Assembly (NCBI GenBank): GCA_031283725.1 | Contig: JAITBG010000157.1 | Coordinates: 1 to 36,809, forward strand | Direction: 5' to 3' | DNA: 36,809 nucleotides | Origin: Treponema sp. | GTDB taxonomy: Bacteria > Spirochaetota > Spirochaetia > Treponematales > Breznakiellaceae | Notes under the pieces: model-generated | Told to the model about the DNA's origin: nothing | The model's database searches: none | The model's input: only the letters and a program-made list of their open reading frames with translations | Shown here: one piece after another, positions 1-36,809 of the stretch | How the letters are laid out: every line of letters starts with the position of its first letter | Position numbering within the stretch: the stretch's first letter is position 1 | Position numbers and translations under genes: made by a program

Positions 1-125
1 TCCGTCAGTGCCGCCTGGGGAATAGTCCAGTCGGTTTTCCTGGCGGAACAGACCGTAATCCAGCCCGCGGCCATGGCGAGAATGGCGTCCCTGCCGCTGG
101 GGAGCCAGTCTTTTGTTACTGTCAT
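1..125 (-). CDS. N-terminal part of an unknown protein (MTVTKDWLPSGRDAILAMAAGWITVCSARKTDW...), truncated by window edge
   Basis: Reverse-strand ATG (123-125) preceded by AGAAGGAGT ribosome-binding site; open to window start. Confidence 0.6.
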   Translation of the reverse strand, partial: MTVTKDWLPSGRDAILAMAAGWITVCSARKTDWTIPQAALT

Positions 126-185
126 TGCGTTACTCCTTCTATGTATACATTGGGGCTGTTTTGTTCCCTGAAACCGGTGGACGCG

Positions 186-362
186 CACCCGTTTGGGTTA
201 AACGGGATCCCCTTTGAGTTGAACGGGTTCCCGTTTGAGTTGAACGGGACCCCGTTTGGGTTGAACGGGACCCCGTTTGGGTTAAAAGGGACCCCGTTTG
301 GGTTGAACGGGCTCCCGTTTGGGTTAAAAGGGCTCCCGTTTGAGTTGAACGGGCTCCCGTTT
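186..362. repeat. Tandem array of 8 full 21-bp units plus a partial unit; consensus NYCCCGTTTGRGTTGAACGGG
   Basis: Direct reading: units at 186, 207, 228, 249, 270, 291, 312, 333, partial at 354; most contain the dyad CCCGTT-N7-AACGGG. Confidence 0.95.
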
Positions 363-648
363 ATCGTGGTTTTAGCGGTATTGAGAAAACAGTGGGGAAA
401 GAATCGGTAATTTTGATAAACCGAAAGGAAATTCGGCGTTAGGTACTTAACGCGCCATCCACGGCGGCCGGCTTTGTCGAAAGCATGGAATTATGGGGGC
501 TCTTTCGGAAACCTTGTGCAAGTAATTCGTGGGAAAATTATATACATGAGCAATTAGCAGGTGGGGGATGGCAGGGAACCATCTCAGGGGAAACAAAAAT
601 ATACCTTTGTTACTTGCAGTTCAATGGTGCACGGCTTAGAATTATTAT

Positions 649-1491
649 ATGGGGGTTCCTGCCGCATTCCTAAAATATAGAGGCCGTTGTCCGGTGGTGT
701 CGGGATTGTTTTATCCCGATGACAGGAAAGAGATGAGGACCCGGATTCGTTCCTTTGGACTGGAACGCGGCGTTGGAGGGAGGGCCGCAGCGATTATCGC
801 TCCCCACGGAGCCTGGGACCTTTCCGGGTCTGTGGCGGCCACGGCGTTTTCAGCCGCCTCCGGCCGGGCCGATGAAATAAGGCGGGTGGTGATCCTGGGA
901 AATGTCCATCGCCCTAAGGAGCATGGGGTGTTTTTTTCGGATTCCTTCTATTTTGAAACCCCCCTGGGGAGGCTGCCGGTGGATCCGGAGCTCACCGAAT
1001 CCCTGGCGTCCTGTAGTACCCTCTTTGAAATCAACGATATTCCCCACCTGCAGGAACCTTCGGTAGAGGTTCTGCTCCCGCTGGTACAGTTTTGTTTTCC
1101 CGACGCAGCAATCGTCCCCATCCTCATGGGCGGGGCTCAGCCCAGGCTGATATCGGCCCTGGCCAGGGCGCTGAGGATAATCCTCGACCCCTTTATGGGC
1201 AGCACCCTCCTGGTGATTTCCGCCAATGTTTCCGTTAATGATGATGAACAAAAGGCCCGTTTAAGCGCGGAAACCTGTATTCAGCTGCTGAAAGACAACC
1301 GGGTAGGTGATTTCATTTCCGGAATATACGACGGCCGGATAAGTGCCTGCGGCGGCCCCCTGATAGCGGCCCTTCTGGAAAGCGGCTTGATGGCCGACAA
1401 AACCGCCCGCCTTGTGACGGATCCCCTGCTAAGCGCCCGTGGAGAATGGGGCGATACCACCTTTTACGCCGGCATCGCCTTCTTCCCATAG
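649..1491 (+). CDS. MEMO1 family / AmmeMemoRadiSam system protein B-like
   Basis: IIAPHGAWDLSGSVAATAF, CPVVSGLFYPDD and CGGPLIAALL resemble MEMO family motifs. Confidence 0.75.
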   Translation: MGVPAAFLKYRGRCPVVSGLFYPDDRKEMRTRIRSFGLERGVGGRAAAIIAPHGAWDLSGSVAATAFSAASGRADEIRRVVILGNVHRPKEHGVFFSDSFYFETPLGRLPVDPELTESLASCSTLFEINDIPHLQEPSVEVLLPLVQFCFPDAAIVPILMGGAQPRLISALARALRIILDPFMGSTLLVISANVSVNDDEQKARLSAETCIQLLKDNRVGDFISGIYDGRISACGGPLIAALLESGLMADKTARLVTDPLLSARGEWGDTTFYAGIAFFP

Positions 1492-1626
1492 TCTTTGCGA
1501 TGGATAATGTCTTAGTGTTTTTATCATATATTTTCTTGACAAACCTTCAAAGTAACTGCAAAATTAGAGTTTCTCCTAAGAGAGAATTAGATTAATGAAA
1601 TTCAGTAATGGGTAAGGAGATGTAAA

Positions 1627-2451
1627 ATGGCGGAGCAAAGACCTGAGATTGCGAATACTATTCAAACCGGCGTATTCAAAACCAATTATCACGATGTGGG
1701 TGGGGGTTTTCCGGTAACTCTGCTCCACGGTTCCGGTCCGGGGGTAACCGCCTGGGCAAATTGGAATAAGCTTTTTCCATTATTAAAAGATGAATTCCGG
1801 ATTATCGCGCCGGATATGTCCGGTTTTGGCTTTACGGAGCGGGTTGCCGGCAGGGTAGAGACTATGAACGGCTGGGTTCAGCAGACCATCGATCTGCTGG
1901 ACGCTCTGAAAATTGAAAAAACCAACCTGGTGGGTAATTCCTTTGGCGGAGCTCTGGCCCTGTCCCTGGCGATAAAACACCCCCGGCGGATAAACAAACT
2001 GGTCCTCATGGGGGCCATGGGAGTAAGCTTCCCCATCACCTACGGCCTGGATCAGGTTTGGGGTTACGAGCCTTCGGTGGAGCACATGGAAGAACTGCTG
2101 GAAATTTTCACGTATGACCACAGTTTTGCTACCAAGGAACTGGTCAGGACCCGGTACGAGTCCAGCATACAGCGGGGGTTCCAGGAAAGCTTCCACGCCC
2201 TGTTCCCCGAGCCCCGGCAGAAAGGGGTGGAGGCCATGGCGGGAAACCAACGCTATATCCGGAACATCCCCCACGAGACCCTTATCGTCCACGGCCGGGA
2301 AGACCGGGTTATCCCCTTGGAGAATTCCTTTAGGCTGCTTCAGCTGATAGACAATGCCCAGCTTCACGTGTTCGGCAAATGCGGTCACTGGACTCAGATT
2401 GAACATACCCAGGAATTCGCGGACCTGATCCGTGCCTTCTTCAAGAGATAA
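1627..2451 (+). CDS. alpha/beta hydrolase, 2-hydroxymuconate-semialdehyde hydrolase-like (XylF/TodF/DmpD family)
   Basis: HGSGPGVTAWANW, nucleophile elbow GNSFGG, VHGREDRVIP, GHWTQIEH; RBS AAGGAG; first gene of meta-cleavage cluster. Confidence 0.88.
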   Translation: MAEQRPEIANTIQTGVFKTNYHDVGGGFPVTLLHGSGPGVTAWANWNKLFPLLKDEFRIIAPDMSGFGFTERVAGRVETMNGWVQQTIDLLDALKIEKTNLVGNSFGGALALSLAIKHPRRINKLVLMGAMGVSFPITYGLDQVWGYEPSVEHMEELLEIFTYDHSFATKELVRTRYESSIQRGFQESFHALFPEPRQKGVEAMAGNQRYIRNIPHETLIVHGREDRVIPLENSFRLLQLIDNAQLHVFGKCGHWTQIEHTQEFADLIRAFFKR

Positions 2452-2453
2452 TT

Positions 2454-3236
2454 ATGGATGCCGCAAAGATCAAGGCTTGCGCCGATAAGCTTTTTCAGGC
2501 GGAACGGAACCGTAAGGCTATTGCGCCTCTGACCGATCATGATAGTAGTATTACTGTGGACGATGCTTATCGGATTCAGTTGGAGAACGTAAAAACCGTC
2601 CTCGCCATGGGGCATACTATTTCCGGGAAGAAGATCGGCCTTACCTCTCCGGGTATCCAGAGGCAGATGGGGGTCAGCGAACCCGATTACGGTCACCTCT
2701 ACGCCGCCATGGACTGCAAAGACGGGAGAATCAATACCGCGGCTCTGCTTCAGCCTAAGATTGAAGGGGAGATAGCCTTTGTTCTCAAGGCGGATCTTTC
2801 GGGCGGCAAGGTTACCAGAGAAGATGTGGTCAGGGCTACGGACTATGTGGCTGCGTCCTTTGAAATTGTGGACAGCCGTATTGCGGATTGGAAGATTAAG
2901 CTGCCGGACACCATATCCGATAACGCTTCCTCAGGGCGTTACATCCTGGGGGCGGGGAAGTTCAAGCTCAGCGAGGTGGATCTGCCCACGGTGACTATGA
3001 AGCTCTACAAGAACCGGGGCGAGCCGGCCGGCGAAGGTACCGGCGCGGCGGTTATGGGAGACCCCTGTATTTCCGTGGCCTGGCTTGCGAACCGGCTCTG
3101 GTGTTACGGAGTAACCCTCAAGGCCGGGGAGGTGATCCTCTCCGGGGCTTTCTCCGCGGCGCCCCCGGCGGCCAAGGGCGATAGTTTTAGGGCGGAATTT
3201 TCTACCCTTGGCGTGGTCGAAGCGCAGTTTATCTAA
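2454..3236 (+). CDS. 2-oxopent-4-enoate hydratase (2-keto-4-pentenoate hydratase)
   Basis: KIGLTSPGIQRQMGVSEPDYG, EGEIAFVLKADL and GEVILSGAFSAAPPAAKGD typical of XylJ/MhpD family. Confidence 0.9.
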   Translation: MDAAKIKACADKLFQAERNRKAIAPLTDHDSSITVDDAYRIQLENVKTVLAMGHTISGKKIGLTSPGIQRQMGVSEPDYGHLYAAMDCKDGRINTAALLQPKIEGEIAFVLKADLSGGKVTREDVVRATDYVAASFEIVDSRIADWKIKLPDTISDNASSGRYILGAGKFKLSEVDLPTVTMKLYKNRGEPAGEGTGAAVMGDPCISVAWLANRLWCYGVTLKAGEVILSGAFSAAPPAAKGDSFRAEFSTLGVVEAQFI

Positions 3237-3260
3237 TCTGAAGAAAAAAGGCGTGGGGGG

Positions 3261-4130
3261 ATGGAGAAAATAAAAGTAGGCATCATCGGACCGGGAAATA
3301 TCGGCAGTGATTTGATGTATAAAGTCATGAAGAGTAAGTATCTCCAAATGCGCCTGATGACCGGCATAGTAGAGTCCGAGGGTATCAAGCGGGCCGCAGC
3401 CCTGGGGTTTAAGACTTCCATTAAAGGTGTGGACGCCGTGGCGGAGGATCGGGAGATCAGGTTTGTTTTCGATGCCACAAGCGCCAAGGCCCATATCCAC
3501 AATTCGGCTGTCCTCAAGGCTGCGGGAAAGATCGCCATCGACATGACCCCGGCGGCGGTGGGGCCCTACGTGGTGCCCTGCGTGAACCTGGACAAACTTA
3601 CCGACGAGGTGGACTTTAACATGGTTACCTGCGGAGGCCAGGCCACGGTGCCCATTGCTTACGCTATTAACCGGGCGGCGGACGTGGAGTACGTGGAGAT
3701 CGTTTCCTGTATTTCCTCCAAGAGCGCCGGACCCGGGACCCGGGCAAACATCGACGAATTTACCGAAACGACTTCCAAGGCCCTCCGTGTGGTGGGCGGT
3801 GCGGATCGCAGTAAAGCTATCATCGTGCTGAATCCCGCGGAACCGCCTCTAATGATGACCAATACGGTCTACGCCCTGGTAAAAAACCCGGACGTGAAGA
3901 ACATTACCGAATCGGTGAACGATATTATCCGGGAAGTACAGGGTTATGTTCCTGGGTACCGCCTGCGGCTGCCTCCGGTGATTGACGGCAACAAGGTAAC
4001 GGTGATAGTGGAAGTTGAGGGCGCGGGGGATTTTCTGCCCGCATATTCGGGGAACCTGGATATCATCAATCAGGCGGCAGTGGCGGTGGCGGAAAAGCTG
4101 GCAGTAAAACTGCTGTCAGGGAAGGCATAA
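3261..4130 (+). CDS. acetaldehyde dehydrogenase (acylating), XylQ/DmpF/MhpF family
   Basis: [47 protein letters not shown]; adjacent to aldolase. Confidence 0.95.
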
Positions 4131-5150
4131 ATGGGCGGCGCGAAAATAAACATAGTGGATACCACCCTGCGAGATGGCAGCCATGCGGTAAGCCATTCCT
4201 TTACCGTCGAACAGGCCGGGACCATAGCCCGCGGCCTGGATAAAGCCGGAGTTGATATTATTGAGATTAGCCACGGGGACGGTATCACCGGCTCGTCGAT
4301 TAACTACGGATTTTCCAAGGTGGATGAGTTGGAACTAATCGAAGCGGCGGGGAAGGTGATAAAGAACGCCAAGTTGGCGGTATTGCTCCTGCCGGGGATA
4401 GGGACCATTGAGGATTTGAAAAAAGCCCGTGAGCGGGGCGCCAACGCGGTACGGGTAGCCACCCACGTTACGGAAGCGGATATCGCCATCCAGCATATCG
4501 CCTGGGCAAAACAGGCGGGGATGTTTACCGTGGGCTTTCTCATGATGGTCCACATGGCAAGCCCTGAAAAGATCGTGGAACAGGGGAAGATTTTTGTCGA
4601 TGCCGGAGCGGACTATATCAATCTGGCGGATTCATCGGGATACATGGTTCCCGAGGAGGTCCGCGCCCGGATCGGGGCGCTTAAGGAGGCGATTAGTATC
4701 CCTGTGGGCTTTCATTCCCACAACAACCTTGGGTTAGCGGCAGCCAATTCTTTGGCGGCGGTGGAGGAAGGCGCCCTGTACATCGACGTCACCTGCCGGG
4801 GGCTGGGCGCCGGCGCGGGAAATACCCAGGGAGAGGTTTTCTGCGCGGTACTGGAACGGCTTGGTTACAATACCGGGGTGAAAAGCTACGAGTTGATGGA
4901 CCTTGCGGAGGATGTGGTAGAGCCCCTGATGCAGCGGCCCCAGGTGATTCGCACGGATTCTCTCATGCTGGGGTATGCGGGGGTGTATTCCAGTTTCCTG
5001 CTCCATACCCGGAGGGCGGCGGAAAAATTCGGCATACCTCCCCGGGACATCCTGGTGGAGCTTGGTAAGCGCCGCATGGTGGGGGGCCAGGAAGATATGA
5101 TCGTTGATGTGGCTTACGAGCTTTCTCAGAAGAAAAAACAGGGAGAGTAG
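4131..5150 (+). CDS. 4-hydroxy-2-oxovalerate aldolase, XylK/DmpG/MhpE family
   Basis: VDTTLRDGSHAVSHSF, GFHSHNNLGLAAANS, ADSSGYMVPEEV; start immediately follows the dehydrogenase stop. Confidence 0.95.
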   Translation: MGGAKINIVDTTLRDGSHAVSHSFTVEQAGTIARGLDKAGVDIIEISHGDGITGSSINYGFSKVDELELIEAAGKVIKNAKLAVLLLPGIGTIEDLKKARERGANAVRVATHVTEADIAIQHIAWAKQAGMFTVGFLMMVHMASPEKIVEQGKIFVDAGADYINLADSSGYMVPEEVRARIGALKEAISIPVGFHSHNNLGLAAANSLAAVEEGALYIDVTCRGLGAGAGNTQGEVFCAVLERLGYNTGVKSYELMDLAEDVVEPLMQRPQVIRTDSLMLGYAGVYSSFLLHTRRAAEKFGIPPRDILVELGKRRMVGGQEDMIVDVAYELSQKKKQGE

Positions 5151-5157
5151 GGCTGTC

Positions 5158-5447
5158 TTGGCACGGGTCTGGCAGGTGTCGGTACCGGAAACGGGGAAAC
5201 AGTTTTCCTGCAAGGAAGATGAATCGGTTTTTGCCGCCATGATCCGCGCCCGTACCGGTCCGGTGAGTTATGGCTGTGCCGGTGGAGGATGCGGCGCCTG
5301 CCGTATGCGGATAAGTTCCGGGGAATGGTTTAAAACATGAGCGCCGCCCATGTTACGGAGGATAATAAAAAAGAGGGGATAGTTCTTTTATGTTGTGTTC
5401 AACCCCGCGGTAATCTTACGATTCGGCGGGTGGAAACAAATATTTAG
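5158..5447 (+). pseudogene. XylT-like [2Fe-2S] ferredoxin, split by an apparent 1-nt frameshift near 5332-5335 (first frame 5158-5340; second frame about 5334-5447)
   Basis: Frame 1 ends ...YGCAGGGCGACRMRISSGEWFKT*; frame shifted by 1 nt continues NMSAAHVTEDNKKEGIVLLCCVQPRGNLTIRRVETNI*, matching the expected XylT C-terminus with the fourth Cys. Confidence 0.75.
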
Positions 5448-5463
5448 CGCATGGAGGTTTGAT

Positions 5464-6390
5464 ATGGGATTTACTGGGACACTGCGTCCAGGACTCGTCC
5501 AGTTGCGGGTGCTGGATTTGGACAAGACCCTGGATTGCTACAAAAACGTTGTCGGATTGGACGAAGTTGGCCGGACCAGCGATGGCCGGGTAATGTTGAA
5601 ATGCTTTGATGAATTCGATCATCACAGCGTGGTACTCCGCAAGGCCCCTGAGGCCGGACTTGATTACGTGGCCTTTAAAGTTGCGGACGAGAAGACCCTG
5701 GAAGATATCAAGACAAAGACCGAAAAATTCGGTTACAAAGTAACGGAGCTCAAGGCTAACGATGAACAGCCCGGTTTTGGCAAACGGTATGCCTTTACCA
5801 TTTGTACCGGGCATCAGCTGCAGATTTACAGCGAAGTGGAACTGGCAAAGAAGTTTCCCCCGATCAAGAATCCCGACATCTGGCACGAATCACCCCGGGG
5901 CATGCGGGCTTCCCGGTTGGATCACTTCCTTCTCTACGGACCCGGTATTGAGGAGGCGGAACGGTTCATGAAGGAAGTCTTCGATATGTATGTTCCCGAA
6001 GTGTGTAACACTCCCGACGGGAAACGGCTCGCCGCCTGGATCACCGGCTCCAACAAAGCCCACGATTTGGCCTTCGTGGAATATCCCAAGTCTGGCAAGA
6101 TGCACCACTTTGCGTTCCTGCTGGAGACCTGGCAGGACATACTCAACGCTGCGGACCTGATCGCCATCAATCACCTGAAGCTGGACATCGGTCCCACCCG
6201 GCACGCCATCACCCGGGGTACCACCATCTACTTCTGGGAGCCCTCGGGCAACCGGATCGAGACCTACTGCGGCGGCTATACCGCCTATCCTGACAATCCT
6301 CAACGGGTATGGGATGCGGACCAACTCGGCCGCGGGCTTTTCTACTTCTCCGGGGAAATGATCCCCAGCTTCCTGGAAGTGGTTACCTAA
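5464..6390 (+). CDS. catechol 2,3-dioxygenase (extradiol, type I, XylE family)
   Basis: Tandem VOC domains; RLDHFLLYG, KMHHFAFLLE and GNRIETYCGGY hold likely His/His/Glu Fe(II) ligands; GGAGG RBS before ATG 5464. Confidence 0.95.
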   Translation: MGFTGTLRPGLVQLRVLDLDKTLDCYKNVVGLDEVGRTSDGRVMLKCFDEFDHHSVVLRKAPEAGLDYVAFKVADEKTLEDIKTKTEKFGYKVTELKANDEQPGFGKRYAFTICTGHQLQIYSEVELAKKFPPIKNPDIWHESPRGMRASRLDHFLLYGPGIEEAERFMKEVFDMYVPEVCNTPDGKRLAAWITGSNKAHDLAFVEYPKSGKMHHFAFLLETWQDILNAADLIAINHLKLDIGPTRHAITRGTTIYFWEPSGNRIETYCGGYTAYPDNPQRVWDADQLGRGLFYFSGEMIPSFLEVVT

Positions 6391-6411
6391 TTTCGTAGTT
6401 TAAGCGGCAGG

Positions 6412-6450
6412 CCCGCCGGATCGTAGTAATACTGTTCCAGCGGGTTTTTT
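6412..6450 (+). terminator. Rho-independent terminator of the meta-cleavage operon
   Basis: CCCGCCGG ... CCAGCGGG stem followed by TTTTTT. Confidence 0.65.
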
Positions 6451-6455
6451 CCGTT

Positions 6456-7814
6456 TTACTCCGTCAGCGCCGCCACGCCTGCGCCGAAGAGACTGGCCTG
6501 TTCCACCGGGGATATGACGCAGAACCGGGGTTTGTCCGCGGCCAGCATGGTGTGCAGGTAGGATTCCAGGCTTTCCCGCATGCCCTTGTATCGCACGTAG
6601 GTGGTTCCTTCCACGGCGATCCGTACCGGGGCGAGGGGGTCATGGCCCGCGTCCATCCGTTCCACCGTAGCGGCGAGCACCCCCGCGGAAAGCAGGGCCG
6701 CCCGCTCCGTAATAATGGAACTGAGGTAGACAAGCGAGGCCAGGGCATCCCGTTCATCCTTATCAAAAAGTTTTCCCAGCGGGCCCTCCATAGCCAGGGG
6801 AGCGCGTAAAAAGGCGTTGAGATCCTGGGTTTGCAGGGTAGGCCAGGCGAGGAATTCGCCGGACTTTTTGAATTTCAAAACGCCATCCCTAACAGCCTGC
6901 TTGAGAATATGAAAACTGAGGGGACCCAGGTAAGCGCCGGCGGAGGCTTTTTCCTGGGTATAGGTCCCGGGGTTTTTTGTGGTGGCATCGTATTCTTTGT
7001 CCAGGTATCCCAAGTAGCGGGGGAAAAAGGTACCGGTCTCACAGACTACAATCTGGGGGGATGTTTCGGACTGAAAGCCAATCTTGGGGATGCTCTTTTC
7101 TGGGTATGCGGTGTTGACTCCGGTTCCCAGAATAAAGCCGATCACCGGGCCGCCGGCTATACCATACTCGTCCAGCCCATCCCCTCTGCCAATGTTCGGG
7201 GAGATCTCCACCGTGCCGCAGAGCAGGGTAGCCACAGTATCGTTGAGGAGTACGATTTTTTCCGGTACCTTTAGTTTTTTTCGTACCAATGCGTCCCGGA
7301 GTCCCTGGCCTATGGACTTGCCATGTACCTCAGGAGCGTCCACTTCCTTACTGAAGGACATGAGTATCCCGTCCGCTTCCCTGGTTATCTCCATGGGGTA
7401 TGAAAAACAAAATCCGATGCCTTCAACCTTTCTCTCCCCCGCAAGAAGGGGTTCGGTAACATCGGCGATTGCGTCGAAAAACTGTTCCGCGCTCACCCGG
7501 CCATTAGTGCCGGGCATGGGGACCTTCCGGGTCCCTTCCGCAAGAGCCTTGCCCTTTTCGTCAAACCGTACCCTGGCTGCCCGGAGGTTTGTTCCCCCGG
7601 CGTCCAGGGCTATCACGGTTCTCCCCACAGGTATCCTGCTTCCACTGTTAATATAGGCTGGGATCATGGGGAGACTGGAACTCTGACCCCGCAGGCCCCG
7701 TTCAATATCAAAAAGGATATCCCGTACCAGGCAAAGGGGGTCGATAATATCATAATGAAACCCGTGGTATCGGGCAAACTCGGCTAATTCTTTAGGATTA
7801 AATGACGAACTCAT
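6456..7814 (-). CDS. hexokinase (eukaryote-like hexokinase family found in treponemes)
   Basis: VIALDAGGTNLRAARV, LNDTVATLL, GFILGTGVNTAYPE, RAALLSAGVLAA. Confidence 0.88.
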   Translation of the reverse strand: MSSSFNPKELAEFARYHGFHYDIIDPLCLVRDILFDIERGLRGQSSSLPMIPAYINSGSRIPVGRTVIALDAGGTNLRAARVRFDEKGKALAEGTRKVPMPGTNGRVSAEQFFDAIADVTEPLLAGERKVEGIGFCFSYPMEITREADGILMSFSKEVDAPEVHGKSIGQGLRDALVRKKLKVPEKIVLLNDTVATLLCGTVEISPNIGRGDGLDEYGIAGGPVIGFILGTGVNTAYPEKSIPKIGFQSETSPQIVVCETGTFFPRYLGYLDKEYDATTKNPGTYTQEKASAGAYLGPLSFHILKQAVRDGVLKFKKSGEFLAWPTLQTQDLNAFLRAPLAMEGPLGKLFDKDERDALASLVYLSSIITERAALLSAGVLAATVERMDAGHDPLAPVRIAVEGTTYVRYKGMRESLESYLHTMLAADKPRFCVISPVEQASLFGAGVAALTE

Positions 7815-7835
7815 ACAAGCATACCTCCGCTCTAA

Positions 7836-8705
7836 TTATGTCCGGGAAAGTCTATCTTCGCAAGGTTCGCCGGATTTTTTTAAGTCCGCCGGAAAAACGA
7901 GCTCCATGCCGTCATAGGCCGGTTCCATGACCATCCCCTCCAAGCCCCGCTTTTCCCGAAAGCGATTACAGTAGGCGCTGATTTCCCGGTGGGAATGGTT
8001 ATGGCAGATATGGGTAAGATACACCCTGGGGGAGCGAATTTCTGTTCCCGCATTCAGGGCCTGCTCAAAACTGAAATGGGTTTCATGGGGCCGCTCTCGC
8101 AATCCCCCAATGATGAGGAATTCCGGTCCCCGAATCAGCCCTAAGGTTTGGGGGGGAATAAAACTGGTGTCCGTAAGGTAGACCCCGAAGGATCTTTGGT
8201 CTCCCGCTTCCTCCCCCCGGCCGATCTTCCAGCCCAGAATATCCAGGATACCGTGTTTAACCGGGACCGGGGTCATGGTAAGCCCGCCGATGTGCACGGG
8301 GCCGTTTACGGCGTTTAGGCTTATCCGGGGCTTTCCCCCTCCGCGCTGGGTGTTTTTGAAAACATAAGAAAACCGCGATTCCATTTCCGTCATAGTTTCG
8401 GCATTTCCGTAGATCGGTATTTCATGTTCGTAGCTTAATGATCGTACATCGTCCAGGCCGTGAACATGATCCGCATGACCGTGAGTCAGAAACACCGCAT
8501 CCAAGGCTGTAATCCCCGCCCGTAATGCCTGAATCCGGAACTCCGGCCCGGTATCTATCACCACCCGCTCGCCCTCATCGCCTTCGATATAAACGGATGC
8601 CCGCATACGATTATCCCTGAGATCTTCGGAACAACACACCGGGCAGGAACAGCCTATAACGGGAATCCCATGGGAAGTACCGGAACCGAGAACGGTTAGC
8701 TTCAT
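7836..8705 (-). CDS. MBL-fold metallohydrolase, PhnP-like
   Basis: MKLTVLGSGTSHGIPVIGCSCPVC, TGPEFRIQALRAGI, LTHGHADHVHGLDDVR, YLTHICHNHSH; ORF extends to 8741 but ATG 8705 fits the family N-terminus. Confidence 0.88.
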   Translation of the reverse strand: MKLTVLGSGTSHGIPVIGCSCPVCCSEDLRDNRMRASVYIEGDEGERVVIDTGPEFRIQALRAGITALDAVFLTHGHADHVHGLDDVRSLSYEHEIPIYGNAETMTEMESRFSYVFKNTQRGGGKPRISLNAVNGPVHIGGLTMTPVPVKHGILDILGWKIGRGEEAGDQRSFGVYLTDTSFIPPQTLGLIRGPEFLIIGGLRERPHETHFSFEQALNAGTEIRSPRVYLTHICHNHSHREISAYCNRFREKRGLEGMVMEPAYDGMELVFPADLKKSGEPCEDRLSRT

Positions 8706-8781
8706 ATAATAAGTATGGGGTAAAATACGGCGAGTTGCCAACCGGTACCTGCCGACATAGGGTGAATGAATAGTGATACTA

Positions 8782-8827
8782 TATTTTCATAAAATTATTT
8801 TTTATGAAAAATAATTTTATGAAAATA
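8782..8827. promoter_or_regulatory. 21-bp perfect inverted repeat (TATTTTCATAAAATTATTTTT / AAAAATAATTTTATGAAAATA, loop TATG)
   Basis: Direct reading; lies 53 bp upstream of the ribulokinase ATG and next to TTGACA (8829-8834). Confidence 0.75.
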
Positions 8828-8879
8828 GTTGACAGTCAATAGACCAGATGATAAGCTTACTACATAGTGGGTTTAGGAT

Positions 8880-10574
8880 ATGGCAACGCGTAAATATGTT
8901 ATCGGTCTGGATTTTGGAACTAAATCATGCCGTGCCCTTGTGGCGGACGCAAAAACCGGGGCAGTTGCCGCCCTGGGTGTCCAGGATTATGTACACGGGG
9001 TGATGGACAGGGTATTGCCCGATGGAACTACGCGCTTAGGCGCCGATTGGGCCTTACAGGATCCCCAGGACTATATTGAAGCGCTGGAACATACGGTACA
9101 TGAGGCGCTTACGCAGGCTGCCTTGAGCGGAGATGACATTATCGGTCTTTCTGTGGATTTTACCGCTTCTACCATCCTGCCCATTGACGCGTCGGGGGTT
9201 CCGCTTTGTACCTGGGAAAAATACAGCCGCCGGCCCCATGCTTATGTAAAATTATGGAAGCACCATGCGTCGGAACCTCAGGCCAGGCAAATTAACAGAC
9301 TTTTAAGGGAAAAGCAGGTATTGGATCATCCGCGTTACGGTGGCAAGGTCTCTTCCGAGTTGATGCTGCCCAAGGTTTTGCAAATCCTCCAGGAGGACCC
9401 TGAAATATACGAAGCGGCGGATAAAATTCTTGAAGCGGCGGATTGGCTCACCCTGCTCATGACAGGGGAGGAACGGCGTTCCGGCAGCACCGCAGCGTAT
9501 AAAGCCATGTGGAGTGAAGAGGAAGGGTACCTGCCCTCTGAATTATTGAAAGCCCTGGACCCCAGGCTTGAACATTTTGTGGAACAGAAGTTGAGAGGCG
9601 CTGTCTGGCCCGTGGGCAGTAAATTAGGGGAACTAAACGCGGCCTGGGCGGAGCGGCTGGGCCTTTTACCGGGTACCGCCGTGGGGACGAGCATTATTGA
9701 TTCCCATGCGGGAATGCCCGGATGCGGTATTGCTAAACCCAGGCAGATGATGCTTATCATCGGAACCTCCAGTGTGCAGGCGGTGTTGAGCGAACAACCC
9801 TATTCCGGCAAAGGTATCATGGGCGGAGTAAAGGGCGGTATCATTCCCGGTTATTATGCTCTGGAAACGGGCTTGGCCGGGGTGGGGGATATATTTGAGT
9901 GGTTCATCAATACTTCCGTCCCCGCTTCGTACAAAGCCAAGGCTGATGAAGCGGGTCTTAATCTGTTCCGGTATCTCAGCAATCTGGCTCAAAATTCCAA
10001 ACCCGGCGAAAGCGGTCTTTTGGCGCTGGACTGGTGGAGCGGAAACAAGACCCCCTTTGTAAATGCCAATCTTTCCGGCCTCATTCTCGGACTGTCTCTG
10101 ACCACGAAGCCCGAGGAGATCTACCGGGCCTTGGTAGAGACTACCGGATTCGGTACCCGGATGATTATGGAAGCCTTTGAAACTGCGGGAGTTCCCGTCG
10201 ACGAAATTTATGCCTGCGGGGGCATTGCCGAAAAAGATCCCTTTCTTATGCAAATTTTTGCGGATATAGCTAACCGGGAAATAAAAGTATCCGCCGTGGA
10301 ACAGACCGCGGCCTTTGGGGCTGCCATGTACGCATCGGTGGCCGCCGGATCGGAGCGGGGCGGCTGCAATCATATTACCGAGGCGGTGTCGGCCATGAGC
10401 CGGGCCAGGGGCCAAACTTACCGGCCGAACCCGGCCCATGCCGCAAAGTATTCGCTGCTGTATGGGATATACGAAGAACTCTGCGGCTACTTTGGTGAAA
10501 GAAGTGATACAATGAAACAGCTCAAAGCCCTGCGTGTGCAGGGGATCAGCCAAACGAAAAAAGGGTCCTTATGA
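8880..10574 (+). CDS. araB: ribulokinase (FGGY family)
   Basis: GLDFGTKSCRALV, DFTASTILPIDASGVPLC, SIIDSHAGMPGCG, ACGGIAEKDPFLMQIFADI. Confidence 0.88.
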   Translation: MATRKYVIGLDFGTKSCRALVADAKTGAVAALGVQDYVHGVMDRVLPDGTTRLGADWALQDPQDYIEALEHTVHEALTQAALSGDDIIGLSVDFTASTILPIDASGVPLCTWEKYSRRPHAYVKLWKHHASEPQARQINRLLREKQVLDHPRYGGKVSSELMLPKVLQILQEDPEIYEAADKILEAADWLTLLMTGEERRSGSTAAYKAMWSEEEGYLPSELLKALDPRLEHFVEQKLRGAVWPVGSKLGELNAAWAERLGLLPGTAVGTSIIDSHAGMPGCGIAKPRQMMLIIGTSSVQAVLSEQPYSGKGIMGGVKGGIIPGYYALETGLAGVGDIFEWFINTSVPASYKAKADEAGLNLFRYLSNLAQNSKPGESGLLALDWWSGNKTPFVNANLSGLILGLSLTTKPEEIYRALVETTGFGTRMIMEAFETAGVPVDEIYACGGIAEKDPFLMQIFADIANREIKVSAVEQTAAFGAAMYASVAAGSERGGCNHITEAVSAMSRARGQTYRPNPAHAAKYSLLYGIYEELCGYFGERSDTMKQLKALRVQGISQTKKGSL

Positions 10575-11488
10575 TCACAGTACAGCCCACGCCGCTGATA
10601 ATGCTCCAAATAAAGAACCGGTATTCTGAATTCAACCCGGCCATGAAACAGATAGCGGACTATCTGTTTACGGCTGACAGACAGGTACTGTATATGGGGA
10701 TAAGCGAGCTGGCAGCCGCAAGCGGGGTCAGCGAAGCCTCTGTAACCCGTTTTGTCCGCTTACTCAAATTTGACAGCTTTAAAGCTTTCCAGTTTGAGTT
10801 GGCAAAATCGCTGATGCAGGTTGAGGAAAACGGTAAGATCGGCATGATAAACAACAGAATCGCTTTTGAGTATGGCGGTGTTTCTCTCAGCGATTCGGCG
10901 GAAGAAGTGGGGAAAAAGGTGTTTCAAAGCAATATCCAAATGCTCCAGGATACCATGCGGACCATTGATTATAAAAAAGTCGAATATGTGACGAACCTTA
11001 TCACCAATGCCCGGAATCTGGTATTCCTGGGAGTTGGCCGATCTTATATCACCGCGGAAAGTGCGAGGATTCGGTTTAACCGTTTGGGGATCAATTCCTT
11101 TTCATATTCCGATACCCAGGAGCAGATTGTTGCTGCCACGACCTGTACCGGGCAAGATGTGTTTTTCGGCATCAGCAATTTCGGCCGTTCGGCGGCGGTG
11201 GTGAACAATCTCTATCAGGCAAAAATGCGGGGAGCGGCCACCGTAGGGATCACCAGTGCAGACGGTTCTCCCCTGACCCGGATTGCGGATACCTGTTTTC
11301 TTGTCGCCTTCAACAGCGCAAATATGGAGTATCATACCCACAAACAGGTTTTTGAACCGGCCTCCGAAACTATAGCCCAGATGGTGCTGCTGGACTGCAT
11401 TTATATGAACGTTGTTTCAAAACAGGACGAGTCCTGTTTTGAAATGTTTTACAATACCGTCAAGGTACTCTCCGATGAGCGGCTCTGA
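10571..11488 (+). CDS. RpiR-family transcriptional regulator (HTH + SIS domain)
   Basis: N-terminal ISELAAASGVSEASVTRFVRLLKF; C-terminal SIS domain; ATGA overlap with araB. Confidence 0.9.
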   Translation: MITVQPTPLIMLQIKNRYSEFNPAMKQIADYLFTADRQVLYMGISELAAASGVSEASVTRFVRLLKFDSFKAFQFELAKSLMQVEENGKIGMINNRIAFEYGGVSLSDSAEEVGKKVFQSNIQMLQDTMRTIDYKKVEYVTNLITNARNLVFLGVGRSYITAESARIRFNRLGINSFSYSDTQEQIVAATTCTGQDVFFGISNFGRSAAVVNNLYQAKMRGAATVGITSADGSPLTRIADTCFLVAFNSANMEYHTHKQVFEPASETIAQMVLLDCIYMNVVSKQDESCFEMFYNTVKVLSDERL

Positions 11489-11576
11489 TGGTATAGTTAG
11501 TGTGCAAATCTGGCTTGAATAAATTTTCAGGACAGTATATAACAGCCACGCGGGCTTTAAACGCAAAGGAAGGAAT

Positions 11577-12665
11577 ATGAAGGGAAGAAAGGCATTGTGT
11601 ATGATGCTGCTGGCATTGGCATTCTTCATGACGGGAACACTGGCTAACGCTAAAGGAAAGAGTGACTCTTCCGGTGAGAAAGTGTACATTGGCTTCAGCA
11701 TGGTTTCAATGGAAAACGAAGCGTGGGCTACTATGGCCGCCGGAGCCAAGGCTTTTGTTGAAAGCCTGCCTCCGGGAGCGGCGGAACTGGTAATCATGAC
11801 CGGCAGGGAAGCTCCTGTACAATGGGACAACATCCAAAATTTTGTTGCCAAATATGGTTCAAGCGGGATACTGTGGGTTGACCCGATTACTATCGGTATT
11901 ACCCCAAACATTGCGGCATTGTGTGAACAGGAAGGTGTTTTTTATGTTAATCTGTTCAACAAGGAAGCAAGCATAGTCCCCACGGATTATTCCAAATGGG
12001 TGGTATTCATGACCCAGGACGACGAAGCGAACGGATACCTTGCCGCAAAAACGCTCTTTGATTCCATTGGCGGAAAAGGCAATGTGCTGGAGCTGTACGG
12101 CGTACAGGGTAACGATGCTTCCTTTAAACGGAACCTGGGTCTGAAAAGGGCCTTAAGTGAATATCCGAACATTACGCTACTGGATACTCAGATTGGCGAT
12201 TTCTCCGGTCCTGCGGCGCAGACGGTTACGGAAAACTGGCTTACTAAATATCAGGCGGCGGGCACGACCATTGACGCCATATTCTCCGCCGGCGATACCA
12301 TGGCCCTGGGCGCTATTGAAGCGCTAAAGCAGAAAGGTCTTGCCGGCACGGTTAAGGTATGCGGCATTGACGGTATTTCCGCCGCCCTTGACGCCGTAAA
12401 AGAAGGCACTTTGGTCAGCACCATCTATTACGATGGGTATCTTACCGGCGGCTATGGGGTATCTTATGCCTATGCGGCAAAGACCGGACGGCTCGATCCT
12501 AAAACCATGGATCAGAAACGGCGCATGTTTTATACCAAAACCATTCTGGTAACCAAAAATAATGTGGATGACATAATAACGAACTATATTAAAAACGTTC
12601 CGAAATATGATTATGCCAACCTGGATGCTGCCGTAGACAGCATAATTTCTAATCCGAAACTTTAG
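11577..12665 (+). CDS. sugar ABC transporter substrate-binding protein (RbsB-like periplasmic-binding fold)
   Basis: Signal peptide; IDAIFSAGDTMALGAIEALKQKG; strong RBS; upstream of cognate permease and ATPase genes. Confidence 0.88.
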   Translation: MKGRKALCMMLLALAFFMTGTLANAKGKSDSSGEKVYIGFSMVSMENEAWATMAAGAKAFVESLPPGAAELVIMTGREAPVQWDNIQNFVAKYGSSGILWVDPITIGITPNIAALCEQEGVFYVNLFNKEASIVPTDYSKWVVFMTQDDEANGYLAAKTLFDSIGGKGNVLELYGVQGNDASFKRNLGLKRALSEYPNITLLDTQIGDFSGPAAQTVTENWLTKYQAAGTTIDAIFSAGDTMALGAIEALKQKGLAGTVKVCGIDGISAALDAVKEGTLVSTIYYDGYLTGGYGVSYAYAAKTGRLDPKTMDQKRRMFYTKTILVTKNNVDDIITNYIKNVPKYDYANLDAAVDSIISNPKL

Positions 12666-12686
12666 ATCAGATTAGCAAAAGATTCT

Positions 12687-12710
12687 GCGGAGGGCAGCAG
12701 TGCCCTCCGC
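12687..12710 (+). other. Intercistronic 10-bp perfect hairpin (GCGGAGGGCA-GCAG-TGCCCTCCGC)
   Basis: Direct reading; between substrate-binding and permease genes; no following T-tract. Confidence 0.8.
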
Positions 12711-12734
12711 CTCCGATAAAAAAGGAGGGATGCG

Positions 12735-13754
12735 ATGCAGAACACAACAGCATATACGGATGGACATGATACTGTAGCAGTACAGTTTGTGCAGAAGGTA
12801 AAAAATGACGCAAGAAGGGCCGTTGTCCGCAGATTTGCGCCGGTCATAGTGCTTGTTGTAATGACTGTTTTTTCCATGATATTTGTACAGGGCTTTATGA
12901 CATGGGATAATCTTGTAAACCTGATGTTTCAAATGTCCCTGCCTCTCATATTAGCAACGGGTCTTACCTTTGTATTGCTGATTGGCGGGATTGATTTATC
13001 CCTGGAAGGAGTCATGGGATTTTCAGGCGCTGTATTTGTGCTTATGATCCCGAATTCAGTGAACAATAACAGTTTTGGATTTTTTTCTGTTATAATCATC
13101 CTGTTGTTCGGAACCTTTGTGGGCTTTATCAACGGGATTATCCATGTAAAACTGCGTATTCCTTCATTTATGGTCACCTTTGCTGTTGGCGTAATCGTGC
13201 GTGGATTTGGTATCTTGAGCTATAATTCAATACCTCCCAGCATCAGAAGCGAAGGGATTATTGCCTTTTCCAGAGGATCCGTATTAGGCATCCCTAATAT
13301 TACGGTTGTTGCTTTCGTAATCTTTTTTATTGGCTGCATTATTCTGAATTATACTGCTTTCGGACGGGCGGTATATGCAATTGGCGATAATGAAGTCAGC
13401 GCACGTACCGCAGGAATCAAAATTGAGCGGGTTAAAATCATGATATTCATGCTCTGTTCTGCCATGGTCAGCGTTGCGGGTATCATGGGAGCTGTCCGGT
13501 TGAAGCTTGGACTTGTGGGCATTGGCGATAATATGCTGTTCCCTACCATAGCGGCGGTAACCGTTGGTGGTATAACTCCGGGAATCGGCGGTATGTTTCA
13601 AACCTTTGTAGGCATAATGATCTATACAGAGCTGATTAATTATCTGACCCTTATGGGCGTTGATGCTTCTTACAAGCAGGCCATACAGGGTATCATCATT
13701 TTGATAGCCGTTGCGCTTTCCGCTACAAGAAACCGGAGAGTAATAGTTAAATGA
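12735..13754 (+). CDS. sugar ABC transporter permease (RbsC-like)
   Basis: LPLILATGLTFVLLIGGIDLSLEGVMGFSG; multiple hydrophobic segments; AGGAGG RBS. Confidence 0.9.
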   Translation: MQNTTAYTDGHDTVAVQFVQKVKNDARRAVVRRFAPVIVLVVMTVFSMIFVQGFMTWDNLVNLMFQMSLPLILATGLTFVLLIGGIDLSLEGVMGFSGAVFVLMIPNSVNNNSFGFFSVIIILLFGTFVGFINGIIHVKLRIPSFMVTFAVGVIVRGFGILSYNSIPPSIRSEGIIAFSRGSVLGIPNITVVAFVIFFIGCIILNYTAFGRAVYAIGDNEVSARTAGIKIERVKIMIFMLCSAMVSVAGIMGAVRLKLGLVGIGDNMLFPTIAAVTVGGITPGIGGMFQTFVGIMIYTELINYLTLMGVDASYKQAIQGIIILIAVALSATRNRRVIVK

Positions 13755-15295
13755 ATACCAGTACGGATAATCGGATTCTGTTTAAGATGCGTGGTATAGG
13801 CAAGACCTACGGATCAACAGACGTCCTTGAAGACATAGACATGGATATTTATCGAGGAGAAGTAATCGGCCTGATTGGAGAGAACGGCGCGGGAAAATCC
13901 ACCCTCCTTAAAATTATTGCGGGGGTTGAGCAGGCTTCAAGCGGCACAATAGAAATGAATGGGGCTCCTTATAATGCGAAAAATGTTCTTGACGCTAACC
14001 GGCAGGGGGTCGGTATGGTGTTTCAGGAGCAATCCCTTATTCTTAACCTGACGGTGGCGCAAAATATTTTTCTGGGAAGAGAGAAATCATACTCCATAGG
14101 AAAACTAATCAATTGGGGTAAAATGAACGCCGATGCAGAGGCAGTCCTGGCCCGTATCGGTATCGATAAACACATACCGCCAAATAAAAAGGTATATGAT
14201 CTGAATTTTGTTTCCCGGCAGATGGTGGAAATAGCAAAGGTAGTGAATATAATAATACTTTCAAGCGGGTCGGGGGCGCTTCTTTTGCTGGATGAACCAA
14301 CCACGGTACTTTCAAGTGATGAAATCGAAGTGCTTTTCAAAGAAATACGCCAAATCACGCAGAATGGCGTATCGGTCATTTTTGTCTCCCATCGCCTGGA
14401 TGAAATATTGGAAATATCCAACCGTATTTATATTTTTAAGGACGGCAGAAACGTCGGCTCGGTGAATACCAAAGATGCTGATATCAATATGCTTTATGAA
14501 CGAATGGTAGGCCGGGTTACTTCCGGTATGTATTATCTTATCAACGAGCAGACTATTCCTTCGGATGAGATTGTTCTATCAGTCAATAATTTGGGCAAAT
14601 TTGGCTATTTTAAGGATGTTACGTTTGATCTTAAAAAGGGGGAAGTGCTTGGGATTTGCGGTGTTGAAGGTTCCGGCAAGGAAGAACTCTGTGCTGTGTT
14701 ATGCGGCGATGAGCCTTACACAGCAGGTACTGTAGCGGTACGGGGGAAAAAAATAAAATCGTTGGAGTCCCCCGCTGTGGCCCTTAGAAAAAGTATTCTA
14801 TCCATTCCGCGGGATCGCCGTAGGGAAGGAATGCTTGGCATGATGCCAATAAGCGATAATATCATTGTTTCGAGCTTTGCAAAAATAGCAGCACACGGTG
14901 TTTTTTCCGGTAAAAAGGTCAACAGAATCGCCTCGTACTGGGTGGATAAAATGAAAGTAAAATGTACGGGAATTAAGGAAAGAATTGATCGCCTGTCGGG
15001 TGGAAACGCGCAAAAGGTAATTTTTTCGCGGGTCATAGGCAGTGGTAGTGAGGTACTGATCCTCAACCATCCAACCCGGGGCGTTGATATCGGTGCGAAA
15101 GAAGATCTTTATAAAGCGATCCGGGAGATAACAAAAGAGGGAAAATCGGTCATTCTTCTAGGCGATACTCTGGATGAATGTATCGGCCTTTCGAGTAAAA
15201 TTTTTGTCATGAAAGACGGAATCGTGCAAAAAGAATTTCCTGCCTCTGCTGAGGCAAAGCCCGAACAAGTTGATATTGTAAAGTACATGATGTAA
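13751..15295 (+). CDS. sugar ABC transporter ATP-binding protein, two NBDs (RbsA/MglA-like)
   Basis: Walker A GENGAGKST, Walker B LLLLDEPTT, LSGGNAQKVIFSR, NHPTRGVDIGAKEDLY. Confidence 0.93.
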   Translation: MNTSTDNRILFKMRGIGKTYGSTDVLEDIDMDIYRGEVIGLIGENGAGKSTLLKIIAGVEQASSGTIEMNGAPYNAKNVLDANRQGVGMVFQEQSLILNLTVAQNIFLGREKSYSIGKLINWGKMNADAEAVLARIGIDKHIPPNKKVYDLNFVSRQMVEIAKVVNIIILSSGSGALLLLDEPTTVLSSDEIEVLFKEIRQITQNGVSVIFVSHRLDEILEISNRIYIFKDGRNVGSVNTKDADINMLYERMVGRVTSGMYYLINEQTIPSDEIVLSVNNLGKFGYFKDVTFDLKKGEVLGICGVEGSGKEELCAVLCGDEPYTAGTVAVRGKKIKSLESPAVALRKSILSIPRDRRREGMLGMMPISDNIIVSSFAKIAAHGVFSGKKVNRIASYWVDKMKVKCTGIKERIDRLSGGNAQKVIFSRVIGSGSEVLILNHPTRGVDIGAKEDLYKAIREITKEGKSVILLGDTLDECIGLSSKIFVMKDGIVQKEFPASAEAKPEQVDIVKYMM

Positions 15296-15313
15296 GGAGG
15301 GCGGGGAAGAAAC

Positions 15314-16306
15314 ATGAATACGCCAATAAGTGTTTTTATAAAAGAAAATAAATATGCCAATGCGGCGTCAAAAATCTTTGCAAGATATTCTGTTGTGCTT
15401 GGCATGCTGGTAATCATGTTGGTATTTAGCTTTTTTAGTGAAAACTTCATGACCATCCGGAATCTTATCAATATTCTTTCTGCGGCTACGCCGATATTTT
15501 TTATGGCCATGGGGCTCTTTTTTGTTATCCTGACCGGCAGCATAGATCTTTCAACGGGATCGATATGTACCTGTACCTGCGTTTTTGCCGGCATTTATAT
15601 CGGCCAAATGGGAAATGCCGTGTTTTTAGCGGTCATTCTGATTGGCGTTTTTGCAGGCCTGTTGAATGGAGTCCTGGTTTCAACGCTTAAAATGCCGTCC
15701 TTTATCGTTACCCTCTGTACCACAAGCATCTGGAAGTGTGCCGCGTTGATACTTTCAGGCGGCAGCAGCAGAAGTATTCCTATTGAATTCTGGCCGATTT
15801 TCGACTGGTCACGGATTAATTTGTTTATATTTCCGCTCACCTATGTATTCGCCCTGGCAGTTTGGGTTATTTTTATTTTTATTGAGCGGTTTACAAGCAT
15901 GGGCAAGAGCATTTATGCGGTGGGAGTGAATGTCGGCGCGGCGCGCATGGCAGGGATACAGATAGGTAAAGCCCAGATTACCGCCTATCTGCTTTCGGGT
16001 GTGGGCAGCGCTATTTCGGGCGCCTTTTACGCCCTGCGCCTGCGTGCAAGCGCTCCAACCGTAGGCGATAGCCTGACATTGATAGCCATTGCCGTTATTG
16101 TGTTAGGCGGTACCTCACTTGCCGGAGGCAAGGGGACTGTGGCAAATGTTCTTCCAAGTGTCATAACTGTGGTCATTCTGCAATCCACGCTGAAAGTTAT
16201 CGGGTTAGACGCTTATTGGCAGGATATAGTCTTTGGAATAGTTCTGATTGCGGCTATTTATATCAATTCAGATCGTTCCGCATTAAAGGATATGGTTGTC
16301 AAATAA
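15314..16306 (+). CDS. sugar ABC transporter permease (RbsC-like)
   Basis: MGLFFVILTGSIDLSTGSI; LGGTSLAGGKGTVANVLPSV; hydrophobic. Confidence 0.9.
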   Translation: MNTPISVFIKENKYANAASKIFARYSVVLGMLVIMLVFSFFSENFMTIRNLINILSAATPIFFMAMGLFFVILTGSIDLSTGSICTCTCVFAGIYIGQMGNAVFLAVILIGVFAGLLNGVLVSTLKMPSFIVTLCTTSIWKCAALILSGGSSRSIPIEFWPIFDWSRINLFIFPLTYVFALAVWVIFIFIERFTSMGKSIYAVGVNVGAARMAGIQIGKAQITAYLLSGVGSAISGAFYALRLRASAPTVGDSLTLIAIAVIVLGGTSLAGGKGTVANVLPSVITVVILQSTLKVIGLDAYWQDIVFGIVLIAAIYINSDRSALKDMVVK

Positions 16307-16337
16307 TTTCAGCGTCAATACGCAGTGTGTTTTCCCA

Positions 16338-18110
16338 TCAGTTCCGCTCCCCAATTTCGTATACGCTCCGCGCAATCGGCATTCGCCGTCCCATTCCGAA
16401 AGCCCGAGGGCTTACCTTGAGCACCGGCGGGGCCTGGCGGCGTTTGAACTCCGCTCGGGCAACGGTGCGGATGATCCGGCTTACCAGTTCTTCCTCCCAG
16501 CCCTGTTTGACGATACCGTCTTTGGAGAGGTTTTCGAACAGGTAGAGCTTGAGGATCTCGTCTAATACTTCGTAGGGGGGGAGGCTGTCCTGGTCCTTCT
16601 GGTCCGGCCGTAGTTCCGCTGAGGGGGGCTTGGTAATGATTGCCTCGGGGATGATCGCCTTAGCGCCGGCTGCGAGGGAACGTTCGTTGATGCGCTTGCA
16701 GAGGGCGAATACTTCGATTTTGAACAGATCGCCGATGACCGCCAGGGCGCCGTTCATATCACCGTAAAGGGTACAGTATCCCATGGCGAGTTCGCTTTTG
16801 TTGCCCGTGGTGAGGAGCATGGAGTCAAACTTATTCGAATAGGCCATGAGCAGGGAGCCGCGGATACGGGCCTGGAGGTTTTCTTCCGCAATATCAAAGG
16901 GACGCTTCTCAAAGACCTCTTCCAGGGTGGAGAGGAAACTGGTGAATACCGGTTCTATGGGGAGCACTTCGTAACGGCAGCCTAAGTTTTCCGACAGCTC
17001 ACGGGCATCGTCCTTGGAGCCCTGGGAGGAAAAGCGGGAGGGCATGCTGAAGCAGACGATTTTGTCCTTGCCTATGGCCTTGACACCCAGATAGGCTACC
17101 AGCGCAGAATCAATGCCCCCGGAAAGGCCCAGGTGGGCCCGCTTAAAGCCGCACTTGACCATATAGTCCCGTATGCCCATCACCAAGCCTTCTTCCAGCA
17201 TATCCAGTTCGTACCGGGTCAAGCCCACCTTGAAAAAATTATCCGTACCGGTCTGGGCAGCAACTGTGGTGCTTCCGGCTGCCGCCTTCGTTCTTGGAGT
17301 CCTCAAGGCGTCCCCGGAATCCCAGGTAACGAGGTCCTCCGCAAAAGCTTTTGCGTCGAGCTGTACGGGGTAGTTTTTTACCGAAGCGGATGCGGCGGCT
17401 TCCGCGGTGGGCGCTACCACAAAAGAGCGGCCGTCGAAAAGGATAGAATCGTTGGCGCCCACCGCGTTTATGTAGACCAGGGGGATATTGCCCCGAATTG
17501 CTATGCGTTCCGCCAGCGCCCGGCGCACCTTGAGTTTGCCCGCCACATAGGGGGATGCGGAGGGTACGCAGAGAAGGCTGATCCCCTGGTCCAGCAGTTC
17601 CCGTACCGGGTCCCGGATATAACTGGTACCGGGTATGTCCGTTTCCCGCCATACATCTTCGCAGATCGCAAAGCCTATGCGTTCCCTCTTGTACTCAAAG
17701 GCGGACCATTCCCGGCTGGGCTCAAAGTTCCGGGCTTCGTCAAATACATCGTAGGTGGGGAGCAGGGTTTTTAACTGTTCAAAGACCAGCTTCCCGTTCA
17801 ACAGGATGCCGTATTCGTTAACCAGGGACTTGCCCCGGGAATAGGGGTTCCGGTTCACAAAGCCAAGCCCCACCGCAATGTCTGGGGGTAAATCCCGCTG
17901 GAGCATGTGCAGGGTGCGGATATTCATTTCCACAAAGCTGTCCTGATCCAGCAGGTCCATGGGGGGATACCCGCAGATCGCCAGTTCCGGAAACAGGATC
18001 AGATCGGCCTGTCGTTCCTCCCGGGCTCTTTTGGTAAAGGCCAATATTTTTTCCCGGTTCCCGAAAAAATCTCCGATGGTAGAATTAATCTGAGCTATTG
18101 AAATACGCAT
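16338..18110 (-). CDS. nadE: glutamine-dependent NAD+ synthetase (nitrilase + NAD synthase domains)
   Basis: N-terminal nitrilase fold (MRISIAQINSTIGDF, LFPELAICGYPPMDLL); C-terminal LGLSGGIDSALVAYLG and TTGNKSELAMGYCTLYGDMNG. Confidence 0.95.
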   Translation of the reverse strand: MRISIAQINSTIGDFFGNREKILAFTKRAREERQADLILFPELAICGYPPMDLLDQDSFVEMNIRTLHMLQRDLPPDIAVGLGFVNRNPYSRGKSLVNEYGILLNGKLVFEQLKTLLPTYDVFDEARNFEPSREWSAFEYKRERIGFAICEDVWRETDIPGTSYIRDPVRELLDQGISLLCVPSASPYVAGKLKVRRALAERIAIRGNIPLVYINAVGANDSILFDGRSFVVAPTAEAAASASVKNYPVQLDAKAFAEDLVTWDSGDALRTPRTKAAAGSTTVAAQTGTDNFFKVGLTRYELDMLEEGLVMGIRDYMVKCGFKRAHLGLSGGIDSALVAYLGVKAIGKDKIVCFSMPSRFSSQGSKDDARELSENLGCRYEVLPIEPVFTSFLSTLEEVFEKRPFDIAEENLQARIRGSLLMAYSNKFDSMLLTTGNKSELAMGYCTLYGDMNGALAVIGDLFKIEVFALCKRINERSLAAGAKAIIPEAIITKPPSAELRPDQKDQDSLPPYEVLDEILKLYLFENLSKDGIVKQGWEEELVSRIIRTVARAEFKRRQAPPVLKVSPRAFGMGRRMPIARSVYEIGERN

Positions 18111-18260
18111 AGAGGAATTCTAGCATTTTCATATAGAAGAGTGAAGAGCGTCTGCAATCACAGGAACAAAGGAAAACTAACCATAGGAACACAGAGAATT
18201 TACGCAGAGAGGACTTTACCCCAAGCGGAAAACACTATAAGGGCGGTGGTATGTTCCGCC

Positions 18261-18380
18261 TCCATGCCGTATCGCAAGGTCCATCACGGTGGTCAGATAC
18301 ACAAAGGCCCCGGCTATGCGCAGATACGTCATGTCCGATACCCCTTTCTGGCTGCCCATGTCGGCGTGGAAATCCCTGTT
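18261..18380 (-). pseudogene. Decayed IS3-family (OrfB/rve) transposase fragment
   Basis: Reverse strand encodes NRDFHADMGSQKGVSDMTYLRIAGAFVYLTTVMDLAIRHG, resembling the IS3 motif around the first catalytic Asp (NR.F.A..P.QKWV.DMTYL....G.VYL..VMDL.SR); stop just upstream and homology lost downstream. Confidence 0.6.
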
Positions 18381-18649
18381 TTACAGGCCGAACGGCCGCG
18401 ATTCGGCGCGAAGGTCCGTCTTTTTCGATTTGCCTGCCGGATGGGGTCAGGTCCGCCCTTTCAAATACCCGCTTTTCAACAGAGTCCCAAACCACAGCAG
18501 GCGAACAAAGCTCTTCCTTTTTCTCCCTCCGCCCGTTCTTTGCCGGTTAGCCCGGGGAAAGAAAACCGTTTCAGTATTACTAAATGATAGAAAGTCTCTC
18601 TAATTTCTTCATTTCTCTTCATTTTTTTTCAAATAAATAGTATAAATAC

Positions 18650-18678
18650 TTGACTAAATAAATTTACAATGTTATAGT
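18650..18678 (+). promoter_or_regulatory. Sigma70-type promoter for the HTH-KAP protein gene
   Basis: TTGACT - 17 bp - TATAGT, 34 bp before the ATG; RBS AAGGAGAG. Confidence 0.65.
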
Positions 18679-18712
18679 TATATTATCAAACAATTTTAAG
18701 GAGAGTATCCAA

Positions 18713-19255
18713 ATGGCAAAAGCCGTCAAAACACCTGGGGAAGTGATAAAAGCCCAGGCAACCGCGTACAATCTTTCTATTACCCAGTTAGCTGAAGGAA
18801 TCAAGATCAGCCCTTCTGCAGCCCGTTTGTTAATCAACAACAAGCTGCGGATCAGCGTTCCCTTCGCACAGCGTCTTTCCAAATATTTCGGGAAAACTCC
18901 CGAATATTGGATTAATTTACAAACCGCTTTCGAGCTGAGCGAATTAGCTAAGGACAAGAAAAACGCTACGGTCCTTAAGTCAATTTCCAAAGCCGTAAAG
19001 GTGGCGGCGAAAGCTCCGGCAAAGAAAGTTGCCGCTAAGAAAGCTTCCAAAAAAACTGCCCCTAAGAAGGCTGCGGCTAAAAAGGCTCCGGCGAGGAAAG
19101 CTGCAGTTAAAAAGGCTGCTCCCAAGGCCAAGGCCCCGGTCAAAGCCAAGGCTCCCGTTAAAAGGCCGGTCAGAAAAACCGCGCCGAAGCCTGCTTCCAA
19201 GCCGGCAGCCCCGGCCCCGGTAGTGTCCTGGACTCCCTCGTCGGATAGTAATTAG
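18713..19255 (+). CDS. HigA/XRE-type HTH protein with histone H1-like Lys/Ala/Pro-rich C-terminal tail
   Basis: N-terminus TPGEVIKAQATAYNLSITQLAEGIKISPSAARLLINNKLRISVPFAQRLSKYFGKTPEYWINLQTAFEL (VapI/HigA-like); tail KKVAAKKASKKTAPKKAAAKKAPARKAAVKKAAPKAKAPVKAKAPVKRPVRKTAPKP. Confidence 0.92.
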   Translation: MAKAVKTPGEVIKAQATAYNLSITQLAEGIKISPSAARLLINNKLRISVPFAQRLSKYFGKTPEYWINLQTAFELSELAKDKKNATVLKSISKAVKVAAKAPAKKVAAKKASKKTAPKKAAAKKAPARKAAVKKAAPKAKAPVKAKAPVKRPVRKTAPKPASKPAAPAPVVSWTPSSDSN

Positions 19256-19271
19256 TAAAAGCCGTTTGACT

Positions 19272-19295
19272 AACGCCGTTTTATGCGGTGTTTTT
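19272..19295 (+). terminator. Probable Rho-independent terminator after the HTH-KAP gene
   Basis: AACGCCG-loop-CGGTGTT (G-U wobble) followed by T-run. Confidence 0.6.
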
Positions 19296-19321
19296 GTTAA
19301 TTTTTCTCTGGAAAATACCGG

Positions 19322-19353
19322 ATACAGTAAATCCAGCAATGGGTTTACTGTAT
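19322..19353. other. 13-bp intergenic hairpin (ATACAGTAAATCC-AGCAAT-GGGTTTACTGTAT, one wobble)
   Basis: Direct reading; no T-run on either side. Confidence 0.7.
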
Positions 19354-19491
19354 TGATTTCTGCGTTTACCATCTCTACCATTACTTTTAGTTCGAAGGAT
19401 TTTAGGTAAAAATCATAAGGAAAATGGCGAAAATTTAGTTATTTTTCTTAAAATTATGGTAGAATTAATAAAGATTCGCTGGGGTTGACGC

Positions 19492-20915
19492 ATGGAGAAG
19501 ACGGTGGAGCCTAATTTACATATTGACGAACAGGGACAGGAAAAGGATCTGTTCGTCCGTATATATTCAGACAGTTAAGCGCCTACAAGGACCCTTATCA
19601 GTCTATTTCGAGTATTTTAAAGGATACCTGTGATTTTTTTGGGTTTTTTGGCGCCTTTGTTTATGAGGTCGATCATACAAGGGTATTCCACCTCTTTGAA
19701 CACTACCGCGCTCCCGAGGCGGGGCTGCGGGAAACCCTGGTCCTTTCGGAACATCTGAGCGGACATGATATAAAAGAATTGGCCCGGAACCCCGGGGAAA
19801 TTGTCTACCTAAAGTCCAAAAAAACCAAATTAGGGACGAAATTTCTGGAGCTGTTTTCCGCTAAGTCCCTGATTATGATCCCCGTTATTATTGAGCAGAA
19901 GGAACCCACTGCTTTTATCGGTATGCTGGACAGGCGGCATCCTATACGGCTGACCAAGCGGGAAATTGTTGACGCCGATGCGATACTTTCGGTGTTCGCG
20001 GGGCATATCAAGATGCGGGTTTACCAGAAACGGCTGGAATATGCCTATTCATCCCTGCGGAATATGATCGATAATGCGGGGATTGATATGTACGTCAACG
20101 ATTTCTATACCCATGAACTCCTCTTTATCAACGAATCCCTGGCTGCTCCCCGGGGCGGAGTAGAGGCGCTTCTGGGAATGCCCTGTTGGAAAGCCCTGTA
20201 TCCCACACAAAAAGAAAAATGCGATTTCTGTCCAAAGGAAAAATTGGTGGATGATAAGGGGAACCCAACCCAGGTCTATACCTGGGATTTGCAGCGCCCC
20301 TCCGACGAGTCCTGGTTTAGGGTGGTGAATGCCGCCATCAAATGGGTGGACGGCAGGCTTGTCCACGTGGTGAGTAGTATCAATATCACGGAAAATAAGT
20401 ATAATGAAATGCTGGTACGCCGCTTGGCGGAATGTGATGTATTGACTTCCTTGCCGAACCGGGGAAAACTCGTGGAGGATCTAAATAAATTTCTGACCAA
20501 ATCGAAACAGAAGACGGATAGGGGTTACTTGATATTCATGGATCTGGATGACTTCAAAAATGCAAACGATTCCTACGGGCATCTCATAGGGGACGCCCTG
20601 TTGCGGCAAATCGGTCATTTCCTGCTGAACGAAAGTACGGTCCTGGGAATGCCCTACCGTTATGGCGGGGATGAATTTGTTATTGTGGCCGCGGACAAGT
20701 CGGCGGAAAATCTTGACCGTATTCAGGAGAAGTTACTGGAACGTTTTTCTAAAGAATGGCGGATAGATGGCAATTCAGTTTACTGCGGGATCAGCGCCGG
20801 AGCGGTCCCTTTGGGGGACAAAACGGCGGAAGAGCTCATTCACGCTGCGGACATGGCCATGTATGAAGTTAAAAAGAGCGGGAAACACGGGTTTCGTCTG
20901 GGTTGCCTGGATTAA
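19492..20915 (+). CDS. diguanylate cyclase (sensor region + GGDEF), 5' end apparently frameshifted at TA repeat 19561-19566
   Basis: RYGGDEFVIVAADKS, VLTSLPNRGKLVEDL, FMDLDDFKNANDSYGHLIGD. ATG 19492 frame stops at 19576-19578; frame of 19779-20915 is open back through 19566 and joins after removal of 2 nt. Confidence 0.82.
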
Positions 20916-20916
20916 A

Positions 20917-22680
20917 ATGATGCTTAAACCTGAGGATTATATCGCCGATTGGCCCGACATGCCCTATCTCAATTTTTCTACGTGGCTGGAGGATTTATCT
21001 GTCCGTTGGGACAGTAAAACCGCTATTTTTTACCGTTCCGGTAAGCAAAAGGAATTTACCCGATGGTCTTTTGCCCGGTTGGCTATGGAAAGCCGGCGCG
21101 TAGGCCGAGGGCTTCTGGCGGCGGGGCTGGTCAGGGGGGATCGGGTTGCCCTTTGGTCGGAAAACCGGCCTGAGTGGATCGCCGTCTGGCTCGGCGCGGC
21201 GGTGGCGGGGCTGGTAATCGTGCCCATCGACTTCCTCCTCTCCGAAAAGGAATGTTCCAATATCCTGCAAATTACCGGTGCGAAGGCCTTTTTTTATTCC
21301 GGCCGGAAGCGGGATTATGCGGCGGAACTCCTCGCCTCGGGGGGCGCCCAAAAAATCTCCCTTAAAGCCGCGGTGTGTATCAGCCAGGAGGGGGAGAATT
21401 TTTTTGAAGCCTTTGGCGCGGAAGCTGCAGATTATCTGCTCCCGAAGGCGGAGGAAATCGCCGGAACCGATCCGGTATCCATCGCCTTTACTTCCGGGAC
21501 CACCGGGTTTGCCAAGGGTGTTACCCTGAGCCATAAGGGGATCATCGCCAATTCCAACGCCGCTATCCGTTCTTTGCGGGCCTACCCCCAGGATGTGTTC
21601 GTCAATGTGCTTCCCCTGCACCATACCTATCCTACCACCTGTTCCTTTGTTTCCCCCCTTTCCGTGGGGGCCGCCACAATCATTGTGGATAAACTGGTGG
21701 GGAAGGTGGTGATCGACGATATCCGCGAAGCCGGGGGAACCTTTCTTATCGCGGTACCTTTGCTCTACGACAAGGTGATGGCGGGGATACAGCAGGGCTA
21801 CAATGCCCTGCCGCGTATCTTGCGGGCAGTTCTGGATCCTCTGCGGGAAATAGCCCTGGCTAAGGCCAAGAAGGGCAATTATCAATTTGGTCAGCGGGTC
21901 TTTAAGTTTATCCGCAAAAAGACAGGGCTTGTATCCATACGGATGATGGTCGCCGGCGGCGGTCCCCTGAACCCTAAAACCGCGGACTTTTTCGACTCTT
22001 TCGGCTTTAACATCGTTCATGGCTACGGAATGAGCGAGAACGGCCCCTTAATCAGTGTGAATACCCCCTGGCATAAGAACAATGTTTCTGTGGGCCTGCC
22101 GGTGTTATATACCGAAGTGAATATCTTCGATAAAAGCGAAGAGGGGATCGGGGAGATTGCGATAAAATCCCCTTCAATCATGCTTGGTTACTTCAATAAC
22201 CCCGAAGCTACCGCAGAAATCTTCGCTTCCGACGGGTTTCTCAAAACCGGAGACCTGGGGTATATCGACGAACAGGGTTTTATCTACATCAACGGCAGGA
22301 AGAAGAACCTCATTGTCAGTTCCGGGGGTAAAAATATCTACCCCGAAGAAATAGAAACCCATTTCGACGGGTCCCGGGTTGTGGCCGAGATACTGGTGTT
22401 GGGCAGGAGGGAGCCCGACTATGGCGGGGAGGAGATCTTCGCCGTGGTGGTTCCCAACCTGGAAGCCCTGGGGCAGGATTATCCGGATAGGGAATTGGAT
22501 GATGAATTTATTCGTGGCCTGGTGAAAACCGAAATAGGCGAGGTGAACCGCCGCCTGCCGGGGTACAAGAAAATAAGCGATTTTACCCTGCGCCGGGAAC
22601 CTTTTGAAAAAAATGCCCAGATGAAGATACGCCGCTTCCTGTACAAAAGCTACGAGAATGGGGCGTCTAAACAAAGATAG
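20917..22680 (+). CDS. AMP-dependent acyl-CoA synthetase/ligase (long-chain fatty acid type)
   Basis: IAFTSGTTGFAKGVTLSHKGI, GYGMSENGPLISVN, KTGDLGYIDEQGFIYINGRKKNLIVSSGGKNIYPEEIE; ORF extends 5' to 20767 but ATG 20917 follows the GGDEF stop. Confidence 0.93.
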   Translation: MMLKPEDYIADWPDMPYLNFSTWLEDLSVRWDSKTAIFYRSGKQKEFTRWSFARLAMESRRVGRGLLAAGLVRGDRVALWSENRPEWIAVWLGAAVAGLVIVPIDFLLSEKECSNILQITGAKAFFYSGRKRDYAAELLASGGAQKISLKAAVCISQEGENFFEAFGAEAADYLLPKAEEIAGTDPVSIAFTSGTTGFAKGVTLSHKGIIANSNAAIRSLRAYPQDVFVNVLPLHHTYPTTCSFVSPLSVGAATIIVDKLVGKVVIDDIREAGGTFLIAVPLLYDKVMAGIQQGYNALPRILRAVLDPLREIALAKAKKGNYQFGQRVFKFIRKKTGLVSIRMMVAGGGPLNPKTADFFDSFGFNIVHGYGMSENGPLISVNTPWHKNNVSVGLPVLYTEVNIFDKSEEGIGEIAIKSPSIMLGYFNNPEATAEIFASDGFLKTGDLGYIDEQGFIYINGRKKNLIVSSGGKNIYPEEIETHFDGSRVVAEILVLGRREPDYGGEEIFAVVVPNLEALGQDYPDRELDDEFIRGLVKTEIGEVNRRLPGYKKISDFTLRREPFEKNAQMKIRRFLYKSYENGASKQR

Positions 22681-22924
22681 GACCGTCTCCAATGCTTGGC
22701 CAGGGCAACCGCATTATACCTCTTAATTAAGGAGAAAAAACCACAAAGGAACGGAAGGCACACAAAGGAAGGAATGACTTGGCCTTCGGGGAGTGCCTTG
22801 GATTCCTGGGAATCTGTGTTGGATTCCCCGGAGAATGACTTATTCTCCGGGGAGAAACTTCATCATGCGGCTGCCCTGAATGCTTGGCTTGCCACGGTTC
22901 CCCCATACTGGCTATAGTCATTTT

Positions 22925-24802
22925 ATGGAAATAATGAGGCGAACAACAAATTGCGGCGCCATTGGAAAGGCTGATACGGGGAAAACGGTTGTTTTAAACG
23001 GCTGGGTACACCGGAAAAGGGATCACGGGGGCATTTCCTTTATCAATCTCCGGGACCGGTACGGGATAACCCAGGTGGTAGTCGATTCGGATGCCGGCGT
23101 TTCGGCGGAATTGGCCGCCCTGACAGCGGAATTGCGGAACGAATTCTGCATTGCCGTGGAAGGAACCGTCCGTACCCGGCCGCCTTCAATGGTAAATCCC
23201 GATATGCCCACCGGGGAGATCGAGGTTCTTGCCAAAAAGCTGCTTATCCTGAGCCGGTCCGAGGTGCTCCCCTTCCAGATTGATGAGGAATCGGAGGCCA
23301 AGGAGGAACTGCGTCTTAGTTACCGTTACCTGGACCTCCGTTCCGCCGGAATGCAGCGACGGATAAAACTGCGAAACGATGTGGCTTTTGCGGTTCGGGA
23401 ATGGATGACCGGCCAGGGCTTTTATGAGATCGAGACCCCCACCTTTATTAAATCAACCCCCGAGGGCGCCCGGGATTACCTGGTCCCTTCCCGCCTATAC
23501 CCGGGCAAATTTTACGCCCTGCCCCAGTCGCCCCAGCTCTACAAGCAGATCCTCATGGTTGGGGGCTTCGACAAGTATTTCCAGATTGCCCGGTGTTACC
23601 GGGACGAGGACGCCCGGGGGGATCGCCAGCCCGAATTTACCCAGATTGATATTGAGATGTCTTTCGTAAGCCGGGACGACATTCTCACCATGACCGAAGG
23701 GCTCATGGGCCACGTCTTTAAGAAGACCGTTGGTCAGGAACTGCCCGCCCAATTCAAGCGTATCAGTTATGAGGATGCCCTGGAACGCTACGGTTCCGAC
23801 AAGCCGGATCTCCGCTTCGATTTGGAACTGCAGGATTTCGGCCCCTATGTTGATAGCGGCGGTTTTCAGGCTTTTAAGGATGCCCTGGCCGCCGGCGAAG
23901 CCGATAGGGCCGCTGCGGCTGCCAGGGGGGTAAGCCTTTCCGGGGGCGCCGTTAAAGTTCTTGTGGTTCCCGGCAAGGCGATGGGTGAAGCCTCGTATTC
24001 CCGGAAGCAGATCGAAGAGCTGGAAGCCCAGGCGAGGATCTACAAGGCTAAAGGATTAGCCTGGATGAAGGTCGCCGGCGCCGAAGCCGTCCCGGTCCTG
24101 GAGGGCGGGGTTGCCAAGTTTTTTGAGGAGAGTGCTCAGAAGATTTGCGCTGGTCTTGGCGCAAAATCCGGGGACCTCCTCCTCCTGGTTGCCGATCCCC
24201 GGCGGAAGATTGCCAACATCGCCCTGGGAGCGGTCCGTTCCAAACTTGGCCGGGATTTAGGGCTTATCGGCTTCGATCCGGAGAGAAAACTGCGCTTTGA
24301 ATTTGTCTGGATAGTGGACTTTCCTCTCTTTGAATTCAATGAGGAGGAAAACCGGTGGGAAGCGGCGCACCATATGTTTTCCTGGCCCCAGGATAAGTAC
24401 CATGCTACCTTGGAACAGGACCCCGGTTCGGTAAAGGGGGACCTTTACGATCTGGTTCTCAACGGCTATGAACTTGCCTCGGGTTCCATCCGTATCCACG
24501 ATCCGGAATTGCAGAAGCGGATCTTTAACATAGTGGGATTTGATCCCGCCGAAGCGGAACAGAAGTTTGGGTTCTTGATCCAGGCATTCAAGTACGGCGC
24601 CCCGCCTCACGGTGGTATAGCCCCCGGACTGGACCGGCTGGTGATGCTCATGGCCGGGGAGACCTCCATTAAGGAAGTTATCGCTTTCCCGAAGAATTCC
24701 TTCGCAGTAAGCCCCATGGATAACTGTCCCGGTGAGGTTGACCGGAAACAGCTTGATGAACTGCACCTCTCGGTGGTGCAGCCGAAAAAGAACAGCCCAT
24801 GA
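22925..24802 (+). CDS. aspS: aspartyl-tRNA synthetase
   Basis: GWVHRKRDHGGISFINLRDRYGITQVV, DEDARGDRQPEFTQIDIEMSF, PPHGGIAPGLDRLVMLMAG; annotated ORF start 22880 likely too long. Confidence 0.97.
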   Translation: MEIMRRTTNCGAIGKADTGKTVVLNGWVHRKRDHGGISFINLRDRYGITQVVVDSDAGVSAELAALTAELRNEFCIAVEGTVRTRPPSMVNPDMPTGEIEVLAKKLLILSRSEVLPFQIDEESEAKEELRLSYRYLDLRSAGMQRRIKLRNDVAFAVREWMTGQGFYEIETPTFIKSTPEGARDYLVPSRLYPGKFYALPQSPQLYKQILMVGGFDKYFQIARCYRDEDARGDRQPEFTQIDIEMSFVSRDDILTMTEGLMGHVFKKTVGQELPAQFKRISYEDALERYGSDKPDLRFDLELQDFGPYVDSGGFQAFKDALAAGEADRAAAAARGVSLSGGAVKVLVVPGKAMGEASYSRKQIEELEAQARIYKAKGLAWMKVAGAEAVPVLEGGVAKFFEESAQKICAGLGAKSGDLLLLVADPRRKIANIALGAVRSKLGRDLGLIGFDPERKLRFEFVWIVDFPLFEFNEEENRWEAAHHMFSWPQDKYHATLEQDPGSVKGDLYDLVLNGYELASGSIRIHDPELQKRIFNIVGFDPAEAEQKFGFLIQAFKYGAPPHGGIAPGLDRLVMLMAGETSIKEVIAFPKNSFAVSPMDNCPGEVDRKQLDELHLSVVQPKKNSP

Positions 24803-25389
24803 CAAATAAAGTTAAAAAAAATATGAAAGGTTATGGTGACTTGCTGATGACCTTTTTTAAACTCGGGGTGCTCACCTTCGGCGGGGGATATGCCATGATT
24901 CCCGTGGTGGAACGGGAGCTTATAAAAAAGAGAGGCTGGACCAACATGGACGAGGTGATGAATTATTACACCATCGCCCAGGTAACTCCCGGTATCATCG
25001 CGGTAAATCTTTCTACTTTTATCGGCTATAACCGAAAGGGGCCTTTGGGGGGCGCTCTGGCTACCATTGGCTTTGTGCTTCCCGGTGTGACTCTTATCAC
25101 TATTATCGCCGTCGTTCTTACTAACGTCATGGATTTTTCCGCGGTACAGCACGCCTTTACGGGCATACGGGTTGCGGTTGGGGCGCTGATCCTGGATACG
25201 GTGATCAAGGTGGGGAAGGGGGTATTCAAGAACCGGAAGGCTCTGGTGATCTCTGTCATCGCCTTTGCGCTTTCCTTTTTCCGGAACGTCTCCCCAGCGC
25301 TGCTGGTTATCACTTCCGGATTTGTGGGGCTTTTGATATTTCCACCGGCTAAACAGAATGATTCCACGGATGGGGGGGAAAGCAAATGA
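24799..25389 (+). CDS. chromate transporter, short-chain subunit A
   Basis: FFKLGVLTFGGGYAMIPVVERELIKKRGW, AQVTPGIIAVNLSTFIGY; ATGA overlap with aspS. Confidence 0.9.
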   Translation: MTNKVKKNMKGYGDLLMTFFKLGVLTFGGGYAMIPVVERELIKKRGWTNMDEVMNYYTIAQVTPGIIAVNLSTFIGYNRKGPLGGALATIGFVLPGVTLITIIAVVLTNVMDFSAVQHAFTGIRVAVGALILDTVIKVGKGVFKNRKALVISVIAFALSFFRNVSPALLVITSGFVGLLIFPPAKQNDSTDGGESK

Positions 25390-25937
25390 AATTACTTTAC
25401 CTCTTTATCCAATTTTTTAAGATCGGGCTTTTTTCCATCGGCGGGGGATACGCCACACTGCCCTTTCTCTACGAGATAGCGGCCAAGGAAGGTTGGCTCA
25501 GTGCGGAAAAGATTGGGGATATGTTGGCGGTCTCTCAATCCCTGCCGGGGGCTATCGGGACAAACCTTTCGGCTTATGCAGGCTTCCAGTATGCCGGCAT
25601 ACCCGGCAGCGTGATTGCGTTCCTGGGTTTGGTGAGCCCTTCCATCATCATCATTATTATCATTGCCCGGATTCTCAATATTTTTAAGGAAAGCAAAATT
25701 GTAGCATCCCTTTTTGCCGGGTTTCGCCCTGTCGGCGCCGGGCTTCTCGCCGCGGCCGCATTGGGAGCCCTTACCGTCTCCTTGTATAACCCTGATGCCG
25801 AAGTCTGGACCGCAATGCTGCGTTGGCGGGAATGTATCCTCTTTGCGGCGATATGCCTGCTTATCAAGGTGTTTAAGAAACATCCCGTGGTATATCTTGC
25901 CATTGCCGGCGCCGCGGGTGTAGTTATGGGTTTATAA
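25386..25937 (+). CDS. chromate transporter, short-chain subunit B
   Basis: FFKIGLFSIGGGYATLPFLYEIAAKEGWL, SQSLPGAIGTNLSAYAGFQYAG; ATGA overlap. Confidence 0.9.
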   Translation: MKLLYLFIQFFKIGLFSIGGGYATLPFLYEIAAKEGWLSAEKIGDMLAVSQSLPGAIGTNLSAYAGFQYAGIPGSVIAFLGLVSPSIIIIIIIARILNIFKESKIVASLFAGFRPVGAGLLAAAALGALTVSLYNPDAEVWTAMLRWRECILFAAICLLIKVFKKHPVVYLAIAGAAGVVMGL

Positions 25938-25967
25938 ATGTGTTATCATTGAAGAGAGGAGATATCT

Positions 25968-26954
25968 ATGCCTTATCTTATTGTTCTGATTGTAGCCGGC
26001 TTATTCGTTCTTGGGTTCCTGTTTCTGTTTTTCCGTTTCTTCGGGCTTTGGTTCCGAGCCCTCCTTTCCGGGGCCTATGTGGGACTGGGGAAGCTGATCG
26101 GTATGTGGCTGCGGCATGTAAACGCCGGGATCATTGTGGATTCCCGGATCATGCTCACCAAGGCGGGGATAGAGGTGGATTCGGATATGCTGGAAACCCA
26201 CTTTCTTGCCCGCGGGGACGTGATTAAGGTAAGCCGCGCCCTAGTGGCGGCAAACAAGGCTAATATCCCTTTGCCCTTCCAACGGGCGGCGGCTATCGAT
26301 CTGGCAGGCCGGGATGTGCTGGAGGCGGTTCGTACCAGCGTTAACCCCAAGGTGATTGATTGCCCCGATACAAGCAAGGGGAAGCATACCATTGATGCGG
26401 TAGCCAAGGACGGGATTCAGCTCCAGGTTAAAGCCCGGGTAACGGTACGGGCGAACCTTGAACGCTTGGTGGGCGGCGCCACTGAGGAAACCATTATTGC
26501 CCGGGTAGGGGAGGGCATTGTTACTACCATTGGTTCCTCCGAATCGTACAAGACGGTACTGGAAAATCCCGACATCATCTCTAAGCGGGTTCTGGAAAAG
26601 GGCCTGGATGCGGGTACCGCCTTCGAGATCCTCTCCATAGACATTGCCGATATCGATGTGGGTGAAAATGTGGGCGCCAAACTCCAGGCCGACCAGGCGG
26701 AAGCGGATAAACGTCGTTTTCAGGCGGAAGCGGAAAAGCGCCGCGCCGCAGCCCAGGCCCGTGAGCAGGAAATGATCGCCCTGGTCCAAGAAAACCGCGC
26801 CAAGGTGGTTCTGGCGGAAGCGGAGATCCCCCTGGCTATTTCCGAAGCCTTTAAGCAGGGCCATCTGGGTATCATGGATTACTACCGGCTCAAGAATATT
26901 CAGGCCGATACCGATATGCGATCCTCCATTGGTTCCGCTCCCGGCGGGAAGTAG
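25968..26954 (+). CDS. floA: flotillin-like protein FloA
   Basis: N-terminal membrane segment, SPFH core, [49 protein letters not shown]. Confidence 0.93.
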
Positions 26955-26957
26955 CGC

Positions 26958-27557
26958 GTGGAAAGATTCCTGAGTTCTTTTTTCCCTATTCTTATTCTTA
27001 TCGCTGTTGTCGCTTTGCGGATAGTTAGCATGGTTAAGCGGCGGAAGCGTAAGCAGGAACAAAAAACCGATAGGGGTTTTAACCCCTGGGCGAATAACCC
27101 TCCGGCTCCCCCCAACCCCGCCGCGGTATTGCATACAGAACAGGCGCTAAACCAAGAAGAAGAGTTTTCCGCCTGGAACTTATCGGTAGACGAATATATC
27201 CCGCCAAAACCTGTTCCGGTTCCGACGATGCCCGAGCCCCGGTCAGGGGAGATACGCCTCGCGGTATTTCCGGCGAAGCTTCCCGTGGAAACACCGGCGC
27301 CTGTCATAACGGTTCCGGAAGACTACGTCCCTGAAACCGCCAAGGCCGGTGACTCCGGTATTTCCGGCGAAGTTTGTTCCGATACGCCGAACCCCGTGGT
27401 AAGCCGCATCCGTTCCCTGCCGGCCCTGCAGCAGGGGATTATTTGGGCGGAAATCCTGGGTACTCCCAAGGGGAATGCTAAAATAGAGTTGTTCGGAAAC
27501 CTCAAGCTCCCGAACAAGTCCAAGGATACAGATCCCGCAGCCTGGAGTAACGATTAA
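26958..27557 (+). CDS. membrane-anchored hypothetical protein with proline-rich middle
   Basis: GTG start, one N-terminal TM, low complexity, C-terminal LPALQQGIIWAEILGTPKG; flush with floA and the GntR gene. Confidence 0.75.
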   Translation: MERFLSSFFPILILIAVVALRIVSMVKRRKRKQEQKTDRGFNPWANNPPAPPNPAAVLHTEQALNQEEEFSAWNLSVDEYIPPKPVPVPTMPEPRSGEIRLAVFPAKLPVETPAPVITVPEDYVPETAKAGDSGISGEVCSDTPNPVVSRIRSLPALQQGIIWAEILGTPKGNAKIELFGNLKLPNKSKDTDPAAWSND

Positions 27558-28285
27558 TGGCGCCAAACAATTCAATTTTGACCGACTATGCTTATAATGA
27601 AATCTTACGGATGATATTATCTACAGAAATAGCGCCGGGGAGTAGGATTCGGGAAGATTTTTTGGCGGAACAGTTGGGTATCAGCCGTACCCCGGTCCGG
27701 GAGGCGGTTAACCGCTTAATCCAAAATGGATTTATCATCAATATTATCCGAAAGGGGCTCTACTGTGTCAATTTTTCCCGCCGGGATCTGCTTAATCTGA
27801 CGGAACTCCGGCTTGCCCTGGAATCCCTCTCCTTTGAAAAGTGTATAGATTTGGCAACCGATGAGGATATTGCGGGGTTTCAACGTATTATCGACGACTT
27901 TCAGGCACAGCTCTCTATCATAGTGGGTCATGATGAAAACGTTATTGGCAAGGAAATTGCCATGCTCCATAATGAATACGATATCCGTTTTCATGTGGGT
28001 GTCGCCCAAATCTCCGCATCCACCCGGCTGATCCGGTATGTGAATGAAGTTGAAAATATGCTCCTGATCGCCCGGCAACGGATATATAGCAATAGTAATC
28101 GGGTCGAGATTGTTCAGCTTTCCTGGGAACAGCATCAACGGATGTGCTATGCCATCCGCTCCCGGGACAAGGATGCCGCCCGGGATCTATTGGGGGAACA
28201 TCTCAAGCTGATGATAAAAACCCAGATCAATATTGTTGATAGCGCCGATGAGATTGTCGAATCTGTTCATAAATCGGATGTTTGA
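27557..28285 (+). CDS. GntR-family transcriptional regulator (FCD-type C-terminus)
   Basis: GSRIREDFLAEQLGISRTPVREAVNRLIQNGFI; helical C-terminal domain. Confidence 0.9.
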   Translation: MAPNNSILTDYAYNEILRMILSTEIAPGSRIREDFLAEQLGISRTPVREAVNRLIQNGFIINIIRKGLYCVNFSRRDLLNLTELRLALESLSFEKCIDLATDEDIAGFQRIIDDFQAQLSIIVGHDENVIGKEIAMLHNEYDIRFHVGVAQISASTRLIRYVNEVENMLLIARQRIYSNSNRVEIVQLSWEQHQRMCYAIRSRDKDAARDLLGEHLKLMIKTQINIVDSADEIVESVHKSDV

Positions 28286-28770
28286 AGTAAACGGACCCAC
28301 TCCTCAATCTTTTTTACCACCACCGCCCGATCCTGCTTTGCGGGATTTACAAAGTCGATCTCGCCGGCAATGGTGTTCCCCGTGAGCAGGGCCTTGAGTT
28401 TATCCTGGGCTTTTCCCTTGCCGCCGGCGTGGCAGCAGAACAGGCCGAGCTTTTTGCCGTTGATCTTCGTTTCACCAATGAAACTTTGCAAGGCCGGAGC
28501 GGGGGTTCCCGCCCAGACCGGAGCGCCGAGGATGATAAGGTCGTATTCCTCAATAGTAACCGTATAGGGCTTGAGTTGAGGTTTTTTATGGGAAAAGACC
28601 TGCTTCCCGCCCCAGAAGTACTTTGAAAGGCCGGTCCGCTTAATATCGTCTGCGGTCTTAAGCTCCAGGATGTTGCAGACCGAAGATATGGCTTCGGCAG
28701 CCTTTTTTAGTTCCTCCGCAACCAAGGCACTGTTTCCTTCGTAGGAATAATAAACAATCAAGGTTTTCAT
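28267..28770 (-). CDS. flavodoxin
   Basis: MKTLIVYYSYEGNSALVAEELKKA, DLIILGAPVWAGTPAPALQSFI, LGLFCCHAGG. Confidence 0.92.
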   Translation of the reverse strand: MKTLIVYYSYEGNSALVAEELKKAAEAISSVCNILELKTADDIKRTGLSKYFWGGKQVFSHKKPQLKPYTVTIEEYDLIILGAPVWAGTPAPALQSFIGETKINGKKLGLFCCHAGGKGKAQDKLKALLTGNTIAGEIDFVNPAKQDRAVVVKKIEEWVRLLQTSDL

Positions 28771-28822
28771 AGTAGCCCCCCATCATGACTTATGATAAAT
28801 TATATAGGGAGTGTTAGCAAGC

Positions 28823-30574
28823 ATGAATAAAAGCAAATCGCCCCTGAGGATTTTCGCCTCCTATTACTGGCCCCATTTTAAGCTTTTTGCAGCGGATATG
28901 TTCGCAGCTTCTTTAATCGCCGCAGTAGATTTAGCCTTCCCCATGATGACCAAGTATACCATTGAGCATTTCCTGCCCAGGGGGTTGTTCAAGTTTTTTT
29001 TCGTCATGATCGCCGCCATGGGGATCATGTATCTGCTCCGTATGGCCTTTACCTATTTTATCACCTATTGGGGACACACCGTTGGGGTGTATCTTGAAGC
29101 GGATATGCGCCGGGACCTCTTTAGCCACCTTCAGAGGCTTCCCTTTTCTTTTTACGATAACCACCGCACAGGGCAAATCATGTCCCGGGTAACTACCGAC
29201 CTCTTTGATGTAACCGAGCTTGCCCACCATGGCCCGGAGGATCTGTTTATTTCTGTTATCACCTTTGTGGGTTCCATCATTCTGGTTTTTTCCATCCGTT
29301 GGGAAATGGCATTGGCACTGTTGGTTTTTGTACCCTTTATGATATTTCACATACTCCGGTCTCGGTCCAATATGATGAAGACCGCCCGGAAGGTAAAGGA
29401 ACGGACCGCTGAAATAAACGCCGATCTAGAATCGAGCATTTCCGGAGCCCGGATAGCTAAGGCTTTTACCAACGAATCCTATGAAACCATCAAATTCCGC
29501 GGGGGGAACGAAAATTATAAGACCGCCCGGAAATTTTACTATCGCTCCATGGCGAATTTTCAGAGCCGGCTGGATTTCCTGCTCCTCCATATACTCAACG
29601 TGGTGGTGATCGCCGCCGGAGGATTCCTGATCATGAAGGGCAGGATGACCTTGCCGGAACTTATTACCTGTAATCTTTTTGTGGCCGCATTCCTCCAGCC
29701 AATCTGGCGACTGCAAAATTTTGTGGAGCAGTACACCACCGGTATGGCCGGGTTTAGCCGTTTTTTAGAGATCATGCGGCTCCAAAGCGATATCATAGAT
29801 AAGGATGGCGCCGTGGCCCTGGATACGGTTCGCGGGGATATAGTATTTACCGATGTGAGTTTTTCCTACAATAACGATATTACGGTCCTGAGCCACATTA
29901 ATCTGACCATTCCGGCCGGGAAGACCATCGCCCTGGTGGGCCCCTCCAGCGGCGGCAAGACCACCCTCTGCCATCTCATCCCCCGGTTCTATGAAATTAG
30001 GGAGGGCAGTATTACTATTGATAGTACGGATATTCGTGATGTTACCCTGGAATCGCTGCGGCGTAATATCGGGATAGTCCAGCAGGATGTGTTTCTCTTT
30101 GCCGGAACCATCGGGGACAATATTAAATACGGCAGGCTCGACTCGTCTGACAGCGAGATGATTGAGGCCGCCAGGCGGGCGGATATCCACGATGATATCA
30201 TGAAACTTCCCGAGGGCTACGACAGCCTGGTGGGAGAACGGGGGGTCAAACTTTCCGGCGGCCAGAAACAGCGGGTCAGCATAGCCCGTATCTTCCTGAA
30301 AAACCCGCCTATCCTGATCCTGGACGAGGCGACCTCCGCGCTGGACACCGCCACGGAGCTGAAGATACAACGCGCCCTGGAGGAACTTTCCCGAGGCCGT
30401 ACCACCCTGGTCATCGCCCACCGGCTTTCCACCATCCGTGGGGCGGATTCAATTGTGGTGATCACCGACGACGGCATTCAGCAGCAGGGCTCCCACGAAG
30501 AGCTCCTGGCCCGGGGCGGGCTTTATGCAAAACTGTACGTAGCGCAGTTTACTACGACAAAACTGGGAGCTTAG
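28823..30574 (+). CDS. ABC exporter, fused permease + ATPase (MsbA/multidrug-like)
   Basis: TM domain then LVGPSSGGKTTLCHLIPRFYE, LSGGQKQRVSIARIFLKNPPILILDEATSALD; ATG 28823 preferred over GTG 28811. Confidence 0.93.
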   Translation: MNKSKSPLRIFASYYWPHFKLFAADMFAASLIAAVDLAFPMMTKYTIEHFLPRGLFKFFFVMIAAMGIMYLLRMAFTYFITYWGHTVGVYLEADMRRDLFSHLQRLPFSFYDNHRTGQIMSRVTTDLFDVTELAHHGPEDLFISVITFVGSIILVFSIRWEMALALLVFVPFMIFHILRSRSNMMKTARKVKERTAEINADLESSISGARIAKAFTNESYETIKFRGGNENYKTARKFYYRSMANFQSRLDFLLLHILNVVVIAAGGFLIMKGRMTLPELITCNLFVAAFLQPIWRLQNFVEQYTTGMAGFSRFLEIMRLQSDIIDKDGAVALDTVRGDIVFTDVSFSYNNDITVLSHINLTIPAGKTIALVGPSSGGKTTLCHLIPRFYEIREGSITIDSTDIRDVTLESLRRNIGIVQQDVFLFAGTIGDNIKYGRLDSSDSEMIEAARRADIHDDIMKLPEGYDSLVGERGVKLSGGQKQRVSIARIFLKNPPILILDEATSALDTATELKIQRALEELSRGRTTLVIAHRLSTIRGADSIVVITDDGIQQQGSHEELLARGGLYAKLYVAQFTTTKLGA

Positions 30575-30583
30575 TAACGCCCT

Positions 30584-31807
30584 TTAAAACCGCAGCCGGG
30601 CCTTAAGGGTACTGTTGAAGCGGCTCCCCATCTCAGCGCCTGGCGCCTGTCCCGGCGGGATGGGCCCGAATTCTCCGGGATCCCCTCCGGCATAACTTCT
30701 ATCCAGGGGAATGCGGCAGTTTAGGCTTACGGTAAAGCCCTGAAACAACTCATGCTCCGCCCCCAGGGTAGGCACAAAGGAGGAGTCTTCCAGTCCCGCC
30801 ATGCAGCCCAGGCTAAAATTGGTGTAATCGCTGTAACGGTACATTCCCTGGGCGTAGAAATAATGATTATGTGTAAAACCATTCGCTAGGGAAGTAGAAG
30901 AACTATCACCGGAGTAAAGATATTCAGCCAGAATATAGATTTTGCCGTCCCAAAAAGAATAGTCGGCCCCAAAGGAAACAGCGAGGCCGTCCTCTCCTGT
31001 CTGCTCATGGGGATCGTAGATATAGAGAGCCTCCGCCGCCAGACCCAGCACCAGGTCCCCCTTTGCGGAAAGGCCGAAGCGGTGAAGCCCGTCGGGGGTT
31101 TCCCCGCCGGGAGTGCTGCCGGCCATGCCGTCCTGGGGGGACTCAAACACATAAAGCCCCTGAACGCTCACACGGTCTCCGTGGTACTCCCCGGACAAAC
31201 CTGCCGGGATTCCTCTCCCGGTCTCATTAAAGGGGTCCCGGGATGCCGCGGTAAACCCCCGGATTTTTAGTCCGTCTATCGGATACAAAGCCAGGTCCGC
31301 CCCCAGTACCGCCCGAGGCCGGGCGTCGGGTTTTAGGGGGTTCCGCGGATTAAGAAAATCCATGGGCCCAAAGGCAAAGCCGTAACCAAAGGCCAGCCGC
31401 GTGAGCCCTCCCTGGAAATCCAGTTTTTCCCCGGAAATCTTAAAATAAAGCCGTTCCAGCTCCAGGGCGGCGGCATAGTTTTCCCCTCCCACAAAGGCAG
31501 TAGGAGTAAGCCCTGGAAAAGCAGCTGTATTCGCCGTACCCAGACAAGCGGCATCCCGGGCATAAGTCCCTGAAGCGGCAATAAAATTTAAAGCCCCATA
31601 AAAAGCTGCCTCATTCCAGACCTTCGCCTGCATGCGCAGATTGAAGAATTCCTCCAGGCCGTAACTAAACGAGGAACTATCCCCGGCACCGGCGCCCATG
31701 GTAAAGGTGCTGTCCAACAGCCCGGAAAACTCCAAGCCGTCGGCAAATGCAAAGGACCCTGCCAATAGTATACTTAAAGCCGCTGATACAAGAAAATTTC
31801 CTCGCAT
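30584..31807 (-). CDS. predicted outer-membrane beta-barrel protein
   Basis: Signal peptide, alternating amphipathic strands rich in Tyr/Gly, C-terminal ...TLKARLRF with terminal Phe typical of BAM substrates. Confidence 0.7.
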   Translation of the reverse strand: MRGNFLVSAALSILLAGSFAFADGLEFSGLLDSTFTMGAGAGDSSSFSYGLEEFFNLRMQAKVWNEAAFYGALNFIAASGTYARDAACLGTANTAAFPGLTPTAFVGGENYAAALELERLYFKISGEKLDFQGGLTRLAFGYGFAFGPMDFLNPRNPLKPDARPRAVLGADLALYPIDGLKIRGFTAASRDPFNETGRGIPAGLSGEYHGDRVSVQGLYVFESPQDGMAGSTPGGETPDGLHRFGLSAKGDLVLGLAAEALYIYDPHEQTGEDGLAVSFGADYSFWDGKIYILAEYLYSGDSSSTSLANGFTHNHYFYAQGMYRYSDYTNFSLGCMAGLEDSSFVPTLGAEHELFQGFTVSLNCRIPLDRSYAGGDPGEFGPIPPGQAPGAEMGSRFNSTLKARLRF

Positions 31808-31813
31808 AAAATC

Positions 31814-32557
31814 CTACCGTTCCAAATTCCGCTGACTAAAAACAGAATCCGCAATGGGCTGATCCATGACCACGTTCCGCATGATCATCGTAGTTTTACT
31901 GCCCTTACGTAACAAGTCCCTGATTTCAATTTCTACCGGGAAACGGCGGCCTCCAAAGGTATCAACCCTATTTAGATTGTATTCCTTGAGCTTAGCGCCG
32001 GAGAGGGCAAAAAGTTCGTAGTGCAGACAGTCCCCGGTTTCCTTATCGATCCAGAGCTTTTGCTTAGGGTAGCTTTCGGTCCGCTTTTTTGCGGTTAAGT
32101 CTAAAATCCAGCAATCCCGGCCTGCCCAGGTTGCCGAACCCCCAAGGGAAGGATCATAACGGGCCGATAATTTTTCATTTTCGATGGTATCCTCGTAGGA
32201 CATATCGGAACCCATCATACTTTCTTTCAGCATGTGGCCGGAAATAAGCATGACCTCCTCGGTATCCGGGGAATATACATAGAGCCGTCCGCTCTTTTTA
32301 AGGTACTTGGTCCCTCGGTCCTCGGAATTGGTAAACTCAATAAAGCTGTCGGAATTTTCCCGGGCCCAGGCCTTCATGTTTTTCACAAAACGCCGATTCT
32401 GGTACTCAATGATCATCTCCCCATCGTACTGGATAGTGGAATAAATCTCATTATCATCCACCCGCTGTAACAACTCCGCCGCTGATGGTGCCTGTGCGGA
32501 CATCACCGCCGATACCAACACAGTCAACATAGCTGTCAATACTTTCGTTTTCATCAT
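31814..32557 (-). CDS. LolA-like outer membrane lipoprotein-sorting protein
   Basis: Signal peptide; AAELLQRVDDNEIYSTIQYDGEMII, RGTKYLKKSGRLYVYSPDTEEVMLISGHMLKESMMGSDMSYED. Confidence 0.8.
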   Translation of the reverse strand: MMKTKVLTAMLTVLVSAVMSAQAPSAAELLQRVDDNEIYSTIQYDGEMIIEYQNRRFVKNMKAWARENSDSFIEFTNSEDRGTKYLKKSGRLYVYSPDTEEVMLISGHMLKESMMGSDMSYEDTIENEKLSARYDPSLGGSATWAGRDCWILDLTAKKRTESYPKQKLWIDKETGDCLHYELFALSGAKLKEYNLNRVDTFGGRRFPVEIEIRDLLRKGSKTTMIMRNVVMDQPIADSVFSQRNLER

Positions 32558-32595
32558 AACTCTCCTAAGGCGGCTTACCGCCAATGATTGAGGCG

Positions 32596-33897
32596 CTAGC
32601 GCCGCAACGCTTCCACCGGCTCCACAAACGCGCTTTTCAGACTGGGGATTAGCGTACAGATTGACGCTGTCACCACACCGAAGATAAAGCCCTGTAGTAG
32701 AATTGCCGGATCGAAGGCAAAGATAATCGTACCCGCCACGGGGAATTCTTTGAAGCCGCCGCCCATCATGGCGTTAAAGTCGATGGGGAAGAAAGAAAGA
32801 ATAAAAGTGCTTATACCCCCGACAAGGCAGCCCGCCAATGATCCGAGGACGCTGAGAAACACCGCCTCGAAGAAAAAGACCCGGACGATCTCGGCGCGGG
32901 TCATCCCCAGGCTTCCCATCATACCGATTTCCTTAACCCGCTCGTGGATGATCATTACCACCGTGTTGACGATGAGAAAACTCGCCACGATGAGGAACGT
33001 CAGGGCTACCACCATCATGATCATCATGCTTTGCTGCATGATGGCTACAAAATAATTATCCCGCCAATCCTGAACAACGATCTCTTCTCCCAGAAGTGTC
33101 CTGACCTCTCGCGCAATGGCCCGGCTTTGGGAAGAATCATCGCCATAGATAAAAAGCTGCTGGGTTCCCTCCCCCAGGACCAGGAGACGCTGGAGCCGGT
33201 TAAAATCCACGATAATGGCGTCTTCATCGTATTTAAGGTAATCGAATTTAAAGATCCCGGTGATGACCGGACTCCACATCTTGTCGGAAAATTGGGCGGA
33301 TATGGTTTTCAGGGGAACACGGTCGCCGATCTTGAATCCCGCCTTTTCGGCCATCCTTACTCCGACGGCACATTCGTTGCTGTCGAATTCGGGAAAACGG
33401 CCTTCCACAAGGCCGCTCGTCCGGTCGGTAAGGTTGAAGTTATTCAGCGCCAGTTCCTCGTTTACTTTAATGCCCCACAGGAGTGCATGTTTGATGGTAC
33501 TGTCTTCGAGGGTGGCAATGGTCGTGATCCGGGGAAGCGCCGCCTTTACCCCGGGAATACCGCAGGCGCGGCTTTCCAATTCGGTAACAGAAATTACATC
33601 TCCGTTGTTTTCACCATCCCCAGCGGGATAACTGATGGGAAACTGAACCGGTAAATATTCTTTCTCCATTTCGTATTCGGCGGATACCACATTCACATGC
33701 CCCGTGTCAAACACCCGAACCACTTCTTCCATATTGTTGATCATGCCCGCCATCATGGCCTGCATAAAAACTAAAAAAAATACCGCAATGGCCACGGCGG
33801 AGATACAAAAAATCGTCCTCCTCATATTCCGCCAGATATTCCGATACGCGATGGTTACCAGGGCAAAAAACCCGCCCCATTTGGTATTGTTTTCCAT
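32596..33897 (-). CDS. ABC transporter permease, FtsX/LolE-like
   Basis: MacB-like periplasmic domain plus FtsX-type TM block (VKEIGMMGSLGMTRAEIVRVFFFEA). Confidence 0.9.
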   Translation of the reverse strand: MENNTKWGGFFALVTIAYRNIWRNMRRTIFCISAVAIAVFFLVFMQAMMAGMINNMEEVVRVFDTGHVNVVSAEYEMEKEYLPVQFPISYPAGDGENNGDVISVTELESRACGIPGVKAALPRITTIATLEDSTIKHALLWGIKVNEELALNNFNLTDRTSGLVEGRFPEFDSNECAVGVRMAEKAGFKIGDRVPLKTISAQFSDKMWSPVITGIFKFDYLKYDEDAIIVDFNRLQRLLVLGEGTQQLFIYGDDSSQSRAIAREVRTLLGEEIVVQDWRDNYFVAIMQQSMMIMMVVALTFLIVASFLIVNTVVMIIHERVKEIGMMGSLGMTRAEIVRVFFFEAVFLSVLGSLAGCLVGGISTFILSFFPIDFNAMMGGGFKEFPVAGTIIFAFDPAILLQGFIFGVVTASICTLIPSLKSAFVEPVEALRR

Positions 33898-33911
33898 AAT
33901 AGTTCCCCCTC

Positions 33912-35639
33912 CTATTCAAAACGCAGGCTTTCGGTGACCGGCATCTTTAGGGCGCGCCGGGTGGGGAAGAAGGCCATGCAGGCCGCCAGAACCGTGGCGA
34001 TGATTCCGGAACCGAAAATGACCGGAATGTTCCATGCCGACCGGAAAATGCCGGTAACCCGGTAGCCTATGTCGCCCCCCATGGTTTCGGTCATGGCGGT
34101 AAAGTCTATGCCGTACTTGACCATGGGGATATTGATAAGACAGCCCAGGATGATGCCGAAAACCGATCCGAAGAATCCTACCATCCCCGCCTCGATCATA
34201 TAGGTCATGATCAACTGGCCGTCGGTCATGCCCATGGCCCGCATCATGCCGGTTTCTTTGGTCCGTTCCAGAATGGCCAGAAGCATGGTATTGGCAATAC
34301 ATAAGAAGGAAAGGATGAAGAGGATGATCACCATGATTCGCGTCGAAACATTGTCCCCTTTGGAGGCTCCCAGATAATCTTGTACATAACCCTGCCAGGG
34401 GAAAATATCCTGTCCCGGCGGAAGAGTATAGCCTGTTCCGGCAAGAGCAGCCTTGATCGTCCCGGGACTTTCCGCCTTGCCGGGAACCGCCGAATCTTCG
34501 GCGTCCTTTATCCTGATTAGCAGTTCTGTCACATGGCCTTCCAGCATAAGCCCCGTGTCGTCCTGCAGCACATCCAGGGGAATCCACGCGGTGTTGTTGT
34601 TGGTTTTGGGATTGGGGGAATTGACCAGCCCCACCACCACCGCTGAGATCAACTGATTCACATGACGTATGGCCCCTGCGTAATCCACCCGGACCATGGC
34701 GGTCAAAACCTGCGCCTGTAAAGCCTCGTTGCCGGAGATAAGATACCAGGTTTCGGTAAGATCGTCAAATTGATAGGCCATGTAAAACAGCGCCAATTCG
34801 TCGGCGCTTAATACCGGGGCAAGGTCCATGTCGAATTTGTTCTTCCGTACCGACTCGGGGGCCGCCTTAATATCAATCACCGTGGAGATCCGCACGTTCA
34901 TCCGTCCCGTATCAGCGAGAAGTTTCCAGTACCGGTCCATATCCGCCTGGGGGATATTTTTTTTCAAAACCCATCGTTCCTTCCCCGGCAGAGGCGCTTC
35001 TTCTTTCGGCGCAAACGCACCACCGCTTTTCACCGGAGCGGCTTCGTAAAGATTTTCCACGAAGCCCCTATCCTCCGGAAGAAGAACGGCGAGAATATCC
35101 TCATCCAGTTCATTTCGAGTGGGACGCCGGGGAATTCCCACTTTGAGTTTATCCGCGGTTATCGCCCCCAGAACAATTTCGAAAGCGCTGTTTCTGATAT
35201 ACCGCCCGGACTCGATGTAATCCGCGTAACGGAGGACCCGGATCTCCGAGGCAGGATCGCAGCCTATAAATTCCATGGGTGCCGAAGCGGTTTCGGAATA
35301 AAGGGTCCCGCTGAATACAAACCGAGGGGCGCTGTTAAAGCCCGCCTTGCCCAGAGCGGCGGCGCTTTGTTCCCAGTTTTCAAAATTTTCATACATTGGA
35401 AGATCGTCTTTTTTATCGTAATACGCGCCGGTCTGGAGTTTCGCCGCGCCGGTTTCAAAATTGGCGATATTTCGCAGGGAATCAATATTCATCCCCAAAA
35501 GCCAGCCGTCCGCCGCAACATACACGGTTACGCTGATCGTTACCGCCGCAATGGTGAGGATGCTTTTCATCTTATGCCGCGCCAGGTTGCGGAAGGCCAT
35601 GCGTTTTAATTCAACCACGGCGGAAAATGTACCGGTCAT
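33912..35639 (-). CDS. ABC transporter permease, FtsX/LolC-like
   Basis: NLARHKMKSILTIAAVTISVTVYVAADG; ERTKETGMMRAMGMTDGQLIMTYMIEAG. Confidence 0.9.
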   Translation of the reverse strand: MTGTFSAVVELKRMAFRNLARHKMKSILTIAAVTISVTVYVAADGWLLGMNIDSLRNIANFETGAAKLQTGAYYDKKDDLPMYENFENWEQSAAALGKAGFNSAPRFVFSGTLYSETASAPMEFIGCDPASEIRVLRYADYIESGRYIRNSAFEIVLGAITADKLKVGIPRRPTRNELDEDILAVLLPEDRGFVENLYEAAPVKSGGAFAPKEEAPLPGKERWVLKKNIPQADMDRYWKLLADTGRMNVRISTVIDIKAAPESVRKNKFDMDLAPVLSADELALFYMAYQFDDLTETWYLISGNEALQAQVLTAMVRVDYAGAIRHVNQLISAVVVGLVNSPNPKTNNNTAWIPLDVLQDDTGLMLEGHVTELLIRIKDAEDSAVPGKAESPGTIKAALAGTGYTLPPGQDIFPWQGYVQDYLGASKGDNVSTRIMVIILFILSFLCIANTMLLAILERTKETGMMRAMGMTDGQLIMTYMIEAGMVGFFGSVFGIILGCLINIPMVKYGIDFTAMTETMGGDIGYRVTGIFRSAWNIPVIFGSGIIATVLAACMAFFPTRRALKMPVTESLRFE

Positions 35640-36322
35640 TCTTTCACCTCGTCCCTTTCGATCATGCCGTCGCGGATATGGACGATCCGGCGGGCGTGAT
35701 CCATGACCATCTGATCATGGGTAGAAAATATGAAGGTGGTTCCCTCGGTTTTATTCAGGACCAGCATCAGTTCCAGAATTTCCCGGCCAATTTTTGAATC
35801 CAGGTTTGCCGTGGGTTCATCCGCCAGGATCAGCGCGGGTTTCTTCACCAAGGCCCGGGCGATGGCCACCCGCTGCTGCTGGCCCCCGGACATCTCCTTG
35901 GGCCGCCGCTTTTCCATACCCTCCAGCCCCACCTGTTTCAGCATCTGTCCCGTCCGCTCCCGGATTTCCCTTTTGTCCACTCCCAGGAGCGTGAGGGGGA
36001 AACCGATATTTTCCTCTATCGACAATACGGGAATCAAGTTGTACGCCTGAAAAATAAAACCGATGTTGTACCTTCTGAGAAGTGCAAGCTGTTTTTTGGA
36101 AAGGTTCGCCACGTCCTGCCCTCCGATAACCATGGTCCCCCCGGTGAGGGTATCTAGGCAGCCCATTAAATGGAGAAATGTTGACTTCCCGCTTCCCGAA
36201 GGCCCGGCAATGGCGGCAAACTCCCCGCCTTCAAAACTTAAATTCACTCCCCGCAGGGCATGAACCGTCTGGCCGTTCAACCCGTAATCTTTCACCACAT
36301 TTTCCGCTTTTACTACCGTCAT
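35636..36322 (-). CDS. ABC transporter ATP-binding protein, LolD/MacB-like
   Basis: GPSGSGKSTFLHLMGCLD, MSGGQQQRVAIARALVKKPALILADEPTANLD; ATG giving MTVVKAENVVKDYG preferred over the longer start at 36352. Confidence 0.93.
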   Translation of the reverse strand: MTVVKAENVVKDYGLNGQTVHALRGVNLSFEGGEFAAIAGPSGSGKSTFLHLMGCLDTLTGGTMVIGGQDVANLSKKQLALLRRYNIGFIFQAYNLIPVLSIEENIGFPLTLLGVDKREIRERTGQMLKQVGLEGMEKRRPKEMSGGQQQRVAIARALVKKPALILADEPTANLDSKIGREILELMLVLNKTEGTTFIFSTHDQMVMDHARRIVHIRDGMIERDEVKE

Positions 36323-36354
36323 ATAGGTCCTCCTTATGTCATGGGATGCCATAT

Positions 36355-36404
36355 TTGTACTATTTATCTAGTACAATCATAAATAAACTAGTACAATATG
36401 TCAA
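36355..36404 (-). promoter_or_regulatory. Sigma70 promoter with embedded operator repeats for the minus-strand ABC/LolA/beta-barrel operon
   Basis: On minus strand TTGACA (36404-36399), 17-bp spacer, TATGAT (36381-36376); TTGTACTA in spacer, after -10, and as inverted repeat TTGTACTA-N6-TAGTACAA (36355-36376). Confidence 0.8.
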
Positions 36405-36577
36405 GTGTAATTTGTAAAAAAGTGGTTTTTTTGTTTTTGAAAATTTTTCACCGTTTGGGTGTATTTCGTTCGGTTTTATATGGCAATAATTAGATTACAT
36501 AAGAAACCGATACAGGTTCAAGGACAGATTATTGAAAATTTATTTAAAAATAATTTAAAAAAAGCCCTTTCTACATG

Positions 36578-36613
36578 AAAACGCCGGAATCGATGAGAGC
36601 CCGGCGTTTTTTT
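36578..36613. terminator. Strong Rho-independent terminator, possibly bidirectional
   Basis: AAAACGCCGG-loop-CCGGCGTTTTTTT. Confidence 0.8.
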
Positions 36614-36692
36614 ACGGCGTTAAACTAAATCACAATAACCGGTGATGAATGGCAGCGGTCATCACTATGACTATAATTTTTGAAAATTGACA

Positions 36693-36809
36693 ATCGAGTA
36701 GGAGGCTACCCATTAACTGAGTAGCCGTCCTCTCACACCACCGTGCGTACCGTTCGGTACACGGCGGTTCAATAGGTAGGGATAAGGGCTTGTATCTTCA
36801 GCATCCGCC
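36693..36809 (-). mobile_element. 3' end of a group II intron (domains V and VI), truncated by window edge
   Basis: Minus strand GAACCGCCGTGTACCGAACGGTACGCACGGTGGTGTGAGAGGACGGCTACTCAGTTAATGGGTAGCCTCCTACTCGAT: DV-like hairpin, then DVI-like hairpin with A at -7 from the presumed 3' splice site. Confidence 0.75.

Follow-up and report, generated by a model that had tools for sequence, protein, structure and literature searches.

A toxin-free lineage of HigA-type proteins with a conserved basic tail in a family of spirochaetes

The window, that is, the whole stretch of 36,809 nucleotides analysed here, comes from a Treponema sp. assembly of 2.49 Mb in 231 contigs that is 79% complete. At positions 18713-19255 of its forward strand lies an ORF with an ATG start that encodes a HigA-type protein of 180 residues ending in a long tail. 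The gene is preceded on the same strand by a sigma-70-like promoter, TTGACT-17-TATAGT (18650-18678, found by motif scan and genus alignment), and by a Shine-Dalgarno-like AAGGAG read from the sequence at 18698-18703; it is followed by a terminator-like hairpin with a T-rich tail (19272-19292). The original prediction endowed the gene with a promoter and a terminator of its own. The promoter is present and kept in the genus, its elements TTGAC and TATAGTTA being nearly invariant when the five genus orthologues are aligned, while the terminator is upheld only in part: the hairpin folds with a z of -2.9 but stays at chance level in a simple scan. A palindromic auto-operator was sought in the genus promoter alignment and nothing convincing was found.

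The neighbours of the gene encode an NAD synthetase and a GGDEF protein, and the small ORFs that adjoin it have no Pfam match. An antisense ORF (18664-19200, reverse strand) was discarded as a mirror of the biased tail, likewise without a Pfam match. An Rfam search of the window returned no match, and PADLOC gave a weak HTH match and nothing else. Conserved-neighbour clustering found no operon partner of the tailed gene that is conserved past close relatives. Two distinct subclades have the NAD synthetase gene (16338-18110 in the window) close to the tailed gene, each on a different side (also at loci L057, L058 and L137). Elsewhere in the window, between 1627 and 6390, ORFs of this gut spirochaete resemble a catechol meta-cleavage pathway (hydrolase, hydratase, acetaldehyde dehydrogenase, aldolase and extradiol dioxygenase), a pathway reported for T. 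primitia.

The N-terminal region was predicted to be a HigA/XRE-type domain, and the profile searches and structure comparisons agree. TIGR02607 (HigA) matches residues 6-79 with an E-value of 8.7e-16 and 57.5 bits (cut-off 47.7), PF01381 (HTH_3) matches residues 12-66, and a sequence search of crystal structures retrieved the HigA 2icp at 8e-11. In an AlphaFold2 model built on a 20-member alignment, the domain (residues 1-91, 18713..18985) has a core of six helices spanning residues 8-90, with a pLDDT of about 95, and its predicted recognition helix, placed by alignment and model, covers residues 34-41 (18812..18835). Foldseek comparison of this model with the PDB yielded 39 matches with E-values up to 0.001, which are HigA/YbaQ/GraA-type antitoxin structures.

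Residues 92-180 (18986..19252) form a basic tail that the model leaves at low confidence and without secondary structure. The predicted Lys/Ala/Pro tail is thus present, but it starts nearer residue 92 than residue 85 and its last 15 residues or so are not basic: the dense K/A/P stretch runs to about residue 164 and gives way to a neutral end, APAPVVSWTPSSDSN. The histone H1-like profile HC2 (PF07382) scores 17.9 bits against this tail, under the family cut-off of 40. Among 82 distinct tailed relatives that were collected, the tail has a median length of 56 residues and a median net charge of +15. It is net positive in 81 of them, and each of the 82 has 40 consecutive residues with a charge of +0.2 or more per residue, the shortest tails being counted whole. 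In nearly all close pairs, the tails are less identical than the domains, and they can differ in length, as in one case of 50 versus 68 residues where the domains are 97% identical; the sequences diverge, and the K/A/P make-up and, mostly, the charge persist. Since the K and A codons are mixed and tandem repeats are weak, the idea that the tail is a repeat at the DNA level was rejected. AT-hook-like motifs, RGRP or RGRKP, occur 25 times where shuffling predicts 0.2, a count inflated by the relatedness of the tails, and are found in 21 of 70 tails (about 30%); the window protein itself has no motif of the RGRP type. Two end motifs recur among the tails (L035, L038, L159, L183, L184, L192): several from different subclades end in an ILIKK-like sequence such as NTILIKK or HVVLIKK, and others share KxPGAKxxRG near the end. 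One clade member, L190, is extended at its N-terminus by a segment rich in Pro, Ala and Glu and has hardly any tail at the C-terminus.

A HigBA system consists of a HigA-type HTH protein and an adjacent HigB-like toxin gene, usually just upstream. The first is found here, both by TIGR02607 score and by fold; the second is not, and because the toxin is lacking the locus does not qualify as such a system. A HigB profile was built from the small ORF directly upstream of tail-less HigAs. It detected HigB near 67 of 80 tail-less HigA loci versus none of 81 tailed loci, some loci being duplicated under different identifiers (without identical proteins, the clade comes to 79 members, and 70 of these have tails). 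HigB was also absent from the nine loci of short clade members, one of which is cut by a contig end. At 19 further loci, it accompanied all six tail-less HigAs and none of the 13 family members. Twelve genomes with clade members were searched whole: the nine HigBs they contain all adjoin a tail-less HigA, and no clade member has one close by. HigB is missing altogether from seven of the 12, among which are two single-contig assemblies. A search for HigB with PF05015 in the genome of the window, which is 79% complete, gave no match at E<=1. Toxin families other than HigB were covered by the conserved-neighbour clustering and by Pfam searches of the window's neighbours. The absence of an adjacent HigB, noted from the window sequence, therefore holds for its flanks, for its genome and for the 81 tailed loci, and a linked toxin, which had been named beforehand as the observation that would overturn the proposal, was rejected after the searches beside clade members, at further loci and in whole genomes.

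A tree of the domain (123 rows, 101 columns, quick method) separates 78 tailed and short members from 45 classical HigAs by a single branch with an SH-aLRT of 97, which sets the lineage apart from working HigAs; the alignment behind the tree is short, and resolution is lacking at many of its inner forks. The 70 tailed members alone are rejected as a clade (p-AU 0.0017), a few tail-less members, toxin-free as well, being nested inside the tailed lineage. Homologues without the basic tail had also been named as a possible refutation. Some do exist, but their nested position makes secondary loss of the tail the simplest reading, with repeated gain as the alternative.

The lineage differs from classical HigAs at positions that contact DNA. 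In P. aeruginosa HigA, residues T40, D43 and R49 read bases through water (PMC6987408); by alignment they correspond to A36, L39 and L45 of the window protein. Position 36, an arginine in 86% of classical HigAs, is A, T or S in the tailed clade, position 45, an arginine in 93% of them, is occupied by mixed residues, and R38 has been gained in 78% of the clade. Clade-specific changes are seen at contact positions 36, 38 and 39 (and 45). E10 and F15, near-invariant in classical HigAs, have been lost, and a linker, LKxIxKAKKP, is kept across the clade.

An orthologue was found in all five other genomes of the genus that were searched, one of them a single contig of 4,059,867 bases, with 70-84% identity over the domain. 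Relatives that carry a name come from assemblies of Treponema and Spirochaetia, and we take this material to be largely from termite guts. Among 78 genomes of one spirochaete family that are at least 85% complete, 51 have a clade match (E up to 1e-23), most of these matches, not all, being tailed; in the survey of spirochaete homologues that had been proposed, the tail is kept in many genera. Across 392 genomes sampled from the whole class, nothing outside the family scored as high as the tailed proteins, and five outside-family matches with long open frames, together with one ordinary scorer, were set aside as tail-less HigAs of 97-113 residues with HigB nearby. Roughly 60 HigAs fetched from other phyla lack a long basic tail. 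A phage or plasmid origin was not retained: the matches listed carry HigA/YbaQ-type annotations at less than 60% identity and give no sign of recent transfer. We did not find a HigA-type HTH joined to a K/A/P tail described in the open literature, subscription journals lying outside that search.

The HC2 scan led to a second protein with the same type of tail, pyruvate phosphate dikinase (PPDK). Such a tail, of 25-205 residues rich in K/A/P or in GRP/RGRP, is found at 20 of 30 sampled loci, one per Treponematales genome (L259-L288; for example L259, G034:C1 at about 2,050,375-2,053,275), and the tailed PPDKs span several families of the order; the remaining ten end within 0-6 residues, without a tail. 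We found no description of K/A/P tails on PPDK in the open literature. In 2.0 Mb of two genomes comprising 1,794 ORFs, from regions partly chosen to include both tailed protein types, long dense tails occur on PPDK and on the HigA-fold protein only. The tail is thus rare, yet not exclusive to a DNA-binding protein and, since PPDK is a metabolic enzyme, its presence alone is no proof of DNA binding. This weakens the use of K/A/P tails as a chromatin signature, on which the original prediction had drawn. The window's genome also encodes two HU-like proteins without a long tail. A genome without a tailed HigA (G024) has a stand-alone HC2/H1-like ORF (L195:1462-2088, reverse strand; PF07382 at 79.7 bits, above the cut-off) that adjoins a gene reading like mnmE.

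The absence of HigB from all 81 tailed loci, the split in the tree and the preserved K/A/P charge together establish a HigA-derived lineage that has no toxin and preserves a basic tail, and this is well supported. What the protein does can be approached from its parts. DNA binding is likely because the fold is that of HigA, such binding is probably broad, and a nucleoid-associated or global regulatory role is plausible; we infer that the tail may contact DNA and that the protein may be abundant. Taken together, it is on balance probable that a former antitoxin fold combined with a basic tail makes a DNA-binding protein that binds the chromosome broadly and regulates it. An ancestral HigA antitoxin of the spirochaete family would have lost its HigB partner and retained the fold, its DNA-contact residues would have changed, and a disordered, strongly basic Lys/Ala/Pro tail would have been gained. 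The HTH would dock in the major groove with an altered, perhaps relaxed, sequence preference, the tail would bind the phosphate backbone or the AT-rich minor groove with little specificity, and the two together would provide broad binding and regulation. We count in favour of this explanation the fold, the 82 tails, the spread in the family, the missing HigB, the contact changes, the AT-hook-like motifs, the gene's own conserved promoter and its lack of a conserved operon partner, and against it the tailed PPDK, the lack of an AT-hook in the window protein, the two HU-like proteins and the tail-less members. It also counts against it that a third of the family genomes have no clade match, so the protein is no essential part of a core chromatin.

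The strongest competitor, which we nevertheless regard as unlikely, is an ordinary local regulator that acts through its HTH on its own promoter and on a small number of genes, the tail adding electrostatic affinity without any chromatin role. HigA proteins such as that of P. aeruginosa repress a few promoters beyond their own operon (PMC6987408), and the HTH is well conserved, with R38 nearly fixed in the clade. However, a long tail in 82 proteins of many genera exceeds the need of a small regulator, and the search for a conserved neighbour or target was negative. Distinctly more doubtful is the proposal that the tail is a general module for binding polyanions or for localisation (polyphosphate, RNA, granules), borne in the Treponematales by proteins of differing function, which would place the HigA-fold protein without making it a chromatin protein. 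The tails of PPDK speak for it, as does AlgP, whose similar K/A/P-type tail positions polyphosphate granules as well as binding DNA (PMC9239181); against it, the tail is here joined to a DNA-binding fold, the AT-hook-like motifs point to DNA, and long tails are otherwise rare in the sampled ORFs. We give equally little credence to a related idea, that H1/AT-hook-like tails are a targeting module shared within the Treponematales that would tether both the HigA-fold protein and PPDK to the nucleoid or to polyphosphate. An orphan antitoxin with an incidental tail, still active against a HigB-type toxin encoded elsewhere, would fit the TIGR02607 score above the HigA cut-off, but is very improbable given the seven of 12 clade genomes that lack HigB, the tail-less HigA adjoining each HigB found, and the loss of E10 and F15. 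That the tail arose by neutral expansion of repeats and serves no function is just as hard to credit: its length and sequence change fast and a few nested members have lost it, but its charge and composition are kept in 82 proteins of many genera, its codons are mixed and its DNA repeats weak, and its AT-hook-like motifs lie far above the expectation from composition.

The broad chromosome-binding reading would make the lineage an example of DNA-binding proteins arising from toxin-antitoxin debris. At the scale of a family, the lineage is a clean case of an antitoxin fold surviving the toxin and acquiring a tail like that of histones, and functional HigBA pairs, which occur in the same and in related genomes, serve as internal controls. 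The parallel tails of PPDK raise a testable question, namely what such tails bind in bacteria.

K/A/P tails are already known in bacteria on other folds, among them the histone H1-like HC2/HctB proteins (PF07382) and mycobacterial HU. Their composition resembles that of the window tail; the globular domain here has the HigA fold, not that of HU as in the tailed mycobacterial protein. CarD of Myxococcus and other bacterial AT-hook proteins combine a globular domain with AT-hook motifs, as does the part of the clade that bears AT-hook-like motifs; the fold differs, and the window protein lacks the motif. The HTH-first HigA antitoxins (TIGR02607; 2icp, 3trb, 4mct, 6jpi; GraA 6f8s; YbaQ 2eby) share the same fold, with clear homology in sequence over residues 6-80, and the tailed clade departs from them by having no HigB, other DNA-contact residues, the linker and the long basic tail. 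AlgP/AlgR3 and PhaF of Pseudomonas possess a similar disordered Lys/Ala/Pro C-terminal tail (PMC9239181), but their N-terminal domains are unrelated to the HigA fold, and the 154-residue KPAA array is both longer and more regular than the tail in the window. The window protein belongs to neither the AlgP nor the tailed HU family, but most likely works as they do.
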